DNA of 64,000 nt from a virus. A program made the translations under genes and the position numbers. Positions 1-64,000 of the stretch are shown here, one piece after another. Numbering within the stretch: position 1 is the first letter of the stretch; every line of letters begins with the position of its first letter. The DNA is taken from the IMG/VR virus record IMGVR_UViG_3300034105_002437, positions 1-64,000 of that record; one strand, 5' to 3'. The notes below the pieces were generated by a model that did not search any database, was not told the origin of the DNA, and worked only from the letters and a program-made list of their open reading frames with translations.

Positions 1-2
1 AT

Positions 3-272
3 ACTACATTTGAAAATGGTGCGAATGTTGAAGTCACTGCAATAACTGGTGGCGGCAGTCTCGACCCTTATGCCGCAAACACAGCAAACTTGGCATACAC
101 ACAAGCTAATGCGGCCTTTGCTGCAGCTAATAGTGCTGGCGGTGCGGATACATATGCTAGAACAACCGCAAATGCAGCATTCATTACAGCCAACGCAGCA
201 TTCATCCAAGCAAATACAGGTGGTACATCATTATCAAAGGCGATTGCAATGTCAATTGTTTTTGGATTCTAA
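3..272 (+). CDS. Tail-fibre protein, C-terminal part (5' truncated by window)
   Basis: The reading frame is open from the window edge to a TAA at 270-272, so only the last ~89 residues are visible. The segment has a short FENGANVEV beta-type stretch followed by heptads of the form ANxAFxx. The same FENGAN stretch and the same heptads occur in the fibre protein encoded at 6847-8124, so this is a paralogous fibre or fibre-like virion protein. The internal TTG and ATG codons have no convincing Shine-Dalgarno sequence, so I treat the gene as starting upstream of the window. It is followed after 9 bases by another small structural-looking gene. The exact role (stem or tip of the fibre) cannot be told from the fragment. 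Confidence 0.7.
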   Translation, partial: TTFENGANVEVTAITGGGSLDPYAANTANLAYTQANAAFAAANSAGGADTYARTTANAAFITANAAFIQANTGGTSLSKAIAMSIVFGF

Positions 273-281
273 GGATTTAAA

Positions 282-641
282 ATGGCAAACCCAAACATAG
301 CAGCACTAACAACAATTAATGGAAATACACAGGTACAAGCAGTCACCACATCGGCTGCAGCTATTGCAGTCAATCCATCATCTAGTGGTATGATATTGAA
401 AATCAACTCATTGATTATTTCCAATATTCATGCAACGAATGCACAAGATATAACAGTTGATTTGTTTAGAAGTGCAACAGCCTATAAAATAATTAGCACA
501 GTTTCGGTGGCCGCAGACACTTCGTTTACAGCCATTGATAAAACACTTTCCATTTATTTGTTAGAAGGTGATACTTTGAGATTGACAGCCAGCAACAACA
601 GCACACTACAAGCAATCTGTTCGTTTGAGGAGATCAGTTAA
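282..641 (+). CDS. Small putative virion/fibre-associated protein (119 aa)
   Basis: I do not recognise the family. The 119-residue product is rich in Thr, Ser, Ala and Ile, has no signal peptide or membrane segment, and reads as an all-beta protein (alternating hydrophobic runs such as ILKINSLIISNI and DTLRLTASNN). The start has AAGGA 6-8 bases upstream. The stop overlaps the start of the giant adhesin gene by one base (TAATG), so the two are translationally coupled. Position between two adhesin genes suggests a fibre connector or a small capping domain. That is inference from context only. Confidence 0.6.
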   Translation: MANPNIAALTTINGNTQVQAVTTSAAAIAVNPSSSGMILKINSLIISNIHATNAQDITVDLFRSATAYKIISTVSVAADTSFTAIDKTLSIYLLEGDTLRLTASNNSTLQAICSFEEIS

Positions 642-3600
642 TGTTTAATGCCGGTGTTAGAGGCAAAAGATCAAAAGACACAACAGGTATTATTACAGTT
701 GGTGAACATTTTAACCAACAAAATTTCCTAGTACCTACTGTTACCCGGTTTGCGGTAACTGATGGATCTTATGTTGACACAAATGATGCCGCAGCAGACA
801 CAGCAGGCAGTCAAACCATCGTCTTATATGGGTCAGGTTTCGCACCTGGTGCGACCGTTTTGGTTGGGTCTACTACGATAGGTGCAGTAACATTCCTGGA
901 TTCTGGACGCCTGGCATTTAGTTCTCCTGCATTAGGTTCTGGTAGTTATACCATTTTCGTTACCAATGCAAATGGTGGTACTGGTATTCTTGTACCAGGT
1001 TTGGTATATTCTGGTGTACCAACATTCACAACGTCAGCTGGTTCATTGGGTTCTGTATATGAAACAACTGCAATCAGTACAACAGTTGTTGCAACAGGCG
1101 ATGCACCAATTACATATGCAATATCTTCTGGTTCTTTACCAACAGGTTCAACACTAAGTTCTAGTGGTACAATTTCAGGTACTGCACCTGTGGATGGTTC
1201 AAGTACAACATATTCATTTACTGTACAAGCCACGGATGCAGATAATCAGGACTCAGTTCGTTCTTTTTCACTTACAATTAATACAGATGTTGTTTCATTC
1301 TCATCACCAGCAAACAACACAACAACTACTGTAACACAAAATTCACCAATATCAAATGTGACACCTGCTGCAACTTCTGCGGCCGGTTATGGTGTACTGT
1401 ATACTTCTAGTGGATTGCCAACTGGTCTATCAATGAATACCTCCACAGGTATAATTTCTGGTACACCAACTGTTGTTGCAAGTAACACATCAATCATAAC
1501 TGCAACTGCAAATACAACAAGTAGAACTGCGGCACTATATTTGAACTGGACAATCAATCTTCCTGGTGACTTGTTCTGGAAGTATGCATCATTATTAATG
1601 AGTGCAAATTCTGCGCCAAACGGAAACACATTCAACACAGATGCAAGTACAATCAATAATGAAATTGTGGTTGTTGCAGATACAAAGCCAAATGAGTTCC
1701 ATCCTTTTAAAGAAGGTTATTACAGCAACTTCTTTGATGGTACGGGGGATTATTTGGCCATATTGACCAGTTCCGCTTTCAACATTGCTACCAATAGTTT
1801 TACGGTAGAAGCATGGATCAATACCAGTTCAGCAACACAACAAACAATTTTTAACATTTCAGATACCGCCAGTTCAGGGTATGGAGCTGTTCGTGTTCAA
1901 GTATTAGCCGATAAAACTGTACAATGGTTAATGGGTCCAGGTGGTTCTTGGGGTGTGGCAGTAACCGCAGGATCAATTGTTTTGGGAGCATGGAACCACA
2001 TCGCAATTACTCGCAACGGATCATCTGTATATTTCTTTGTTAATGGATTGCAAGTGGGTACAACACAAACTTATGCAACTTCTTTAACAACGGGTGGCAC
2101 AACATACATTGGCTACAATAGCGGCACAGCATATGGATTTAACGGTTATATTTCCAATCTTAGATTTGTAAATGGCACCGCATTATATACCGCAAATACA
2201 ACTTTATCAACTGCACCACTAACATATGTGGCCAACACATCTTTGTTGACATGTCAATCTAATAGACTGATTGACAATTCAAATAATAACTTTACAATCG
2301 TAAAGGGTGGTGATACAAGAGTTAATCCATTTAGCCCATTCAATGGCACACCAACAACAGTCACTGTGCCTGGTGCAAATAATTACAGTGTATATTTTGA
2401 TGGTACTGGAGATTATTTGACTACCGCAGCAACTTCGGTTTGGGCAAATTTATGGTTTGGTGATGTAACAGTAGAATGTTGGGTATATTTTAATTCTGTT
2501 GCAAGCACGCCGCACATTTGGTCATTTAGTGAATCATCATCTATAAGAGTAACTTTGTATGTAGATTCTTCTGTGTTTAAATTATATACTACAGTAAGCA
2601 CAGGTAGTGTTATTATTACCTCAGCTACAACACTTACTACTGGTCGTTGGTATCATGTAGCTATAACTAAAAATAGTGGTACTTGGACAATGTGGTTAAA
2701 TGGTGTATCTCAAGGTACATCTACGAGTACGAATAGACCATATGGTGTAAATGAAATGTTAGCAGTAGGAACTCAAAACTATTCACCCGGCGCAGGTGAT
2801 TATTTAAACGGTTATATTTCCAATTTTCGTGCAGTATCTAATACCGCAGTATACACCTCAGCCTTTACACCAAGTACAACACCACTCACCGCAATTGCCA
2901 ACACCAGTTTGTTAACAGCACAAGCAAACACTATAATTGACAATTCTAGTAATGCACTTACTATTACCACAAATGGTAATGCAGGTCCAGCAAGAAACGG
3001 ACCTTTTGCAAACACAACAACAGTTACTTTAATTGGCAATGAAGGATCAGCATATTTTGATGGTACTGGTGATCTTTTAACAATACCAAATCATCCCTCA
3101 CATGCTGCATTGGGAACATCAAATTTCACTTTAGAGTTATGGTTTAATCAAACTGTTTTAAATGCTCGTGACAATTACCTTATTTCCCATCGTGTAGGTG
3201 GTTATGCACCATTTTTATTCTGGATCAACAGTTCGGGTTCATTAAGATCGTATGCAAGTACCAGTTTAGGTAGTTGGGATACAATGAATGATACCGCTTT
3301 GGCTACAATATCTCTTAATACATGGTATCATCTTGCATACACTCGGAGTGGATCTACATTTAAAATATTTTTAAATGGTGCTCAAGTACATTCATTTACA
3401 TCATCTGCAACATTTACCACAGCAACTACTGCACTTAACATAGGTGGTCAAGTTGGAGGCACTGATAACTTTACTGGATATGTTTCTAATGCTCGGTTTG
3501 TCAAAGGCACCGCATTATACACCAGTGCATTCGTTCCTTCTTTTGCACCACTAACACCTGTGGCCAATACAGTATTGTTGACAGCACAAACAAACCTATC

Positions 3601-6600
3601 TTCAAATACAAAAGTGATAGTTGATGAAAGTAATTTAAACAATATAGTTTCAGGATTTGGAAACTCAAACTTAGGCACATTCAGCCCATTTGGCAGTTCA
3701 CGGAGTGTATATTTTGATGGTACTGGTGATTATTTGGACGTACCTAGTAACGCTGTTTTTACATTGGGTACAGGTGATTTCACAATTGAAGGTTGGATGT
3801 ATATGAATTCGGTGACAACCGGCACATTATATGATAGTAGAACCGGTGTATCTTCTGTATCTCCTGTAATTTATTTAACTAGCGGAGTGTTAGTATATTA
3901 TGTTGCTGGATCAAATGTAATAACTGGACCAACATTATTAACAGGTCAATGGTATCATATCGCAGTAGTTAGAAATTCTGGTTCTACTAAAATGTATTTA
4001 AATGGTACTCAAACTGGATCAACTTACACAGATAGTAACAATTATGTAATTGGAGGACCTAAAATAGGTGCAGGTTACAGTAATGTAAATTTATTAACTG
4101 GTTACATTTCTAACCTTCGTGTTGTTAAAGGAACCGCAGTTTACACCGCAAATACAACTGCGCCAACCACACCATTAGTATCAGTAGCTAACACAGTATT
4201 ACTAACTTGTAACTCAAATCAATTTGTTGATTATGCTGCGGCCAATAATGTTATCACAAGAAACGGTGATGCTGTTGTGTCTGAATTCAGCCCATTCAGT
4301 ACAGTCACAGTAACGCCTGCAAGTTATAGTGGTTACTTTGATGGTAATGGAGATTATTTGAGTGTACCCACTAATGCTGCATTTTCTATTGGTACTGGTG
4401 ATTATACAGTTGAAACATGGTTATACTTAACTGGAAGTGCCGCAAACATGACATTTTTTGCTGGAGGTGTTACTGGCACACCCGTATTTAATATTGGATT
4501 AACACGAACTACTATAAGTATTAATCCGTACGGCTCAGGGCCGGTTAATGAAACACAAGGATGTGTTCAGTATTTTAATTTTAATTTAAATACATGGTAT
4601 CATGTGGCAATTACTAGAGCAAGTGGCACCACTAAAATATTTTTGAACGGAACGCAACTTGGTACAAATGTAAATGATCCATATGGTTATGTACAAGGTG
4701 CAATGGGTATCGGTGCAACTCAAGATAATGTTCAACCTTTTACTGGTTATATCTCAAACCTTAGATACGTGAAAGGCACCGCATTATACACTTCAAACTT
4801 CACACCATCCACAACACCACTAACAGCCGTTGCAAACACCAGTTTGTTAGCTTGCCAGTCTACAACATTTGTTGACACCAGTAATAATGCATTTGCAATC
4901 ACAGTCAACGGTAATGCAAAGCCAGTGATACAAAATCCGTTTACTGATACTGTTAGTACTGCATCAAATTATTCTGCAAACACTTTTGGTAACAGCGTGT
5001 ACTTTGATGGCACTGGAGATTATGCAAGCTACACTGCATCATTATTAATTCCAGGTCCATTTACTGCGGAGTGTTGGTTCTACAATACAAGTACTTCGGG
5101 CGCACAACAAACACTTTTTGCATTTAATTCTACTTCTGGTGCATATGCATCAGTTAGAGTTGACTGTGATGGAAGTAACGCTTCAAATCAGATGCAAGCT
5201 CTTTTAAGTACCAGCGGTTCTGCATGGACCACAAACATAGGAGTGACTAGTGCTTATGTAAAGGGTGTTTGGAACCATATAGCTGTTACCCGTGACAGTT
5301 CAAATTTAGTTAGATTTTTTGTGAATGGTGTGGTGATCGGCACCGCAACACAAACGGGAACGTTATATAACACATCAACCATTCACGGAATTGGTACGGC
5401 AAGCTTGCCCGGTGCTATAAGCGGTCCATTCCAAGGGTATATTTCAAACCTCAGAATGATTAATGGTCAAGCACTATACACCGGACCATTTATACCTTCT
5501 GGTCAACCATTACCAGTAACATCAAACACAACATTGTTGCTTGCAAGCACAGTAGGTCCATCAACAGCAGATGCAACAAGAAACCACAATATAGAAACTT
5601 TTGGTACTGCAAGACAAGTGGCCAACAATTCACCATACTATGATACATACAGTGCATACTTTAAGGGTAGCTCGGATTTGCTGTCAATACCGGGAAATTC
5701 AGCATTTGCATTTGGTACAGGAGATTTTACTGTTGAATTTTGGTTATATAATAATGTTTCATGGGCTTCACAAACTAATCCGGGTGTTGTTGGACAAAAA
5801 CAGGATGATGGAACAGCCGGTTGGCAAATCTATAGAAACGGCGGTTCAAATGATATGTATGTTAGAATCGTTAACACCAATGATTATGGTTCCGGAGTAA
5901 CTCCAGCAACACAGGTTTGGGAACATTGGGCTTTAGTTAGATCCGGTAGCAATTTAACTTGGTATAGAAATGGTACTGCTACTTATACACATACTGGATT
6001 TAGCCAGAATATAACTGATACAGCAGGTTTATTGTATATTGGATATACGCAAACATGGGGTGGATATCTCAATGCAATAATTTCAAATTTACGTATTGTA
6101 AAGGGTACCGCAGTATACACCTCAAATTTTACACCAAGTACCACACCACTAACCGCAATAGCAAACACAGTATTATTAACATGCCAATCAAATAGATTCA
6201 TTGATGGATCCACGAATGCATTTACTATTACCAAAGCAGGTGACGCAAAGATAACCGCATTTGTACCTTTTGCGAACAGCAATAACTCAAGATTTAATTC
6301 TGTGTATTTCCCAACCAAAACAGATTATCTTGGTATAAGACCACAACCAAATGTTATAACATTTCCAGGTGACTTCACATTCGAATGCTGGGTGTATCCA
6401 ACAGACACTACACTAAGTTCTACTTGGGGTATTTGGGATTCCAGACAAGCTGGCGGAACTGCAAACCCAATGATATTCTTTTTGACGGCTTTAGCATCAC
6501 CAGTTACCGGTTCATGGAGATTGTCTTATTATAATGGAACACAATATTATGGTACAGGAACAGTTTTATGGAATCAATGGACACATGTGGCTTGGGCTCG

Positions 6601-6823
6601 TAGTGGTACGACAATGACTTTCTATGTCAATGGTGTTGCAGGTGGAACAGCAACAATTTCTGGAACACAAACTGGCAATGCAACTACTGCTCCAATATAC
6701 ATTGGTTCAAAAGACAGTGGAACAAGTGGTTACGGAACAATTGGATACATTGCAGATTTGAGAGTCACAAATGGTGATGCAAGAACCATAATTTTACCAA
6801 CAGCCCCATACGATATCAAATAA
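641..6823 (+). CDS. Giant LamG-repeat adhesin / tail-fibre protein (2060 aa)
   Basis: Likely a virion-surface adhesin that binds host glycans. Reading from the N-terminus: about residues 30-130 look like an IPT/TIG Ig-like domain (GSGFAPGATVLVG). About 131-215 and 220-307 look like putative-Ig (He_PIG) domains with the SGSLPTG and ISGT signatures. From ~360 to the end there are eight consecutive ~210-220-residue repeats. Seven begin near a FDGTGDYL-like motif (at about 363, 585, 805, 1024, 1232, 1453 and 1673) and a more diverged one begins near 1888. Each repeat contains a WYH/WNH(I/V)A motif and a GYISNLR motif, as in LamG/concanavalin-like lectin domains. No catalytic glycosidase motif was seen. 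Size and repeat number are unusual for a fibre. Function as receptor-binding protein is inferred. Confidence 0.8.
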   Translation: MFNAGVRGKRSKDTTGIITVGEHFNQQNFLVPTVTRFAVTDGSYVDTNDAAADTAGSQTIVLYGSGFAPGATVLVGSTTIGAVTFLDSGRLAFSSPALGSGSYTIFVTNANGGTGILVPGLVYSGVPTFTTSAGSLGSVYETTAISTTVVATGDAPITYAISSGSLPTGSTLSSSGTISGTAPVDGSSTTYSFTVQATDADNQDSVRSFSLTINTDVVSFSSPANNTTTTVTQNSPISNVTPAATSAAGYGVLYTSSGLPTGLSMNTSTGIISGTPTVVASNTSIITATANTTSRTAALYLNWTINLPGDLFWKYASLLMSANSAPNGNTFNTDASTINNEIVVVADTKPNEFHPFKEGYYSNFFDGTGDYLAILTSSAFNIATNSFTVEAWINTSSATQQTIFNISDTASSGYGAVRVQVLADKTVQWLMGPGGSWGVAVTAGSIVLGAWNHIAITRNGSSVYFFVNGLQVGTTQTYATSLTTGGTTYIGYNSGTAYGFNGYISNLRFVNGTALYTANTTLSTAPLTYVANTSLLTCQSNRLIDNSNNNFTIVKGGDTRVNPFSPFNGTPTTVTVPGANNYSVYFDGTGDYLTTAATSVWANLWFGDVTVECWVYFNSVASTPHIWSFSESSSIRVTLYVDSSVFKLYTTVSTGSVIITSATTLTTGRWYHVAITKNSGTWTMWLNGVSQGTSTSTNRPYGVNEMLAVGTQNYSPGAGDYLNGYISNFRAVSNTAVYTSAFTPSTTPLTAIANTSLLTAQANTIIDNSSNALTITTNGNAGPARNGPFANTTTVTLIGNEGSAYFDGTGDLLTIPNHPSHAALGTSNFTLELWFNQTVLNARDNYLISHRVGGYAPFLFWINSSGSLRSYASTSLGSWDTMNDTALATISLNTWYHLAYTRSGSTFKIFLNGAQVHSFTSSATFTTATTALNIGGQVGGTDNFTGYVSNARFVKGTALYTSAFVPSFAPLTPVANTVLLTAQTNLSSNTKVIVDESNLNNIVSGFGNSNLGTFSPFGSSRSVYFDGTGDYLDVPSNAVFTLGTGDFTIEGWMYMNSVTTGTLYDSRTGVSSVSPVIYLTSGVLVYYVAGSNVITGPTLLTGQWYHIAVVRNSGSTKMYLNGTQTGSTYTDSNNYVIGGPKIGAGYSNVNLLTGYISNLRVVKGTAVYTANTTAPTTPLVSVANTVLLTCNSNQFVDYAAANNVITRNGDAVVSEFSPFSTVTVTPASYSGYFDGNGDYLSVPTNAAFSIGTGDYTVETWLYLTGSAANMTFFAGGVTGTPVFNIGLTRTTISINPYGSGPVNETQGCVQYFNFNLNTWYHVAITRASGTTKIFLNGTQLGTNVNDPYGYVQGAMGIGATQDNVQPFTGYISNLRYVKGTALYTSNFTPSTTPLTAVANTSLLACQSTTFVDTSNNAFAITVNGNAKPVIQNPFTDTVSTASNYSANTFGNSVYFDGTGDYASYTASLLIPGPFTAECWFYNTSTSGAQQTLFAFNSTSGAYASVRVDCDGSNASNQMQALLSTSGSAWTTNIGVTSAYVKGVWNHIAVTRDSSNLVRFFVNGVVIGTATQTGTLYNTSTIHGIGTASLPGAISGPFQGYISNLRMINGQALYTGPFIPSGQPLPVTSNTTLLLASTVGPSTADATRNHNIETFGTARQVANNSPYYDTYSAYFKGSSDLLSIPGNSAFAFGTGDFTVEFWLYNNVSWASQTNPGVVGQKQDDGTAGWQIYRNGGSNDMYVRIVNTNDYGSGVTPATQVWEHWALVRSGSNLTWYRNGTATYTHTGFSQNITDTAGLLYIGYTQTWGGYLNAIISNLRIVKGTAVYTSNFTPSTTPLTAIANTVLLTCQSNRFIDGSTNAFTITKAGDAKITAFVPFANSNNSRFNSVYFPTKTDYLGIRPQPNVITFPGDFTFECWVYPTDTTLSSTWGIWDSRQAGGTANPMIFFLTALASPVTGSWRLSYYNGTQYYGTGTVLWNQWTHVAWARSGTTMTFYVNGVAGGTATISGTQTGNATTAPIYIGSKDSGTSGYGTIGYIADLRVTNGDARTIILPTAPYDIK

Positions 6824-6846
6824 ATAGTATGAAAAGGCTATAACTA

Positions 6847-8124
6847 ATGTCAACACAAGTACCTCCATCAAGATTAGATTCAACCAAAGATTTTTCATCT
6901 TTGGTACCCTCTGCATTTGGCCGAGCAAATCTTGCTTTTGCACAAGCTAATGCTGCGTTTGCACAAGCAAATACTGGCGGTTCTGGTGCAGATGCATATG
7001 CAAGAGATACGGCCAATGCGGGATTCATTACTGCAAACTCAGCGTCAGTATTTGCGAATGGTGCATTTGATAGAGCCAATGCATCTTATGGTGTTGCAAA
7101 TTCCGGTTCATCATTTGCAAATAGTTCTTTTGACCGTGCTAATGCAGCATACAATGCAGCTAATACAGCAACAGATTCATGGGTAAGAACTCAGGCAAAC
7201 AATGCTTATGATAAAGCAAATTCGGCTGGTTCTTTTGCAAACGGTGCTTTTGATAGAGCTAATGCATCTTATGCATCACAAAACACTACGGCGGGTTTTG
7301 CCAATTCGGCATTTGCACACGCAAATGCGGCCTTTGCATCTGCTAATATAGCTAGTGGAAGTAATAACACAATATCGATTCAAACGGATAAATTTGTAGC
7401 AAATGGATCAACAACAACATTTAATTTAAGTGTAACACCTTTAAGTGAAGATTTTGTTACGGCAGTTGTTGAGGGTGCTGTTCAACTGAGAGACACATAT
7501 ACAGTATCAAGCAATGTGATATATTTTGATTCAACATTCGAAAACGGTGCAAATATTGAAGTAACCATTTTGTCCGGAAATTCTTATTTGAGTGTATCAA
7601 GCACGGATACATATGCTAGAGGTACAGCAAATGCAGCATTTGCAAAAGCAAATAATAATCTAACAGCCGCAACAGCTCAATCAGGCAGCGGAACAGCTGT
7701 AGACTTTACTAGTATTCCAAGTTGGGTTAAAAGAATAACTCTAATGTTTGCATTAGTTAGTACCAACGGAAATTCATTTCCTTTGGTTCAATTGGGAAAT
7801 GGTGGATCAGCAACCACTTCGGGATACAACTCAGTAGGCACAGCACTAACGGCTAGTGCCACAGGTGTATCAACAAGCACCGCTGGATTTATTATAAGAA
7901 ACACTGGACAGTCAACTAGTTCTATGCATGGAAGTGTAGTTTTTAGTAATATAAATGGCAACCGTTGGGTGGCTTCCGGAACTTTTATAGATACTCAAGA
8001 CAGTAGAACAATGTGGTGTGTTGGCCAAGTGGATTTGGGTGGCACTCTTGATATGCTCAGAGTTACCACAGTTAACGGATCAGACTCATATGATACCGGT
8101 ACCATTAACATATTATATGAGTAA
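6847..8124 (+). CDS. Tail-fibre protein with ANxAFxx heptad stalk (425 aa)
   Basis: The first ~175 residues are mostly 7-residue units ANxAFxx or ANxAYxx (for example ANGAFDR, ANASYGV). This predicts an alanine-cored coiled-coil stalk, probably trimeric. Residues ~180-250 form a beta domain containing the FENGANIEV stretch also seen at the start of the window. A second short run of heptads follows, then a C-terminal beta domain of ~150 residues that is probably the tip. The N-terminal ~20 residues (PPSRLDSTKDFSSLVPSAF) are nearly repeated in the next gene, which suggests a shared attachment peptide. An AATAAATA sequence lies 21 bases upstream of the start and could serve as a late promoter. 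The fibre assignment rests on composition and context. Confidence 0.72.
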   Translation: MSTQVPPSRLDSTKDFSSLVPSAFGRANLAFAQANAAFAQANTGGSGADAYARDTANAGFITANSASVFANGAFDRANASYGVANSGSSFANSSFDRANAAYNAANTATDSWVRTQANNAYDKANSAGSFANGAFDRANASYASQNTTAGFANSAFAHANAAFASANIASGSNNTISIQTDKFVANGSTTTFNLSVTPLSEDFVTAVVEGAVQLRDTYTVSSNVIYFDSTFENGANIEVTILSGNSYLSVSSTDTYARGTANAAFAKANNNLTAATAQSGSGTAVDFTSIPSWVKRITLMFALVSTNGNSFPLVQLGNGGSATTSGYNSVGTALTASATGVSTSTAGFIIRNTGQSTSSMHGSVVFSNINGNRWVASGTFIDTQDSRTMWCVGQVDLGGTLDMLRVTTVNGSDSYDTGTINILYE

Positions 8125-8132
8125 ACAATAAA

Positions 8133-9881
8133 ATGCCAACAAAATTAAGTCCGTCAAGATTAGATTCAACCAAAGATTTTTCATCGTTGGTGCCTTCTGC
8201 CTTTGACCAAGCCAACTCTGCCGCTTCATTTGCAAACGGTGCTTTTACGGCAGCTAATACATCGGACTCAAAAGCTACAAGTGCTGGTGTATTTGCCAAT
8301 AACGCATTTGATAGAGCTAATTCTGCCTATGAAACGGCTAATGCAAGTTCTGGTACCTATGCAACGGCAGCTTTTGGTCAAGCCAATTCGGCAGCCAGTT
8401 TTGCTAATGGTGCTTTTACAACAGCCAATTCTAGTGCATCTTTTGCCAACGGAGCCTTTACTAAAGCAAACAATGCACTTGCAAATACCAGTGGTGCCAC
8501 ATTTAATGGAATTTTAAATGTTACAGGAACACTTAGAGCTCTATCTCAAGGTGGAGATGAAGGTGGTGAAATATTCTTAGACAAAGCCTCAACCAATACA
8601 ACTTTGTCAGCTGGTGTAACAATTGACATTTATCAAAATAAACTTAGAATTTTTGAAACTGGTGGTTCTGTACGTGGTGCATTCATTGACATGTCTGCTG
8701 CAGGTGCAGGTGTTAGTAGTGATTTGTTATCTGGTGGCGGAGGTGGTACAGTAGACACTACTGCTAGAGCTTCGGCGGCCACAGCAGATGCAAAAGCAGT
8801 CTCAGCAGCAGAATTTGCCAATGGTGCATTTGATAGAGCCAATGCTGCATATAATACTGCAAATAATGCAACAGATTCATGGGTGAGAAATCAGGCTAAC
8901 AATGCCTATGATACAGCCAACTCGGCAGGTTCATATGCCAACGGAGCATTTACAACCGCAAACTCAGCCGCATCGTTTGCTAACGGAGCTTTCACGGCAG
9001 CCAATACGGCTGATGATAAAGCCACAAGTGCTGGTTCATTTGCTAATGGTGCTTTTGTAACTGCTAATAGTGGCGCAACATTTGCCAATGCAGCCTTTGA
9101 TAGAGCCAATGCAGCATATGCACAGGCAAATACAGGTGGTGGCGGTGGCGCTGATGCTTATGCCAGAGATACAGCAAACGCAGCTTTCTTGCAAGCCAAC
9201 TCGGCAGCCAGTTTTGCTAATGGTGCTTTCGTAACAGCCAATGCATCCTATGCATCACAAAACACCACAGCATCTTTTGCAAACGGAGCATTTACAGCAG
9301 CCAATACGGCTGATGATAAAGCCGTTAGTGCTGGTTCATTTGCTAATGGTGCTTTTGATAGAGCCAACGCATCATATACTGCACAGAATACGACAGCAGG
9401 ATTTGCCAACTCGGCATATGCACACGCCAACGCAGCTTACTTAGCAGCAAATACAGGTGGTGGAGGTGGCGGCGGTGCTGATGCTTATGCCAGAGATACA
9501 GCAAATGCGGCTTTCTTAAAAGCAAATACAAATGTACTTATTGTTTCAATTGTAGAAGATTCAACATTTGTCACAGTAGGATCAGCTAAAGCAACATTTA
9601 GAGCACCATATGCCATGACATTGACAGGTTTACCTAGAGCTACATTAAATGTGGCATCAACTAGCGGAGTTGTTAACGTTGATGTTAAGTTAAGTGGCAC
9701 AACAATATTAGGTGCAAATAAATTAACACTTGATGCAACAGAAAAAACAAGTACAACTGCGGCCGCAGCAACAAGTTATGTAACCACATCTATTGCTGAC
9801 GATGCAGAAATTTCAATAGATGTTTTTTCTGCTGGTGTAAATGCTAAAGGATTAAAAGTAATTTTTTATTATACAAGTTAA
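8133..9881 (+). CDS. Tail-fibre protein with long ANxAFxx heptad array (582 aa)
   Basis: Shares its N-terminal attachment peptide (SRLDSTKDFSSLVPSAF) with the preceding gene. Residues ~25-125 and ~205-455 are runs of heptads (ANGAFTT, ANSAASF and similar), interrupted at ~130-200 by a beta insert and by glycine-rich joints (GGGG) before each DAYARDT unit. The last ~110 residues form a compact beta domain with a TFRAPYAMT motif. Its counterpart is the C-terminal part of the 162-residue product at 12396-12884. The repeats predict an alpha-helical coiled-coil shaft with flexible joints. Probable structural fibre subunit. Near-identical DNA repeats in the array would favour recombination and length variation. 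Confidence 0.72.
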   Translation: MPTKLSPSRLDSTKDFSSLVPSAFDQANSAASFANGAFTAANTSDSKATSAGVFANNAFDRANSAYETANASSGTYATAAFGQANSAASFANGAFTTANSSASFANGAFTKANNALANTSGATFNGILNVTGTLRALSQGGDEGGEIFLDKASTNTTLSAGVTIDIYQNKLRIFETGGSVRGAFIDMSAAGAGVSSDLLSGGGGGTVDTTARASAATADAKAVSAAEFANGAFDRANAAYNTANNATDSWVRNQANNAYDTANSAGSYANGAFTTANSAASFANGAFTAANTADDKATSAGSFANGAFVTANSGATFANAAFDRANAAYAQANTGGGGGADAYARDTANAAFLQANSAASFANGAFVTANASYASQNTTASFANGAFTAANTADDKAVSAGSFANGAFDRANASYTAQNTTAGFANSAYAHANAAYLAANTGGGGGGGADAYARDTANAAFLKANTNVLIVSIVEDSTFVTVGSAKATFRAPYAMTLTGLPRATLNVASTSGVVNVDVKLSGTTILGANKLTLDATEKTSTTAAAATSYVTTSIADDAEISIDVFSAGVNAKGLKVIFYYTS

Positions 9882-9883
9882 TT

Positions 9884-11935
9884 ATGACTATAACATATAT
9901 TAATCAAGCAATCAGATATGTTCCACCTTCAGGTGAACAAGATTTCACCTCATTTGCTGGAGCTATTGATTGGATAGTGCCAAGAGGAGTCCACACAATT
10001 TCTGTTTTTGTCTGTGGTGGAGGCGGCGGAGGAGCTTGTTCTAGTACCAATGCTGCAACAGGTGGTGGTGGAGGAGATACAGCTTGGGGTAACAACATAA
10101 ATGTAACTCCAGGTGAAGTTTTGTATGTACAGATAGGTGCCGGCGGTGGCCAAGGTTCTGGTTCTGGTTCCGCTGGTGGTGCTGGCGGCGAATCATTTAT
10201 TTCAAGAGATGGTATTAGATTAATAAGTGCAGCCGGCGGAGGCGGAGGCGTGATTGGACCAAGTGGATGTACATCTCCAAGCGGCACAACATCAACTTAT
10301 AGTTTACCTTCGTCTGATTATGGATTAGGTGGTTATTCAGCTTCTACAGCAAGCGCAGCAAGTGAAAGAAGCACTGGCGGCGGAGGCGCAGGCGGATATG
10401 AAAGCACTTATCGTGGCGGTAGCGCTGTTGGTACAACAACTTATGCTTCGGGCGGTGGCGCTGGCGGCGCTGGGCGTTCCCAAGGCGGCGGTGGAGGTGT
10501 TGGTCCTTGGGGCCAAGGTAGCAGTGGAGCCGCAGGAGCATCTGGAAATGCCAACGGAAATGGAGGATCAGGAGGATCTCCAGTAACAAGTTATATCACA
10601 TCAGTAGGTAACGTTGGAGCCACCGCATGGTCACCACATGGATGGTGTCTACATGGAGCATTATTTGGTGGCGGAGGAGGAGGAGGTCAAGGGGAAAACT
10701 CTGGCACTAGAGGTGGTATTGGTGCTAGAGGTTGTGTGAGAATTATTTGGGGAGAAAATAGAAGTTATCCAAGCACTAACACAGGACCCCAATATAATGG
10801 TATATCAGGATCAACAGGTGGTGCAGGATTTACTGGACCCGGCACTACTTCTTGGACTGTTCCTGATGGTATATCAACTTTTTCTGTATGTTGTATTGGT
10901 GGCGGCGGTGCAGGAATGCAAGGGACTTCAACAACAGGTAAAGGATCAGGAGCTGGAGGAGGTTTAGGTTGGGCTTTTTTTAATTGTATTCCAGGAGAAA
11001 CATTTACGGTTGTCGTTGGTGCCGGAGGACAATCTACAGCAGTAAATACTGTTACGCAAGGCAGTTCCAGTTCTATAACACGCAACGTACAGTTTAAAGG
11101 ATTTATTACAGGAACAACACTACACGTAGTTGAAATGATTTCAGGATTAATTACAACAGGTCAAACAATAACAGCTGCAGCAGGCGTAACTGCATGTGGT
11201 ATAGATCAATTTATATCAGGTGCCCAAACAACATATAAGTATGGTGGAGTGGGTGCATACACAGTTGGTGTATCACAAACTGTAGGTTCATTCACAAATT
11301 TAACCACATTCAATGCAACTGACATATTGTTGACAGCAACTGCTGGAGAATCTGCCAGAGCTGTTAGTGGCGGCAACCCAGTTGGAGGATCATATTCAGT
11401 AAGTGGCCGGGCTTTAGGTAGCGGTGGAGGTAATGGTGGAATCGGCGGAATAAGCAGTTCATCAACCACAGCTCGAGGCGGCGGCGGCGGTGGCGCCGGT
11501 GGGTACAATGGTACCGGCGGAAATGGAAGAGGTGCATCTGCAACGACGGCGGGAGGGAATTGGCCTGTATCAGCAGGCAATCCAACAACCACTCTTAGTG
11601 GTGCAGCTACCGGCGGCGCAACTGGGGCCACGGCGCTTAGTGCTGGCGCAGGCGGCGGCGGAACTGGTTTTGGTGGACAAGGACCCGACGGTAATGCGTA
11701 CTCCGGAACAGGTAGTTATTATTCATCTGCGTCACAACCATCAGTAATAGCGGGTCTCCCTGGTAGTTTTGGATCATATGGAGCAACTAGAGCAGGCAGT
11801 GCTGCAGGTGGTAATTACGGCGGCGGCGCAGGTGGTGCAGGAGGTGGTTTTTCAAGTGGAAGATGTAATGGTGGTGAAGGCGCTGTAGGTATCTTTTATG
11901 GTGCAAGACAACCGTATCCAGATCCTGGGTTATAA
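9884..11935 (+). CDS. Glycine-rich tail-tip adhesin, duplicated (683 aa)
   Basis: Two similar halves (about residues 10-290 and 300-680). Each begins with a beta segment of the form W.VP.G..T.SV..(C/I)GGGGG, followed by long runs of Gly/Ser/Ala loops and ending in a short hydrophobic strand (GARGCVRIIWG, EGAVGIFYG). This resembles the glycine-rich domain proteins found at the tips of T-even-like fibres (gp38-type adhesins), where polyglycine loops build the receptor-binding surface. The start is 2 bases after the upstream stop, so it probably follows its fibre partner in translation. No protease or sugar-hydrolase motif was seen. The adhesin role is inferred from composition. Confidence 0.65.
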   Translation: MTITYINQAIRYVPPSGEQDFTSFAGAIDWIVPRGVHTISVFVCGGGGGGACSSTNAATGGGGGDTAWGNNINVTPGEVLYVQIGAGGGQGSGSGSAGGAGGESFISRDGIRLISAAGGGGGVIGPSGCTSPSGTTSTYSLPSSDYGLGGYSASTASAASERSTGGGGAGGYESTYRGGSAVGTTTYASGGGAGGAGRSQGGGGGVGPWGQGSSGAAGASGNANGNGGSGGSPVTSYITSVGNVGATAWSPHGWCLHGALFGGGGGGGQGENSGTRGGIGARGCVRIIWGENRSYPSTNTGPQYNGISGSTGGAGFTGPGTTSWTVPDGISTFSVCCIGGGGAGMQGTSTTGKGSGAGGGLGWAFFNCIPGETFTVVVGAGGQSTAVNTVTQGSSSSITRNVQFKGFITGTTLHVVEMISGLITTGQTITAAAGVTACGIDQFISGAQTTYKYGGVGAYTVGVSQTVGSFTNLTTFNATDILLTATAGESARAVSGGNPVGGSYSVSGRALGSGGGNGGIGGISSSSTTARGGGGGGAGGYNGTGGNGRGASATTAGGNWPVSAGNPTTTLSGAATGGATGATALSAGAGGGGTGFGGQGPDGNAYSGTGSYYSSASQPSVIAGLPGSFGSYGATRAGSAAGGNYGGGAGGAGGGFSSGRCNGGEGAVGIFYGARQPYPDPGL

Positions 11936-11952
11936 AATTGTAAGGAGAAAAT

Positions 11953-12393
11953 ATGATTAGTAATTTTAATTTATACATAGAAATTAAAGATGGAGAACCA
12001 ATTGGGCATCCATATTTAAAATCAAATTTGGAAGAATTTAATCCAAACTTTCTTGATCCGAATGCAGAAAGAAAGTTTTGTCAATTTGTGAGGGTACCAA
12101 AGCCTCTTCCACAAAAATGGGATGAAATTGTATTAGACAGTGTGGAGTATAAAATTATTGACGGCATTTGTTATGATGTTTGGACTATTCGTGATTTAAC
12201 ATCAGAAGAAAGACAAGAAAGATTAGATAACTTAGCCGCATCCAATCCTTATTCATCTTGGACTGTAGATGAAGTAAATTATGATTTAATTCCACCAACA
12301 CCAAGGCCTAGTGAAGGTTCATGGGAATGGAATGAAGAATCGTTAAGTTGGATTCCTTATGTTGAACCAGAAGAACCCGAAACAACAGAATAA
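11953..12393 (+). CDS. Possible tail-fibre assembly chaperone-like protein (146 aa)
   Basis: Acidic, proline- and tryptophan-rich 146-residue protein with no signal peptide. The central LTSEERQERLDNLAA helix and the C-terminal WEWNEESLSWIP segment followed by an acidic tail recall small fibre-assembly or tail chaperone-like proteins encoded next to fibre genes in many phages. I cannot name the family with certainty. AAGGAG lies 8 bases upstream of the ATG. It sits between a glycine-rich adhesin and a fibre-tip paralogue, which fits a role in folding or attaching these proteins. It could instead be a minor virion protein. Confidence 0.5.
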   Translation: MISNFNLYIEIKDGEPIGHPYLKSNLEEFNPNFLDPNAERKFCQFVRVPKPLPQKWDEIVLDSVEYKIIDGICYDVWTIRDLTSEERQERLDNLAASNPYSSWTVDEVNYDLIPPTPRPSEGSWEWNEESLSWIPYVEPEEPETTE

Positions 12394-12395
12394 AA

Positions 12396-12884
12396 ATGAC
12401 AACACAAATAAAGTTACCTAATATAGACTCCTCGATTGATTATTCATCGTTGGTTGGTTCAGCATATGTTAAAGCAAACTCTGGTGCAACATTTGCTAAT
12501 GCGGCTTTTACAACAGCAAATTCATCCGCAAACCTTTCAATGACGGTAGCTTTGAGTGATGAAACAACGGCGATAACTACGGGTACTGCCAAGGTAACTT
12601 TTAGAGTTCCATATGCAATGACGTTGTATCAACTACCAAGAGCATCATTGGCTACTGCAAGTACATCAGGTAATCCTACAGTTGATATAGATAAAAATGG
12701 AGTGTCGATTTTTAGTACACTTTTAAGTATAGATGCAAATGAAAAAACAAGCGTAACTGCTGCAACGCCAGCTGTTTTGTCTACAACTACTTTTGCAGAT
12801 GATGATGAAATAACTATGGATATTTCTACAGCTGGAACGGCCGCAAAAGGATTAAAAGTTACTCTTTATTATAGAAGAACATGA
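12396..12884 (+). CDS. Short fibre protein, tip-domain paralogue (162 aa)
   Basis: The N-terminal ~20 residues (LPNIDSSIDYSSLVGSAY) match the attachment peptide of the two larger fibre genes in spacing. Two or three ANxAFxx heptads follow, and then a ~110-residue beta domain homologous by eye to the C-terminus of the 582-residue fibre (shared FR(V/A)PYAMTL, ATEKTS/ANEKTS and AKGLKV segments). It is therefore a minimal version of the same fibre: attachment peptide, very short stalk, tip. The stop overlaps the next start (ATGA). It may fold as an accessory fibre or compete with the long one. This is inferred from domain sharing. Confidence 0.65.
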   Translation: MTTQIKLPNIDSSIDYSSLVGSAYVKANSGATFANAAFTTANSSANLSMTVALSDETTAITTGTAKVTFRVPYAMTLYQLPRASLATASTSGNPTVDIDKNGVSIFSTLLSIDANEKTSVTAATPAVLSTTTFADDDEITMDISTAGTAAKGLKVTLYYRRT

Positions 12885-13960
12885 GTTATCTTGTAAATTC
12901 TTACATTCTTGGACCAACCGGTATTGCTCCAGGGCAACAAGAATATACTACACCGGGCACATATTCATGGGTTGCACCTGAAGGTGTTACAAGTGTGAGT
13001 GTGGTTACAATTGGTGGTGGCGGTGCAGGTGGAGCTATGTGTCAAAATCAAACTTTACCATTCAGAATGGCCGGTGGCGGTGGCGGCGGCACAGGATGGA
13101 AAAATAATATTCCAGTTACGCCAGGAGTATCGTATACTGTAGTTGTTGGTGCAGGACAATCAAGTGTATCAGCCAACGTTACAATTAATGTATATCCAGG
13201 AAGACACACAACAGGTAATAGTTATTTTATTGATTTGTCTACAGTAGCCGGTTTCGGTGGATCAGGACCAACAAGTGCTGCAAGTGCCAATTCAGTTGGT
13301 GGCATCTTTGTTGGTGATGGTGGTGGTAATGGTGGTGGTGCAAGTTCAACTAATTCACCATCTAGTGCCAACTCTGGTGTTTGGGGTGGTGGCGGTGCTG
13401 GCGGCATGATTTCTACTGGAGGAGCTCCAGGTGTACAAGGTAGATCATGGCCAAGTCCTGGTGGCGGAACATTTGGTGGTTCTGCCGGTGGGCAATCTGA
13501 TGCATCAGGACCCACTGTCACCGATGGTGTAACATATGGCGGCGCAGCTGGTGGTGGAGGATCCTCAGGTGTGGAAAACGGACCTTCATCAAGAGGTGGT
13601 GGCGGCGGCGGTCAAAGTCTAAACCGAATAGTGAGTGGCAGTGGTGGCGCTGCAATATACACCATTAGTGGCGTCAAAACTGGTACCATTTCGTATGGTG
13701 GTGCAACCAGCGGCACTTCAACCGGAAGTGGATCTACCAATGGTGATAATGGTACCACAAATGCATTTACAGCTGCTGGTGGATATGGTGGAAATTATGG
13801 TGGCGGCGGCGCAGCAGTGCGTAAAGGTCCCGGTGTGGTTGGTGGATTACCTGTGGTTAGTGGGTATGGCGCTGGAGGTGCAGTAAGAATTATCTGGGCA
13901 GGCACAAGACCAGGTGATGTGTCTCGTTCTTTCCCAGAAACAAATCTTAGCAATTTATAA
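12881..13960 (+). CDS. Glycine-rich adhesin, single-module (359 aa)
   Basis: A one-module relative of the 683-residue protein: an early YSWVAPEGVTSVSVVTIGGG strand, then glycine-rich loops (GGGGGG, GGNYGGGG), ending in GAVRIIWAGTRPGD. The first ATG overlaps the preceding stop in ATGA, indicating translational coupling with the short fibre gene. Together the pairs (long fibre plus double adhesin, short fibre plus single adhesin) form two parallel receptor-binding cassettes. No membrane segment or catalytic motif is visible. Role as tail-tip receptor-binding protein is inferred. Confidence 0.65.
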   Translation: MSYLVNSYILGPTGIAPGQQEYTTPGTYSWVAPEGVTSVSVVTIGGGGAGGAMCQNQTLPFRMAGGGGGGTGWKNNIPVTPGVSYTVVVGAGQSSVSANVTINVYPGRHTTGNSYFIDLSTVAGFGGSGPTSAASANSVGGIFVGDGGGNGGGASSTNSPSSANSGVWGGGGAGGMISTGGAPGVQGRSWPSPGGGTFGGSAGGQSDASGPTVTDGVTYGGAAGGGGSSGVENGPSSRGGGGGGQSLNRIVSGSGGAAIYTISGVKTGTISYGGATSGTSTGSGSTNGDNGTTNAFTAAGGYGGNYGGGGAAVRKGPGVVGGLPVVSGYGAGGAVRIIWAGTRPGDVSRSFPETNLSNL

Positions 13961-13978
13961 AACGCAAGTGGAACGAAA

Positions 13979-13986
13979 CATAAATA
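13979..13986 (+). promoter_or_regulatory. Late promoter-like box (CATAAATA)
   Basis: One mismatch from the T4 late promoter TATAAATA recognised by gp55-containing RNA polymerase. It lies 20 bases before the neck gene start, with a strong AGGGGG Shine-Dalgarno between. It would head the head-neck-packaging operon. Confidence 0.6.
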
Positions 13987-14005
13987 TCCTTATTAGGGGG
14001 ATATA

Positions 14006-14782
14006 ATGGCAAAAACAATCATAACAAGAACGGCATTCAAAGATTATTGCTTGCGTAGGTTAGGATTTCCAGTAATCGAAATCAACGTTGATGATGACCA
14101 GGTAGAAGACCGTATTGATGATGCACTTCAATACTGGCAGGATTACCATTTTGATGGTCTACAAAAAGTATATTATATTAAAAAAATTGACCAAACAGAT
14201 ATAGACAATAGATACTTGAACATATCTCAGGCCAAAGATTCATCAAACAATGCATTACAGATTGCTGGTATAACCAGAATATTTCCTATTTCCGATTCAC
14301 TATCTCAGGTCAATATGTTTGATTTGAGGTATCAACTACGTTTAAATGAATTGTATGATTTCACCTCAGCATCATACATCAACTATACAATGACATTGCA
14401 ACATCTACGTATGTTGGAACAATTGTTCTCCGGTGAGGTTCCTATTAGATTCCAAAGACATATGCAAAGACTGTATATTGATTGGAGTTGGGGTCGCAGT
14501 GAGGCACCAATTGGTACAACAGTCATTGCAGAGTGTTATGCAGTGATTGATCCAGAAGTGTACACACAGGCTTGGAACGACCGTTGGTTGAAAGAGTATG
14601 CAACAGCACTTATCAAACGTTCATGGGGCAACAACCTTAAAAAGTTTAGTGGCATTCAATTGCCCGGTGGTGTTATGTTGAATGGTGATAAGATTTACGA
14701 AGAAGCCAAATCAGAGATTGATGCACTACATGCAGAAATTGGTGACAAATATGGTGCACCATTAGAATTTATGATGAACTAA
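14006..14782 (+). CDS. 13: Neck protein, T4 gp13-like
   Basis: Head-completion (neck) protein. In T4, gp13 and gp14 close the filled head and form the tail-docking collar. The 258-residue product begins with a helical segment ending in the conserved-looking pattern RLGFPVIEINVDDDQVEDRI, then LQYWQDYHFDG, typical of the cyanophage/T4 gp13 family. Its place directly before gp14 and gp15 supports the call. Start chosen at the ATG with AGGGGG 8 bases upstream. The C-terminal half contains the GVMLNGDKIYEEA segment that is also common in this family. No anomaly seen. Confidence 0.85.
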   Translation: MAKTIITRTAFKDYCLRRLGFPVIEINVDDDQVEDRIDDALQYWQDYHFDGLQKVYYIKKIDQTDIDNRYLNISQAKDSSNNALQIAGITRIFPISDSLSQVNMFDLRYQLRLNELYDFTSASYINYTMTLQHLRMLEQLFSGEVPIRFQRHMQRLYIDWSWGRSEAPIGTTVIAECYAVIDPEVYTQAWNDRWLKEYATALIKRSWGNNLKKFSGIQLPGGVMLNGDKIYEEAKSEIDALHAEIGDKYGAPLEFMMN

Positions 14783-14783
14783 T

Positions 14784-15665
14784 ATGGCAACCAGTGTATA
14801 CTTCAATAACTACAACTCTCTTGCTGAACAGAGGGTAATTGAAGACTTGATTGTTGAATCAATCAAGATTATGGGTTTTGACGCATACTATTTACCTATT
14901 GAGAATGAGGAAGATAGAGACATTCTTTATGGTGAAGATCCAATTAAGAAATTTAGTTCTGCATTTCCAATTGAATTCTATCTATCCAGTTCAATGGAAT
15001 ACGGTGGTGAAAAAGAATTCTTCTCAAAATTTGGGCTCGAGATTAAAAACAATATTAATATTATATTGTCAAAGCGTTCTTTCTCTCAAAGAGTACCACA
15101 AGACAGATTCAATAGACCCCGTGAAGGTGATTTGGTCTATGTACCATTTTTAAATGGCACTGGTGAATTGTTTGAGATTAAATTTACTAATCAAACTAAA
15201 GATTTCTTTATGTTAGGCCGCAAGATTCCATATTTCTATGAATTGGAACTAGAGAAATTCAAGTACTCACAAGAAGTTATCGACACTGGTGTGGAAGATA
15301 TTGATGATGTGATGATTCAATCAAGTTACACAATTGACCTGAATACTGGCACTGGCACAGGAACATATGTTCCTAGAGAAATTGTATTTCAATCTACTGA
15401 CCGCACACAAGCAAACGCATCTGTGGTTGCAATAGTACAAGACTGGAACACTGTTAATGATATATTGAAAGTAACAAATGTTGCTGGTGAATTTGCCAAT
15501 AACGTTGCAATCATTGGTGCAACAAGCAATGCACAATACTATCTATCATCATACAATCCATTAAAAGATAGTACAAGAAATGAAGCCTATGATAATGAAT
15601 ATCTGTTTGATAATGCAAATAATATTATAGATTTCACAGAAACTAATCCGTTTGGAAAAATATAA
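14784..15665 (+). CDS. 14: Neck protein, T4 gp14-like
   Basis: Partner of gp13 in the head-tail neck. The 293-residue protein aligns by eye with T4 gp14: an early (L)AEQRVIEDLIVESIKIMG segment with AYYLP, then an EDPIKKF stretch, a GG.K.FFSKFGL segment, and REGDLVY(V)P, all of which have counterparts in T4 gp14. The start is two bases after the gp13 stop. The C-terminal ~80 residues (from about VPREIVFQSTDRTQANASV) carry an extra small beta domain relative to T4 (256 residues). Its function is unknown. Confidence 0.85.
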   Translation: MATSVYFNNYNSLAEQRVIEDLIVESIKIMGFDAYYLPIENEEDRDILYGEDPIKKFSSAFPIEFYLSSSMEYGGEKEFFSKFGLEIKNNINIILSKRSFSQRVPQDRFNRPREGDLVYVPFLNGTGELFEIKFTNQTKDFFMLGRKIPYFYELELEKFKYSQEVIDTGVEDIDDVMIQSSYTIDLNTGTGTGTYVPREIVFQSTDRTQANASVVAIVQDWNTVNDILKVTNVAGEFANNVAIIGATSNAQYYLSSYNPLKDSTRNEAYDNEYLFDNANNIIDFTETNPFGKI

Positions 15666-16684
15666 TGTCAACATATAATCGTGTCATCAGAAAATTAGTT
15701 GTTGGATTTGGTAATCTTTTTGACAACATAACACTATACAGATTCAAAATAGATGAGACCGAATCTGAGAGGTTCATTGTTCCTATTACATATGCAACCA
15801 AAGAACGTTATGTTATGAGACTTGAAGCGGATTCAGAACTAGACAAAAAGGTACAAATAACTCTACCAAGAATGTCATTTGAAATGGCCGGGCTTACATA
15901 TGATGCTAGTAGAAAACAAAATACCAACATCAAAAATTTTAAAGGAACAAATTCTGCAACCGGAGTTATTGCACAATACAATCCTGTACCATATAATTTT
16001 GATTTTAATCTATACATCTATGTAAGAAATATTGAAGACGGTACACAAATTATCGAACACATACTACCATTCTTTACACCAGACTACACAATCAAATTAA
16101 ATTTGATTCCTGAAATGGGTATTGTTAAAGAAGTACCAATAATTTTGAATTCAACTTCACATGATATTATTTACGAAGGCGGTAGAGAAAATGAAACCAG
16201 AATGATAATCTGGACATTAAACTTTACAGTCAAAGGTTTTGTATTTGGTAAGACCACCGAAACTGGTGTTATTAATCGTGCATTTGTTTCGGTGTACAAT
16301 CTAATTACCGAAGAAGATGTTGTTGAATTTAATTTGAATTTAGATTCTGGTTTTGGTACATACAAAGTTGGTGAAAAAGTATATCAAGGATATACATCAG
16401 ATGATGTATCAGCAACAGGAATTGTTGTGCAATTTAAAGACAACCTACTTAGATTAAAAGCACTAACAGGAAACTTTGTATCCGATAAACCTATATACGG
16501 TATTAATACTTTGGCAAACTATAAATTCACCACATACAATCTGAACCCATTGAAATTTGTTGAAGTGGATGCTGTTGGTAGAGTATCTACAGATATCGAC
16601 TTTATGACTGTTGATAAAGTTGACGCTAAGGTTGACAACACACTAAATGAAGTCTTGACAATTAACAAGGCTGCAAACCAATAA
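15665..16684 (+). CDS. 15: Tail sheath stabiliser and completion protein, T4 gp15-like
   Basis: gp15 forms the tail-terminator hexamer that stabilises the contracted and extended sheath and joins the tail to gp13/gp14. The N-terminus (LVVGFGNLFDNITLYRF then RFIVPITYATKERYVMRL) matches the T4 pattern GDLFSNI...IRVPITYASKEHFM, followed by the TLPRM-like segment LPRMSFEMAGLTYDA. Length is 339 residues against 272 in T4. The extra residues are mostly at the C-terminus (~220-339) and may form an additional surface domain. The start overlaps the gp14 stop by one base. Confidence 0.85.
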   Translation: MSTYNRVIRKLVVGFGNLFDNITLYRFKIDETESERFIVPITYATKERYVMRLEADSELDKKVQITLPRMSFEMAGLTYDASRKQNTNIKNFKGTNSATGVIAQYNPVPYNFDFNLYIYVRNIEDGTQIIEHILPFFTPDYTIKLNLIPEMGIVKEVPIILNSTSHDIIYEGGRENETRMIIWTLNFTVKGFVFGKTTETGVINRAFVSVYNLITEEDVVEFNLNLDSGFGTYKVGEKVYQGYTSDDVSATGIVVQFKDNLLRLKALTGNFVSDKPIYGINTLANYKFTTYNLNPLKFVEVDAVGRVSTDIDFMTVDKVDAKVDNTLNEVLTINKAANQ

Positions 16685-16704
16685 ACATCAAATGAGAGAA
16701 ATAA

Positions 16705-18432
16705 ATGGCTAAACAAACAATCAATATTGGTATTAGAGCAAATGATGGTAAAGGCGATACACTAAGAACCGCATTTGTTAAATCAAATGACAACTTTACT
16801 GAGTTGTATACCAACGTTTCCAATAATGCCAATACCTCAAACTCATTATCAGCAAACAATGCCGCTACAGCACAAGGGGCTTTCAACAAAGCCAATTCTG
16901 TTTTCTTAGGTGATATCAGTTTTACCGATACCATAATGTATAGTAATACAAAAGTGGAAATTGGTAATGATCGCCACAACGAAAAAGCTTGGGGTTTATT
17001 GTATGGCCAATTAACAACTCAAGCAGCAAATACATATGGGCACAGTGTTGCATACGATTCAGCCAATAACATTTATGTTGCACTGACAACACAGAATCTA
17101 TCTACAGGTTTCCCGCAATCAACAATTGTGAAATTTGATGCAACAGGTGAAATATTCTGGTCACGTTCTGTGCCAGCAAACACCTCATATGGCAGTTTTG
17201 CCGAATCATTAGACATTGATGCAAACAACAATGTTTATTTGTTAACAAATATTCCAGGTAATTTTTCAACTTTAGTTACCAAATTTAATTATCTTGGCCA
17301 AAATGTTTGGAGTTCCATGGTTGAAGATGCCATGGGTTCTGTGGACATTACTGTTGATGACCAAGGATTTCCATACTTTGTTGGTGAACATAACCTGTTA
17401 ACTGGTCTTGATAATACAGGTGAACTATTGTTTACCTACTTTACCTCACAAACAGAATCCACAAATGCATTTTGTTGTTTAGCATTACCAAATGAATATG
17501 GTGTTTTAGTTGGTTCTGCAAATGGAAAAGTTCATAAGTTTGATACAGAAGGTGTTTATATTTGGACAAACAATGTTGATGTAAATGGCAATACAATTAT
17601 AAGTTTGACTTCTGATACATCAAATAATTGGTACGCAGCATCAAATACTAACATTTATAAATTTAGATCCAATAATCAATTGTTATGGGAAAAAAGTATA
17701 ACTGGTATCACAACACCAAAAATAAATTGGATCAAACATAAAGACGATTATCTATATGTGAATGGTGCAACAGTAGATGCAAACAATCAGGCAGCATTCA
17801 TTACTTACAAAATTGATGCAAATGGTGCATTGGTTTGGGCCAAGGCATTAGAAATTGCAAATGCAAATCAAACAATTAGATTTGGACACAGACAACTAGA
17901 TGTTTCTGGTGATTATTTTGTTGGTATTGGTTATAACAAATCATCAAGTGTCGCAAACACAAATGCAGTTGTTTATCAATTACCTGTAGATGGTTCTCTA
18001 TCGGGCACATACCTTGGTGCAAATGGTAGTTCTTGGGGTGATTTTACATATGTCGGTATACCCGAAGCAAACACGGCAACAAGTACAACTGTTGGTAGTG
18101 GCAACACAACCGTAACGATTGCAGAAAATACAGACTATACAGAAACAATGAATGTAATTGTCTATACAAGTCCTGATGGACGATATGGAAAATCTGTAAC
18201 GCAGCTGAAACAAAAATGGCAATTCAATTCTAATGGTAAAATAATACTACCGTCTTCTGGTGATCCAACAGGCGTAGATTTGAGCGGTAAAAATATTGTA
18301 AATACAGGAAATGTTATATTTACAAATGGCACAACACAAAGAGCTGCAGCACTACCTCTTGCAAACTTGAAAGTAATTGTTGCTGCATCATCCAGTTTTG
18401 CCGATTTTCAGAGTAGAATTGCAGCATTATAA
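16705..18432 (+). CDS. Virion protein with beta-propeller-like repeats (575 aa)
   Basis: Unrecognised as a specific T4 gene. The N-terminus (INIGIRANDGKGDTLRTAF) is a pattern I associate with phage fibre or structural proteins. It is followed by a short heptad stretch (ANNAATAQGAFNKANS) like the fibres at the window start. Residues ~100-440 contain repeated blades with WSRS, AESLDIDANNNVYL, SVDITVDDQGFPYFVG and similar segments, consistent with an SBBP/PQQ-type beta-propeller. It is unusual that a fibre-like gene sits between gp15 and the terminase genes. It may be a neck whisker, collar fibre or decoration protein. Located by context only. Confidence 0.6.
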   Translation: MAKQTINIGIRANDGKGDTLRTAFVKSNDNFTELYTNVSNNANTSNSLSANNAATAQGAFNKANSVFLGDISFTDTIMYSNTKVEIGNDRHNEKAWGLLYGQLTTQAANTYGHSVAYDSANNIYVALTTQNLSTGFPQSTIVKFDATGEIFWSRSVPANTSYGSFAESLDIDANNNVYLLTNIPGNFSTLVTKFNYLGQNVWSSMVEDAMGSVDITVDDQGFPYFVGEHNLLTGLDNTGELLFTYFTSQTESTNAFCCLALPNEYGVLVGSANGKVHKFDTEGVYIWTNNVDVNGNTIISLTSDTSNNWYAASNTNIYKFRSNNQLLWEKSITGITTPKINWIKHKDDYLYVNGATVDANNQAAFITYKIDANGALVWAKALEIANANQTIRFGHRQLDVSGDYFVGIGYNKSSSVANTNAVVYQLPVDGSLSGTYLGANGSSWGDFTYVGIPEANTATSTTVGSGNTTVTIAENTDYTETMNVIVYTSPDGRYGKSVTQLKQKWQFNSNGKIILPSSGDPTGVDLSGKNIVNTGNVIFTNGTTQRAAALPLANLKVIVAASSSFADFQSRIAAL

Positions 18433-18446
18433 TTAATTTAAAAACT

Positions 18447-18860
18447 ATGAATACATTTGACAAGAACATGGAAAAATTATTTGATGTAACACCGGTAGAA
18501 CAAAAAGAAAAACCTTTGTTGCCGGTGGTTACAAAATCTGAAAACGGTCCAGATTTAAAAAATGATTTGGAAGATGCATATAACCAAACAAAAGATAATC
18601 TACAGGAATTAATTGACCAAGGCAAAGAAGCCATGGAAGAAATACTCAACATTGCGAAAGCAGGACAACATCCTAGGGCATTTGAGGTATATGGTACACT
18701 GTTGAAAAATGTGGTAGATGCAAATAAGGAACTACTTGCAGTACAAAAACAAATGCGTACAATGGATGGTAAACCAAAAGAAGGTGATACCAAGATTGAC
18801 AAAGCCATCTTTGTTGGTTCAACCGCAGAACTGAACAAGTTACTTAAAGGTAAAGAATGA
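18447..18860 (+). CDS. 16: Terminase small subunit, T4 gp16-like
   Basis: gp16 binds DNA and stimulates the gp17 packaging motor. The 137-residue product is a compact, charged, mostly helical protein with the typical central segment EEILNIAKAGQHPRAFEVYGTLLKNVVDANKELL and a lysine-rich C-terminus ending FVGSTAELNKLLK, as in gp16 homologues of cyanophages. The stop overlaps the start of gp17 by four bases (ATGA), the normal arrangement for this gene pair. Somewhat shorter than T4 gp16 (164). Confidence 0.85.
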   Translation: MNTFDKNMEKLFDVTPVEQKEKPLLPVVTKSENGPDLKNDLEDAYNQTKDNLQELIDQGKEAMEEILNIAKAGQHPRAFEVYGTLLKNVVDANKELLAVQKQMRTMDGKPKEGDTKIDKAIFVGSTAELNKLLKGKE

Positions 18861-20548
18861 GTGGTGATTTAAGATTTGGTGAAGCGTATAGAGATAATCC
18901 TTTACTTAAAAAAGCTGGCGTCAAGGTAGAATATACTCAAGAACAAGTTGATGAATACATTAAGTGTAAAAACGACCCAATCTATTTTGCAAAAAATTAT
19001 ATCAAAATTGTGAACGTTGATGAGGGTTTGATTAATTTTAGTATGTGGCCGTTTCAAGAGGAAATGCTTAAATTATTTGCAAGCAATCGTTTTGTTATTA
19101 CCAAATGTCCCCGTCAGGTTGGTAAGACAACCACAACTGTTGCATATATGTTGTGGGAAACTATCTTCAAAGATACACAAAACTGTGCAGTATTGGCCAA
19201 CAAAGGTTCTTTGGCAAGAGATATTTTGGCCAAGTATCAACTTGCATATGAAAATCTACCTATGTGGTTGCAACAAGGTGTGGTTACCTGGAACAAAGGT
19301 AACGTAGAACTAGAGAATGGTTCTAAGATTATTGCTGCATCCACATCAAGTTCCGCCATTCGTGGTGGTGCATTTAACATTGTATTCTTGGACGAATTTG
19401 CTTTCGTTCCAACAAATATTGCGGAAGAATTCTTTAACTCTGTTTACCCTGTAATTTCATCAGGTAAAAAGACAAAAATTATTATTGTGTCTACACCTAA
19501 TGGTATGAATCTATTCTACAAACTGTGGATGGATTCAATCAACAAGAAGAATGATTATAAACCATTTGAAATTCACTGGTCTATGGTACCAGGTCGTGAC
19601 GAAAAATGGAAAGAAGAAACAATCCGAAACACCTCAGAGAGACAATTCAAACAAGAGTTTGAAACCGAGTTCTTGGGTTCTTCTAACACATTGGTTTCGG
19701 GTTACAAGTTGCAACAATTGGTCTATGTAGATCCAGTTGCCAACCACGATTTGTTAAAAATCTATGAACATCCAGTCAAAGAAGGTGTCAACGAATCTAA
19801 ATCCGACCACCTATATTGTATAACAGTGGATGTATCTGAGGGTAAGAACCTAGACAGTTCAGCGTTTTCTGTTATTGACATTTCGCAGACACCATACAAA
19901 CAGGTGGCCACATATAAGAGTTCGTCTATCACACCAATATTGTTTCCTACGGTCATCTACAATACAGCCAGATACTACAACGATGCATATATTCTGGTAG
20001 AAATTAATAACAATCCACAAGTGGCAGACTCTTTACACTCGGATTTTGAATATGAGAATCTGTGGAAAATATTTACAGGCAACAAGAAACCCCAACAATT
20101 GTCTGCTGGTTTTGCTCGGGGCATTCAAATGGGTCTAAAAATGTCACCACAAGTCAAGGCAATTGGTTGTTCCAACCTAAAAACTTTGATTGAAGGTGAC
20201 AAACTATTGATAAATGACTTTGATACCTATTCGGAATTAACAACTTTTGTTCAACAAAAGAATTCTTTTTCTGCGGAAGAAGGTGCAAATGATGACATGG
20301 TAATGTCTTTAGTTATTTTTTCATGGGTAACAACTCAACAATACTTTAAAGAAATTGTCAACCACGACATTCGCAAACAAATTCAACTGGAAAATATGAA
20401 CCAGATGGACGATGATGTTCTACCCGCACCAATTATTGAAGATGGTTTAGAACATGATTTTGAGATAGTGGGTGGAGACCTGTGGGAAGTTGCAGACGGT
20501 TCAGAAGTATATTCAAACTTTACAAAAAAGATGATGGATCGGTTGTAA
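18857..20548 (+). CDS. 17: Terminase large subunit, T4 gp17-like
   Basis: DNA-packaging ATPase and nuclease that works at the portal. Walker A lies at about residues 86-93 (PRQVGKTT), Walker B near 174-183 (NIVFLDEFAF), with a coupling-motif-like STPNG segment near 214. The C-terminal nuclease domain starts near 320 with an acidic VDVSEGKNLDSSAF segment and has a second acidic cluster in EEGANDDMVMSL (about 473-484). All catalytic elements appear intact. Length of 563 is a little below T4 gp17 (610). Lies directly after gp16 and before the sheath gene. No intein or frameshift is evident. Confidence 0.95.
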   Translation: MSGDLRFGEAYRDNPLLKKAGVKVEYTQEQVDEYIKCKNDPIYFAKNYIKIVNVDEGLINFSMWPFQEEMLKLFASNRFVITKCPRQVGKTTTTVAYMLWETIFKDTQNCAVLANKGSLARDILAKYQLAYENLPMWLQQGVVTWNKGNVELENGSKIIAASTSSSAIRGGAFNIVFLDEFAFVPTNIAEEFFNSVYPVISSGKKTKIIIVSTPNGMNLFYKLWMDSINKKNDYKPFEIHWSMVPGRDEKWKEETIRNTSERQFKQEFETEFLGSSNTLVSGYKLQQLVYVDPVANHDLLKIYEHPVKEGVNESKSDHLYCITVDVSEGKNLDSSAFSVIDISQTPYKQVATYKSSSITPILFPTVIYNTARYYNDAYILVEINNNPQVADSLHSDFEYENLWKIFTGNKKPQQLSAGFARGIQMGLKMSPQVKAIGCSNLKTLIEGDKLLINDFDTYSELTTFVQQKNSFSAEEGANDDMVMSLVIFSWVTTQQYFKEIVNHDIRKQIQLENMNQMDDDVLPAPIIEDGLEHDFEIVGGDLWEVADGSEVYSNFTKKMMDRL

Positions 20549-20559
20549 ATCCGGCCTTT

Positions 20560-20567
20560 CATAAATA
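20560..20567 (+). promoter_or_regulatory. Late promoter-like box (CATAAATA)
   Basis: One mismatch from TATAAATA. It is 49 bases upstream of the tail-sheath start, in the short gap after the gp17 stop. Confidence 0.6.
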
Positions 20568-20615
20568 CACATATGGTATTTTGCCAAAAGAACATAATAA
20601 TTCAAGGAGAATAAA

Positions 20616-22301
20616 ATGGCATTTCAAATCTCTCCAGGCGTAAATGTATCTGAGATCGACCTAACTACAGTCGTTCCATCAGTACAAACTACGACCGGTG
20701 CATTTGCTGGAACATTTCAATGGGGTCCAGCAAATAAAATCAAATTGATTGGTGACGAAATAACACTAGCTAGCACATTCGGTAAACCAGACTCAACTAC
20801 ATCAACATCGTTTTTTACTTGTTCCAATTTCTTGGCTTACGGCAACAGTTTAAATGTTGTCAGAGCTGTTGGTGATGCATCGTATAACGCATCAAGCGCT
20901 TCAGCTATATTAATAAAAAATGAAGATATTTATGAAATTACATATTTGTTGTCAGGTAACTCCAATACATACGGATCTTTCGTTGCAAGATATCCAGGTG
21001 CACTAGGTAATTCTTTGAAAGTTTCTGTTTGTGCTAAAGCAAGTCTTTTCTCAGGTTGGACATATGCTTCATATTTTACATCTGCACCAGGCACATCAGA
21101 ATATGCAACGTCTGTAGGTGGTTCTCTTGATGAAATGCACATTGTTGTTATTGATGAAGATGGCTTTTTCACTGGTGTTAAAGGAACAGTTTTGGAAACA
21201 TATGGTTTCCTTTCAGCCGCATCTGACGCAGTAATTAATGGTGTTTCAAATTACTACAAACAAGTTATTTTTAATAACTCAAAATATGTTTATGCAATGG
21301 ATCCAGTTTCTTATTCTGATACAAATAGTACATGGGGCACAAGTGCAATCAATACTGTTTTTGTACAACCAACAGTAATTGCAAATATAAGTTTAAGTTC
21401 TGGTGTTACCAACGCACCATCAGATGGTAATATATCAAGTGCATATGACTTATTTGTTAACAAAGAAGCTGTTGACATTTCATTAGTATTGACTGGTGCT
21501 CATAGTGTTACAGTTCAACAATATGTAATCGACAATGTTGCCATCACTAGAGCAGATTGTGTGGCGTTTGTTTCTCCAAGATACTCAGACGTTGTTAACC
21601 AAGCTGGAAGTGAATCTACTAATATCACAAACTGGTTAGGTTCATTATCAAGAGCATCTTCATATGTTGTTGCAGATTCTGGATGGAAGTATCAACTAGA
21701 CAAATACAACAACGTTTATCGTTGGATGCCATTGAATGCTGACATTGCAGGTTTGTGTGTTAACACAGATACAGTAAGAGATCCATGGTTCTCACCTGCT
21801 GGTCTGAATCGTGGTGCGATCAAGAACTGTGTTAAATTGGCATGGAATCCAACCAAAACATTCCGTGATGCGTTGTATAAACAAGGTGTAAACCCTGTTG
21901 TTTCATTTCCAGGCCAAGGCACATTGTTGTTTGGTGATAAAACATTGTTGGCCAAACCATCTGCATTTGACAGAATCAATGTCCGTAGATTGTTTATTGT
22001 CTTGGAAAAAGCAATTGCACAAGCCGCAAAATATTCATTGTTTGAATTGAACGATGAGTTTACCCGTGCTCAGTTTGTTGCTTTAGTAGTTCCGTTCTTG
22101 CGTGACATTCAAGGTCGCCGTGGTATTACTGATTTCAAAGTTGTTTGTGATTCAACAAACAATACAGCACAAGTAATTGACAGCAATCAATTTGTTGGTG
22201 ATATCTACATCAAACCTGCTCGTTCAATTAACTACATTCAGTTGAACTTTGTTGCTGTTGGAACTGGTGTTGACTTCACTACAGTTGTTGGCGCAGCCTA
22301 A
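20616..22301 (+). CDS. 18: Tail sheath protein, T4 gp18-like
   Basis: Contractile sheath subunit. The N-terminus SPGVNVSEIDLTTVVP and the following TTGAFAGTFQWGPANK are the standard myovirus sheath opening. The C-terminal quarter has the conserved RRLFIVLEKAIAQAAKY segment (about 451-470) and ends with the D-I-Y-I-K-P-A-R-SINYI strand that interlocks neighbouring subunits. 561 residues against 659 in T4; the central protruding domain is shorter. AAGGAG precedes the ATG by 7 bases and a late promoter box is upstream, consistent with high late expression. Confidence 0.95.
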   Translation: MAFQISPGVNVSEIDLTTVVPSVQTTTGAFAGTFQWGPANKIKLIGDEITLASTFGKPDSTTSTSFFTCSNFLAYGNSLNVVRAVGDASYNASSASAILIKNEDIYEITYLLSGNSNTYGSFVARYPGALGNSLKVSVCAKASLFSGWTYASYFTSAPGTSEYATSVGGSLDEMHIVVIDEDGFFTGVKGTVLETYGFLSAASDAVINGVSNYYKQVIFNNSKYVYAMDPVSYSDTNSTWGTSAINTVFVQPTVIANISLSSGVTNAPSDGNISSAYDLFVNKEAVDISLVLTGAHSVTVQQYVIDNVAITRADCVAFVSPRYSDVVNQAGSESTNITNWLGSLSRASSYVVADSGWKYQLDKYNNVYRWMPLNADIAGLCVNTDTVRDPWFSPAGLNRGAIKNCVKLAWNPTKTFRDALYKQGVNPVVSFPGQGTLLFGDKTLLAKPSAFDRINVRRLFIVLEKAIAQAAKYSLFELNDEFTRAQFVALVVPFLRDIQGRRGITDFKVVCDSTNNTAQVIDSNQFVGDIYIKPARSINYIQLNFVAVGTGVDFTTVVGAA

Positions 22302-22307
22302 TAAATA
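22300..22307 (+). promoter_or_regulatory. Late promoter-like box (AATAAATA)
   Basis: One mismatch from TATAAATA, overlapping the gp18 stop codon and 22 bases before the tail-tube start. Confidence 0.5.
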
Positions 22308-22328
22308 AAACGACAATAGGAGAATACA

Positions 22329-22871
22329 ATGGCATTCAACGTAGCAGAATTTAGAGCGAATATGATTGGTGACGGAGCCCGTCCTAATCTGTTCTCAGTC
22401 TCTTTAGTTTTTCCAACACTAGCCGTAAACGGCGCACTAGCTGGTCAGAAAGTTAATTTCATGGCCAAAGCTGCACAACTACCAGGTTCAACAATTGGTA
22501 CTGTACCAGTTTTTTACTTTGGTCGTGAGATGAAGTTTCCTGGTAACAGAACTTTTGCCGACTGGACATTGACAATCATCAACGATGAAGATTTCGCAAT
22601 ACGAAATTCTTTAGAATCTTGGATGAATGCAATCAACAGCCATGCAACTAATGTCCGTTCTGGTGCTGCAATTGGTTCAACAGGTTACTCTGTAGATGCA
22701 AGTGTGACACAATACGGCAAGACAGGAAATGAGCTTAAGAAATACAACTTTGTTGGTATGTTCCCACTAGACTTGGCACCAATTGATTTGGATTGGGGTT
22801 CAAATGATGCAATTGAAGAATACACTTGTACGTTTGCTTACCAATTCTGGGAAACAAATACAACAACTTGA
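22329..22871 (+). CDS. 19: Tail tube protein, T4 gp19-like
   Basis: Inner tail-tube subunit. The 180-residue product shows the typical sequence GARPNLFSVSLVFP, KAAQLPGSTIGTVPV, FYFGREMKFPGNRTFADW and TIINDEDFAIRNSLESWMNAINSH, the last almost identical to T4 gp19. Follows gp18 as in T4 and ends just before a strong terminator, so the gp18-gp19 pair forms its own late transcription unit. AGGAG is 7 bases upstream of the ATG. Confidence 0.95.
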   Translation: MAFNVAEFRANMIGDGARPNLFSVSLVFPTLAVNGALAGQKVNFMAKAAQLPGSTIGTVPVFYFGREMKFPGNRTFADWTLTIINDEDFAIRNSLESWMNAINSHATNVRSGAAIGSTGYSVDASVTQYGKTGNELKKYNFVGMFPLDLAPIDLDWGSNDAIEEYTCTFAYQFWETNTTT

Positions 22872-22878
22872 TATATGC

Positions 22879-22907
22879 GGAGGGCCTTGGGCCCTCCATG
22901 TTTTTTT
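22879..22907 (+). terminator. Intrinsic terminator after gp19
   Basis: Perfect 8-bp GC-rich stem GGAGGGCC / GGCCCTCC with a 3-base loop, followed shortly by a run of seven T. Begins 8 bases after the tail-tube stop. Confidence 0.9.
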
Positions 22908-22930
22908 GATTTTATAATTACACACAAAAT

Positions 22931-24661
22931 ATGGCAAATACAAACAAGTTCTCACTGTTCGGTTTTACAATTTCTCGTCAACAAGATGAGGATGATAAAG
23001 TCGTTCAACAATCTTTTGCGCCACCAACTTCGGATGACGGCGCATTAACTATTACATCTGCCGCTTACTACGGTACATATGTTGACTTAGATGGCACCGC
23101 AAAGAATGAGGTAGAACTTATTTCTCGTTACCGTGAAATGGCAATGCAACCAGAAATTGAATCTGCGATAGATGACATAGTTAATGAAGCTATTGTACAA
23201 AATGATGATGGCAAAATTACTGAAATTGTTTTAGATGATTTAAAACAACCAGATAAAATTAAGAAGGCCATTAAAGAAGAATTCAATACCATTCTTCGTT
23301 TGTTTAATTATCAAAATATGGCACAAGATATTTTCCGCCGTTATTATGTTGACGGCAGAATGTATTATCACCTTATTATTGATCGTGAGAACCCACAAGA
23401 AGGTATTAAAGAGTTAAGATATATTGATCCACGTAGATTGCGTAAAGTGCGTGAGATTAAGAAACAAAAAGATGAACGCACAGGTGTGGAGATTATGAAC
23501 CCTGTAAATGAGTACTACATCTACAATGACAAGGTAGTCTCAGGATCAGCCTCAAACTTTGGACCAGTCGGTACACGCATCACAACAGATTCGATCATCT
23601 CGGTGGTTTCTGGCCTTATGGATTCACGTAGGGCAGTTGTGTTGTCATATCTACACAAGGCAATCAAGCCATTGAATCAATTAAGGATGATTGAAGATGC
23701 AACAGTTATCTATAGGATTTCACGTGCTCCTGAACGCCGTATCTTTTATATTGACGTTGGTAATCTTCCTAAATTAAAAGCGGAACAATACCTCCGTGAC
23801 ATTATGGTCAAGTATAAGAACAAACTTGTCTATGATGCAAACACAGGTGAAGTCCGTGATGACCGCAAGTTTATGTCCATGATGGAAGACTTTTGGTTAC
23901 CACGTAGAGAAGGTGGCAAAGGTACAGAGATTACTACACTACCAGGTGGACAAAACCTAGGTGAGTTGGAAGATGTTAAGTACTTTCAAAAGAAATTATA
24001 CGGTGCATTGTGTGTACCAGTTTCTAGATTAGAACCGAATCAAAGTTTTTCTCTTGGTCGTACCTCAGAGATTACTAGAGATGAATTGAAGTTCTCCAAA
24101 TTTGTTGATAGACTACGTAACAAATTTTCGGATGTTTTTGACCAGGCTCTTCGTGTACAGTGTGTACTTAAAGGCATATGTACCAATGAAGAATGGAACT
24201 TGTTTAAAGAACACATTCACTATGATTTTATCAGAGATAATAATTTCTCCGAATTAAAAGAATCGGAATTAATTAATCAAAGATTGTCTTTGTTGGGTGC
24301 AGTCGATCCTTATACGGGCCGGTATTTTTCACAAAAGTGGATACAACAAAATGTGTTGCGTTTATCGGATGATGAGATTGAAGAAATGCAGGAACAAATT
24401 GACAAAGAAAAAGAAATGGGTCTTGGTTTGCCAGTTGCAGTAACTAACGATGTTGCACAACAACAAATGATGGGTCAGGTTCAAACTGACCAAATGGTAC
24501 AACAGGCAAAGTTGATGCCCGATCAAGGTCAAGCTGATGGAGGTTCTGGTGGTTCTACATCAGCCAGCCCAAAAGCAAAGAGTTCTAGTGGTTCGAAGCC
24601 AGTTAAAGGTGATTTGAGTTTAGAAGATACTACCTTCACTAGATTAAAACGCATATTATAA
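22931..24661 (+). CDS. 20: Portal vertex protein, T4 gp20-like
   Basis: Dodecameric portal through which DNA is packaged. The 576-residue product has the conserved opening AYYGTYVDLDG, then REMAMQPEIESAIDDIVNEAIV, RRYYVDGRMYYH, and DPRRLRKVREIKK. In the middle it has the LRMIEDATVIYRISRAPERR and WLPRREGGKGTEITTLPGG motifs characteristic of gp20. The C-terminal ~70 residues are a low-complexity Gln/Ser/Gly/Lys linker ending in a conserved short basic tail. 52 residues longer than T4 gp20 (524). Preceded by a terminator, so it probably starts a new late transcript. Confidence 0.95.
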   Translation: MANTNKFSLFGFTISRQQDEDDKVVQQSFAPPTSDDGALTITSAAYYGTYVDLDGTAKNEVELISRYREMAMQPEIESAIDDIVNEAIVQNDDGKITEIVLDDLKQPDKIKKAIKEEFNTILRLFNYQNMAQDIFRRYYVDGRMYYHLIIDRENPQEGIKELRYIDPRRLRKVREIKKQKDERTGVEIMNPVNEYYIYNDKVVSGSASNFGPVGTRITTDSIISVVSGLMDSRRAVVLSYLHKAIKPLNQLRMIEDATVIYRISRAPERRIFYIDVGNLPKLKAEQYLRDIMVKYKNKLVYDANTGEVRDDRKFMSMMEDFWLPRREGGKGTEITTLPGGQNLGELEDVKYFQKKLYGALCVPVSRLEPNQSFSLGRTSEITRDELKFSKFVDRLRNKFSDVFDQALRVQCVLKGICTNEEWNLFKEHIHYDFIRDNNFSELKESELINQRLSLLGAVDPYTGRYFSQKWIQQNVLRLSDDEIEEMQEQIDKEKEMGLGLPVAVTNDVAQQQMMGQVQTDQMVQQAKLMPDQGQADGGSGGSTSASPKAKSSSGSKPVKGDLSLEDTTFTRLKRIL

Positions 24662-24674
24662 TTAGGAGATAAAC

Positions 24675-24866
24675 ATGGCAACAGCAAGAGAAATAGTAGA
24701 CTATGCAGAACAAGATAACGCAAAAGAAATGCGGGATGCTTTGTATTCTGCATTGCAAGACAAGGTAATGGCGCACATTGAAGCACACAAACAAGTGGTT
24801 GCACAGAACATAATGAACCCACCAGAAGCAGCTGTTGAAGATGAAGCGATTCAAGCATCAGCTTAA
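24675..24866 (+). CDS. 67: Prohead core protein, gp67-like (63 aa)
   Basis: Small helical acidic protein directly after the portal gene, where T4 and cyanophages encode gp67 (80 residues in T4), a component of the prohead scaffold core. The central ALQDKVMAHIEAHKQVVAQ helix and the acidic C-terminus (EAAVEDEAIQ) fit that role. AGGAG lies 7 bases before the ATG. Homology to T4 gp67 is not visible residue by residue, so the name rests on position, size and charge. Confidence 0.65.
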   Translation: MATAREIVDYAEQDNAKEMRDALYSALQDKVMAHIEAHKQVVAQNIMNPPEAAVEDEAIQASA

Positions 24867-24880
24867 TTTTGTCATATTGG

Positions 24881-24888
24881 TATAAATA
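24881..24888 (+). promoter_or_regulatory. Late promoter, exact TATAAATA
   Basis: Exact match to the T4 late promoter consensus, 28 bases upstream of the 173-residue gene. Confidence 0.8.
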
Positions 24889-24915
24889 TTATTCAAACAA
24901 TAACAGGGATTTCAA

Positions 24916-25437
24916 ATGGCAAATGCATTTTCATATCAAGTCATTAAAGACACAACAGAACATGCCGTTATTAAGTTAACAGGCAAGTTTGATGGTACAG
25001 GACAAGAAGATAATCACTTTAGAATTACAGCTAATACGTTGTCGGGTGCATTAGATAGTTCCAAAGCAAATTTACTTTCATCAACCGCAAACACAGGACC
25101 ATTGGCATTTTATGGTTTGTCATTAAATCGTATGTGGTATGATTGTTCAACTGATGGTGATGTACAATTATTCTGGCACGCCGATACAGCTGTAACATTA
25201 ATGATATTGAACGGTAACGGTGAATATGACGGTGCCGGCAACTGGACAACAATTCCAAACAATGCAAAAGGTACCGCTGGTTGCAAAGGCGACATTGGTA
25301 TACAAACCCGTGGTATGGTTGCAAACAGTTCTTATACAATTGTACTAGAATTACGTAAAGACAATGAACACTACCAACGTGGACAGTTCAACGATCCTGC
25401 TGCCTTCAATTATGGTAGTTACGGAATAAGACCATAA
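24916..25437 (+). CDS. Putative virion protein of unknown function (173 aa)
   Basis: Not recognised. 173 residues, mostly beta by reading (VIKLTGKFDGTGQEDNHFRI, SYTIVLELRKDNEHYQRG), no signal peptide, no membrane segment. An exact late promoter sits just upstream and it lies inside the head-assembly cluster, between a gp67-like protein and the prohead protease, where T4 has gp68. The composition does not match the highly charged T4 gp68. I would guess a head decoration or minor capsid protein, but nothing in the sequence proves it. Confidence 0.65.
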   Translation: MANAFSYQVIKDTTEHAVIKLTGKFDGTGQEDNHFRITANTLSGALDSSKANLLSSTANTGPLAFYGLSLNRMWYDCSTDGDVQLFWHADTAVTLMILNGNGEYDGAGNWTTIPNNAKGTAGCKGDIGIQTRGMVANSSYTIVLELRKDNEHYQRGQFNDPAAFNYGSYGIRP

Positions 25438-25445
25438 GGACCAAC

Positions 25446-26090
25446 ATGAAACTCATTAAAGAAATTACCGAATCAGTAAACTATTTGGTGGAAGAAAATG
25501 ATGGAAAGAAAACTCTTTTCATTGAAGGTCCATTTTTAGTTTCTGAGAAGGTTAACAAAAACGGCCGCATGTATAAAGAAGAAACCATGCGTAAAGAAGT
25601 TGGTCGTTATGTAACCGAGTATGTTGATAAAAATCGTGCCTTTGGTGAACTGGGACATCCAGACACCCCATCTATCAATCTGGATCGTGTGTCTCACATT
25701 ATTGTGGGATTACGTCAAGAAGGAACTGCTTGGATAGGCAAAGCTAAAATTCTTGAAACACCAATGGGTAACATTGCAAGAAGTCTTATCGAAGGTGGCG
25801 CACAACTAGGTGTGTCTTCCCGTGGTATGGGTTCTCTCAAAGCTATCAACGGCGTTAACATAGTTCAAGATGACTTTCATCTGGCCACAGCGGCAGATAT
25901 TGTAGCAGACCCTTCTGCGCCTGGTGCTTTTGTACAAGGTATTATGGAAGGTAAAGAGTGGATGATGGTAAACGGATCATGGACTGAGGTTCAGTACGAA
26001 GAAGCTAAGAGAGAAATCAAACAAGCTTCTAGTAAAGACATTGAACGTGTAAGTTTAAAAATATTCGAAAACTTCATCAAAAAACTTTAA
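25446..26090 (+). CDS. 21: Prohead maturation protease, T4 gp21-like
   Basis: Serine protease (peptidase family U9/S77) that cleaves scaffold and capsid precursors inside the prohead. The catalytic-type His is in GELGHPD (about His71), and the Ser is in LGVSSRG (about Ser124/125), in the same order as in T4 gp21. The conserved SINLDRVSHII segment follows the His. 214 residues, matching T4 (212). Neighbouring scaffold (gp22) and capsid (gp23) genes supply its substrates. Confidence 0.93.
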   Translation: MKLIKEITESVNYLVEENDGKKTLFIEGPFLVSEKVNKNGRMYKEETMRKEVGRYVTEYVDKNRAFGELGHPDTPSINLDRVSHIIVGLRQEGTAWIGKAKILETPMGNIARSLIEGGAQLGVSSRGMGSLKAINGVNIVQDDFHLATAADIVADPSAPGAFVQGIMEGKEWMMVNGSWTEVQYEEAKREIKQASSKDIERVSLKIFENFIKKL

Positions 26091-26091
26091 T

Positions 26092-26099
26092 TATAAATA
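26092..26099 (+). promoter_or_regulatory. Late promoter, exact TATAAATA
   Basis: Exact late consensus starting just after the gp21 stop and 30 bases before the scaffold gene. Confidence 0.8.
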
Positions 26100-26128
26100 T
26101 CCAATATAAAATCAAGGAGATTCTCAAA

Positions 26129-27376
26129 ATGGGAAAATTTAATCTGACAGACGCCGCTAAATCAATTCTTACAGAAGGCGCAAAGGAAAACTTTGAAGCT
26201 TCTGTAGCTCGTGGCCACAAAGAAGGTTCATCTAAACTACCTACATCTGTTGCTTATGGCATGAAAGATGCTGGCGAAGTTGCTGGTGAAATCAAGAAAC
26301 AAGATGACGAAACTGGTGATTACACCAAAGGTGTTCCAACAGCTACACCTCCTGGCGCAACACCACCTGTCGGTTCACAACCTGGCAGCAAACTATCTGG
26401 TCCTGCCGATTCACAAGGTGCTGAACACAAAGCTGTTCAAGCAGCTGCAACAGACTATTCTGCCATTCGTGACAGAATTAAAGCTAAACTTGCACCACAA
26501 ATGATGCAAGCAAATCCAGGTGCAACATTCCAATCTTATGCTGAAGAAACAGAAGAAGAAGTTGTTGCTGAAGAAAGCCACGAAGATGCTGGTGAGGACA
26601 AAGCAATGATTAAGAAAATGATGAAGAAACAAAAAATGAAAGAACAGATGGACCAAGATGTTGGTGCATTACTTTCTGGTGAAGAATTGTCCGAAGAATT
26701 CAAAACAAAAGCAACCACAATTTTTGAAGCAGCCGTTATTGCTCGTTCACAAGCCATTTTGGAAGAAGTTGAAGAAGCAATGTACGAAGAATTCGAAGCT
26801 TCAGTTGAAGAGGTTAAGGAAGAATTGTCTAAGAAATTGGATGACTACATTAACTACATGTCAGAAGAATGGTTCAAAGAAAACCAATTGGCAATCGAAA
26901 AAGGACTACGTGCCGAAATCGTTGAAGATTTCATCCGTGGTATGAAAACTTTGTTCGAAGACCACTACATTGACATTCCAGAAGAAAAAGTAAACGTTGT
27001 CGAAGAATTGACAGACAAGGTTGAAGAATTGGAAGACTCATTAAACGAACAGATTCAGACTGCCGTTCAAATGAAGAAACAAATTAACGAATACAAAAAA
27101 ACAGAGGCTATACATGCAGTATGTGAAGGCCTAACGCAGACTCAAGTGGAGAAATTGAAATCACTCGCAGAGAGTGTTGATTTTACCACAGAAGAGGAAT
27201 TTGGTCGTAAATTGGAAACATTGGTAGATTCATACTTCCAGTCTCCAATTAAAGCGATTGAAAGTTCTGTATTGCACGAAGCAGTGGAAGTTGAGGAAGA
27301 CAAGAAGCCATCGGCATCTGTTGATCCTGAAATTGCACAGTACGCACAAACAATCTCTAAATCATTGGTTAAATAA
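26129..27376 (+). CDS. 22: Prohead scaffold core protein, T4 gp22-like
   Basis: Major internal scaffold, digested by gp21 during maturation. The 415-residue product is extremely rich in Glu and Lys, with long coiled-coil stretches (about residues 135-350, for example EEVEEAMYEEFEASVEEVKE) and a short conserved-looking N-terminus (FNLTDAAKSILTEGAKENF). The ILTE-G sequence there fits the (I/L)xE cleavage rule of T4-type prohead proteases. It is longer than T4 gp22 (269) because of an N-terminal Pro/Gly/Thr-rich segment (residues ~50-115). Confidence 0.9.
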   Translation: MGKFNLTDAAKSILTEGAKENFEASVARGHKEGSSKLPTSVAYGMKDAGEVAGEIKKQDDETGDYTKGVPTATPPGATPPVGSQPGSKLSGPADSQGAEHKAVQAAATDYSAIRDRIKAKLAPQMMQANPGATFQSYAEETEEEVVAEESHEDAGEDKAMIKKMMKKQKMKEQMDQDVGALLSGEELSEEFKTKATTIFEAAVIARSQAILEEVEEAMYEEFEASVEEVKEELSKKLDDYINYMSEEWFKENQLAIEKGLRAEIVEDFIRGMKTLFEDHYIDIPEEKVNVVEELTDKVEELEDSLNEQIQTAVQMKKQINEYKKTEAIHAVCEGLTQTQVEKLKSLAESVDFTTEEEFGRKLETLVDSYFQSPIKAIESSVLHEAVEVEEDKKPSASVDPEIAQYAQTISKSLVK

Positions 27377-27379
27377 ATA
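27372..27379 (+). promoter_or_regulatory. Late promoter-like box (AATAAATA)
   Basis: One mismatch from TATAAATA, overlapping the gp22 stop, 40 bases upstream of the capsid gene. Confidence 0.55.
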
Positions 27380-27418
27380 AACTTTACCAATAAAAGATAC
27401 TCATAAGGAGAACACTAA

Positions 27419-28756
27419 ATGTATCTAACCGAAGAACTACAAAAAAAATGGGCACCTGTGCTTGAGCACGAAGGTCTAGAGTCCATCAAAGACCCATACA
27501 AGAAAGCTGTTACAGCGCTTGTTTTGGAAAACCAACAACGTGAGATGGCTTCTGCTCAATCTCAGTTGAATGAGACCACATATTCTGCAGCTCCAACAAA
27601 CGCTACAGGTTCTGGCATTTCTAACTACGATCCAATCTTGATTAGTTTGGTTCGCCGTGCATTGCCTAACTTGATTGCATATGATGTTGCAGGCGTTCAG
27701 CCAATGACAGGCCCAACCGGCTTGATCTTTGCAATGCGTGCTCGTTATAACAACCAAAGCGGTGCAACTGGTAACGCTAATGAAGCATTCTTCAATGAAG
27801 CAAATACCATATTCACTGGTAATAGTTCCGATGCAAACCCATACGGTTTCAAAGGTAACGTTACAACTGACTCAGCAAGCGGATTTGGTTTTGCAAATAC
27901 TTCAACTGGTATTGGCATGCCAACAACTAAAGCTGAAAGCCTTGGTGCTGATGATTCAACAGGTGTATTCAATCAAATGGCATTCACCATTGAGAAAGTT
28001 ACTGTAACTGCTCAAAGCCGTGCGTTGAAAGCTGAATACTCACTAGAACTTGCACAAGACTTGAAAGCAATCCATGGTTTGGATGCTGAAACAGAATTGA
28101 GCAACATTCTTTCTACTGAGATTCTTGCTGAAATCAACCGTGAAGTTATCCGTACAATCTATACATGCGCTGTTGCAGGTGCTCAGTATGGTACTACAAC
28201 TGCTGGTTCTTTCGACTTGGACACAGACTCTAACGGTCGTTGGTCAGTTGAACGTTTCAAAGGTTTGATTTTCCAAATTGAACGTGATGCTAACGTAATT
28301 GCTAAGCAAACTCGTCGTGGCAAAGGTAACGTGATGATTGTATCGTCTGACGTTGCTTCCGCAATGGCAATGGCTGGTGTGTTGCAATACACTCCTAACC
28401 TATCTGCTGACCTACAAGTTGATGACACAGGCAATACATTTGCTGGTTTGTTGCACGGTCGTATCAAAGTTTACATTGATCCATATTTTGGTGGTTACAC
28501 AAGCAACCAAGAATTGGTTACAGTTGGTTACAAAGGTACTTCACCTTATGATGCTGGATTGTTCTATTGCCCATACGTTCCTTTGCAAATGGTTCGTGCA
28601 ATTGACCAGTTCACATTCCAACCAAAAATTGGATTCAAAACACGTTACGGCATGGTTGCAAACCCATTCGCAACTGGTTTGACAACTGGCAGCGGTGCAT
28701 TAGACAGACGTAGCAACGTTTACTATCGTATCTTCACAGTTAAAAACTTGATGTAA
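27419..28756 (+). CDS. 23: Major capsid protein, T4 gp23-like
   Basis: HK97-fold major capsid subunit. Conserved gp23 segments are present: VRRALPNLIAYDVAGVQPM, TGLIFAMRARY, an AEYSLELAQDLKAIHGLDAE segment (about 203-222), and near the C-terminus KIGFKTRYGMVANPF. The N-terminal ~50 residues form the typical propeptide. A likely gp21 cleavage site is LNE followed by TTYSAAP. 445 residues against 521 in T4, shorter mainly in the insertion domain. Codons are more uniform than in neighbours (frequent CGT, GGT, AAC), as expected for the most abundant protein. Followed by two hairpins and a terminator. Confidence 0.96.
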   Translation: MYLTEELQKKWAPVLEHEGLESIKDPYKKAVTALVLENQQREMASAQSQLNETTYSAAPTNATGSGISNYDPILISLVRRALPNLIAYDVAGVQPMTGPTGLIFAMRARYNNQSGATGNANEAFFNEANTIFTGNSSDANPYGFKGNVTTDSASGFGFANTSTGIGMPTTKAESLGADDSTGVFNQMAFTIEKVTVTAQSRALKAEYSLELAQDLKAIHGLDAETELSNILSTEILAEINREVIRTIYTCAVAGAQYGTTTAGSFDLDTDSNGRWSVERFKGLIFQIERDANVIAKQTRRGKGNVMIVSSDVASAMAMAGVLQYTPNLSADLQVDDTGNTFAGLLHGRIKVYIDPYFGGYTSNQELVTVGYKGTSPYDAGLFYCPYVPLQMVRAIDQFTFQPKIGFKTRYGMVANPFATGLTTGSGALDRRSNVYYRIFTVKNLM

Positions 28757-28803
28757 TCCCAGGGTACCAGGGATGGGAAGAGTCACCACTAAGAGTGACA
28801 TTT

Positions 28804-28833
28804 AAAGACCACCTTCGGGTGGTCTTTTTTTTT
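28804..28833 (+). terminator. Intrinsic terminator after gp23
   Basis: Stem AAAGACCACC / GGTGGTCTTT closed by a TTCG tetraloop and followed by a T tract. A second hairpin (GTCAC...GTGAC, about 28781-28799) lies just upstream and may protect the 3' end of the capsid mRNA. Confidence 0.93.
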
Positions 28834-28837
28834 GGCT

Positions 28838-28845
28838 CCTAAATA
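28838..28845 (+). promoter_or_regulatory. Weak late promoter-like box (CCTAAATA)
   Basis: Two mismatches from TATAAATA, 18 bases before the 170-residue tail-tube-like gene and just after the gp23 terminator. That gene needs a promoter in this gap. Confidence 0.4.
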
Positions 28846-28862
28846 CTGATAGAGGAGATAAC

Positions 28863-29375
28863 ATGACTGCAATAACTAGATCACCAGAAAATACCAATTT
28901 ACTTCAACCCACAAAATTTTTATTGTCATTCGATAGAATTAGGGCCACACAGTATTTTTGTCAGTCGGTTAATCTACCGGGCGTTTCTTTGGGTGAGGTT
29001 AATAGAGCCACTCCATTCTTAGACATGTATTCACCTGGTACCAAACTAACGTATTCTCCACTTGATGTTGAATTTTTGGTTGATGAAGAATTACAATCAT
29101 GGAAAAACATATATGATTGGTTCACCTCAATTGCTGATCCAGATGGTTTTGAAAAACGCAACGGTAGTAAAGAACTACAAAACAACAAACATTTTTCAGA
29201 CGCAACATTAACTATTCTAAGTGGATTAAACAATCCAATTCTAAGAATACAATATACAAATTTATTCCCGTTGAGTATAAATGATATTCAATTTGATACT
29301 ACACAATCCGCAGACACCATTATAACCGCAAGCGCAACATTCAGGTATCAATCATACAAATACTTGACAGTTTAA
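28863..29375 (+). CDS. Tail-tube-fold structural protein (170 aa), gp19-like paralogue
   Basis: The layout PTKFLLSFDRIRATQYFCQSVNLPG...GEVNRATPF, a PLDVEFLVDEELQSWKNIYDWF segment and a final S-A-T-FRYQSYKYL strand parallels the tail-tube family (compare N-L-F-V-S, LPGSTIG, D-W, TIINDEDFAIRNSLESWM, C-T-FAYQFWE in gp19). The same fold is used by tube-initiator and tail-completion proteins. Position after gp23 is where cyanophages place a tail-completion gene, but I see no direct similarity to T4 gp3. Most likely a tube-related baseplate or completion protein. Confidence 0.65.
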   Translation: MTAITRSPENTNLLQPTKFLLSFDRIRATQYFCQSVNLPGVSLGEVNRATPFLDMYSPGTKLTYSPLDVEFLVDEELQSWKNIYDWFTSIADPDGFEKRNGSKELQNNKHFSDATLTILSGLNNPILRIQYTNLFPLSINDIQFDTTQSADTIITASATFRYQSYKYLTV

Positions 29376-29391
29376 TACTTTTGTGATATAA
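29363..29391 (+). promoter_or_regulatory. Consensus sigma70 promoter before uvsY
   Basis: TTGACA (29363-29368), 17 bases, TATAAT (29386-29391): a perfect host-type promoter, with the predicted start near 29398. It overlaps the end of the preceding late gene and would start the early recombination operon. Confidence 0.88.
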
Positions 29392-29409
29392 TGTTTTGAT
29401 TATGGCAAT

Positions 29410-29417
29410 TATAAATA
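29410..29417 (+). promoter_or_regulatory. Exact TATAAATA just before uvsY
   Basis: Exact late consensus, but it ends only 3 bases before the uvsY ATG. A late start here would fall at or inside the start codon, so it would give a leaderless uvsY mRNA or serve the downstream genes. Confidence 0.5.
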
Positions 29418-29420
29418 ACT

Positions 29421-29855
29421 ATGGAAACACTTGAAATAATATTAAAAATGTGGGAATCGGATGCAGTCATCGACCAAACCGAACCCAGCAAAGAACTATT
29501 AAAGATACCTGTATATCACAGTAAATATCTTGGCATTCTGACCAAACATAAAATCGCATCAAAGAAAGCTCATTTTGATTACCTACGTATGCGTAAGGTA
29601 AAGTGGGAATACTTTACTGGCAAAATGTCACAAGATGAATTGACTGAATATGGTTGGGAACCTTTTCAGTTTGCATTGAAGTCTGACATTAATACTTACT
29701 TGGAAGCAGACAAAGACCTTATCAAATTATTGGAGAAAAAGGTCTACCATGAGGAAGTCGTTTCAGTTATTGAATCTATTATGGCCGAATTGAAACAAAG
29801 AACATGGCAACTGCGAGACTTTATATCATGGGAGAAATTCGTTGGTGGACAGTAA
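29421..29855 (+). CDS. uvsY: Recombination mediator UvsY
   Basis: Loads UvsX recombinase onto gp32-coated single-stranded DNA. The 144-residue protein is basic and helical, beginning ETLEIILKMWESDAVIDQT (T4: LEELKKDVFIDST), with KIPVYHSKYLGILTKHK and a RMRKVKWEYFTGKMSQDEL segment corresponding to the T4 ARLDYYSG region, and ending with the ESIMAELKQRTWQLRDFI segment. T4 UvsY has 137 residues. Precedes uvsW as in T4-like genomes and has its own early promoter. Confidence 0.9.
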   Translation: METLEIILKMWESDAVIDQTEPSKELLKIPVYHSKYLGILTKHKIASKKAHFDYLRMRKVKWEYFTGKMSQDELTEYGWEPFQFALKSDINTYLEADKDLIKLLEKKVYHEEVVSVIESIMAELKQRTWQLRDFISWEKFVGGQ

Positions 29856-30066
29856 AACGTTAAAAAATAGAGAACGTAAAGCTCGTAGAAATCATAGAGA
29901 CAGACAAAATACCAGAATGAATTTTGGTAAATATAAAGGTTTCTATTTCAAAGATGTTCCCACCGATTATTTGGAATGGGCAGCCAAACATTGGGTTGAA
30001 CCACAATATAGACCCATATTAATATTAGTAGTTGAAGAAATTGAATACAGACATTTTAATAACTAA
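29842..30066 (+). CDS. DUF3820-like small protein (74 aa)
   Basis: Contains the hallmark of the DUF3820 family (putative quorum-sensing-regulated virulence factor, also seen as the tail of exonuclease X-like proteins): FGKYKGFYFKDVPTDYLEWA, followed by a helix. The N-terminus is very basic (RERKARRNHRDRQN), suggesting nucleic-acid contact. Start is TTG at 29842 or GTG at 29845; GGAGA lies 8-11 bases upstream. It overlaps the uvsY end by 14 bases and extends 35 bases past the uvsW start, so it is translated as part of a tight uvsY-uvsW unit. Function unknown. Confidence 0.7.
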   Translation: MVDSKTLKNRERKARRNHRDRQNTRMNFGKYKGFYFKDVPTDYLEWAAKHWVEPQYRPILILVVEEIEYRHFNN

Positions 30067-31528
30067 ACGGAATGAAGTATACGCCAAAGTGACCTGTGAG
30101 AAGCACGTTGCAAAGGAATTATCTGAGTACTTCACGTTCTTTGTGCCTGGTTACCAGTTCGTTCCAGCCTATCGGAATCGCATATGGGACGGTAAGATCC
30201 GTCTATTCAATCTACAGAGCAGTCAATTATATCTTGGTTTGATTCCATATCTTAAAGAGTTTTGTGAAGAACGTGAGTATGCATATTCACATGACATTAT
30301 TGAAGATGAATATTCAGTCTATCATGCACAAAAATTCTTTGACATATTGAATCTACATTCACAAGGTAAACAAATTGGTGTAAGAGAACACCAACAAAAT
30401 GCATTTATTGAGGCCATGCAAAAACGGAGAGTCTTACTGTTATCTCCCACTGCATCAGGCAAATCACTTATCATATATTTGTTGTTCAGACAGTTGTTGC
30501 AGTATCAACAGTTAAAAGGTTTAATCATTGTTCCAACAACAACATTGGTTGAACAGTTGTATTCAGACTTTGCAGACTATTCATCCGTTAACGGATTCAA
30601 TGTGGAAGAAAATGTACACAGAATCTATCAAGGTAAAGATAAACTAACGGACAAGAATTTAACAATCTCCACATGGCAGTCACTCTACAAGTTACCACCA
30701 GAATACTTCCATCAATTCCAATATGTCATTGGTGATGAGGCACACCTATTCAAGGCACAATCATTAACATCAATACTAACATCTTGTGTTAATTCAAAGT
30801 ATAGAATTGGATTGACTGGTACATTAGATGGCACAAAAACACACAAATTGGTATTAGAAGGTTTGTTTGGACCAACGAAAAAGGTCATATCAACTAAAGA
30901 GTTGATTGACAAGAATCAATTATCAGCATTCAACATAAAGTGTCTGATACTGAAACATTCGGATGAAGTATGCAAAGAAATGAAAGATGCAACATATCCA
31001 GATGAGTTGAAGTATTTGATTGAGTCTGAAAATAGAAATCGTTTCATTCGTAATTTGGCAATCAGTCTGGAGAAAAATACATTGGTTCTTTTTCAGATGA
31101 AGAAACATGGTCGTGCATTATACGAAATGATTAAACAGAAGGCAAATGGTCGTAGTGTTTATTTTATTGATGGTGATGTAGACACTGTTGTCAGAGAAGA
31201 AGTTAGAAAGATTATGGAAATAGAAAACGATGCAATCACTGTGGCCAGTTTTGGTACCTTTTCTACTGGTACAAACATTAGAAATTTACATAACATCATA
31301 TTTGCAAGCCCAAGTAAATCAAGAATTAGAAACCTACAATCTATAGGTCGTGGTTTAAGGCAAAATGAAGGTAAGGAAATGGCCACATTATATGATGTTG
31401 CTGATGATCTTAGAATTAAAAAACACACAAACTTCACATTACAACACTTCATCGAAAGAGTGAAGATATATAATGAGGAGAAGTTTCCTTTTAAAATTTA
31501 CAATATAGGACTTAAAAATGGCCATTAA
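30032..31528 (+). CDS. uvsW: DNA helicase UvsW
   Basis: SF2 helicase that unwinds branched recombination and R-loop intermediates. An N-terminal domain (to ~100) matches T4 UvsW (YAKVTCEKHVAKELSEYFTFF ... WDGKIRLFN). The helicase motifs are Q-like WYQ/EHQ near 125, Walker A SPTASGKS near 139-146, DEAH at about 235-238, GLTGTLDG near 257 and QSIGRGLRQ near 430. 498 residues (T4: 503). No ATG is available. The start is TTG at 30032 or TTG at 30041, inside the preceding gene, so translation probably depends on coupling. Confidence 0.93.
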   Translation: MKKLNTDILITKRNEVYAKVTCEKHVAKELSEYFTFFVPGYQFVPAYRNRIWDGKIRLFNLQSSQLYLGLIPYLKEFCEEREYAYSHDIIEDEYSVYHAQKFFDILNLHSQGKQIGVREHQQNAFIEAMQKRRVLLLSPTASGKSLIIYLLFRQLLQYQQLKGLIIVPTTTLVEQLYSDFADYSSVNGFNVEENVHRIYQGKDKLTDKNLTISTWQSLYKLPPEYFHQFQYVIGDEAHLFKAQSLTSILTSCVNSKYRIGLTGTLDGTKTHKLVLEGLFGPTKKVISTKELIDKNQLSAFNIKCLILKHSDEVCKEMKDATYPDELKYLIESENRNRFIRNLAISLEKNTLVLFQMKKHGRALYEMIKQKANGRSVYFIDGDVDTVVREEVRKIMEIENDAITVASFGTFSTGTNIRNLHNIIFASPSKSRIRNLQSIGRGLRQNEGKEMATLYDVADDLRIKKHTNFTLQHFIERVKIYNEEKFPFKIYNIGLKNGH

Positions 31529-31871
31529 AATAGTAAGATTTAAAGACGGTCTAGATGTAATCTGTGACTGTGTGTATACCTCAGATGACATGGTGGAAAT
31601 TACTGATCCAATGTTGTTTGAATTAAGAGGTACCAATTTAATGTTACAGTGTTGGTTGCCTATGGCAGTAATCAAAGAGAACAAGGTACAGATTGATGTG
31701 GAAACCATTTTGTGTTTGATGGATCCAACCGAAGACTTTGAAGAATATTACCTTAATGCATCAACAAAATTAAACGAATCAACTAAAAAAGAAAGAGAAG
31801 TGGTACTTACAGATGAGGTACTCTCCGCTTTTGAGGAAAAGGAATCTAGTAAGAATTCCTTAATACATTAA
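31518..31871 (+). CDS. LSM/Sm-like hypothetical phage protein (117 aa)
   Basis: Not functionally characterised. The beta-rich N-terminal ~80 residues (VRFKDGLDVICDCVYTSDDMVEI, ...MLQCWLPMAVIKENKVQID) suggest an Sm-like barrel, and the C-terminus is a charged helix. The architecture is repeated in the product at 53205-53516 (start, NP-type loop, pro-rich stretch, PxEDF.E.Y segment), so the genome has two related members. It overlaps the uvsW stop by 11 bases. Proteins of this kind occur beside uvsW in related T4-like phages, as far as I remember. Confidence 0.7.
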   Translation: MAIKIVRFKDGLDVICDCVYTSDDMVEITDPMLFELRGTNLMLQCWLPMAVIKENKVQIDVETILCLMDPTEDFEEYYLNASTKLNESTKKEREVVLTDEVLSAFEEKESSKNSLIH

Positions 31872-31972
31872 TAAGCTAATAAAAAAATTAATATATTAAT
31901 ATCATCCGGGGTACACCGTGGACTTTAACACATGTCAAGCCCTTTGTCAACAACTTTTTATGGTACATTTGA

Positions 31973-32518
31973 ATGAGTAAACAGAAACATTATATAAACA
32001 ATCAAGACTTCCTAAAGGCACTTGTCGATTACAAAGCCCGTTGCGTAGAAGCCGAACAATGTGGTAAACCTAAACCAATCATTCCAAATTACATTGGTGA
32101 GTGTTGGATGAAAATTGCCGAAGGCCTATCACACAAACCAAACTTCATTAACTACACATACCGAGATGAAATGGTTTCCGATGGTATTGAAAATTGTTTG
32201 ATGTACTTTGAAAACTTTGATCCAACAAAGTCTTCCAATCCATTTGCATACTTTACTCAAATCATTTACTTTGCCTTCCTAAGACGCATACAGAAGGAAA
32301 AGAAACAGCTGTATGTCAAGTATAAAGCCACAGAGATGTATGGTATTTTGGATGAGTTTGAAATGTTAGAAGGTGAAGATGGTTCAAGTAGACAATTTGA
32401 ACTGTATGACAACATAGCTGAATTTATTGGTAACTATGAGGACTCTAAGAAGGCAAAGAAAGCCGAAAAAGATGCGGCAAAGAAACCAAAAGGGCTTGAA
32501 AAATTTATTGAGGAGTGA
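31973..32518 (+). CDS. 55: Late sigma factor, T4 gp55-like
   Basis: Directs host RNA polymerase to TATAAATA late promoters. The 181-residue product aligns by eye with T4 gp55: YINNQDFLKALVDYK (T4 YVNNKELLQAIIDWK), IAEGLSHKPNFINYTYRDEMVSDGIENCL, FDPTKSSNPFAYFTQIIYFAFLRRIQKEKKQ, all with clear counterparts. The C-terminus is lysine-rich and ends LEKFIEE, comparable to the clamp-binding tail of gp55. Its substrates, the late boxes, are visible elsewhere in the window. A 101-base gap precedes it. Confidence 0.95.
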   Translation: MSKQKHYINNQDFLKALVDYKARCVEAEQCGKPKPIIPNYIGECWMKIAEGLSHKPNFINYTYRDEMVSDGIENCLMYFENFDPTKSSNPFAYFTQIIYFAFLRRIQKEKKQLYVKYKATEMYGILDEFEMLEGEDGSSRQFELYDNIAEFIGNYEDSKKAKKAEKDAAKKPKGLEKFIEE

Positions 32519-32522
32519 TATA

Positions 32523-32984
32523 ATGAAAACTTATGGTGAACTTTTACCTGGTTTAAAAGTGATTGTGCATAAAAAACACACTGATGACCGTGGTGATTTC
32601 TGTGAACTTTGGAAAATAAATGATGATGGTATGAGAGGTAACTTTCGGCAAGTCAATATAGCAACATCAGTTTTTAATGTGTTGCGTGGTATGCATAGGC
32701 AAAATCAAACTAAACTTGTTATGCCTTTGAGTGGCAGAATATTTGATGTTGCATTGGAACCAGAAACTGGTAAATGGTTTGGTATTGAGTTGGATGAAAG
32801 TAATGCACTATTCATACCAGCACAATACGCCCACGGTTATTTGGTTTTATCTGAGAACTCAATAGTACAATATTTCGTTGACGCACCATATAACAAACCA
32901 GAAGAAGAAAATTTCAAATGGAATGATTATAACATAGAGTGGCCAATCACAGTGCCACCAATATTATCTGCAAAGGATTTATAA
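32523..32984 (+). CDS. dTDP-4-dehydrorhamnose 3,5-epimerase-like (RmlC family)
   Basis: Cupin-type sugar epimerase. Family features in the 153-residue product: DDRGDFCELW, the RQVNIATSVFNVLRGMHRQ segment (usually ..S....VLRG.H.Q) with the active-site His, then the P-x-G-x-IFDVALE strand, and FIPAQYAHGYLVL (usually P.GFAHGF). An in-frame ORF opens further upstream, but the ATG at 32523 has GAGGAG 10 bases before it and matches the family N-terminus. The stop overlaps the next start by one base. Likely makes a nucleotide sugar for glycosylation of the virion or the host surface. Confidence 0.85.
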   Translation: MKTYGELLPGLKVIVHKKHTDDRGDFCELWKINDDGMRGNFRQVNIATSVFNVLRGMHRQNQTKLVMPLSGRIFDVALEPETGKWFGIELDESNALFIPAQYAHGYLVLSENSIVQYFVDAPYNKPEEENFKWNDYNIEWPITVPPILSAKDL

Positions 32985-33448
32985 TGAAAAAAATTGGATT
33001 TAATTGTAGTACTTTGGATTTGTTTCATGCTGGCCATGTCACGATGTTGAAAATTGAAAAACAATATTGTGACTATTTGATTGTGGCAGTACAATCCGAC
33101 CCAACTATTGATAGACCAGATACCAAAAACAAACCAGTACAGTCTTTGTATGAAAGGTTTGTTCAAGTGTCATCCTGTAAATATGTTGATGAGGTGTTGG
33201 TATATGAAACCGAAGAAGATTTGGAAAATATTTTTAAGACACAAATAATTCATATACGTTTCTTGGGTGATGAGTATAAATCAAAACCATTTACAGGAAA
33301 ACAATATTGTCTTGATACTGGTATAGAATTGTTTTTCCATGATAGACAACATCCATATAGTAGTTCTAAATTGAGACAAAGAGTATATGATGCTGAGGTT
33401 GAACGAATGAAAAAATTAAATGTGGAATATAATGAATGTCAAAAGTAG
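32984..33448 (+). CDS. Cytidylyltransferase-like protein (TagD/glycerol-3-phosphate type)
   Basis: Nucleotidyltransferase of the HxGH family, which activates small phosphorylated alcohols or sugars with CTP. The 154-residue product has FHAGHVTML at about 14-22 (HxGH), a YVDEVLVY segment where TagD has R-VDEVI, and YSSSKLRQRV corresponding to the ISTT-I motif. The start ATG overlaps the epimerase stop (TAATG). An in-frame extension upstream lacks support. The exact substrate cannot be told. With the epimerase it forms a two-gene surface-sugar unit. Confidence 0.8.
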   Translation: MKKIGFNCSTLDLFHAGHVTMLKIEKQYCDYLIVAVQSDPTIDRPDTKNKPVQSLYERFVQVSSCKYVDEVLVYETEEDLENIFKTQIIHIRFLGDEYKSKPFTGKQYCLDTGIELFFHDRQHPYSSSKLRQRVYDAEVERMKKLNVEYNECQK

Positions 33449-34506
33449 CAATAATAACTGACCAACACTTTGGTGCAAGAAATGATTCCACACTTTTCTT
33501 AGATTTCTATGAGAAGTTTTATAAAGAAACATTCTTTCCGACACTGATAAAGGAAAAGATCGAAACACTATTGATTCTTGGTGATACCTTTGATCGTAGA
33601 AAGTACATCAATTTCTTTTCGTTGAAACGCACCAAAGAAATGTTCTTTGATCCACTATCTGAAATGGGTATACAGGTGCATATGTTGGCCGGTAACCACG
33701 ATACTTACTTTAAGAATACCAATGATGTTAATTCATCCGACTTACTTCTTGGTGAGTATGGTATCACATTAAATGTTATTGACCATCCAGCCGAAATATA
33801 TGTTGGACCACATAAGATTTGTATGATGCCTTGGATTTGTGCAGAAAATTATGAAGATTCTTTACAGACATTAAAGGGCACCGATGCAAAGTTTTGTATG
33901 GGCCATTTTGAAATTGCGGGCTTTGCCATGTATCGTGGCATGCCATCTGAAGGAGGGTTAGATCGTGGAATTTTTAGGAAGTTTAGTCACACTTTTAGTG
34001 GTCATTACCATCACAAATCTTCTAGTGATGATATCTACTATTTGGGAAATCCGTACGAACTTACTTGGCAAGATTATAATGACCCTCGGGGTTTTCATTT
34101 GTTTGATTTGGATACTCACCAACTTGAATTCATAGAGAATCCAAACAAGATGTTTCATCGTATTATGTACGATGACAAAGTGAATACCATTAAAGAACTT
34201 GATGGTATGGATTTCAAACCATATACAAACACCTATGTGAAAGTGGTTGTAATAAACAAAACCAATCCGTATTTGTTTGACAAGTTCATGAATAACCTGT
34301 ATAATGTGAACCCAGCAGACATTACAATTGCTGAAGATTTTACAGACTTGGAAGATGGTGATGAAGTGGTTGATGAAGCGGAAGACACACTCACCATATT
34401 AAACAAGTATGTTGATGGCATTACAGAAGAAAGTATTGACAACGACCGGTTAAAAACATTATTGAAAGAACTCTACGTAGAGGCACTGAATACTGAACAA
34501 GCATGA
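33436..34506 (+). CDS. 47: Recombination endonuclease subunit, T4 gp47-like (SbcD/Mre11 family)
   Basis: Nuclease half of the gp46-gp47 complex that resects DNA ends for recombination-dependent replication. The metallophosphoesterase motifs occur in order: ITDQHFG (about 6-12), LGDTFDRR (50-57), LAGNHDTY (78-85), GHFEIAG (156-162) and SGHYHHKS (about 191-198). 356 residues, close to T4 gp47 (339). It overlaps the previous gene by 13 bases and gp46 by four (ATGA). No disrupted motif. Confidence 0.95.
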   Translation: MSKVAIITDQHFGARNDSTLFLDFYEKFYKETFFPTLIKEKIETLLILGDTFDRRKYINFFSLKRTKEMFFDPLSEMGIQVHMLAGNHDTYFKNTNDVNSSDLLLGEYGITLNVIDHPAEIYVGPHKICMMPWICAENYEDSLQTLKGTDAKFCMGHFEIAGFAMYRGMPSEGGLDRGIFRKFSHTFSGHYHHKSSSDDIYYLGNPYELTWQDYNDPRGFHLFDLDTHQLEFIENPNKMFHRIMYDDKVNTIKELDGMDFKPYTNTYVKVVVINKTNPYLFDKFMNNLYNVNPADITIAEDFTDLEDGDEVVDEAEDTLTILNKYVDGITEESIDNDRLKTLLKELYVEALNTEQA

Positions 34507-36221
34507 TTTTATTTCAAAAGATTAAGTGGAAGAATTTACTTTCTACTGGAGCTCATTTTACTGAGATTGATTTTACCAAGTCTAATAATACATTGATTAT
34601 TGGCCACAATGGTGCAGGTAAATCCACAATTTTGGATGCACTGTGTTTTGGATTGTTTGGTAAACCTTTTCGTAAAATCAACAAACCACAATTACTAAAT
34701 TCCGTTAATAATAAAGAAGCTGTTATTGAAGTACATTTCAATATTGGCCAAAAGAAATACAAGGTCATTCGTGGTATTAAACCAAACGTATTTGAAATTT
34801 ATCTGAATGATGTATTGCTGAACCAAGATGCAGCTGCAAAAGACTATCAAGAGATACTAGAGAATAATATTCTCAAATTAAATTACAAGTCTTTTACGCA
34901 GGTTGTCATTCTTGGTTCAGCATCCTTTGTTCCATTCATGCAATTATCAGCATCAGACCGCAGAGCAATCATTGAAGACCTATTAGATATTCAAATCTTT
35001 TCTTCAATGAACAATGTTATCAAAGAGAAGAATTCGGCCATCAAAGATGATTTAAGTAAATCTAAGTATGCCATTTCTCTTACGGAAGAAAAGATAACAT
35101 TACAAAAACAAAACATTGAAGAACACAAAAAGAACCATGATGCAGATATCAACCGCAAACGGGAAGAAATTGGAAAATCAAAGATGCAAATGGGCAAATT
35201 GCAAAATGATATTCAATTGATTAACAAACATATTGCAGTACTACAGAATAAGGTTGGTGATAAGAAAGAGAAACTGGATAAAAAATCCAAAGGCTTATTT
35301 CAAATTAAAGGTAAAGTACAAACTAATATTGACCGAAATCAAAAAGAGATTGACTTTTATGAAACCAACCACGATTGTCCAACATGTAAACAATCCATTA
35401 CACCTGAGTGGAAAGATTCTCAGGTACAAGAAAAATCACAAAAAATTACCACACAAAAAACTGGCTTGGTTGAGATTGAGCAGGAGTTAAACAAAGTAAC
35501 TACTGAAATGAAATCTATTACGGATATCATTACACACATTAGTGAACACAGTGGTGAAATTATTAAACACACTTCTACTATATCGGCAATAAGCAATTAC
35601 ATCACTAAATTAAACAATGAGATAGATGAGTTGACCAACAAACAGACTGGCACGGAAGGCGGTGACCAGAAGTTAATTGAGTTGAATGCCGCATTGAATG
35701 AGTATAAGACAAACTATGAAAGTGTTTTGATAGAAAAACATTATCATGAATTTGCAGGTAGTTTATTGAAAGATGGTGGCATTAAGACACGGATCATTAA
35801 ACAATACTTACCAATCATGAATAAGTTGATTAACAAGTACTTGTCTGCAATGGACTTCTTTGTTAACTTCAACATCAATGAAAACTTTGAAGAAACAATT
35901 AAGAGTAGGCACCGTGATGAATTCTCTTATGCCAATTTCTCCGAAGGTGAGAAAATGCGTATTGACTTGGCCCTATTGTTTACTTGGCGACAGATTGCCA
36001 AACTAAAAAATAGTACCAATACTAATTTGTTGATACTTGATGAGGTATTTGATTCTAGCCTTGATACAGTAGGCACAGAAGAATTTCTAAAGTTGATACA
36101 TGAAATGGGAACAGACACCAACGTGTTTGTTATCTCTCACAAAGGTGACCAGTTATTTGACAAGTTCCGTTCGGTTATTAAGTTTGAGAAAAAAGGAAAC
36201 TTTTCAAGGATTGCAAAATGA
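34503..36221 (+). CDS. 46: Recombination endonuclease subunit, T4 gp46-like (SbcC/Rad50 family)
   Basis: SMC-like ATPase partner of gp47. Walker A is GHNGAGKST at about residues 34-42. Two coiled-coil arms flank a zinc hook DCPTCKQS (CxxC near 291-294). The ABC signature FSEGEKMRID starts near 478 and Walker B LLILDEVFD near 508. 572 residues (T4: 560). The intact hook and signature indicate an active enzyme. Confidence 0.95.
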   Translation: MILFQKIKWKNLLSTGAHFTEIDFTKSNNTLIIGHNGAGKSTILDALCFGLFGKPFRKINKPQLLNSVNNKEAVIEVHFNIGQKKYKVIRGIKPNVFEIYLNDVLLNQDAAAKDYQEILENNILKLNYKSFTQVVILGSASFVPFMQLSASDRRAIIEDLLDIQIFSSMNNVIKEKNSAIKDDLSKSKYAISLTEEKITLQKQNIEEHKKNHDADINRKREEIGKSKMQMGKLQNDIQLINKHIAVLQNKVGDKKEKLDKKSKGLFQIKGKVQTNIDRNQKEIDFYETNHDCPTCKQSITPEWKDSQVQEKSQKITTQKTGLVEIEQELNKVTTEMKSITDIITHISEHSGEIIKHTSTISAISNYITKLNNEIDELTNKQTGTEGGDQKLIELNAALNEYKTNYESVLIEKHYHEFAGSLLKDGGIKTRIIKQYLPIMNKLINKYLSAMDFFVNFNINENFEETIKSRHRDEFSYANFSEGEKMRIDLALLFTWRQIAKLKNSTNTNLLILDEVFDSSLDTVGTEEFLKLIHEMGTDTNVFVISHKGDQLFDKFRSVIKFEKKGNFSRIAK

Positions 36222-36994
36222 ATTTCAATGAATATCTGTCCCATCAAAGAAATGTGGTGGACAAAGAGGTACAAGGCTGGTTTTATCCAATTGATATTGT
36301 TCTTATGTATGGCATATTACAAGGTATGCAATTCAATTTGGATGGTGATATTTGTGAGATTGGTGTTGCAAATGGCCGAAGTGCCATTAATATTTGTAAT
36401 TTTAAAAACACCAAAGATAATTTCTATCTATATGATATCTTTTCCGAAGAACAAAGAGTTATAGCAGATAACAATATTAAAAAGTTTAGTAAAGGTGAAA
36501 ACCTAATTTGGAAATTAAATGACACAATGGAATTATTCCCAGATGATTTGATATTCAAAGATCAATTAAAGTTTTTACATATTGATGGATGCCATGAACA
36601 TCCTGTGGTACTAAATGATTTAATTTTATTTGCAGACAAAATGAAAGATTACGGAGTTATTGCTGTAGATGATTTCAATGACTGGGAGTATCCTGGTGTG
36701 AACAGTGCTGTGTGTGAATTTATAATGTCGAAATACAATTATAAAAATTGGAGAATATTTACTATTGGTAATAATAAAGCCTTTCTATGTCAAAGGAAAT
36801 TTCACCAACAGTATCAAGAAAAATTGTTATCTTTCATAAAGAAAGCAATGGCAGAGATGAACATGTTGTCGTTCAGTGGTTTAACTATTAGGCCAGTATA
36901 CGATGAAAATGTTTTGTTGTGTGATTCCCGATCCAAAGTGGTTGATGTGGATGAACTGTACAAAAAATTGTTTGATAAACCAACCATAGGATAA
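36218..36994 (+). CDS. SAM-dependent methyltransferase-like protein (Methyltransf_24 type)
   Basis: A class I methyltransferase fold: motif I is DICEIGVANGRSAINI near residues 46-61. Asp/Glu strands follow in YLYDIFS, with FLHIDGCHEHPVVLNDL and GVIAVDDFND (about 145-154) typical of the Methyltransf_24 and macrocin O-methyltransferase group, whose members often modify sugars. The C-terminal ~70 residues have no recognised motif. The start overlaps gp46 by ATGA. The presence of sugar genes nearby makes a glycan substrate plausible; a nucleic-acid substrate is less likely. Confidence 0.72.
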   Translation: MNFNEYLSHQRNVVDKEVQGWFYPIDIVLMYGILQGMQFNLDGDICEIGVANGRSAINICNFKNTKDNFYLYDIFSEEQRVIADNNIKKFSKGENLIWKLNDTMELFPDDLIFKDQLKFLHIDGCHEHPVVLNDLILFADKMKDYGVIAVDDFNDWEYPGVNSAVCEFIMSKYNYKNWRIFTIGNNKAFLCQRKFHQQYQEKLLSFIKKAMAEMNMLSFSGLTIRPVYDENVLLCDSRSKVVDVDELYKKLFDKPTIG

Positions 36995-36997
36995 ATT

Positions 36998-37603
36998 ATG
37001 AACACAGAAGATATTATTTTATATGACACAGAAGAAACGATTAAGGTTGCACCAGCAACTGAAAAGGTTGAAACATTTGATTTAGTGGCACCAGACCATC
37101 CAGCTCTATACAAAGTTTTACCTGAATTTAATTTTGAAAATGTACCAATCAATCCAAATAGTTTTGCATCCACTTTGGTTGAAACTTGTAAGAAGTATAA
37201 TGGTATTGGTCTTTCTGCTAATCAGTGTGGTTTTGAATACCGTGTATTTGTTATGGGTTCAGGTGAAGAATATGTGGCATATTTCAATCCAAGAATTATT
37301 TCATCAAAAGGTGAAACACACATGGAAGAAGGTTGCCTTTCTTTTCCCTTTCTAAATTTGAGAATCACCAGGCCTGCCGAAGTGGAAGTAGAATATCAAG
37401 ACTTTACCGGTATTACTCGTACCAAAACATTTACTGGTATAACTGCTCGTTGTTTTCTCCATGAGCTTGACCACATGAACGGAATAGTGTATACTAGTAG
37501 AGTGAAACCACTGGCGTTACAATTTGGTTTGAAGAAACTGGATAAGATTAGACGCAAGTATTTTAATCCTAAAAATATGAAACAACTGCAAGCAAGAACT
37601 TAA
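36998..37603 (+). CDS. def: Peptide deformylase
   Basis: Removes the formyl group from new N-terminal Met. All three motifs are intact: GIGLSANQCG (about 69-78), EEGCLSFP with the metal-ligand Cys (about 110-117), and HELDHMNG with both His ligands and catalytic Glu (about 155-162). 201 residues; the first ~25 form an acidic extension not seen in short marine-phage deformylases. Phage deformylases are known from cyanophages, where a role in maintaining host photosynthetic proteins was proposed. That rationale does not obviously apply here. One-base overlap with the next gene. Confidence 0.92.
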   Translation: MNTEDIILYDTEETIKVAPATEKVETFDLVAPDHPALYKVLPEFNFENVPINPNSFASTLVETCKKYNGIGLSANQCGFEYRVFVMGSGEEYVAYFNPRIISSKGETHMEEGCLSFPFLNLRITRPAEVEVEYQDFTGITRTKTFTGITARCFLHELDHMNGIVYTSRVKPLALQFGLKKLDKIRRKYFNPKNMKQLQART

Positions 37604-38868
37604 TGGCAACACCTATAGATTATGTTGATGCTCAATGGGATGTGTGGTCGAGAACCAATGATGCATCCAGATTTGAACATATTGACACAGAGTTATTAAA
37701 AGAAACTCTCATTCAAAATTTGACATATGCATCCAAAATGGATGTGCGTGAGTATACCTTATATCAGAAATGGTGTGAGGTACAGGAGAAGTATCCAACA
37801 CGTACAATTACCACACTGTTTGGTGATGATAAACAGTTGATTGATATAACACAAAAGAATTTGGTTGAGAAGGTTAAAAAGAATTTCTGGATGCCAGAAA
37901 GTCCAGATGATTATGAAAAGTTAAGACCTATTCTACAAATATCAAATGGTACTGGTGCAGAAACCTGGAACACTATTCGTACATTCTCATCTACAATGAA
38001 AAACAATAGTAACATTGGCCGCAATCTGTTTTACACAGTAATTGATGGTCAATCAGGAAAATACCTTGGTGTTATTTGTATATCGTCCGACTTCTTGGAT
38101 TTAACTCCAAGAGATTCTGCAATTGGTTGGCCAAGAGATGTTAAGACGCAACAAGGAATGATTAATCACACGGCCATAGGTTCAACAATTGTACCACTAC
38201 AGCCGTTAGGATTTAATTATATGGGTGGCAAATTGTTGGCATTATTATGTCTATCTGATACAGTACAAAATGATTGGAAGGTTCGTTATGGAGATACACT
38301 GGTTGGCGTCACTACAACCTCTTTATATGGTAATACCAAGTCTAATGGTCTATCTCAATATGATGGCCTGGAACATTGGAACAAAATGGGATTCTCTAGT
38401 GGCTCGGTTGCTTTCGAACCCACTAGGAAGACTATGAAGATGATCTTTGATTGGATCAAAGAAAATCACACTCGTAAATATTTCGAATGGTGGGAAGCCA
38501 AGAATCAAAATGGTTTGCCACTTAAACGTGACCATAAGAATCGGTCACTAAACTTTGCATATTCTAAATTAGGAATACCAAAAGAATTGATTCGCACTGA
38601 GCATCAGAGAGGTATCTATTTTTCACCTCTCTACAATAACACCAATGAATTTCTCAGGAAAGAAATTGGTGATAAAGAACTGGTCAAATCATTTGATACC
38701 AGTACTGAAACTTTGGCAAACATTTGGAAAACCAAATATGCCAAAGGACGTATATCAATGTTGAAGAAAAAGAACAATGTATCTTATGAATCATTGTTCT
38801 ATGATGACTTGATATACCTGTCTTGGGAAGAAACCAAGGCAAAATATCTACCACAAGTTGGTAGATAA
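37603..38868 (+). CDS. DruA-like (DUF4338) protein 1 (421 aa)
   Basis: The central part (about residues 108-265) reads like the DUF4338/DruA domain named after the Druantia anti-phage system: GRNLFYTVIDGQSGKYLGVI, an RDSAIGWPRD segment, a QPLGFNYMGGKLLALLCL segment, then WKVRYGDTLVGVTTTSLYG and a YDGLEHW-(N)-KMGF segment. The same core is found again in the product at 59802-60908, so the phage carries two paralogues. The N- and C-terminal thirds are not recognised. Biochemical role unknown. Location between deformylase and an early winged-helix gene gives no clear clue. Confidence 0.72.
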   Translation: MATPIDYVDAQWDVWSRTNDASRFEHIDTELLKETLIQNLTYASKMDVREYTLYQKWCEVQEKYPTRTITTLFGDDKQLIDITQKNLVEKVKKNFWMPESPDDYEKLRPILQISNGTGAETWNTIRTFSSTMKNNSNIGRNLFYTVIDGQSGKYLGVICISSDFLDLTPRDSAIGWPRDVKTQQGMINHTAIGSTIVPLQPLGFNYMGGKLLALLCLSDTVQNDWKVRYGDTLVGVTTTSLYGNTKSNGLSQYDGLEHWNKMGFSSGSVAFEPTRKTMKMIFDWIKENHTRKYFEWWEAKNQNGLPLKRDHKNRSLNFAYSKLGIPKELIRTEHQRGIYFSPLYNNTNEFLRKEIGDKELVKSFDTSTETLANIWKTKYAKGRISMLKKKNNVSYESLFYDDLIYLSWEETKAKYLPQVGR

Positions 38869-38889
38869 ACAAGTATACCGCAAATATAC

Positions 38890-38918
38890 TTGACACACAC
38901 ACTAAGTAATAGTATAAT
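38890..38918 (+). promoter_or_regulatory. Consensus sigma70 promoter of the winged-helix gene
   Basis: TTGACA (38890-38895), 17 bases, TATAAT (38913-38918). The predicted RNA starts near 38925, directly at a small hairpin CTTGC-5-GCAAG (38926-38940) that could stabilise the mRNA 5' end. Confidence 0.92.
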
Positions 38919-38974
38919 GTGAATTCTTGCACAACGCAAGTACTTTGTTTAACTTTGTCATTAGGAGATTTATC

Positions 38975-39244
38975 TTGACTAAACTATCCGCAAAAACCCG
39001 CATCCTTAATTTCTTGAACAAGAAAGAGGGATACAACACACTTTCGACCGCACAGGCTCGTGCTCGTTTCGGCATCCAAAACGTTGCCGCACGTATTGAC
39101 GAACTCCGTCAAGAAGGTCATGTAATTTACACCAACACCAAATCCCGTGGTGATGGTAGCAAAGTTGCCGTGTATCGTATGGGCACACCAACCAAATCTA
39201 TGGTTCGTGCTGCTATCAAAGCTGGTTACAGCTTCACTGCCTAA
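38975..39244 (+). CDS. Small winged-helix DNA-binding protein (89 aa), monocistronic
   Basis: TTG start with AGGAGA 6 bases upstream; a longer frame starting at 38927 would begin at the transcription start and is rejected. The 89-residue product reads as a winged helix: KTRILNFLNKKEGYNTLSTAQARARF-x-NVAARIDELRQEGHVIYTN (helix-turn-helix plus wing) followed by a basic C-terminal helix. Codons are biased to the host-optimal type (CGT, AAC, ATC, GGC) more than in neighbours, suggesting heavy expression. It has its own consensus promoter and its own terminator. Candidate early transcription regulator or abundant DNA-binding protein; targets unknown. Confidence 0.8.
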   Translation: MTKLSAKTRILNFLNKKEGYNTLSTAQARARFGIQNVAARIDELRQEGHVIYTNTKSRGDGSKVAVYRMGTPTKSMVRAAIKAGYSFTA

Positions 39245-39257
39245 TTAGGTGAATTGT

Positions 39258-39294
39258 GGGGAGACCACTTCTAGTGGTACTCCCCTTTTTTTTT
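39258..39294 (+). terminator. Intrinsic terminator of the winged-helix gene
   Basis: Long stem GGGGAGACCACT / AGTGGTACTCCCC with one bulged A and loop TCT, followed by nine T. Starts 14 bases after the stop. Confidence 0.95.
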
Positions 39295-39309
39295 ATTTTT
39301 GGAGAGTAA

Positions 39310-40128
39310 ATGGAAATTTCAATTAAAAAAGAGGAACTTCAAAAGAAAAGTATTTTTGTTGCGACACCAATGTATGGCGGCATGAATCATGGACTGTATG
39401 CGAAAGCTTGTCTTGATTTACAAGCCGTTTGTATGCAATATGGTGTGAGTGTGAAATTTTCATATCTTTTCAATGAGTCCCTAATCACTAGAGCAAGAAA
39501 TTATCTCGTAGATGAATTTCTAAATCGTTCAGATTGTACACACATGTTGTTCATTGACGCTGACATTCATTTTGATCCTAAAGATGTTATTGCACTTCTG
39601 GCTTTGGATAAAGATGTTATTGGTGGACCTTATCCTAAGAAAGCCATTAAATGGTCTTCTGTTAAGAAAGCTATGACTAAAAATCCAGATATGGATGCTG
39701 GAAACTTGGACAAAGTTACAGGTGATTATGTATTTAATCCTGTACGTGGTACTGATAAGTTCTCTGTTTCTGAACCACTTGAGGTTATGGAAATTGGAAC
39801 TGGTTTTATGATGGTTAAACGTGAAGTGTTTCCTAAATTTGCGGAATCATTCCCACAGTTGCGTTACAAACCAGATCATGTTGGCCAAGCTCACTTTGAT
39901 GGTTCACGATACATTCATGCTTACTTTGATACAATGATCGACACCGTAGATTCTGCAACAGGTGGTGGTTCTGACCGTTACCTATCAGAAGATTATATGT
40001 TCTGTCAGCTATGGCGCAAGACAGGCGGTTCGATTTGGTTGTGCCCTTGGATGCGTTTGGATCACATTGGAACATATCACTTCAAGGGAGATATGCCTGC
40101 CGTAGCAAACTTTGTTGGAGAAATGTGA
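39310..40128 (+). CDS. Glycosyltransferase-like protein, GT-A fold (272 aa)
   Basis: Begins with a nucleotide-binding-type strand (SIFVATPMYGGMNHGL), then SLITRARNYLVDEFLNRSDCTHMLFIDADIHFDP. The DAD near residue 79-81 is the DXD metal/nucleotide motif, and IGGPYPKK follows. An EVMEIGTGFMMVKREVF segment (about 156-172) and an SEDYMFC motif near 230 fit the acceptor side. Homologues of this general type are common in T4-like marine phages. It follows a terminator, so it must use its own promoter, which I could not identify. Substrate unknown. Confidence 0.7.
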   Translation: MEISIKKEELQKKSIFVATPMYGGMNHGLYAKACLDLQAVCMQYGVSVKFSYLFNESLITRARNYLVDEFLNRSDCTHMLFIDADIHFDPKDVIALLALDKDVIGGPYPKKAIKWSSVKKAMTKNPDMDAGNLDKVTGDYVFNPVRGTDKFSVSEPLEVMEIGTGFMMVKREVFPKFAESFPQLRYKPDHVGQAHFDGSRYIHAYFDTMIDTVDSATGGGSDRYLSEDYMFCQLWRKTGGSIWLCPWMRLDHIGTYHFKGDMPAVANFVGEM

Positions 40129-40781
40129 TGATTGTCGGCCTCGTAGGTTTCATTGGTTGCGGTAAAGGTACCGCTGGTGATATTTTAAAAGATGTTGGTT
40201 TTAAACAACTTAGTTTTGCCGGTGGTGTCAAAGATATTGCGGCAGTTATGTTTGATTGGCCAAGAGAGTACCTAGAGGGCGACACAAGCACATCCAGAGA
40301 GTGGCGGGAACAACCAGATAAATTCTGGTCTAAAAAATTTGGCAAGGATTTTACACCACGATTAGCCCTACAGTTACTTGGTACTGAGGTTGGTCGTGGT
40401 ATTTTCCATGAAAATTTTTGGGTCGATAGGTTAGAAAGACTTATTGATAGAGAGAAAAATTATGTCATTACCGATGTACGATTTCAAAATGAAATTGATT
40501 TTGTGCATAAGAACGGTGGTGTTGTGGTTGAAGTCCAGCGTGGTATTACACCACACTGGTATGAAATTGCATCACAAGCAAATAGGGGTTCACATAAAGC
40601 CGAAAGTTTTATGTATGAAAATGGTCCACATGAATCTGAATGGAGATGGATAGGTGGTCATATTGACCACACCATTGACAATGATGGTACTGTGGAAGAC
40701 TTGAAAAATAATTTAATAAAGTGCTTGACTCGTTCTTACGGATCGAATACAATAAGTGAATTGACTGAAGGAGTATCGTAA
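40128..40781 (+). CDS. 1: Deoxynucleoside monophosphate kinase, T4 gp1-like
   Basis: Phosphorylates dNMPs for phage DNA synthesis. The P-loop GFIGCGKGTAG is at about residues 7-17. Family segments follow: LALQLLGTEVGR (T4 RRLMQALGTD-I), FWVDRLE, and YVITDVRFQNEIDFV (T4 YYIVPDTRQDHEM). 217 residues (T4: 241). The start ATG overlaps the preceding TGA (TGATG). A longer in-frame extension lies inside the previous gene and is not used. Directly precedes the clamp gene, so it belongs to the replication operon. Confidence 0.85.
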   Translation: MIVGLVGFIGCGKGTAGDILKDVGFKQLSFAGGVKDIAAVMFDWPREYLEGDTSTSREWREQPDKFWSKKFGKDFTPRLALQLLGTEVGRGIFHENFWVDRLERLIDREKNYVITDVRFQNEIDFVHKNGGVVVEVQRGITPHWYEIASQANRGSHKAESFMYENGPHESEWRWIGGHIDHTIDNDGTVEDLKNNLIKCLTRSYGSNTISELTEGVS

Positions 40782-41458
40782 TGAAATTATCGAATGAGAC
40801 CTTAACGGTTCTTAAAAACTTTGCCAACATTAATCCTGGCATTGAGTTTAAGACTGGTAAGAAATTGACAACCATTTCTGCAACCAAGACTGTCTTGGCA
40901 AAAGCCGGAATTAAAGATGACTTTCCACAAGACTTTTGTATCTATGATTTGAACCAATTTTTGTCGGTTCAATCCTTGTACAAAGACGGTGAAATTGATT
41001 TCGATAACGAACATGTTATCTTCAAGGTTGGTCGTAAGAAACTAAACTATCGCAAGACTGCAAAGAGCATGATTGTAACTCCACCAGATAAAGATTTAAC
41101 TCTTCCTTCTATAGATGTTTCTTTCACACTAAAAGAAGATGAATTGGCTTCTGTTCTTAAAACTGCAAGCATTCTACAATCACCAAATATTGCCATCACA
41201 TCTGATGGTGAAAAGATTTACATTACAACTTGTGATTCGAAAGACAATTCTGCACATACCGATTCAACAGAAATTGCTGATGGTAATGGCAAAAAGTTTA
41301 AGGCATTATTCTTAACTGAAAACTTTAAGATGATCGCCGGTACCTATGAGGTACAAATTTCTTCAAAAGGATTATCCTATTTTAGAAATTCAAAAGAAGA
41401 TATGCAATACTGGATTGCTATCGAAGCTAAAGAATCTGATCTAACTTTTGGAGAATAA
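40781..41458 (+). CDS. 45: Sliding clamp, T4 gp45-like
   Basis: Trimeric processivity clamp, also the mobile enhancer of late transcription. The 225-residue product starts like T4 gp45 (KLSNETLTVLKNFANINPGI versus KLSKDTTALLKNFATINSGI) and contains FCIYDLNQFLSVQSL and VIVTPPDKDLTLP-type segments in the right order. Size matches T4 (228). The start overlaps the dNMP kinase stop by one base. Located immediately before small accessory genes and the clamp loader. Confidence 0.95.
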   Translation: MKLSNETLTVLKNFANINPGIEFKTGKKLTTISATKTVLAKAGIKDDFPQDFCIYDLNQFLSVQSLYKDGEIDFDNEHVIFKVGRKKLNYRKTAKSMIVTPPDKDLTLPSIDVSFTLKEDELASVLKTASILQSPNIAITSDGEKIYITTCDSKDNSAHTDSTEIADGNGKKFKALFLTENFKMIAGTYEVQISSKGLSYFRNSKEDMQYWIAIEAKESDLTFGE

Positions 41459-41459
41459 T

Positions 41460-41642
41460 ATGATTTGGATTACAGAATCAGCAAGCGGCAACAAGATTGC
41501 CGTTAATCCCACATACATTGTGGCCGTGTTCACCATTTCCGAAGGTGACCAAAAAGGTAAAACAGCAATCAATTTAACCAATGGTAATGTTGTTGTTGAT
41601 GAATCTGATTATGATGTTATCGGAATGATTGTTGCAAAATGA
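41460..41642 (+). CDS. Small beta-type hypothetical protein (60 aa)
   Basis: ATG at 41460 with GGAG 7 bases upstream; an in-frame TTG at 41448 inside gp45 is less likely. The product is a short all-beta protein (MIWITESASGNKIAVNPTYI, then VAVFTIS, KTAINLTNGNVVVDESDYDVI). Length and strand pattern are compatible with a small barrel. I do not recognise the family. It overlaps the following DsbA-like gene by four bases (ATGA), so it belongs to the clamp operon. Confidence 0.65.
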   Translation: MIWITESASGNKIAVNPTYIVAVFTISEGDQKGKTAINLTNGNVVVDESDYDVIGMIVAK

Positions 41643-41914
41643 CTAAAGTTAATACACTATTCGGTTCCTTTGATGATGAAGCATTGAAGAAACTCAAAGG
41701 TTATGTGGATGAAGCAGTTCACCACATGCACAAGAACGATTCAAACAGTGCTGCAATCAAAGACATTATTGACCTTGCATATGATGAGTTGAAGATTCCT
41801 AAAAAGATTCTTAAACGCATGGCAAAAACACAACACAAGAATTCATTCCAAACTGAGGTTGCGGAATCTAAAGAATTTGAAGCACTATACGAAAGTATGG
41901 TTGAGGTGAAGTAA
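41639..41914 (+). CDS. dsbA: DsbA-like double-stranded DNA-binding protein (late transcription)
   Basis: T4 DsbA (89 residues) binds double-stranded DNA near late promoters and aids late transcription. The 91-residue product here matches it in length and in the pattern NSAAIKDIIDLAYDELKIPKKILKRMAKTQHKNSFQTEVAESKEFEALYESM, compared with NELIKDIRIRAKDELGVDGKMFNRLLALYHKDNRDVFEAETEEVVELYDTV in T4. Lies beside gp45, which also acts in late transcription. Note that the two words dsbA here and the bacterial disulfide enzyme are unrelated. Confidence 0.72.
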   Translation: MTKVNTLFGSFDDEALKKLKGYVDEAVHHMHKNDSNSAAIKDIIDLAYDELKIPKKILKRMAKTQHKNSFQTEVAESKEFEALYESMVEVK

Positions 41915-42252
41915 TGCAACAGTTGGAGATTCAATTCTTTTATCCATTGACGGATCAAAAGACATTGGATTTGGATTTTACTCCAAGTGAACAATGGAAT
42001 GTTGAACACCGAAAGAAATTGAATATTACTTATGGTGGCAATTTTTTGATTGGTAGTGGTGGCACTGGTCTTACTATATCATCGTCATCACCAACGGCAG
42101 GTTCTTTTGTTATAAGACCACCTTCTGTGAAAAATGTTGGTAAGTGGGAAATCACAGATTCTGTGTTTGTGTATAGACCCACTAAGCCAAATGCAGTCGT
42201 AAGATTTTTTGCCAAGTTACTGCTTGGCTTTAAATGGCATGACGAAATTTAA
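41914..42252 (+). CDS. Hypothetical protein (112 aa) in the clamp-clamp loader operon
   Basis: Not recognised. 112 residues, mixed composition, with an N-terminal beta strand segment (LEIQFFYPLTDQKTLDLDF), a Gly/Ser/Thr-rich middle (GSGGTGLTISSSSPTAGS) and a C-terminal VVRFFAKLLLGFKWHDEI amphipathic segment. No signal peptide. It overlaps the DsbA-like gene by one base (TAATG) and is followed after 20 bases by gp44. Could be a small accessory factor of the replisome, on context only. Confidence 0.6.
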   Translation: MQQLEIQFFYPLTDQKTLDLDFTPSEQWNVEHRKKLNITYGGNFLIGSGGTGLTISSSSPTAGSFVIRPPSVKNVGKWEITDSVFVYRPTKPNAVVRFFAKLLLGFKWHDEI

Positions 42253-42272
42253 TTATATTATGGAGAATTTGA

Positions 42273-43208
42273 ATGTCGCAACACATTTTGTGGGTGGAGA
42301 AGTATCGTCCTAAAACCATTGAAGATTGTATTCTTCCTGATGGTATCAAGTCAACATTTCAGGAGTATGTAAACCGTAAAGAGATTCCCAATCTCTTGTT
42401 GGCGGGTTCTGCTGGTGTCGGTAAAACTACAATTGCAAAGGCTCTCTGTGAAGAAGTCGGTTGTGATTATATTATGATTAACGGTTCAGATGAATCGGGT
42501 ATCGATGTTCTACGGAACAAAATCAAAAACTACGCATCATCCATGTCCTTGTCAGGCGGCCGCAAGGTTGTCATCATTGACGAAGCGGACTATCTAAATC
42601 CAAATTCAACTCAACCTGCCATGCGTGGTGCGATTGAGGAGTTTGCATCCAACTGTTCTTTCATCTTCACATGTAACTTTAAGAACAGAATCATTGATCC
42701 AATCCATTCTCGTTGTACTGTTGTTGACTTCAAAATCAATGGCAGTAAACAAAAGATGGCTGCGGCTTTCTTTAAACGTGCTGAGTGGATTCTGGAACAA
42801 GAAGGTATAACCTACGACAAAGCCGTGGTCGCTGCCGTTATCACCAAACACTTTCCTGACAACCGCCGTGTTCTTAATGAATTGCAGCGTTACAGTGTTA
42901 GTGGTACAATCGACAAAGGCATTCTTGCATCGGTTTCTGATGTGCAGATGAATGAGCTGGTGTCTTCTATTATGAACAAGGACTTTGCTTCTTGTCGAAA
43001 ATGGGTTACAAACAACCTCGACAATGACGTTACCAGAATATTTAGAAACATCTATGATTCATTGTATGACAAATTAAAACCAAACTCTGTACCACAAATG
43101 GTTCTGATATTGGCCAAGTATCAATATCAATCGGCCTTTGTTGCAGACCATGAAATCAATTTGATTGCTTGTTTGACGGAACTTATGGTTGAATGTGAAT
43201 TCAAATGA
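42273..43208 (+). CDS. 44: Clamp loader large subunit, T4 gp44-like
   Basis: AAA+ ATPase that opens the gp45 clamp. KYRPKTIEDCILPDGIK opens the protein, Walker A is AGSAGVGKTTIAKAL (about 44-58), Walker B is VVIIDEADYL (about 99-108), and the arginine-finger SRC motif is in IHSRCTVVDF (about 145-154). 311 residues (T4: 319). GGAG is 9 bases upstream of the ATG. Overlaps gp62 by four bases, as in other T4-like phages. Confidence 0.95.
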   Translation: MSQHILWVEKYRPKTIEDCILPDGIKSTFQEYVNRKEIPNLLLAGSAGVGKTTIAKALCEEVGCDYIMINGSDESGIDVLRNKIKNYASSMSLSGGRKVVIIDEADYLNPNSTQPAMRGAIEEFASNCSFIFTCNFKNRIIDPIHSRCTVVDFKINGSKQKMAAAFFKRAEWILEQEGITYDKAVVAAVITKHFPDNRRVLNELQRYSVSGTIDKGILASVSDVQMNELVSSIMNKDFASCRKWVTNNLDNDVTRIFRNIYDSLYDKLKPNSVPQMVLILAKYQYQSAFVADHEINLIACLTELMVECEFK

Positions 43209-43594
43209 GTCCGTTCGACTATGCTGATTTCATCCTAAGAAAAAAGACACCAGAAGGTGACTTAGATTTCAAGGATTATGCTCCATTTCTAATCAACAGG
43301 TCTTTATCTAATCACCTGGATTGCGTGTTGTTTGTTAACGAAATCAACATGTGGCCTGGTCTGGACAAGGACATGCAATACCAGTATCTTCTAAATAGTA
43401 TCAGGCCCATGAAACGGAAGTTTGTTCCGTGGCAAAAAGCCGATTCTGATAGGAATATTGAGTGTGTGAAAATCTATTTTGGTTATTCAAACGCCAAGGC
43501 TAAAGAAGCCCTTCGTATTCTTACTGATGAACAAATCGCTGATATAAAAACAAAAATAGATACAGGCGGAGTGAAGAATAATGATAGACATTAA
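43205..43594 (+). CDS. 62: Clamp loader small subunit, T4 gp62-like
   Basis: 129 residues, shorter than T4 gp62 (187) but typical in size for cyanophage-type gp62. Contains a LINRSLSNHLDCVLFVNEINMWPGLDKDMQYQYLLNSIRPMKRKF segment matching the VENALSQFPECMPAVYAMN ... FNYLMAAVPRGKRYGKW region of T4. Lies between gp44 and regA, the standard order, and overlaps both (ATGA with gp44, 14 bases with regA). The C-terminal extension of T4 gp62 is missing. Confidence 0.85.
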   Translation: MSPFDYADFILRKKTPEGDLDFKDYAPFLINRSLSNHLDCVLFVNEINMWPGLDKDMQYQYLLNSIRPMKRKFVPWQKADSDRNIECVKIYFGYSNAKAKEALRILTDEQIADIKTKIDTGGVKNNDRH

Positions 43595-43988
43595 AGACCT
43601 AGTTGAAGTGACATTGGATGAAAAAGATGATTTTTTAAAAGTTCGTGAAACACTGACACGGATCGGTGTTGCGTCCAAGAAGGACAAGACACTATATCAA
43701 TCTTGCCACATACTCCACAAACGTGGTCAATACTATGTGGTACATTTCAAAGAGTTGTTTGCCCTAGATGGTAAACCAACCGACATTACCGAAAATGATC
43801 TATCACGTAGGAATGCTATTGCAAACCTATTGGAAGATTGGGGTCTAGTAAAGATTGTCAACAAGAAACAGACCGAGGTACCTGCACCTATCTTTCTTTC
43901 ACAGGTAAAGATTCTTTCTCATAAAGAGAAGAATGAGTGGCAATTAACTCCAAAGTACAATATTGGTAAAAAACCACAACCAGCTTGA
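43581..43988 (+). CDS. regA: Translational repressor RegA
   Basis: Binds ribosome-binding sites of early phage mRNAs. The 135-residue product is clearly RegA: DFLKVRETLTRIGVASKKDKTLYQSCHILHKRGQYYVVHFKELFALDG corresponds almost residue for residue with T4 RegA, as does the C-terminal HKEKNEWQLTPKYNIGKK. The ATG lies inside the end of gp62, so it is translationally coupled to the clamp loader genes it may repress. Slightly longer at the N-terminus than T4 (122). Confidence 0.95.
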   Translation: MIDIKDLVEVTLDEKDDFLKVRETLTRIGVASKKDKTLYQSCHILHKRGQYYVVHFKELFALDGKPTDITENDLSRRNAIANLLEDWGLVKIVNKKQTEVPAPIFLSQVKILSHKEKNEWQLTPKYNIGKKPQPA

Positions 43989-44013
43989 CAACCTGTATAA
44001 ATAATACTATAAT
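43985..44013 (+). promoter_or_regulatory. Consensus sigma70 promoter of hsp20, with an internal late box
   Basis: TTGACA (43985-43990), 17 bases, TATAAT (44008-44013). Inside the spacer an exact TATAAATA (43996-44003) provides a late promoter. The -35 overlaps the regA stop. The gene could therefore be read both early and late. Confidence 0.88.
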
Positions 44014-44018
44014 AATGG

Positions 44019-44066
44019 TGCCGTGCTCTTTGAGGCGGCAATTTTTTAATCTTGCTTTTTAAGGAG
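44019..44066 (+). promoter_or_regulatory. hsp20 leader: 5' hairpin, U run and possible SD-sequestering fold
   Basis: The predicted RNA begins at a hairpin TGCCG / CGGCA (44019-44023, 44036-44040) followed by ATTTTTT. The loop contains CTCTTT (44026-44031), complementary with one wobble to the Shine-Dalgarno AAGGAG (44061-44066). Either a 5'-stabilising hairpin, an attenuator, or a temperature-responsive fold. The last is only suggested by the gene type. Confidence 0.4.
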
Positions 44067-44072
44067 AAAACT

Positions 44073-44513
44073 ATGACAGGATTACTGTTTCCAAAATTCG
44101 ACCAACTGTACCCAAACATGATTGGTCTAGACCAGATTACCGATATGTTGCAAGCTGCAACCAAAGATATTGCGAAATCTGTACCAACTTATCCCCCATA
44201 CAATATCAAACAAATCAAAGACAACAAGTTCGTCATCGAAATGGCTGTTGCTGGATTTGGAAAATCTGATATTGAAATTACCATGGAAGGTAATAAGTTG
44301 GCCATCAAAGGTGCCTCTAAAGAGGATGATAACCAGGACTATCTCTACAAAGGTATTGCCAACCGTGCATTTGAACGCACCTTCACATTGAAGGATACGA
44401 TTGAAATTAAAAATGCTGAATTGGTTAATGGTATGCTTAAGGTGTGGTTGGAAAATATGGTGAAGGCTCAAGACGCCATCAAGAAAATTTCCATTCAAAC
44501 AAAGGAAGACTAA
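44073..44513 (+). CDS. Small heat-shock protein, Hsp20/IbpA family
   Basis: Holdase chaperone with an alpha-crystallin domain: PPYNIKQIKDNKFVIEMAVAGFGKSDIEITMEGNKLAIKG, then FERTFTLKDTIEIKNAELVNGMLKVWLEN, the usual A-x-x-x-x-G-x-L pattern near the end. 146 residues. The ATG has AAGGAG 6 bases upstream. A TTG 21 bases earlier in frame is not needed. Hsp20 genes are common in cyanophages and T4-like marine phages, where they are thought to aid virion protein folding. Sits between its own promoter and a terminator, with one tiny ORF behind it. Confidence 0.92.
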   Translation: MTGLLFPKFDQLYPNMIGLDQITDMLQAATKDIAKSVPTYPPYNIKQIKDNKFVIEMAVAGFGKSDIEITMEGNKLAIKGASKEDDNQDYLYKGIANRAFERTFTLKDTIEIKNAELVNGMLKVWLENMVKAQDAIKKISIQTKED

Positions 44514-44599
44514 TGTTTAAAAAACTATTTTCAAGTATATTGGAAGCCATAGAGGCTATCAAGAAACACAGGTCAGACCGTACCTTAAAAGGTAGATAA
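44513..44599 (+). CDS. Micropeptide of 28 aa following hsp20
   Basis: ATG overlaps the hsp20 stop (TAATG) and the frame ends at TAA 44597-44599, four bases before the terminator stem. The peptide MFKKLFSSILEAIEAIKKHR followed by SDRTLKGR is an amphipathic basic helix with a conserved-looking MFKKL start of a kind I have seen in short phage and bacterial ORFs. Translational coupling and placement between two genes and a terminator support expression. Function unknown; membrane or RNA interaction is possible. Confidence 0.5.
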   Translation: MFKKLFSSILEAIEAIKKHRSDRTLKGR

Positions 44600-44602
44600 C
44601 CA

Positions 44603-44630
44603 TAAGGGGTCTTGACAGACCCCTTTTTTT
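44603..44630 (+). terminator. Intrinsic terminator after hsp20, with a -35 box in its loop
   Basis: Stem AAGGGGTC / GACCCCTT with loop TTGACA and a T run. The six loop bases are exactly a consensus -35 element used by the promoter at 44612-44640. Confidence 0.9.
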
Positions 44631-44640
44631 GTTGTATAAT
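44612..44640 (+). promoter_or_regulatory. Consensus sigma70 promoter nested in a terminator
   Basis: TTGACA (44612-44617) is the terminator loop, the 17-base spacer contains the terminator's 3' stem and T run, and TATAAT is at 44635-44640. Predicted start near 44647, 3 bases before the next ATG. Confidence 0.88.
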
Positions 44641-44649
44641 GGTGTCATT

Positions 44650-44844
44650 ATGAAAACTGTTAAAACTTCCATTCGCAAATTACGCAACCGCTTGAACCCA
44701 AGTGAAATCTATTTTACTCAATCTGATTGGGATCCCAAAGAGATTGATGGTGTACTATTTCTGCCTGTGGCGGAACAGATACCTATTCCTAGAGGCCGCA
44801 TGTTAAAATGGATGCGTAAAGATTCTTTAGAATATGTTAAATAA
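44650..44844 (+). CDS. Small basic hypothetical protein (64 aa), probably leaderless mRNA
   Basis: The ATG at 44650 lies about 3 bases after the predicted transcription start, so the mRNA is essentially leaderless; an earlier in-frame TTG at 44629 lies upstream of the transcript. The product (KTVKTSIRKLRNRLNPSEIY, then QSDWDPKEIDGVLFLPV and RGRMLKWMRKDSLEYVK) is basic, with a central acidic strand. I do not recognise it. It is directly followed by a tRNA-Met gene, so the promoter also begins the tRNA region. Could bind nucleic acid; unproven. Confidence 0.6.
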   Translation: MKTVKTSIRKLRNRLNPSEIYFTQSDWDPKEIDGVLFLPVAEQIPIPRGRMLKWMRKDSLEYVK

Positions 44845-44845
44845 C

Positions 44846-44920
44846 GCCCATATAGCTTAATGGTAAAGCAGGGAACTCATAATTCCTTGAGTGGGGGTTC
44901 AATTCCCTCTGTGGGCACCA
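44846..44920 (+). tRNA. tRNA-Met (CAT)
   Basis: Acceptor GCCCATA / TGTGGGC with encoded CCA. The anticodon loop CTCATAA lies between GGGAA and TTCCT. Elongator type. A tRNA-Ile2 with modified C34 cannot be excluded. Confidence 0.9.
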
Positions 44921-44934
44921 ATTGAAAGTGATAT

Positions 44935-45453
44935 GTGAAACAAAAATTTCGTGATGCTTATATGAAGGTGGCAGAGACTTTTGCAGAACTGTCTTCCGCC
45001 AGACGCCTTCATGTTGGCGCAATTATAGTGAAAGATGATAGAATTATATCTATTGGATACAATGGTATGCCATCTGGTTGGGATAACAACTGTGAAGATA
45101 AAGAATACATGGACCAAACGGCGGGTGGTTGGTTGTCACCTGAAGAAATTGAAGAACAGTGGCCATGGAGTGAACAACAGTTACCAAAAACTGAAGACCT
45201 TCCATGGCTTCGTTATAAGTTAAAAACAAAACCGGAGGTTCTTCATGCAGAAACTAATGCAATCGCTAAGCTGGCAAGATCGAATGAATCTGGCCTTGGG
45301 GCTCATCTCTTTGTTACTCATGCACCTTGTTTGGACTGTGCCAAGCTTGTTTACCAATCTGGTATCAATAGTGTTTATTATCGCAATAGTTATCGTATCC
45401 AAGATGGCTTACAATTCTTGGATAAAGCAGGAGTGAAAGTGGAAAAGATGTGA
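44935..45453 (+). CDS. dCMP deaminase
   Basis: Converts dCMP to dUMP for dTMP synthesis. Zn-binding motifs are intact: HAETNAIAKL (His/Glu, about 103-112) and PCLDCAK (Cys pair, about 131-137). The N-terminal SSARRLHVGAIIVKDDRIISIGYNGMPSG segment is typical. 172 residues (T4 Cd: 193). GTG start 15 bases after tRNA-Met. There is no ATG before residue ~10, and the family N-terminus supports GTG. Gene lies within the tRNA region as a nucleotide-metabolism insert. Confidence 0.92.
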   Translation: MKQKFRDAYMKVAETFAELSSARRLHVGAIIVKDDRIISIGYNGMPSGWDNNCEDKEYMDQTAGGWLSPEEIEEQWPWSEQQLPKTEDLPWLRYKLKTKPEVLHAETNAIAKLARSNESGLGAHLFVTHAPCLDCAKLVYQSGINSVYYRNSYRIQDGLQFLDKAGVKVEKM

Positions 45454-45456
45454 ATC

Positions 45457-45464
45457 TCTAAATA
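45457..45464 (+). promoter_or_regulatory. Late promoter-like box (TCTAAATA)
   Basis: One mismatch from TATAAATA, 32 bases before the SprT-like gene. Confidence 0.45.
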
Positions 45465-45496
45465 AGCCTGGGACATTATTGTCCAAAGGAGTTCCC

Positions 45497-46009
45497 ATGC
45501 GTGTTAGGGTAGTGAATTGTCCAGACAAAGACTTCAAGCCTTTTGTAGAAAGAGCTGCCCAATTCTACGCCAAAGAACTTGTGCCTAACACCAGAATACG
45601 AAACAACTGTTTTACTGAAATTAAATTTGATGAATCCATACAAGAATATGGGTTTGCAAGTGTTAAAGAATACAATACAAGAAACAAACCAAGACAATTT
45701 TTGATAGAGATTCATCCAGGCATTGGGTCCAGAAGAATACTAGAAACACTGGCCCATGAAATGGTTCATGTCAAACAGTACATTCAAAATGAAACCAACG
45801 ACCAGCTGACCAAGTGGCGGGGTAAAAGGATCAATTCTGACAAAGTGGACTATTGGGTGCAACCATGGGAAATAGATGCATATGGCCGTGAGACTGGACT
45901 ACTAACAAAGTTTGCAATTTCAGAACATCTCTGGGAAATATTTGAAGATTTTGTTAACCCTGGAGAACCAATAGTTAAACAATCAATCCGTTGGAAAATA
46001 AAATCTTAA
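45497..46009 (+). CDS. SprT-like zinc metalloprotease (170 aa)
   Basis: The HEMVHVKQY helix (HExxH, about 87-95) is the zinc-protease signature, and WEIDAYGRE further on could provide a third ligand Glu. Upstream, RQFLIEIHPGIGSRRILETLA forms the usual strand and helix before HExxH. The ATG at 45497 has AAGGAG 7 bases upstream. SprT-like proteins in cells process DNA-protein crosslinks. In phages their targets are unknown; this one could process a virion or DNA-bound protein. Late-type promoter box upstream. Confidence 0.8.
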   Translation: MRVRVVNCPDKDFKPFVERAAQFYAKELVPNTRIRNNCFTEIKFDESIQEYGFASVKEYNTRNKPRQFLIEIHPGIGSRRILETLAHEMVHVKQYIQNETNDQLTKWRGKRINSDKVDYWVQPWEIDAYGRETGLLTKFAISEHLWEIFEDFVNPGEPIVKQSIRWKIKS

Positions 46010-46029
46010 AAATATTTTTAAAAAACCGC

Positions 46030-46058
46030 TTGCCAAGGCTCAAAGTTTACTATATAAT
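46030..46058 (+). promoter_or_regulatory. Sigma70 promoter of a noncoding unit
   Basis: TTGCCA (46030-46035), 17 bases, TATAAT (46053-46058). Predicted start near 46065. No gene with a ribosome-binding site follows before a terminator at 46241-46270. Confidence 0.8.
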
Positions 46059-46064
46059 ACAAAC

Positions 46065-46270
46065 ATATTTAATTTTTTAGAAAGAAAAAAGTGTCTCTCA
46101 TATCCCATAAGCCCTTTACGTTACAACTAGAGTATCGCACAATGAATTGCGCCGATAGCTCATGGGCGATTACAACCGGGTTTTGTGTAGATGAGGGATG
46201 GGACGGATAAAAAAGTTCTAAAAAAGACTCCAAACACAAGACCCTAGACCTAAAAAATCTAGGGTTTTTT
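46065..46270 (+). ncRNA. Candidate ~200-nt noncoding RNA of unknown class
   Basis: Bounded by a promoter and a strong terminator. It contains no convincing ORF on the + strand and no TPsiC arm, so not a tRNA. Possible pairings: TCTCTCAT (46094-46101) with ATGAGGGA (46191-46198, one wobble), and hairpin CGCC (46150-46153) / GGCG (46165-46168). A further match, TCCCAT (46103-46108) with ATGGGA (46198-46203), would be mutually exclusive or pseudoknotted. Not tmRNA, 6S or RNase P by motifs I know. Confidence 0.55.
46241..46270 (+). terminator. Intrinsic terminator of the noncoding unit
   Basis: Stem ACCCTAGA / TCTAGGGT (46241-46248, 46258-46265) followed by T residues. Confidence 0.9.
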
Positions 46271-46273
46271 GTT

Positions 46274-46357
46274 TGTTGTTTCAATACAACACAGTGGTTG
46301 CCAGAATCTTTGGTTCTGATACAATACACACTTGTTCTTTAAAAATTTGTTGTAGTT
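46274..46357 (+). promoter_or_regulatory. tRNA leader module A: hairpin, promoter, boxA-like element
   Basis: Hairpin TGTTGT / ACAACA (46274-46291), -35 TTGCCA (46298-46303), 16 bases, -10 TACAAT (46320-46325), then a 24-base element at 46334-46357 beginning GTTCTTTAAAAATT. The latter resembles the boxA antitermination signal of bacterial rRNA leaders (about TGYTCTTTAACA). It lies 3 bases before tRNA-Gln. The same element is repeated exactly at 47061-47084. Confidence 0.65.
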
Positions 46358-46360
46358 TAT

Positions 46361-46434
46361 TCCCGAATGGTGTAGTGGCAGCACAGCAGACTTTGACTCT
46401 GTTAGTATAAGTTCGATTCTTATTTCGGGTGCCA
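46361..46434 (+). tRNA. tRNA-Gln (TTG)
   Basis: Anticodon loop CTTTGAC, T-arm with TTCGATT, G73 and encoded CCA. The first acceptor pair is a mismatch (T1-T72), a tolerated feature of Gln tRNAs with weak 1-72 pairing. Confidence 0.88.
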
Positions 46435-46439
46435 TATTC

Positions 46440-46520
46440 AAACACATTATAGTGACGCATGAGCAGGTCACCAACTTCCGCTGGTTACGACAATCGTAAG
46501 TGAGTGAAGATAGTGTGTTT
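46440..46520 (+). ncRNA. Structured spacer RNA between tRNA-Gln and tRNA-Ser
   Basis: Closing helix AAACACATTA (46440-46449) / TAGTGTGTTT (46511-46520), ten pairs with one wobble. Three internal hairpin stems: GTGAC/GTCAC (46452-46456, 46467-46471), ACCA/TGGT, and TTACGA/TCGTAA (46485-46490, 46494-46499). Cloverleaf-like but without anticodon or TPsiC sequences. Related closing helix at 47373-47439. Confidence 0.5.
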
Positions 46521-46526
46521 CAATAT

Positions 46527-46619
46527 GGAAGATAATGCAGGTGGGATGGTCCGCCGACTAGCCTTGAAAACTAGGTTCTCTCAAAAAGGGATGGGGTTCG
46601 ACTCCTCTGTCTTCCGCCA
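46527..46619 (+). tRNA. tRNA-Ser (TGA)
   Basis: Acceptor GGAAGA / TCTTCC with G73 and CCA, anticodon loop CTTGAAA, long variable arm as expected for serine. Confidence 0.9.
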
Positions 46620-46627
46620 AATTTTAA

Positions 46628-46701
46628 CTGGGTATATGATAGTGGCAGTCGCCGAGGTTTGGAACCTTGTAGTGCAAGTTCGATTCTTGCTACCCAGACC
46701 A
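46628..46701 (+). tRNA. tRNA-Pro (TGG), copy 1
   Basis: Acceptor CTGGGTA / TACCCAG (C1-G72 as in Pro tRNAs), anticodon loop TTTGGAA, A73 and CCA. Confidence 0.9.
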
Positions 46702-46706
46702 AAAAC

Positions 46707-46796
46707 GGAGAGTGGGCAGGATGGTAATGCAGCGGATTGCTAATCCGTAGGCTCATGAAAGTGGGCCACAGGGTTCGACTCCCTGACTCTCCACCA
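46707..46796 (+). tRNA. tRNA-Ser (GCT)
   Basis: Acceptor GGAGAGT / ACTCTCC, anticodon loop TTGCTAA, long variable arm, CCA encoded. Discriminator is A rather than the usual Ser G. Confidence 0.87.
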
Positions 46797-46798
46797 AT

Positions 46799-46890
46799 GC
46801 CAGCGAGACTTGGTAGTCAGAGAGGTCTTATACACCTTTTAGCGCCAGATTAGCGTTCTTGATAGGGTTCGATTCCCTACGCTGGTACCA
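46799..46890 (+). tRNA. tRNA with anticodon TAT and long variable arm (isotype uncertain)
   Basis: Acceptor GCCAGCG / CGCTGGT (G1-T72 wobble), A73, CCA, T-arm TAGGG-TTCGATT-CCCTA. The anticodon stem GAGGT / ACCTT encloses CTTATAC, giving TAT (Ile, AUA). A ~25-base variable arm with a CGC/GCG stem is typical of Leu/Ser/Tyr, not Ile, and the D-stem is weak. Could be a misread or diverged class II tRNA. Confidence 0.65.
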
Positions 46891-46898
46891 GATTTTAT

Positions 46899-46974
46899 GT
46901 TGGTGTGACCCGAATGGCTAGGGAGCAGATTGCAAATCTGTTATATGCAGGTTCAAATCCTGTCACCAACTCCA
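46899..46974 (+). tRNA. tRNA-Cys (GCA)
   Basis: Acceptor GTTGGTG / CACCAAC, anticodon loop TTGCAAA, U73 (typical of Cys) and CCA. Confidence 0.9.
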
Positions 46975-46978
46975 AACA

Positions 46979-47084
46979 TGTTGTAGAAATACAACAGTGC
47001 TGGTTGACAAAAGATGTGGTTGTGTTATACTTCATACATGAATTGAGAAATCAATCAAACGTTCTTTAAAAATTTGTTGTAGTT
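46979..47084 (+). promoter_or_regulatory. tRNA leader module B: hairpin, promoter, boxA-like element
   Basis: Perfect hairpin TGTTGTA-GAAA-TACAACA (46979-46996), -35 TTGACA (47004-47009), 16 bases, -10 TATACT (47026-47031), then the 24-base boxA-like element at 47061-47084, identical to that at 46334-46357. It ends 4 bases before tRNA-Glu. Confidence 0.7.
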
Positions 47085-47088
47085 AATT

Positions 47089-47163
47089 GCACCTATCGTC
47101 TATCGGTTAGGACGCTGCCCTTTCAAGGCGGAAAGAGGAGTTCGATTCTCCTTAGGTGTACCA
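47089..47163 (+). tRNA. tRNA-Glu (TTC)
   Basis: Acceptor GCACCTA / TAGGTGT, anticodon loop CTTTCAA, T-arm GGAG-TTCGATT-CTCC, A73 and CCA. Its CCA is part of a 16-bp inverted repeat with 47269-47284. Confidence 0.9.
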
Positions 47164-47284
47164 TTTGTTTTGCTGATGTAAGCCATGAGGTAAACGTCAA
47201 CCTTGAGTAACTCTGTATAGAAACGGTAATTGCTGCAGCTAATTCCGTTGAGCATAGCAAATAGTGCGTCAGCAAAACAAATGG
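47161..47284 (+). ncRNA. Structured spacer RNA with 16-bp closing helix
   Basis: CCATTTGTTTTGCTGA (47161-47176) is perfectly complementary to 47269-47284. The 92-base interior contains another strong stem AACGG-AATT / AATT-CCGTT and small hairpins GGT/ACC and GAG-TAA-CTC. There is no T-arm or anticodon, so it is not a tRNA. Candidate stable RNA, or a processing device for tRNA-Glu and tRNA-Lys. Confidence 0.6.
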
Positions 47285-47292
47285 TAGTTTAT

Positions 47293-47367
47293 GGAGGTAT
47301 AACTTAACGGCGAAAGTAGCTGGCTTTTAACCAGTAAATCAGAGTTCGATTCTCTGTGCCTCTACCA
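47293..47367 (+). tRNA. tRNA-Lys (TTT)
   Basis: Acceptor GGAGGTA / TGCCTCT, anticodon loop CTTTTAA inside CTGG/CCAG, T-arm AGAG-TTCGATT-CTCT, A73, CCA. Confidence 0.9.
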
Positions 47368-47372
47368 TATAA

Positions 47373-47439
47373 AAACACATTTCAATAGTTTCGACTGTGA
47401 TGGATAGTTTCTGTTTAGTACAGTATCCGAAGTGTGTTT
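47373..47439 (+). ncRNA. Structured spacer RNA between tRNA-Lys and tRNA-Tyr
   Basis: Closing helix AAACACATTTC (47373-47383) / GAAGTGTGTTT (47429-47439), one wobble. The inner nested stem is GGATA..CTGT-ttagt-ACAG-TATCC. The closing helix and 3' flank (GTGTGTTTC then ATATGGA) match the element at 46440-46520, and both precede a class II tRNA. Confidence 0.5.
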
Positions 47440-47445
47440 CTATAT

Positions 47446-47538
47446 GGAGCAATTGATGCTATGGCGTGTGCATCGGCGGACTGTAAATCCGTCCCCTCCG
47501 GGTAAACAATCTTGGTTCGACTCCAAGTTGCTCCACCA
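47446..47538 (+). tRNA. tRNA-Tyr (GTA)
   Basis: Acceptor GGAGCAA / TTGCTCC, anticodon loop CTGTAAA, long variable arm as in bacterial Tyr tRNAs, A73, CCA. Confidence 0.9.
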
Positions 47539-47728
47539 AATCCCGGTACTACTTCCGTTAAAGTAGCGTTTGATTAGCGATAGAGATCCGGTGGCAGAAG
47601 ACCGTTAGCGGAGTAATCCTGAATCTGATAGGCAGAATCTCACTGCACACAGACTCCGAATAAATGAGATGGACAGAGTAACTGCTCAATTAAGGGCTGG
47701 CGTGGAACCCAGTAGCTTATACTAATTT
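47539..47728 (+). ncRNA. ~190-nt structured spacer between tRNA-Tyr and tRNA-Asp
   Basis: No ORF and no TPsiC motif. Stems seen: CTACTT/AAGTAG (47549-47554, 47561-47566) and CGGAGT/ACTCCG (47609-47614, 47653-47658), plus a possible GGG/CCC hairpin near 47694-47710. Richer in G and C than the protein genes. Function unknown. Confidence 0.4.
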
Positions 47729-47803
47729 GGTCTCAAAGTGTTCATGGACGCACGTATGCCTGTCACGCATAAAGAAGGGGATCGTTACCCCTTGGGACCG
47801 CCA
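47729..47803 (+). tRNA. tRNA-Asp (GTC)
   Basis: Acceptor GGTCTCA / TGGGACC, anticodon stem TATGC/GCATA with loop CTGTCAC, G73 (Asp identity) and CCA. The T-loop is ATCGTTA, not TTCRANY: positions 54 and 58 appear exchanged. Confidence 0.85.
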
Positions 47804-47811
47804 AGTTTTAT

Positions 47812-47887
47812 TCCGCAGTAGCTCAGTCGGTAGAGTAGATGACTGTTAATCATTTGGTCGGTGGTTCGAGCCCACCCTGTGGAGCCA
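47812..47887 (+). tRNA. tRNA-Asn (GTT)
   Basis: Acceptor TCCGCAG / CTGTGGA, anticodon loop CTGTTAA, G73, CCA. Confidence 0.92.
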
Positions 47888-47895
47888 ATTTTTTC

Positions 47896-47972
47896 CCGTG
47901 TGTAGCTCAGCTAGGTAGAGCTCTTGGTTTGGGACCAAGTGGTCGCATGTTCGAATCGTGTCACACGGACCA
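47896..47972 (+). tRNA. tRNA-Pro (TGG), copy 2
   Basis: Acceptor CCGTGTG / CACACGG, anticodon stem CTTGG/CCAAG with loop TTTGGGA, A73, CCA. Same anticodon as the gene at 46628, but the sequences differ widely. Confidence 0.9.
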
Positions 47973-47981
47973 ATTTCGCCT

Positions 47982-48017
47982 TTGTTGACGGCGTATAATA
48001 GGATAAGTTGTCAACAA
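47982..48017. repeat. Inverted repeat between tRNA-Pro and tRNA-Ala
   Basis: TTGTTGAC (47982-47989) / GTCAACAA (48010-48017) around a 20-base loop that includes TATAAT. May be an RNA processing hairpin. There is no -35 at the right distance for a promoter. Confidence 0.5.
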
Positions 48018-48025
48018 CAAATTTT

Positions 48026-48100
48026 GGGCTGGTAGTGATAATGGGAGCACAGGGGCTTTGCAAGCCTTTAGTCGGGGTTCGATCCCCCGCCGGTCCACCA
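48026..48100 (+). tRNA. tRNA-Ala (TGC)
   Basis: Acceptor GGGCTGG / CCGGTCC (two wobbles), anticodon loop TTTGCAA, T-arm CGGGG-TTCGATC-CCCCG, A73, CCA. The third pair, G3-T70, matches the Ala identity element. Confidence 0.9.
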
Positions 48101-48105
48101 AATTC

Positions 48106-48180
48106 GGTTCAGTAGCACAGTGGTAGTGCAACTCCTTCATACGGAGTAGGTCGTTGGCTCGTATCCAACCTGAACCACCA
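48106..48180 (+). tRNA. tRNA-Met (CAT), copy 2, or tRNA-Ile2
   Basis: Acceptor GGTTCAG / CTGAACC, anticodon stem CTCC/GGAG with loop TTCATAC, T-loop CTCGTAT, A73, CCA. Whether C34 is modified to read AUA cannot be decided from DNA. Confidence 0.85.
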
Positions 48181-48184
48181 GTAT

Positions 48185-48260
48185 GGGTCTTTAACTCAGT
48201 GAACAGAGTACTTGGCTACGAACCAAGAAGTCGTAGGTTTGAATCCTACAAGACCCTCCA
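48185..48260 (+). tRNA. tRNA-Arg (ACG)
   Basis: Acceptor GGGTCTT / AAGACCC, anticodon stem CTTGG/CCAAG with loop CTACGAA, T-arm GTAGG-TTTGAAT-CCTAC, U73, CCA. Confidence 0.9.
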
Positions 48261-48486
48261 AGCCGTTCCGCTTTGTTAGCGGATACTGTGACCCACAGGA
48301 TAGAAGTGAGGTGACTCTCACGGGTGGTAGTCTTTAAACCGAAAGGCCGCTGGCAGTGCGATAACGGTCCTGGTCGGGAAGCGGGTGGAGGGTGTGTGTT
48401 ACAAGGCGTTGAACCAAACGGGGAGCCAAGTAACAACGGTGCGAGCTGACACACTAAATTACCGCCGCAGGACGCAGAGCATTTAT
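48261..48486 (+). ncRNA. ~226-nt GC-rich structured spacer RNA
   Basis: Longest tRNA-free stretch of the array. It has hairpin CCGCT-ttgtt-AGCGG near 48267-48282, a GTGA/TCAC hairpin, and a nested set GTGTGT..GTTAC..GGC/GCC..GTAAC..ACACAC over about 48390-48456. No T-arm, no RBS-linked ORF. An antisense frame here is a shadow of the tRNA-Arg sequence. Candidate stable RNA of unknown class. Confidence 0.5.
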
Positions 48487-48560
48487 ACCCCGTTAGCTCA
48501 AAGGTAGAGCACCCGGCTGATAACCGGGAGACAGAGGATCGTTACCTCTACAGGGTACCA
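48487..48560 (+). tRNA. tRNA-Ile (GAT)
   Basis: Anticodon stem CCCGG/CCGGG with loop CTGATAA, acceptor ACCCCGT / ACAGGGT (one C-A mismatch), A73, CCA. Shares the exchanged T-loop ATCGTTA with tRNA-Asp. Confidence 0.88.
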
Positions 48561-48566
48561 AATTTT

Positions 48567-48640
48567 TTCTCGCTGGTGTAATGGCAGCATAGCGGTCTCC
48601 AAAACCGTTGGTTGGGGTTCGAGTCCCTAGCGGGAAGCCA
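48567..48640 (+). tRNA. tRNA-Trp (CCA)
   Basis: Acceptor TTCTCGC / GCGGGAA, anticodon loop CTCCAAA, G73 (Trp identity), CCA. Confidence 0.9.
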
Positions 48641-48661
48641 ATTTTTATAAAGGTGATTGAT

Positions 48662-49150
48662 ATGAAAAAGTTCGACATAGAAGAAGTCAAAACATTCCTT
48701 GCAAAACAAGGACAAGATACCAAAGTGTACCTTGGTGCTGACTCTGAAAGAATTAGAGTTAACGGTGTTTGGTATGCTGATTATGCTTTGGCTGTCGTAG
48801 TTCATATTGATGGCCGCCACGGTTGTAAGATATTTGGTTATGTAGATAGAGAAATGGATTATGACCATAAGAAAAGTAAACCTGCTATGCGTCTGATGAC
48901 AGAAGTATACAAGGTTTCAGAATTGTTCCAAAACTTGGCTGACGTATTAGAAGATTTTCATGTTGAAGTTCATTTGGACTTGAACAAATCTGATGAATTC
49001 GGAAGTTCATGTGTTGTGCAACAAGCAATAGGTTATATCAAAGGTACATGTAACATGACACCGATGGTTAAACCAGATGCACCTGCTGCTAGTTTCTGTG
49101 CCGATAGATTGAAAAGAATCTTGGCCGAACAAGAAGCAGTGCATGTCTAA
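48662..49150 (+). CDS. RNase H-like fold protein (DUF458/YkuK-like, 162 aa)
   Basis: Strand pattern and acidic residues resemble the DUF458 RNase H-like family: KVYLGADSERIRV (first Asp), a YALAVVVHI strand, and HLDLNKSDEFGSSCVVQQAIGYI (second Asp and GSS), with a C-terminal ADRLKRILAEQ helix. The ATG at 48662 has AAAGGTG 8 bases upstream; the longer frame reads through tRNA-Trp and is rejected. Lies inside the tRNA array between tRNA-Trp and tRNA-His, so a role in RNA processing is tempting but unproven. Confidence 0.75.
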   Translation: MKKFDIEEVKTFLAKQGQDTKVYLGADSERIRVNGVWYADYALAVVVHIDGRHGCKIFGYVDREMDYDHKKSKPAMRLMTEVYKVSELFQNLADVLEDFHVEVHLDLNKSDEFGSSCVVQQAIGYIKGTCNMTPMVKPDAPAASFCADRLKRILAEQEAVHV

Positions 49151-49171
49151 CAGACCCCCAAAGTAATTAAG

Positions 49172-49264
49172 TTTACTTTGGGCAGTGCTTAGTGTAGTGG
49201 TCTGCACCTCTCGCTGTGACCGAGATAGTATGAGTTCGATCCTCATAGTGCTGCCCAAAGTAAA
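49172..49264. repeat. 14-bp inverted repeat enclosing tRNA-His
   Basis: TTTACTTTGGGCAG (49172-49185) pairs perfectly with 49251-49264 and can be extended by three more pairs with one wobble. It covers both the 5' leader and the encoded CCA of tRNA-His. Confidence 0.8.
49182..49257 (+). tRNA. tRNA-His (GTG)
   Basis: Acceptor CAGTGCT / AGTGCTG with G-1 opposite C73, the His identity pair, and an encoded CCA. Anticodon stem TCTCG/CGAGA with loop CTGTGAC, T-arm ATGAG-TTCGATC-CTCAT. Confidence 0.9.
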
Positions 49265-49267
49265 TTT

Positions 49268-49342
49268 GCCTTGTTAACTCAGCGGTAGAGTGTCTCCCTT
49301 ACAAGGAGAAGGTCGGCGGTTCGATCCCGTCACAAGGTACCA
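49268..49342 (+). tRNA. tRNA-Val (TAC)
   Basis: Acceptor GCCTTGT / ACAAGGT, anticodon stem TCTCC/GGAGA with loop CTTACAA, A73, CCA. Confidence 0.92.
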
Positions 49343-49346
49343 ACAT

Positions 49347-49422
49347 GCTGCTTTAGCTGATGTGGTCATAGCGCTGGTTTGAAGAACCAGTGAAAGAGGT
49401 TCGATCCCTCTAGGCAGCACCA
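49347..49422 (+). tRNA. tRNA-Phe (GAA)
   Basis: Acceptor GCTGCTT / AGGCAGC, anticodon stem CTGGT/ACCAG with loop TTGAAGA, A73, CCA. Confidence 0.92.
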
Positions 49423-49430
49423 ATTATTAT

Positions 49431-49507
49431 ACCCAAGTGACGAAATTGGCAAACGTGTCTCTCTCAAAAGGAGAATTTTGTGGGTTCGAATCCCATCTTG
49501 GGTACCA
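49431..49507 (+). tRNA. tRNA-Leu (CAA) with short variable loop
   Basis: Acceptor ACCCAAG / CTTGGGT, D-stem ACG/CGT, anticodon stem TCTCT/GGAGA with loop CTCAAAA, T-arm GTGGG-TTCGAAT-CCCAT. The variable region is only ~5 bases, although bacterial Leu tRNAs normally have a long arm. Confidence 0.88.
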
Positions 49508-49508
49508 T

Positions 49509-49582
49509 GCTCTCATAGTATAATGGCATTACACATCCTTGGTAAGGATGAAAACCAAGTTCAATCCTTGGTGGGAGCACCA
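49509..49582 (+). tRNA. tRNA-Thr (GGT)
   Basis: Acceptor GCTCTCA / TGGGAGC, anticodon stem CATCC/GGATG with loop TTGGTAA, A73, CCA. Confidence 0.9.
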
Positions 49583-49731
49583 ATATTTTTTATTTCATCC
49601 AGTACAAAAAGCTGTTGCCTTGTTTCAAAGGATGGTGTAAAATCATTGCTGTTGGTGAATGATTTTGTTTCTTGATATGATTCCAATTTATTGGCCATAT
49701 CGTATAAATCTTTAACATAATTTTTTTCCAT
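49561..49731 (-). CDS. Doubtful small antisense ORF (56 aa)
   Basis: ATG is the complement of 49729-49731, the frame ends inside the 3' end of tRNA-Thr. The peptide (MEKNYVKDLYDMANKLESYQ, then ETKSFTNSNDF and more) has protein-like composition, and an AATAAATA-type box sits just upstream on the minus strand, but there is no Shine-Dalgarno and the last residues come from the tRNA. Listed because the 163-base stretch 49583-49744 otherwise holds nothing recognisable. Confidence 0.25.
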   Translation of the reverse strand: MEKNYVKDLYDMANKLESYQETKSFTNSNDFTPSFETRQQLFVLDEIKNIGAPTKD

Positions 49732-49744
49732 AGAAGTATTTATT

Positions 49745-49821
49745 GCCCCGGTGACGGAATTGGTATACGTGTTGGTCTTAGAAGCCAAATTTTGAGAGTT
49801 CGAGTCTCTCCTGGGGCACCA
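49745..49821 (+). tRNA. tRNA-Leu (TAG) with short variable loop
   Basis: Acceptor GCCCCGG / CTGGGGC, anticodon stem TTGGT/GCCAA with loop CTTAGAA, T-arm GAGAG-TTCGAGT-CTCTC, A73, CCA. Variable region ~5 bases, like tRNA-Leu(CAA). Confidence 0.88.
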
Positions 49822-49830
49822 AGTTTTTAG

Positions 49831-49896
49831 TTACAGTCAGTACTGTGGGAAGTACAGGTGGACAACACCAGGACAAGGTTCGAATCCAAACTGTAA
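49831..49896 (+). pseudogene. Degenerate tRNA-like element 1
   Basis: Perfect 7-bp acceptor-like helix TTACAGT / ACTGTAA and a TTCGAAT T-loop, but the T-stem is mostly unpaired, no anticodon loop with T33 can be formed, and no CCA is encoded. Two internal hairpins (GTACT..AAGTAC, GGTG..CACC). Either a decayed tRNA or a tRNA-like RNA. Confidence 0.5.
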
Positions 49897-49901
49897 TTTT
49901 T

Positions 49902-49976
49902 CTGGCGTTAGTATAATGGACAATACAGTAGGCTTCTACCCTTCTAATGGGAGTTCGATTCTCTCACGCCGGACCA
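49902..49976 (+). tRNA. tRNA-Arg (TCT)
   Basis: Acceptor CTGGCGT / ACGCCGG, anticodon loop CTTCTAC (one stem mismatch), T-arm GGGAG-TTCGATT-CTCTC, A73, CCA. Confidence 0.88.
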
Positions 49977-49980
49977 GATT

Positions 49981-50063
49981 GCGAGTATGGTGGAATAGGT
50001 AGACACAAGAGACTTAAAATCTCTCGCTTCGGCGTACCGGTTCGATTCCGGTTACTCGTACCA
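49981..50063 (+). tRNA. tRNA-Leu (TAA)
   Basis: Acceptor GCGAGTA / TACTCGT, anticodon loop CTTAAAA, normal long variable arm (CGC-TTCG-GCG), A73, CCA. A regular class II Leu tRNA, unlike the two other Leu genes. Confidence 0.92.
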
Positions 50064-50081
50064 AGTATACCAAAATATTGG

Positions 50082-50110
50082 TTGACAGTTGAATAGAAAG
50101 CATATATAAT
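50082..50110 (+). promoter_or_regulatory. Consensus sigma70 promoter of tRNA-Gly(GCC)
   Basis: TTGACA (50082-50087), 17 bases, TATAAT (50105-50110). The tRNA begins 10 bases after the -10 box, leaving a leader of about three bases. Confidence 0.9.
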
Positions 50111-50119
50111 AACTCTATT

Positions 50120-50194
50120 GCGGGTATGGTGCTAGTGGTAACACAAGACCTTGCCAAGGTTTAGTTGTGAGTTCGATTCTCACTACCCGCTCCA
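50120..50194 (+). tRNA. tRNA-Gly (GCC)
   Basis: Acceptor GCGGGTA / TACCCGC, anticodon loop TTGCCAA, U73 (Gly type), CCA. Confidence 0.92.
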
Positions 50195-50199
50195 GATTC

Positions 50200-50273
50200 G
50201 CCCTATTAGTATAATGGTATTACACCTGTTTTGTAATCAGGTTACGGCAGTTCGATTCTGTCATGGGGCACCA
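50200..50273 (+). tRNA. tRNA-Thr (TGT)
   Basis: Acceptor GCCCTAT / ATGGGGC, anticodon loop TTTGTAA (one inner T-T mismatch in the stem), A73, CCA. Confidence 0.88.
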
Positions 50274-50281
50274 AATAAGTA

Positions 50282-50310
50282 TTGACTACAACAGATTTTT
50301 AGTGTATAAT
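50282..50310 (+). promoter_or_regulatory. Sigma70 promoter of tRNA-Gly(TCC)
   Basis: TTGACT (50282-50287), 17 bases, TATAAT (50305-50310). As for tRNA-Gly(GCC), the tRNA starts 10 bases after the -10 box. Confidence 0.88.
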
Positions 50311-50319
50311 AGTTTATGT

Positions 50320-50393
50320 GCGGGATTAGTTTAATGGTAAAACAGCAGATTTCCAATCTTCGGTCATCAGTTCGATTCTGATATCCCGCTCCA
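50320..50393 (+). tRNA. tRNA-Gly (TCC)
   Basis: Acceptor GCGGGAT / ATCCCGC, anticodon loop TTTCCAA, U73, CCA. Confidence 0.92.
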
Positions 50394-50399
50394 TTTAAT

Positions 50400-50466
50400 G
50401 CGGTCGTTATAGAACAGTTTAGGTGTCCAACTTAAGCAGTATGTGCGAATCATACAGGCCGCTCCA
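50400..50466 (+). pseudogene. Degenerate tRNA-like element 2 (Gly-like)
   Basis: Six-pair acceptor GCGGTC / GGCCGC, U73 and encoded CCA, T-arm GTATG-TGCGAAT-CATAC. The D-arm is missing or very small, and the possible anticodon loop TGTCCAA has G33 instead of T33. Only 67 bases. Probably a decayed copy of the adjacent tRNA-Gly(TCC). Confidence 0.5.
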
Positions 50467-50484
50467 TTTATTTTTGAGGTCATT

Positions 50485-50730
50485 ATGAACATCACACCAC
50501 TTGCAAATAAAATTGTTATTAAACGAATCGAAGGTTCTAAGCAAACAGAATCAGGCATCATTCTACAGAGAACAGATGAACCTGATAGAGCAGAAGTTAT
50601 GGCCATCGGTCCTGATGTTGATGAAGTTTCTGTTGGTGATATTGTTCTTTTGGATTGGAATGCTGCAATGAAATCCGGCGACTACTATGTTGCCAAAATT
50701 GATGGCGTAGTTTTCGTATACGGAGAATAA
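50485..50730 (+). CDS. GroES-like co-chaperonin (Cpn10 family, 81 aa)
   Basis: Cpn10-type beta barrel: ITPLANKIVIKRIEGSKQTESGII (with the mobile-loop region KQTESGIIL), then RAEVMAIGPDVDEVSVGDIVLLDW, a classic G-G/P-x-V..GD-V pattern, and an ending DGVVFVYG. T4 uses gp31 for capsid folding by GroEL; this is a shorter, more bacterial-like version (81 residues against 111). The ATG at 50485 has GAGGT 5 bases upstream; the longer frame reads through a tRNA-like element. Probably helps fold gp23. Confidence 0.88.
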   Translation: MNITPLANKIVIKRIEGSKQTESGIILQRTDEPDRAEVMAIGPDVDEVSVGDIVLLDWNAAMKSGDYYVAKIDGVVFVYGE

Positions 50731-50731
50731 A

Positions 50732-50953
50732 ATGTCTGATGGTGGTAAAGGTTCTAACCCAAGACCATTTAGTGTTTCACAGGAAACATTTGGTGATAAC
50801 TTTGATGCAATCTTTCGTAAGCCATCACCAAAAGAAATAGAAGATGCTAAAGCCGAACAAGAAGAATTCGATAGAATCTTAGAAGATAATCTTAAACGCA
50901 CTAGGCATGAATTCGATAAAAACGTTATTATGAAACCTGAATTTTTCGAATAA
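50732..50953 (+). CDS. Conserved small phage protein (73 aa)
   Basis: Begins MSDGGKGSNPRPFSVSQETF, a sequence pattern I have seen in short proteins of T4-like marine phages, then NFDAIFRKPSPKEIEDAKAEQEEFDRI, a charged helix. No recognised domain. The start is 2 bases after the GroES-like stop with GGAGA upstream, so the two are co-expressed. Function unknown. Confidence 0.7.
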   Translation: MSDGGKGSNPRPFSVSQETFGDNFDAIFRKPSPKEIEDAKAEQEEFDRILEDNLKRTRHEFDKNVIMKPEFFE

Positions 50954-50960
50954 ATATTAT

Positions 50961-51033
50961 AGCGGGTTGGTGAAACAGTATCACAGTGGGCTCATAATCC
51001 TCAGTTCCGGTGCAAATCCGTGACCCGCAACCA
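50961..51033 (+). tRNA. tRNA-fMet-like (CAT), initiator
   Basis: Ends in CCCGCAACCA with position 1 (A) unpaired to A72, as in bacterial initiator tRNAs where 1-72 is a mismatch. Anticodon stem contains GG..CC pairs around CTCATAA with one mismatch. T-arm CGG-TGCAAAT-CCG. 73 bases, D-loop shorter than usual. Initiator reading is an inference from the 1-72 mismatch. Confidence 0.75.
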
Positions 51034-51034
51034 A

Positions 51035-51808
51035 TTACTCTCTATACATATTAGATAAGAATTCTGCCTCAGGAATTCTAGTTCTTGTATTCTTACTACC
51101 AAGAACAACAACAATCCTATTCCCAATATTAGTGTCCAAGAATAATGTTATGCATCCACCAGATGCACTAATGTATCCTGTTTTACTGACAACAATATTT
51201 TGGTGAGTGCCAATCAATGGATTGGTATTACGAAAAACAAACCACTTATTTTTAATTTGTATTTTTATTTCAGACTTACGGCTAGCGTATCTGATGTTGC
51301 CATAGAAACTCGCTTCTCTTGTAAGTTTAATTAATTGTCTTGCAGTACTAACATTTCGTGCATCTAATCCAGTTGGTTCATACACAACCGTATTTGTCAT
51401 TTCCAAACTTCTAATTTTTTGGTTCATTGCTTGTACACATTCGACCAATCCACCAGGATAATGTTCACAAAGAGTTAGTGCAGCTCTATTGTCACTGGCT
51501 GTTATTGTTAGGTTTATTAATTCCAACCTAGTTAATTTTTGATTGTTTCTTGGTAACTTGTCGGCCAATTTTGTTGTCATTGTTATTTTTTCATCAACAT
51601 TTTGGTTTGCATCTAAGACAACCATAACAGTCAACAGTTTTGTTATACTAGCAATTGGCCGGACCACATCAATATTTTCACCATCAATAATATTACCACG
51701 TATATCCGATATCAACCAGGATTTTGCGGTGATGGGTTTTGCTGAGACAACTTGTTGATTAAAAAGTATGGTGAAAAATAGCAAATAAGTAAAAATTTTG
51801 TATAACAA
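51035..51808 (-). CDS. Secreted D-Ala-D-Ala peptidase (S11 family), probable lysis enzyme
   Basis: Penicillin-binding-protein-type DD-peptidase with all three motifs: SITK (Ser54-Lys57), SDN (105-107) and KTG (209-211). A signal peptide (FTYLLFFTILFNQQVVSA) precedes the mature domain. TTG start with GAGG about 9 bases upstream; no in-frame ATG is nearer. 257 residues, lacking the C-terminal anchor domain of PBP5. It lies on the minus strand after two or three small membrane/secreted genes, suggesting the peptidoglycan-degrading member of a lysis cassette. Such enzymes are carboxypeptidases or endopeptidases; which activity applies cannot be read here. Confidence 0.85.
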   Translation of the reverse strand: MLYKIFTYLLFFTILFNQQVVSAKPITAKSWLISDIRGNIIDGENIDVVRPIASITKLLTVMVVLDANQNVDEKITMTTKLADKLPRNNQKLTRLELINLTITASDNRAALTLCEHYPGGLVECVQAMNQKIRSLEMTNTVVYEPTGLDARNVSTARQLIKLTREASFYGNIRYASRKSEIKIQIKNKWFVFRNTNPLIGTHQNIVVSKTGYISASGGCITLFLDTNIGNRIVVVLGSKNTRTRIPEAEFLSNMYRE

Positions 51809-51833
51809 TCAAACACCTCATCAAAGTTTTGAA

Positions 51834-52124
51834 TCATGGTGATTCAATTTGTGGTTTACAAGCTCTAGCATTATTAAATGAGGTTGTGTATATGGATTTC
51901 TTTTCACCTTTTTGACTGGTGGTAACCAAACATTTGTATTCACAGACTTGTAATCCTTTTTCATTCGTAAAACTCTTTTCCAATTGACAATAGTTCTTAT
52001 CGTTAATTGAAGATGCTTTTGTATATATGATAGCATCCGGCATAAAATTTATATTGATGGTCGGATGAGTAACCATCAACGTTGCACTGGTTGTCAACAA
52101 TGTAAAAAGTAATTTATTTTTCAT
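51834..52124 (-). CDS. Small exported protein of the lysis cassette (96 aa)
   Basis: N-terminal signal-like segment (KNKLLFTLLTTSATLMV), then a ~70-residue mature part with three Cys (NYCQ, QVCEYKC, ARACK) that could form disulfides in the periplasm. No lipobox. Its ATG overlaps the stop of the 48-residue membrane gene (ATGA). No family recognised. Position between a small membrane protein and the exported DD-peptidase suggests a spanin-like or regulatory function, by context only. Confidence 0.65.
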   Translation of the reverse strand: MKNKLLFTLLTTSATLMVTHPTININFMPDAIIYTKASSINDKNYCQLEKSFTNEKGLQVCEYKCLVTTSQKGEKKSIYTTSFNNARACKPQIESP

Positions 52125-52267
52125 CTATAGTCTTTGGTATACCACCAAACAAAGGTCAATAGTCCTGATCCGACCAATAGAATGAATACGTAAAAGAATA
52201 AAATAAATTTACCAAGACCAACATTGTCAAATACCCATTCTAAAAATGTGTACTTATTTTTTTTCAT
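52121..52267 (-). CDS. 48-aa single-pass membrane protein, candidate holin/antiholin
   Basis: Found by reading the minus strand; the frame runs from ATG (complement of 52265-52267) to TGA (complement of 52121-52123). The peptide begins MKKNKYTFLEWVFDNVGLGK, followed by a ~22-residue hydrophobic span (FILFFYVFILLVGSGLLTFVWW) and a short charged tail (YTKDYR). It overlaps the 275-residue gene upstream by 14 bases and the exported gene downstream by four, so it fits the operon exactly. Size and topology suit a small holin, but holins share no sequence signature. Confidence 0.65.
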   Translation of the reverse strand: MKKNKYTFLEWVFDNVGLGKFILFFYVFILLVGSGLLTFVWWYTKDYR

Positions 52268-53081
52268 CTGGTGTTATTAGTTTTTTGTTTTCTTCTTGAT
52301 TTTTCTCATCAAGATATTTGATTGCTTGTAAAATTCTTTCGGTTCTTAATTGCTTCTCTCTTTCCAACTCTTGTTGGTATGTTCTTTGATGCAATTCTGG
52401 CCATCTTTTTTTCTTATCAAAATGTATCCAGGTAAACAAAGCACCCATTATGACAAAAATCATTATTATTCCAACAATCAATGAAATTTCCATTGAAAGG
52501 GCTTCCATTCTTTTTCTGCGTTTTGCCGCTTTGATTGCATCTTCTTTTTCTCTGACCAATCTAGCAACTTTTTGTTCCTGTATAATTTGTCCACGCATTT
52601 CTTGGAATCGTGTCCACAAATCTTTTAGGTCTGCTGGTACGTGATAAATCATTTGTTCACGCAATTCAACTTCCATCTGTTCAAGTCTGGAACGAATCAA
52701 TACACGTTGCAATGCTCTACGGCTTAGTGATACATCACCAACGTATACCTCTTTAGATTTCTTTTCTTCTTCATAGAACAATTCTTCAATCTTGTCCATA
52801 GCATCAAAGAATGTTCCCAATTGGTCTCCAATGACGGACATAACATCATTTGGATCCTTCTCAATATTTGCTCTTGTTTCTTTTTTCTTTTGCTCAAACT
52901 GTTGGCGTTGTTCTTTGGTAGCCGGTTTGTTTTCATGTTGCTTGTTGAATTGCTTATCCAAATCGTCAAGCACACCCTTCACATCACCGGCTGCGCTTTT
53001 GATATCTTTGTAGAGTTGGCAACCTTTCTTTATGGCTGCCACAGCCCCATTTGCAAGGGCCAGGAGGGTTAACGGATCCAT
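52254..53081 (-). CDS. Coiled-coil membrane protein, first gene of the minus-strand cassette (275 aa)
   Basis: Amphipathic N-terminal region (PLTLLALANGAVAAIKKGCQ), a charged coiled-coil middle (residues ~40-195), one transmembrane helix at about 197-220 (ISLIVGIIMIFVIMGALFTW) and a charged C-terminal helix rich in Glu/Lys. No catalytic motif. Proteins of this layout are familiar from T4-like marine phages but uncharacterised to my knowledge. Being the head of the lysis-type operon, it might control pore formation or inner-membrane remodelling. Confidence 0.7.
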   Translation of the reverse strand: MDPLTLLALANGAVAAIKKGCQLYKDIKSAAGDVKGVLDDLDKQFNKQHENKPATKEQRQQFEQKKKETRANIEKDPNDVMSVIGDQLGTFFDAMDKIEELFYEEEKKSKEVYVGDVSLSRRALQRVLIRSRLEQMEVELREQMIYHVPADLKDLWTRFQEMRGQIIQEQKVARLVREKEDAIKAAKRRKRMEALSMEISLIVGIIMIFVIMGALFTWIHFDKKKRWPELHQRTYQQELEREKQLRTERILQAIKYLDEKNQEENKKLITPDEKK

Positions 53082-53100
53082 CTTTTATACCATTTTTGTA

Positions 53101-53129
53101 TTGACTTTATGACAAAACAATGATATACT
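53101..53129 (+). promoter_or_regulatory. Sigma70 promoter of the gp43 operon
   Basis: TTGACT (53101-53106), 17 bases, TATACT (53124-53129), in the divergent gap between the minus-strand cassette and the polymerase operon. Leader of about 70 bases before the 53205 ATG. Confidence 0.8.
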
Positions 53130-53204
53130 ACGATCTCAAAACACACTATATACTTATTTATATGGTATTCTTTTGTTTATCCCATATCCTATAAAGGTTT
53201 TATT

Positions 53205-53516
53205 ATGACTATAATTGTACTCAAACTCATCACCCACGAAGAAGTTTTAGGTGAAGTGAAATCCGAAACACCATCAACATTTACCTTATCTAATCCCGTA
53301 GCAATTGCTGTTGTGCGAGGCCAAGATGGCCAACCCAATGTTGGATTTGCGCCATTTCCAACGCACGCTAACCATGGCAAAAATTCAACTATTGACATTG
53401 ACAAGAAGAATGTAGTATACTACTATATTCCTGCTGAAGATTTTATTACAAACTACAATGAAATTTTTGGTTCAGGTATCATTCTCCCAGGACAAAAACA
53501 AATTATTACAGGTTAA
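53205..53516 (+). CDS. LSM/Sm-like hypothetical protein (103 aa)
   Basis: Begins TIIVLKLITHEEVLGEV, with beta strands and a loop NPVAIAVVRG, then a segment (FPTHANHGKNSTIDID) and a C-terminal YYYIPAEDFITNYNEIFG. The layout parallels the product at 31518-31871. Directly upstream of gp43 with a one-base overlap (TAATG), so expression is coupled to the DNA polymerase. May bind RNA, as Sm folds do, but this is not shown. Confidence 0.7.
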   Translation: MTIIVLKLITHEEVLGEVKSETPSTFTLSNPVAIAVVRGQDGQPNVGFAPFPTHANHGKNSTIDIDKKNVVYYYIPAEDFITNYNEIFGSGIILPGQKQIITG

Positions 53517-56071
53517 TGGCTAATTTCTACACAAATGTTCAATCTTTCGGTGGCAAGATTCTTTATCGTGGTGTCAAAGACGGTAAACGAATCAAACTAA
53601 AGATTGATTATGAACCACAATTGTATCTTCCTGCTCGGCGTGGTAATGGTACACACAAATCTCTTGATGGTATAGACCTCGTACCAAAGCGATTTGATGG
53701 CATCCGTGAAGCAAGAGACTATGTAAAACAATTTGAAGATGTTGCTGGTGGTACAAAAATCTATGGTAACACCAGATTTGAATATGCATTTATCGCAGAA
53801 CAACATACCGAAATGGTTGATTGGGATGCTGATAAAGTTTCTGTTGGTGTAATTGATATTGAGGTTGGTTCAGAGAATGGTTTTCCAGACCCATATCTGG
53901 CCAACGAACCAATCACCGCAATTGCCATAACCTATCTAAATGGCATGACCCATGTTTTTGGTTGTGGTGATTACAATAATTATGACGATAATGTAACATA
54001 CGTAAAATGCAGAGATGAATGGTCTCTTTGCAAAAGATTCTTGGAATTGTGGTCACACAATACACCAGATGTTATCACTGGTTGGAACACCAAGTTCTTT
54101 GATATACCATATCTTGTGAATCGTTTTCGTAAGATTCTTGGTGAAGATGAAACTAGAAAATTATCTCCGTGGAACTTTATCACAGAACGAAAAACCAATA
54201 TCAATGGCCGACAATTGATTGCATATAGTCTTGTTGGTGTTGAATCACTCGACTATATTGAATTATACAAATGGTATGCGCCGGGTGGTAAGTCACAAGA
54301 ATCGTATCGATTGGATAATATCGCACAGGTGGAACTTGGTGAAGGTAAAATCTCATATGATGAATTCGATAACCTTCATGCATTGTATCGCCTCAACTTC
54401 CAAAAGTTTATTGAATACAACATCAAAGACGTTAAGTTGATTATAAAATTGGAAGACAAACTTAAGCTTTTGGAATTGGCCTTAACTCTTGCATATGATA
54501 CCAAATGTAACTATGAAGATGTATTTGCACAAACACGTATGTGGGATGCACTGACATATTCGTATCTGTTGAATCGTGGTATCATTGTACCACCCCGTGA
54601 AGTACAAGATAAAGATGCTGCGTTTGAAGGTGCGTATGTAAAAGACCCACAAGTTGGTATGCACAATTGGGTTGCATCGTTTGACTTGAATAGTTTGTAT
54701 CCACATTTGATGATGCAGTATAACATTTCACCAGAGACACTAATCGAACCACAAGACTATACACCTGAAATGCGAGAAGTTATTTCTCAAGGTGTAAGCG
54801 TTGATAAATTGTTGATTAAGTCGGTTAATCTATCAAATCTGACTGATTGCACAATTACACCAAACGGACAATTTTTTCGCACAGATAAGATTGGTTTCTT
54901 ACCTGCAATGATGGAAGAGATGTATCAAGACCGTAAAAAGTTTAAGAAGATGATGTTGATTGCTCAACAGGAGTATGAAAATGAAAAAGACGAATTCAAA
55001 AAATACGAAATTGACAAACGTGTGGCTAGATTTAATAACCTACAACTCGCAAAGAAAGTATCCCTCAACTCTGCCTACGGCGCTTTGGGAAGCCAGTATT
55101 TTAGGTTTTATGACCTACGCATGGCTCTGGGAGTTACAACAGCAGGCCAACTATCAATCAAATGGATTGAAGCAAAAATCAACCAGTACATGAATAAGCT
55201 TTTGTCCACAGACAATGTGGACTATGTGATTGCATCAGACACAGATTCTATTTACCTACGCCTTGGTGATTTGGTTAACAAGGTCTATGGTGTTGATGGT
55301 GTTGTTAAAATGCCTGCACAAAAGATTATTGAATTTATGGATCGTGTTTGTGAAGACAAATTACAACCACACATTGATAGATCATACCAAGAGTTGGCAG
55401 ATTATGTTCATGCATTTGCACAAAAGATGCAGATGAAACGTGAAGGTCTTTCTGATAAGGGTGTGTGGACTGCCAAGAAGCGTTATATTCTAAATGTGTA
55501 TAACAATGAAGGTGTGCAGTATGCTGAACCACACATGAAGGTGATGGGTTTGGAAATGATTAAATCATCCACACCATCTGCCATCCGTGAGAAGATGAAA
55601 TTATCTATTAAGTTGATGATGACTGGTACAGAACAAGAGGTGCAAGACTTTATTGCCAAGTTTAGGCAGGAGTTTAAAACACTGCCTGCGGAAGAAATAT
55701 CTTTCCCTAGAGGATTGAATGGGCTAAATACTTATTCCGATCCAGTAATGTTGTTCAAAAAAGGCACACCAATCCATGTTCGTGGTGCGATTGTGTACAA
55801 TCATTATCTGAAACAAAAAGATTTGACTAAGAAGTACCCATTGATTCAAGAAGGTGAAAAACTTAAATTTACCTATCTGAAAATGCCAAATCATTTCAAA
55901 AATGATGTGATTTCTTTCCCATCAAGAATACCAAAAGAGTTTGAGCTTGACAACTACATCGACTATGATGTACAATTCGACAAGGCCTTTCTGGAACCAA
56001 TCAGTGTAATTCTACGTTGCATGAATTGGTCGGCTGAAAAAACAAATTCATTAGAGGACTTTTTTACATGA
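53516..56071 (+). CDS. 43: DNA polymerase, T4 gp43-like (family B)
   Basis: Replicative polymerase with 3'-5' exonuclease. Exonuclease motif I is VIDIEVGSE near residue 112-120, and a TGWNTKFFDIPYL motif lies near 186-198. Polymerase motif A is SFDLNSLYPHL (about 388-398), motif B KKVSLNSAYGALGS (about 513-526), motif C DTDSIYL (about 575-581). The C-terminus contains NSLEDFF, a likely clamp-binding peptide. 851 residues (T4: 898), uninterrupted, no intein. Overlaps the next gene by four bases. Confidence 0.97.
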   Translation: MANFYTNVQSFGGKILYRGVKDGKRIKLKIDYEPQLYLPARRGNGTHKSLDGIDLVPKRFDGIREARDYVKQFEDVAGGTKIYGNTRFEYAFIAEQHTEMVDWDADKVSVGVIDIEVGSENGFPDPYLANEPITAIAITYLNGMTHVFGCGDYNNYDDNVTYVKCRDEWSLCKRFLELWSHNTPDVITGWNTKFFDIPYLVNRFRKILGEDETRKLSPWNFITERKTNINGRQLIAYSLVGVESLDYIELYKWYAPGGKSQESYRLDNIAQVELGEGKISYDEFDNLHALYRLNFQKFIEYNIKDVKLIIKLEDKLKLLELALTLAYDTKCNYEDVFAQTRMWDALTYSYLLNRGIIVPPREVQDKDAAFEGAYVKDPQVGMHNWVASFDLNSLYPHLMMQYNISPETLIEPQDYTPEMREVISQGVSVDKLLIKSVNLSNLTDCTITPNGQFFRTDKIGFLPAMMEEMYQDRKKFKKMMLIAQQEYENEKDEFKKYEIDKRVARFNNLQLAKKVSLNSAYGALGSQYFRFYDLRMALGVTTAGQLSIKWIEAKINQYMNKLLSTDNVDYVIASDTDSIYLRLGDLVNKVYGVDGVVKMPAQKIIEFMDRVCEDKLQPHIDRSYQELADYVHAFAQKMQMKREGLSDKGVWTAKKRYILNVYNNEGVQYAEPHMKVMGLEMIKSSTPSAIREKMKLSIKLMMTGTEQEVQDFIAKFRQEFKTLPAEEISFPRGLNGLNTYSDPVMLFKKGTPIHVRGAIVYNHYLKQKDLTKKYPLIQEGEKLKFTYLKMPNHFKNDVISFPSRIPKEFELDNYIDYDVQFDKAFLEPISVILRCMNWSAEKTNSLEDFFT

Positions 56072-57063
56072 TTTTCCTAACATTCCTGACAGCAATGGCG
56101 CTGTCGGGAGTTGCTGCTTATTATTCTGTCATTGGATTGGCAGCAATATTTCCAGGTTCGTTTTGGCCTGTTGTTCTTATGGGTTCTGTACTTGAAGGTG
56201 CAAAACTGGTAACTGTTTCTTGGTTGTATCGTAATTGGAAAGAAATTCCAATACTGATGAAATCATATCTGGTTATAGCCTGTTTCATTTTGATGCTTAT
56301 TACATCAATGGGCATTTTTGGTTATTTGTCAAAGGCACACCTGGAACATTCTTCTGATGCTGCACCATTGGTAAATAAAATTGCACTCATTGATGAAAAG
56401 ATAAAAGTATCTAAGGAGAATGTTGATGTTAATCGCAAGGCACTCAAACAGATGGATGAGGCTGTGGACCAAGTTATGGGTCGCTCAAGTGATGAAAAGG
56501 GTGCCGAGAAAGCAGTGGTTATCCGTAGAGGGCAACAAAAGGAACGTGGAAGAATCTTTGCTGAAATCGAAGCCGAACAGAAAAAAATTGGCAGTCTTAA
56601 TGAGGAACGGATGCCTATGGCCACAGAAGCTCAGAAGACCGCTGCGGACTTAGGACCAATTAAATATGTTGCAGAATTAATTTATGGTTCTGGTGATGCC
56701 GATGTGGTAGACAAAGCAGTCCGCCTGGTAATCATGTTAATCATGGTTGTATTTGACCCGTTAGCTGTGTTATTATTGATTGCAGCAAACATGTCGATGC
56801 AAGATAGGCGTGTAAAGGAAATTGTACAAAAGCCGAATGAAGAATTGCCACCTGCGCCACCAATCAAAGAAGAATTGATAGAAGAACCTGAATCCAAAAA
56901 GGAAGAAACTGTAGAGATTAGAAAAGACAACATGATTATAATTGATGAAGCCACTGGTGAATCAATACCACCAATTACTTCATCTGAACAACAATTACCT
57001 AAAAAGTTAGAACCTAAGTATGATTATGATGAACCATATTCGTTTCGTGAAAAAGGAAAATAA
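56068..57063 (+). CDS. Four-helix membrane protein with coiled coil (331 aa)
   Basis: Three hydrophobic spans at the N-terminus (about 1-29, 33-52, 65-88), a coiled-coil ectodomain or cytoplasmic part (~95-190), a fourth span (about 217-243: RLVIMLIMVVFDPLAVLLLIAA) and a Glu/Pro/Lys-rich tail. The layout recalls DUF4407-like proteins. It lies between gp43 and uvsX, overlapping gp43 by ATGA, so it is made early with the replisome. A membrane anchor for replication or superinfection exclusion are both possible; no evidence decides. Confidence 0.7.
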   Translation: MIFLTFLTAMALSGVAAYYSVIGLAAIFPGSFWPVVLMGSVLEGAKLVTVSWLYRNWKEIPILMKSYLVIACFILMLITSMGIFGYLSKAHLEHSSDAAPLVNKIALIDEKIKVSKENVDVNRKALKQMDEAVDQVMGRSSDEKGAEKAVVIRRGQQKERGRIFAEIEAEQKKIGSLNEERMPMATEAQKTAADLGPIKYVAELIYGSGDADVVDKAVRLVIMLIMVVFDPLAVLLLIAANMSMQDRRVKEIVQKPNEELPPAPPIKEELIEEPESKKEETVEIRKDNMIIIDEATGESIPPITSSEQQLPKKLEPKYDYDEPYSFREKGK

Positions 57064-58131
57064 ATGAGCATTCTCGACAAAATTAAAAAGAACAGCAGTA
57101 TCAAAGATTCTGCCATCTTATCAAAATCAAAATTCTTTAATGATAAAGATATGATTCCAACCGCAGTGCCAATCATTAACGTGGCACTTTCTGGTAAGTT
57201 AGACGGTGGTCTAACACCAGGTCTTACAATGTGGGCCGGTCCATCTAAACACTTTAAGACAGCATTCAGTTTATTGATGGCCAAATCTTACTTGGACAAA
57301 TATCCAGATGCAGCACTCCTATTCTATGATTCGGAGTTTGGTACTCCACAGTCTTATTTTGACAGTTTTGGTATTGACACAGAGCGGGTGCTCCATACTC
57401 CTCTTACAGATATTGAACAACTCAAGTTCGACATAATGGCTCAATTGACACAACTTGAGCGTGGTGATAAATTGATTATCGTCATTGATTCAATTGGCAA
57501 CTTAGCATCAAAGAAAGAAGTTGAAGATGCTTTGGCTGAAAAATCAGTTGCTGATATGTCTAGAGCAAAACAAGTCAAGTCTTTGTTCCGTATGGTAACA
57601 CCACACTTGTCTTTAAAAGATATTCCAATGGTTGTTGTTAATCACACATACATGGAAATTGGAATGTTCCCGAAAGCAATCGTTGGTGGTGGTACTGGTT
57701 CATACTACTCTGCTGATAATATTTTCATCATCGGTCGCCAACAAGAAAAAGACGGTACAGAAGTTACCGGTTACAATTTTATTATTAACGTAGAGAAAAG
57801 TAGATATGTCAAAGAAAAATCTAAGATACCTGTTAGCGTATCTTTTGACGGTGGTATTAGCACTTGGTCTGGTTTGCTCGACCTTGCTTTGGAATCCAAG
57901 CATGTGGTCAAACCAAAGAATGGTTGGTACCAACGTGTTGATTCTGACGGTGTGATTGAAGAAAAGAATTACCGTGAAAAAGAAACTGACACTAAAGATT
58001 TCTGGATGCCTATTCTTAAACAGAAATCTTTCCGTGATTTTGTTGAGAACAAATATCGTGTAGCAGCCGGTGAAATTATGACAAGCAACATTGACGAAAC
58101 ATTCGATGTTGAAACTATGAATGGTGCATGA
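57064..58131 (+). CDS. uvsX: RecA-like recombinase UvsX
   Basis: Strand-exchange protein. Walker A is WAGPSKHFKTAFS (GPSKHFKT at about 59-66), followed by LLFYDSEFG (the RecA catalytic Glu strand) and DKLIIVIDSIGNL as Walker B (about 138-150). The S-A-D-N-IFIIGRQQ segment and ESKHVVKPKNGWYQ follow the T4 pattern. 355 residues (T4: 391). Starts immediately after the membrane-protein gene and overlaps the next gene by ATGA. Confidence 0.95.
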   Translation: MSILDKIKKNSSIKDSAILSKSKFFNDKDMIPTAVPIINVALSGKLDGGLTPGLTMWAGPSKHFKTAFSLLMAKSYLDKYPDAALLFYDSEFGTPQSYFDSFGIDTERVLHTPLTDIEQLKFDIMAQLTQLERGDKLIIVIDSIGNLASKKEVEDALAEKSVADMSRAKQVKSLFRMVTPHLSLKDIPMVVVNHTYMEIGMFPKAIVGGGTGSYYSADNIFIIGRQQEKDGTEVTGYNFIINVEKSRYVKEKSKIPVSVSFDGGISTWSGLLDLALESKHVVKPKNGWYQRVDSDGVIEEKNYREKETDTKDFWMPILKQKSFRDFVENKYRVAAGEIMTSNIDETFDVETMNGA

Positions 58132-58451
58132 TGATAGAAGGTATTGATTATTGCTTCATCTATCCAAAAGATGACAAGTCTTCCGTTCATATTAAATTTT
58201 TGGATGGACCATACAAAGATACCATCTTCAAGTATGGTAAGGTAAAGTTCAAAGAAGAAAATGAACAAGTCTATTTACTTTTTGCTTACGATGTGTTAGA
58301 ATCGACAGTCAAGAAGCCAGCCAAACTGGAAAAAGATGGCGACTTTAAAAATTATATTGGTGACTTATTGGTAGAAATAATGTCATCTAACATGGAACAG
58401 GAAGTGGTTGATGAAACTGGAACAGACGATCTTAAAGAATCTAATTTATAA
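58128..58451 (+). CDS. Hypothetical protein between uvsX and gp41 (107 aa)
   Basis: ATG at 58128 overlaps the uvsX stop (a second ATG follows immediately). The beta-rich N-terminal part (GIDYCFIYPKDDKSSVHIKFLDGPYKDTIFKYGKVKF, shown here in parts by its pattern) and acidic C-terminal tail have no recognised domain. It overlaps the gp41 start by 41 bases. Similar genes occur in this slot in T4-like marine phages as I recall. Possibly a replication accessory protein. Confidence 0.65.
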   Translation: MMIEGIDYCFIYPKDDKSSVHIKFLDGPYKDTIFKYGKVKFKEENEQVYLLFAYDVLESTVKKPAKLEKDGDFKNYIGDLLVEIMSSNMEQEVVDETGTDDLKESNL

Positions 58452-59805
58452 TGAAGAATATCTACGCAAGGTTTTGCCATTCTTAAAATCGGAATATTTT
58501 ACAGACAGAACAGATAAGACATTATACCATGAAATTGCATCGTTCACAGAAACTTACAATTCTCCACCAACGATTGAAGCGCTTGTATTGGCCGTCAAAG
58601 AGAGGCGTAACCTCACAGATGATGAAGTGGAGAAGTGTGAAACTTATCTCCAAGAAATTGCAAAAACTAAGGATGAAGAATCCAAGGTTCAATGGCTTAC
58701 TGACAAAACCGAACAATTCTGTCAAGAGAAAGCGATATACAATGCAGTACTGGGGGCTATTTCCATACTTGACGGGAAAGACAAGACCCAAGACAAAGGT
58801 GCGATTCCCAAGGTATTATCGGACGCTCTGGCTGTAAGTTTCGATAATTCAGTTGGCCATGACTATCTAGAAAACTCGGAAGAACGATATGAATTCTACC
58901 ATCGTAAAGAAGAACGAATCCCCTTTGATTTGGATTTCTTTAACAAGATCACAAAAGGTGGTCTACCTACTAAAACGCTTAATATCGCTCTTGCCGGAAC
59001 TGGCGTGGGAAAAAGTTTGTTCATGTGCCATGTGGCTGCGGGCTGTATGGTACAAGGCAAGAATGCACTTTACATCACCATGGAAATGGCTGAAGAAAAG
59101 ATCGCAGAAAGAATAGATGCGAATCTATTGAATGTTACAGTTGATGACCTTGTAAATTTACCTAAAGAGATGTATGATAAGAAGATTGCTAAGCTCCGTG
59201 AAAAGACTATTGGAAAACTCATCATTAAAGAGTACCCTACAGCATCTGCGAGCACCACTCATTTTCGCACCTTACTCAATGAGCTTAACCTTAAAAAGTC
59301 TTTTGTTCCTGATATTATCTTTATTGATTATCTTAACATTTGTTGTAGTGCTAGAGTTAAAGCTGGTGCTAACGTCAACAGTTACACCTATGTTAAGGCT
59401 ATTGCCGAAGAATTGCGTGGACTTGCAGTTGAATACGGAGTACCAATTGTATCTGCAACACAAACAACAAGAAGTGGTTTTACTTCATCCGACCCAGGAC
59501 TTGAGGACACAAGTGAGAGTTTTGGTCTGCCAGCAACCGCAGACTTGATGTTTGCTTTGATTTCTTCCGAAGAATTGGAAGAACTTGGTCAGATTATGGT
59601 CAAACAGTTGAAGAATCGTTACTCGGATCCAACAATGTATAAACGATTCACCTTGGGTATTGACAGAGCAAAGATGCGCCTGTATGATGTGGATCAATCT
59701 GGTCAAAATGGCATCACTGATTCCGGTCAACCAGATAAACCACTCAACACATTTGGCAATAGAGAAAAACCACAAAAGAAATCATTTGATGGATTTAAAG
59801 TATGA
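58411..59805 (+). CDS. 41: Replicative DNA helicase, T4 gp41-like (DnaB family)
   Basis: Hexameric 5'-3' helicase. Walker A is GTGVGKS at about 195-201 in the LNIALAGTGVGKSLFM segment, followed by ALYITMEMAEEKIAERI and IIFIDYLNICCS (Walker B), then VPIVSATQTTRSG (H3-type glutamine) and SFGLPATADLMFAL. The N-terminal LEQTILKNLIYNEEYLRKVLPF matches T4 gp41. The ATG at 58411 is preferred over the TTG three bases earlier. 464 residues (T4: 475). Overlaps the next gene by four bases. Confidence 0.95.
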   Translation: MKLEQTILKNLIYNEEYLRKVLPFLKSEYFTDRTDKTLYHEIASFTETYNSPPTIEALVLAVKERRNLTDDEVEKCETYLQEIAKTKDEESKVQWLTDKTEQFCQEKAIYNAVLGAISILDGKDKTQDKGAIPKVLSDALAVSFDNSVGHDYLENSEERYEFYHRKEERIPFDLDFFNKITKGGLPTKTLNIALAGTGVGKSLFMCHVAAGCMVQGKNALYITMEMAEEKIAERIDANLLNVTVDDLVNLPKEMYDKKIAKLREKTIGKLIIKEYPTASASTTHFRTLLNELNLKKSFVPDIIFIDYLNICCSARVKAGANVNSYTYVKAIAEELRGLAVEYGVPIVSATQTTRSGFTSSDPGLEDTSESFGLPATADLMFALISSEELEELGQIMVKQLKNRYSDPTMYKRFTLGIDRAKMRLYDVDQSGQNGITDSGQPDKPLNTFGNREKPQKKSFDGFKV

Positions 59806-60908
59806 ATTTAACCAAAGATGATGCATTACATTGTGCCAAAGTATTTCAAGATTACTTTGGTAACTTTCATCGTGTCGATGATTATATGCGTGACCAGAAA
59901 TTGGCATCTTTGTCTGGTCTATCTTCCAATCCTTTGTTTCCATTAGAAGATGATTTATTCTCAGACTTCACAATGCATCCAAATGATATGGATTTTGAAG
60001 TACTAGAAATACCACAAGAGACTTGGGAAACATTACTCAATATTACCAGTTCACATATCAACATTTCACCAGTTGGCCGTCAGATAAGATTGGCCGTCAA
60101 AGAGAAGAACACAGGAAAGTTCGTTGGATTCATTCGATTAGGTTCACCTGTAATCAACATGAAACCACGCAATGAAATGCTTGGACAAGTGTTTACACAG
60201 AAACCGGAATGGTCCAAACGATTCAATGGGTCTGCAATGATGGGTTTTGTGATTGTACCAGCGCAACCTTTCGGTTTCAATTACCTTGGCGGAAAGTTAC
60301 TTGCAGGTATATGTACATCACATGAAGTCCGTGAGATTGCAAACAAAAAGTATGGTATGAATCTGTGTTTGTTTGAGACTACCAGTTTGTATGGAAGTTC
60401 TAAGACCGTATCACAATATGATGGTATGAAACCATATATTCGTTATAAAGGTTTGACTGACAGTGATTTCATTCCCATGATGCATGGTAAACCTTATGAA
60501 GATTTACGCAACTTTGTGGAAGATAAGGTTGGTGATATTGTTGATGAAGATGTTTCAAGTAAGAAGTTAAAGACTACCATGAGGATTATAGCTTTAACTA
60601 AAGCTGCACTTAAAGGCCAACCTGAAGGGGCATCATTCATGGAAACGATTGTCAATGCAAAAAAGTTGACAGAGCAAAAAAGATATTACATCAGTGATTA
60701 TGGTTACAAAAACATGGTAGACTACGTTAACTGTAAGACCGATATGCTTATTCCTGGTGAAAACTATGAGAAACACAATCTGGTAAACTTGATTGCATGG
60801 TGGAAGAACAAGGCATCAAACCGATTCGACACACTAAAGACTGAAAATAGATTGAGAACCGAATTAGAGGTTTGGACTTCTGGAAAGCCTATTGATATTA
60901 TCAGATAA
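59802..60908 (+). CDS. DruA-like (DUF4338) protein 2 (368 aa)
   Basis: A paralogue of the product at 37603-38868. The shared core is ISPVGRQIRLAVKEKNTGKFVGFI, a QPFGFNYLGGKLLAGIC segment, then KYGMNLCLFETTSLYGSSKT and QYDGMKPY. Spacing between these blocks is the same as in the first copy, and they are also the parts that resemble DruA. The N- and C-terminal thirds are distinct. It overlaps gp41 by four bases and so is expressed with the replisome. Function unknown; an anti-host, anti-competitor or recombination role would fit the family name only loosely. Confidence 0.72.
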   Translation: MNLTKDDALHCAKVFQDYFGNFHRVDDYMRDQKLASLSGLSSNPLFPLEDDLFSDFTMHPNDMDFEVLEIPQETWETLLNITSSHINISPVGRQIRLAVKEKNTGKFVGFIRLGSPVINMKPRNEMLGQVFTQKPEWSKRFNGSAMMGFVIVPAQPFGFNYLGGKLLAGICTSHEVREIANKKYGMNLCLFETTSLYGSSKTVSQYDGMKPYIRYKGLTDSDFIPMMHGKPYEDLRNFVEDKVGDIVDEDVSSKKLKTTMRIIALTKAALKGQPEGASFMETIVNAKKLTEQKRYYISDYGYKNMVDYVNCKTDMLIPGENYEKHNLVNLIAWWKNKASNRFDTLKTENRLRTELEVWTSGKPIDIIR

Positions 60909-60911
60909 ATA
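60904..60911 (+). promoter_or_regulatory. Late promoter-like box (GATAAATA)
   Basis: One mismatch from TATAAATA, overlapping the stop of the DruA-like gene, 19 bases before the nuclease-like gene. Confidence 0.5.
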
Positions 60912-60929
60912 CTTTTATTTGGGGTGAAA

Positions 60930-61637
60930 ATGGATACCAACAATAAAGGTTTTTTATATGAAAATACAATTAATAAAAATTTAAAAGCTGCAGGTGTGCA
61001 GAAAAAGTCTTTTGCTGGTGCAGGTGCAGATTCGAATGCTCCGGATGCAGAAATAACTTTTAAAGGTAAAGATTACAAAGTTGAAGTTAAGTTGGATTTA
61101 AATGTTGATTTCGGACAAGGTTCACTTGATTATGATTTAGATAAAGAAAAATGGAAACTCGGCGGCGCAAAGACTGCATCAGCAGAACAAATGAGAGAGT
61201 TTTTAACACAAATTGGTGTTCTTGATATGGTGAATAAAGAATGGGGACCAAAAGGTCCCCCAAGACGTTATACCGTACCAACAAGTAAATATAAAAAAGA
61301 AGATGTTGATTTTGACTATAAAAATTTCAAAGATTTTTTTGTTGATATACCAAAAACTTCAGTAGCAAATTATTATAATAGTAAAAAAACATATTATATA
61401 CAAATTGGTGGTTATGGTTTATACCATATGGGTAAAGACATTGCTAAATTAGGCACAGAAGAATTTAAATTAAATTTGCGTTTGAGAGTTAGATTGAAAC
61501 GTGGTGGAAGTAATCCAATTTACAACTATCGATTCACCACAGCAATTCAGGCGGTAAAGAATTCCTTGAAAAAATCAGATTCTGACCTTGATGATAAAGA
61601 TTATTTAAAGGCTTTGGCTGCTAGAGGTAAAAAATAA
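60930..61637 (+). CDS. Predicted PD-(D/E)XK nuclease-like protein (235 aa)
   Basis: Residues ~37-62 read NAPDAEITFKGKDYKVEVK then LDLNVDFGQGSL: an Asp, then E-x-K, then a Gln, in the order of a PD-(D/E)XK active site. The ATG at 60930 is used; an in-frame GTG six bases earlier is possible. The rest is mixed alpha/beta with a basic RLRVRLKRGG segment near 190. No DNA-specificity domain seen. The first gene after the replication block and preceded by a late-type promoter. Possible roles: Holliday junction or host-DNA nuclease, or anti-defence enzyme. Confidence 0.6.
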   Translation: MDTNNKGFLYENTINKNLKAAGVQKKSFAGAGADSNAPDAEITFKGKDYKVEVKLDLNVDFGQGSLDYDLDKEKWKLGGAKTASAEQMREFLTQIGVLDMVNKEWGPKGPPRRYTVPTSKYKKEDVDFDYKNFKDFFVDIPKTSVANYYNSKKTYYIQIGGYGLYHMGKDIAKLGTEEFKLNLRLRVRLKRGGSNPIYNYRFTTAIQAVKNSLKKSDSDLDDKDYLKALAARGKK

Positions 61638-61939
61638 TGCCACTAACCGATTTTGATAAAATTTTAAAGAGTTACGAAGATTCAGAAGATGATTTTGGAT
61701 TCTCTGCCGTATCTGAGCAAGAATATAACTCAGCCATCAAAGAGAGTGTTAAGACTGTTGAGACAGTTAAAAATACTTTATCTGAAACTGAACAACGAAT
61801 GGTTGAACTTGAGAAGATGATTATTCCTTTCCTAAAGAAACTACATAGTACAGGTGATAAAGAATACATCTATTGGCCAAACCGTAAACCTGCAATTGAA
61901 AAACAAATAGAGAAAATATTAAAACTGACTAGAGGATGA
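61637..61939 (+). CDS. Conserved small phage protein (100 aa)
   Basis: One-base overlap with the nuclease-like gene (TAATG). The N-terminal half is acidic (KSYEDSEDDFGFSAVSEQEY), the middle a coiled coil (TVKNTLSETEQRMVELEKMIIP) and the end has a YIYWPNRKPAIEKQIEKIL motif that I remember from small proteins of T4-like marine phages. Not a recognised enzyme. It could partner the upstream nuclease. Confidence 0.65.
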   Translation: MPLTDFDKILKSYEDSEDDFGFSAVSEQEYNSAIKESVKTVETVKNTLSETEQRMVELEKMIIPFLKKLHSTGDKEYIYWPNRKPAIEKQIEKILKLTRG

Positions 61940-61942
61940 TTT

Positions 61943-62653
61943 ATGTCTGCGACTGTGATTTTGCCAACTACTGGTGTTCCGGAGTTGAGAAGTGCTGTTC
62001 AAAGTGTACTTGAACAAACCTATGATACTAAATGTTATGTTGTTGCTGATGGTTTTAAATGCCATTCAAACACTAGAATAATAACAGATGATTTTTTAAG
62101 CCGAAAAAATCTGGAAAGATGTTATTTGCCTATCAATGTTGGTGCCAATGGTTTTTATGGTCACCGAACCTATGCCGCATTCACACACTTAATTGATACC
62201 AAATATGTTTTGTATTTGGACCAAGATTGTTGGCTCGATCCAGACCACGTTGAAAATTGTATTCAAACAATTGAACAAAATGATTTGGATTGGTCATATT
62301 CACTCAGAAAAATATATGACAAAGATGGCAATTATATTACAAATGATGACTGTGAATCATTAGGTAAATGGCAATCTTATCATGGTATCAATCATATAGA
62401 TACAAATTGCTATTGCCTCAAGACTGAAATTGCGATAAAATTAGCACAAGTCTGGCATGGCGGTTGGGGACAAGATAGAGTTTGGTTACAGGTGTTATCA
62501 CAACATTTTCCTAAGTATGAATGTACCAGAAAATACACAGTAAATTATAGAGTAGATGGTAATGCAGGTTCAGTCAATGCCGACTTCTTTCACAATGGTA
62601 ATAAAATAATGAATGAAAAATATAATGGAGTTTTCCCGTGGCAAAAAATTTAA
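61943..62653 (+). CDS. Family 2-like glycosyltransferase (236 aa)
   Basis: GT-A fold: SATVILPTTGVPELRSAVQSVLEQTY is the typical GT2 opening, LDQDCWLDPDHVENC contains the DXD-like metal site (near 92-94), and the WGQDRVWLQVL segment supplies a candidate catalytic Asp. 236 residues. Overlaps the next gene by 16 bases, forming a sugar operon with another glycosyltransferase, a GNAT and an aminotransferase. Donor and acceptor cannot be inferred. Confidence 0.82.
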   Translation: MSATVILPTTGVPELRSAVQSVLEQTYDTKCYVVADGFKCHSNTRIITDDFLSRKNLERCYLPINVGANGFYGHRTYAAFTHLIDTKYVLYLDQDCWLDPDHVENCIQTIEQNDLDWSYSLRKIYDKDGNYITNDDCESLGKWQSYHGINHIDTNCYCLKTEIAIKLAQVWHGGWGQDRVWLQVLSQHFPKYECTRKYTVNYRVDGNAGSVNADFFHNGNKIMNEKYNGVFPWQKI

Positions 62654-63495
62654 TAATCGGTGCTTTTACAGGTTACAATTACAATCAATTGAAACCATGG
62701 GTTGAATCAATTGATTCTTGTGGTTTTGTTGGTGACAAAGTGATGGTTGTTGGTGATGCATCGCAAGACACTAGGAACGAATTACTCAAACAAGGTTTTC
62801 GGTTACATGATATGCCAAGAATTAATGCACCAATACATGTTGCAAGATTTTGGTCAATCTATGACTTTCTTCATAACAACTGGGAAGAATATGATATTGT
62901 TGTAACCACAGATGTTAAAGATGTATATTTCCAAAGAGACCCTTGTGCATGGATTAAGGAATACACAGACAAACCATTGGTTGCTGGTTCCGAATCTTTA
63001 CGTTATAAAGACGAATCTTGGGGTGATGAAAATTTGATGCAGGCTTATGGTCCAGAAGTTTACGAAAGATTCAAAAACAATATCATCTATAACGTAGGAA
63101 CCTTTGGTGGCCAATCCGATTATGTTAGAGATATGTGTTTCAACATCTTCACCAATTCACTCAACAGGCCAATTCCTATTGTTGACCAGGCGGTCTATAA
63201 TGTTTTAATCAATACACAACCTTATAAAGATAATGTATTGTTTACCAACCAGGAAGATGGCTGGGCGGTACAACTTGGCACTACTGGTGACCCATCTAAG
63301 ATGGAACGTTTCCGACCAAACTTAACTGAACCCGAACCACTATTTGATTACAATAAAAAAGTAATTACAACATCGGCCGGTGAACCACATTGCATTGTAC
63401 ATCAGTATGATCGTGTTCCACTTTGGCAGAGTTTGGTTAGAAACATGTTTAACCAAGAAGACCCCAATCAATTTTTTACATTTAGGACTACATAA
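62638..63495 (+). CDS. Second glycosyltransferase-like protein (285 aa)
   Basis: GTG start inside the end of the previous gene. The N-terminus (NLIIGAFTGYNYNQLKPWV) and DIVVTTDVKDVYFQRDP (DXKD, metal-binding type, about 87-103) match the pattern of glycosyltransferases that act near the reducing end of surface sugars. YNVGTFGGQSDYVRDM and IVDQAVYNVLI follow, as in nucleotide-diphosphosugar transferases (for example DUF616-like). Family only approximately placed. Confidence 0.68.
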   Translation: MAKNLIIGAFTGYNYNQLKPWVESIDSCGFVGDKVMVVGDASQDTRNELLKQGFRLHDMPRINAPIHVARFWSIYDFLHNNWEEYDIVVTTDVKDVYFQRDPCAWIKEYTDKPLVAGSESLRYKDESWGDENLMQAYGPEVYERFKNNIIYNVGTFGGQSDYVRDMCFNIFTNSLNRPIPIVDQAVYNVLINTQPYKDNVLFTNQEDGWAVQLGTTGDPSKMERFRPNLTEPEPLFDYNKKVITTSAGEPHCIVHQYDRVPLWQSLVRNMFNQEDPNQFFTFRTT

Positions 63496-63965
63496 TGAGT
63501 GAATTAATAATGATTCCAGTAAAAACAGAATCTGATGTTGAAACGTTGCGGCAAATTAGAAATGTTTGCAAAAATTTTATGACAAGACATACCGATGAAA
63601 TAACATACGAACAACAACAAAACTGGTATAAAAACATTGACAAAGACACCAATAAACTTTATTTGTTACATAAAATATATTGTGGATCCGTTGGTGATAT
63701 TATTGGTTATGGATACATAAGAATTGAAGATGGTTGTGTACTATTAACGGGTGGTTTAATTGAATCTGAGAGAGCTAAAGGATATGGCCACATCCTTTTT
63801 GAATATCTTGTAAAGAATTCTGAACAGTTTAAAATACCAATTAAATTAGAGGTATTAAAAACAAACATGAAAGCATTTTCTGTTTACAACAAAATTGGTT
63901 TTAGGGTTACCGCAGACGATGGTAAAGTAATTAAAATGGAGTATTATTATGATTCAGTTATTTAA
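63495..63965 (+). CDS. GNAT-family N-acetyltransferase (156 aa)
   Basis: The acetyl-CoA-binding core is present: GYGYIRIEDGCVLLTGGLIESERAKGYGHILFEYL (RxxGxG-type AKGYGH near 94-99) and KLEVLKTNMKAFSVYNKIGF near the end, typical of GNAT motif A and B. In a sugar operon this probably acetylates an amino sugar made by the following aminotransferase (as in Fdt/Qdt pathways). One-base overlap with the upstream stop, 17 bases with the next start. Confidence 0.88.
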   Translation: MSELIMIPVKTESDVETLRQIRNVCKNFMTRHTDEITYEQQQNWYKNIDKDTNKLYLLHKIYCGSVGDIIGYGYIRIEDGCVLLTGGLIESERAKGYGHILFEYLVKNSEQFKIPIKLEVLKTNMKAFSVYNKIGFRVTADDGKVIKMEYYYDSVI

Positions 63966-64000
63966 AGTTAGAATGTCGGAGAGAGCTCCGGAAGAAGTTG
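63949..64000 (+). CDS. Start of a probable DegT/DnrJ-type sugar aminotransferase (3' truncated by window)
   Basis: Only 17 residues are visible: MIQLFKVRMSERAPEEV. The FKVRMSERAPEEV pattern is typical of the N-terminus of DegT/DnrJ/EryC1/StrS aminotransferases. The ATG overlaps the acetyltransferase by 17 bases. With the GNAT gene it would add and acetylate an amino group on a nucleotide sugar. Call based on a very short stretch. Confidence 0.5.
   Translation, partial: MIQLFKVRMSERAPEEV

Follow-up and report, generated by a model that had tools for sequence, protein, structure and literature searches.

A candidate small structured RNA with palindromic loops beside tRNA-Glu in the tRNA array of an uncultivated T4-type phage

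The analyzed stretch of DNA (64,000 nt, hereafter the window) covers part of a virus record of 111 kb. Judging by its DNA polymerase, which matched phrog_262 and was nearest to those of cyanomyophages (~50% identity), the phage is of T4 type; it is an uncultivated, lake-type phage. At least 28 tRNA genes are densely clustered in the window. Between the genes for tRNA-Glu and tRNA-Lys lies an element, here called RNA A, that is closed by a long helix (P1) and contains the shorter helices P2, P3 and P4. The features of this region are the following:

47004–47031, plus strand: sigma-70-like promoter TTGACA-16-TATACT upstream of tRNA-Glu (consensus match only, at 11 of 12 consensus positions).
47089–47163, plus strand: tRNA-Glu(UUC), the upstream neighbour of RNA A, which gives ACCA to P1; the same neighbour is found in 35 of 72 copies.
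47160–47285, plus strand: RNA A in full, with P1 as its closing stem; its 38 pairs are 98.5% formed across 70 distinct homologues.
47160–47180, plus strand: P1 5' strand, discriminator A and CCA of tRNA-Glu followed by UUUGUUUUGCUGAUGUA; P1 cells are 99.7% paired and 8 of 21 pairs are compensated.
47186–47205, plus strand: hairpin P2 with the 8-nt loop 1 AAACGUCA (47192–47199; centre ACGU, 47194–47197); three core pairs, all with double changes.
47211–47216, plus strand: P3 5' strand, from the covariation alignment; one C/U mismatch in the window copy.
47223–47248, plus strand: hairpin P4 (ACGG/CCGU) with the loop 2 palindrome GCUGCAGC at 47232–47239; palindromic in 70 of 70 copies.
47252–47257, plus strand: P3 3' strand, from the covariation alignment.
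47265–47285, plus strand: P1 3' strand, from the fold, the inverted repeat and covariation.
47293–47367, plus strand: tRNA-Lys(UUU), beginning 8 nt past the end of P1; in 63 of 72 copies, the start of a tRNA lies no more than 12 nt downstream of RNA A.

The Glu–A–Lys unit is likely driven by the putative promoter at 47004–47031. A 28-nt direct repeat, GTTCTTTAAAAATTTGTTGTAGTT(T/A)ATT, occurs at 46334–46361 and 47061–47088, immediately 5' of tRNA-Gln and tRNA-Glu, and looks like the boxA antitermination element of rRNA leaders. The tRNA array is preceded by a long non-coding leader (46060–46360), which is conserved in 64 loci and includes a terminator-like hairpin near 46241–46265. The gene for tRNA-Ser(UGA) (46526–46620) was missed by ARAGORN and matched only the tRNA-Sec model, weakly. 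The acceptor stem of tRNA-His (49169–49267) is lengthened by a 17-nt inverted repeat into the leader and trailer (AAGTTTACTTTGGGCAG / CTGCCCAAAGTAAATTT), and this gene has no encoded CCA of the usual kind. An ORF within the array (48608–49150) matched Pfam RNaseH_like (PF04308) and phrog_11311 (unknown function); such an ORF is common beside tRNA arrays of this kind.

The first-pass annotation described a perfect 16-bp helix that includes the CCA of tRNA-Glu, and CCATTTGTTTTGCTGA (47161–47176) is indeed the exact reverse complement of 47269–47284. As an inverted repeat, the perfect pairing reaches 18 bp (47159–47176 with 47269–47286), and the predicted fold adds U-G, G-C, U-G and A-U inside it, giving a helix of 21–22 bp with G-U pairs. 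The acceptor stem of tRNA-Glu ends with base 47159 and the helix proper begins at the discriminator A47160; the tRNA ends at 47163, so that both the discriminator base and the CCA are paired. The view that such complementarity would hardly arise by chance was borne out by two controls. When both strands of the window, with ~2,500 CCA triplets in all, were searched for a perfect helix between a CCA and a partner within 420 nt, only the helix at 47161 (seen from both strands) exceeded 9 bp. When the spacer was dinucleotide-shuffled 3,000 times, no perfect helix was longer than 13 bp, none reaching 14 bp, and the folding z-score of the spacer was −3.4. The "well-paired hairpin" said to be enclosed by the helix is present as pairing but consists of two hairpins, which carry more information than any other part of the element.

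Searching IMG/VR with the 3' arm yielded 114 stretches, and both arms, ~107 nt apart, were found in 41 loci besides the window's own record. More copies came from scans with internal patterns and a covariance model, giving 72 distinct copies in total, of which 70 are clear members (alignment A2), all from IMG/VR contigs. The sequences L150 and L171 were rejected as class E RNAs (see below) with a similar closing stem, and some internal-pattern matches were discarded as unrelated coding sequence.

In the 70 distinct sequences, 98.5% of 2,655 cells were paired when P1 (21 bp), P2, P3, P4 and the loop 2 pairs were considered together. Double changes were found in 20 of 38 pairs against 11.2 in shuffles (0 of 500 as high), and the covariation score was 0.302 against 0.127 (again 0 of 500), far above every slid version of the structure. 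Within P1, CG was replaced by UA in 21 copies and UA by AU in 22 copies, and in L047 and L049 one extra U and one extra A are inserted on opposite arms and still pair; many copies were retrieved by matching part of the element, which inflates the invariance of the arms but does not produce these compensations. The arms also include several G-U pairs, which are easier to reconcile with selection on RNA than with selection on a DNA cruciform. The unpaired stretches UAACU and AGCAAAUAGUGC are nearly invariant, which is more than a mere spacer would need.

The predicted fold, its helices and the retained self-complementarity of its loops are demonstrated by this comparison, and on the same comparative grounds RNA A is a new family of small structured RNAs. 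The compensatory changes for which the annotation had proposed to look in relatives were found, and the pairing, whose lack of conservation it had named as counter-evidence, is conserved; its suggestion of a small RNA gains support from the strong conservation and covariation. With moderate confidence, as part of a joint explanation in which a self-associating RNA is released from a tRNA precursor, we consider 47160–47285 to be the gene for a small structured non-coding RNA of ~126 nt beside tRNA-Glu in a phage tRNA array.

No Rfam family, including GOLLD, ROOL, OLE, raiA and pRNA, matched 47164–47285 at the gathering threshold or at E up to 1, and in the region 44900–51200 only tRNA models matched credibly within the same limits. 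No homologue of RNA A was found in 50,697 records of named or cultured phages, and a stretch consisting of a class B element and RNA A was likewise without a match among named phages. Matches of 18–20 nt in phage ribonucleotide reductase genes were attributed to chance, as were two exact pattern matches in prokaryote genomes, where the rest of the element was absent.

RNA A adjoins tRNA-Glu in nearly all copies. It lies directly behind this tRNA, with the CCA in P1, in 35 of the 72 listed copies; in most others, a class B element (~200 nt) is located between them or RNA A lies 5' of tRNA-Glu. In copies that are not directly behind a tRNA, CCA is swapped for UCA, UUA or GUUA and the 3' strand of P1 is altered to match. 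The retention of P1 with compensated letters away from the CCA indicates that the helix itself is the conserved feature and that pairing of the CCA follows from its position. Sequestration of the CCA until processing, which had been proposed as an explanation of the structure, was therefore rejected as the purpose of the helix and is a side effect at most. A locus set retrieved by the neighbouring RNase H-like protein, without reference to RNA A, gave an unbiased estimate: among 56 loci with tRNA-Glu, 32 contained RNA A, 22 contained another CCA-closed RNA and 2 contained neither. Location in a phage tRNA island, as observed for RNA A, is a trait of tRNA-linked self-assembling phage RNAs.

When the regions behind all tRNAs were scanned (1,955 contexts), CCA-closed helices with at least 14 Watson–Crick pairs were found in 153, namely behind tRNA-Glu in 70 of 87 cases, tRNA-Gln in 43 of 69, tRNA-Lys in 20 of 74, tRNA-Ala in 6 of 66, tRNA-Leu(CAA) in 5 of 40 and tRNA-Met in 0 of 186. 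Control CCA sites had such a helix in 8 of 400 cases, some of which may be the same elements. The closing helix is 17–22 bp long in 152 of the 153 elements and 24 bp in the remaining one. The elements include four classes (A, B, E and S) with unrelated interiors and a common closing stem that includes the CCA. In class E (~150 nt), a covarying stem is capped by a GACG tetraloop that is invariant (7 of 7), and class B (~200–210 nt) has GCCG, GACG or GACGG loops; GACG tetraloops were reported as contributing to retroviral RNA dimerisation (PMC516450). Class S (39–130 nt) has constant ends and an unconserved interior, and two copies are located in the window:

46432–46528, plus strand: S-type spacer with a CCA-closed helix, the CCA of tRNA-Gln being paired into the GG of tRNA-Ser.
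47365–47447, plus strand: S-type spacer with a CCA-closed helix, the CCA of tRNA-Lys being paired into the GG of tRNA-Tyr.

In both, the 3' end of the helix is the first GG of the next tRNA. In relatives, the S-type ends, in many cases carrying a single A-C mismatch, recur behind the Gln, Lys, Ala, Leu, Tyr and Phe tRNAs. Other spacers of the array were also noted. The 190-nt spacer between tRNA-Tyr and tRNA-Asp (47539–47728) occurs in 71 loci with a median identity of 86%, an alifold energy of −70 kcal/mol and 10 pairs with double changes, and is probably another structured RNA; a spacer of this type lies directly 3' of RNA A in L016 and L215. The strongly folding 226-nt spacer between tRNA-Arg and tRNA-Ile (48261–48486) is conserved in 34 loci and is possibly a further RNA gene.

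A two-turn helix joining the ends of an excised unit, as found in these elements, is a trait of RNase III processing stalks, and RNase III prefers two helical turns. That such different interiors are closed by the same kind of helix suggests that they are excised in the same way, and the 17–22 bp CCA-closed stem may thus be a shared processing stalk. It could be assumed on this basis that RNA A is mainly such a stalk, with a helix that serves RNase III (or a similar enzyme) as the site for parting the two flanking tRNAs, Glu and Lys, while the RNA inside it is a by-product. This assumption, which we consider unlikely but the most serious of the alternatives, accords with the occurrence of the same 17–22 bp helix with the tRNA CCA in all four classes and with its frequency behind tRNA-Glu and tRNA-Gln and absence behind tRNA-Met (counts above). 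It also accords with the free variation of S-type interiors, which indicates that P1 alone can persist without a functional core and so counts against our preferred explanation. In addition, between the close relatives L120 and L121, the class E interior is deleted in the former with the entire closing helix kept and is intact in the latter. However, a stalk leaves the conserved single-stranded segments and the switching palindromic loops of RNA A unexplained, and P1 is retained where the preceding element is not a tRNA.

Selfish or recombining cassettes, whose terminal inverted repeats end in CCA/TGG and which are lodged at tRNA 3' ends, would account for the recurrence of the ends CCATATAAAAACACA/TGTGTTTCTATATGG with differing interiors behind the Gln, Lys, Ala, Leu, Tyr and Phe tRNAs, and for the differing places of RNA A around tRNA-Glu. 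This origin appears highly improbable: neither a transposase nor a target duplication was seen in the loci read, RNA A stays beside tRNA-Glu in nearly all copies, and the compensatory changes, among them G-U pairs and insertions matched on both arms, indicate that selection acts on RNA.

The unexpected feature of RNA A lies in its loops. Palindromes were taken from ungapped sequences because the MAFFT alignment put loop 1, and loop 2 in a few variants, in the wrong place. In all 70 copies loop 2 is palindromic, with 15 different palindromes of 6–10 nt, which include GCUGCAGC, GUGGCCAC, GCGGCCGC, CUAGCUAG, CCAGCUGG, CUUGCAAG, UUGCAA, UCUAGA, ACUCGAGU, GUAGCUAC, GUUGCAAC, AACUGCAGUU and others. 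Its central tetramers, UGCA (26 copies), GGCC (25), AGCU (15), CUAG (2) and UCGA (2), are all self-complementary, and by our own estimate the chance of four further tetramer types all being palindromic, if each were free, is ~(1/16)^4. Among 80 variable four-column segments of the alignment, only loop 2 was palindromic in more than 80% of copies. The centre of loop 1 is ACGU in 57 copies, GAUC in 10 and GUAC in 2, that is, palindromic in 69 of 70, the single exception being L247 with UCGU. A tree that leaves out the loop columns requires at least 21 changes of the loop 2 tetramer and at least 9 of loop 1, these being parsimony counts on a short, possibly recombining sequence. Computed self-duplexes of the loop 2 palindromes mostly range from −9 to −17 kcal/mol (−4.5 to −5.2 kcal/mol for two short 6-nt forms), and the common form of loop 1 gives a weak one (−3.1 kcal/mol).

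Adjacent letters of a loop cannot pair within one chain, and their covariation therefore points to contact between two identical molecules. Kretsch et al. 2025 (PMC12286853) relied on just this kind of palindrome switch (GGCC/GAUC/AGCU) in arguing for intermolecular kissing in OLE and GOLLD. The loop pattern deduced for RNA A matches this published signature of homotypic kissing loops, and symmetric loops with covarying palindromes are another trait that it has in common with tRNA-linked self-assembling phage RNAs. All this suggests that copies of RNA A may stick to each other through their loop tips. A DNA site was rejected as the reason for the palindromes, the sequence changing while staying palindromic, and so was intramolecular loop–loop pairing, the tetramers of loops 1 and 2 not being mutually complementary.

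The reading that we favour, with slightly better than even confidence, is that RNA A is a self-associating RNA released from a tRNA precursor; most likely, we infer, it is cut from this precursor and pairs with itself into dimers or oligomers. The promoter at 47004 would probably drive its transcription along with that of the tRNAs. Its release would involve RNase P, acting where the next tRNA begins (a few nucleotides downstream in most copies), together with either cleavage of the two-turn P1 helix by an RNase III-type enzyme or 3' trimming. The RNA would then fold into a three-way arrangement of the long P1, hairpin P2 and P3/P4. Two copies could kiss at loop 1 and at loop 2, and the two self-complementary tips per molecule would allow a dimer with two contacts, or a ring or chain. 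The part of this mechanism that the present data support is the predicted fold and the constraint on the loops; any role of RNA A in infection is one that we infer. RNA A may instead be a monomeric small RNA, such as a sponge or protein decoy, whose palindromic loops pair with a palindromic target or bind a symmetric protein, as its small size, its conserved unpaired stretches and the sponges made from tRNA spacers in enterobacteria would allow, but this is very doubtful, as a fixed target is incompatible with five different loop 2 tetramers and the palindromes switch within close relatives.

Tentatively, self-associating RNA A can be assumed to be a very small natural phage RNA that assembles via two different homotypic kissing loops. 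Together with B, E and possibly more RNAs from tRNA arrays of uncultivated T4-like phages, it would form a set that has in common the two-turn closing helix with the CCA and tips able to kiss (palindromes in A, the invariant GACG tetraloop in E and GCCG/GACGG loops in B). Natural RNA-only oligomers are few and large. If the assumption is true, a 126-nt RNA with two switching palindromic loops offers an easily handled case for studying the role of self-assembling RNAs near phage tRNAs. The spacers of phage tRNA arrays usually receive no attention but can harbour a set of structured RNAs that lack annotation; a simple sequence rule for finding such RNAs is the CCA-closed two-turn helix.

Several known systems are comparable with RNA A. 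In the processing stalks of 16S and 23S rRNA, a long closing helix joins the ends of the RNA to be released and is cut by RNase III, whereas the helix class of RNA A is 17–22 bp long, includes the tRNA CCA and encloses a spacer. RNAs C and D are stable non-tRNA products of the T4 tRNA cluster, and the comparison of RNA A with them in the first-pass annotation is based on position. The pRNA of phage phi29 (~120 nt) resembles RNA A in its size, its long terminal helix and its two loops for intermolecular kissing, the latter being predicted for RNA A. However, the two different loops of pRNA pair with each other in a protein-primed phage, while each loop of RNA A would pair with itself in a T4-type phage. 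OLE RNA likewise shows switching of a palindromic loop (GGCC/GAUC/AGCU) and is a homodimer (PMC12286853), as would be expected of RNA A, but is much larger, belongs to extremophile bacteria, has protein partners and is unrelated in sequence. GOLLD and ROOL differ in being several hundred nucleotides long (659 nt for ROOL env-120) with many stems and in forming cages, compared with ~126 nt and three helical arms in RNA A. Like RNA A, they are phage non-coding RNAs, ROOL often being found near tRNA islands. Symmetric kissing loops help to hold GOLLD and ROOL together as homo-oligomers, and in GOLLD the palindromes covary by switching, as in the loops of RNA A (PMC12286853).
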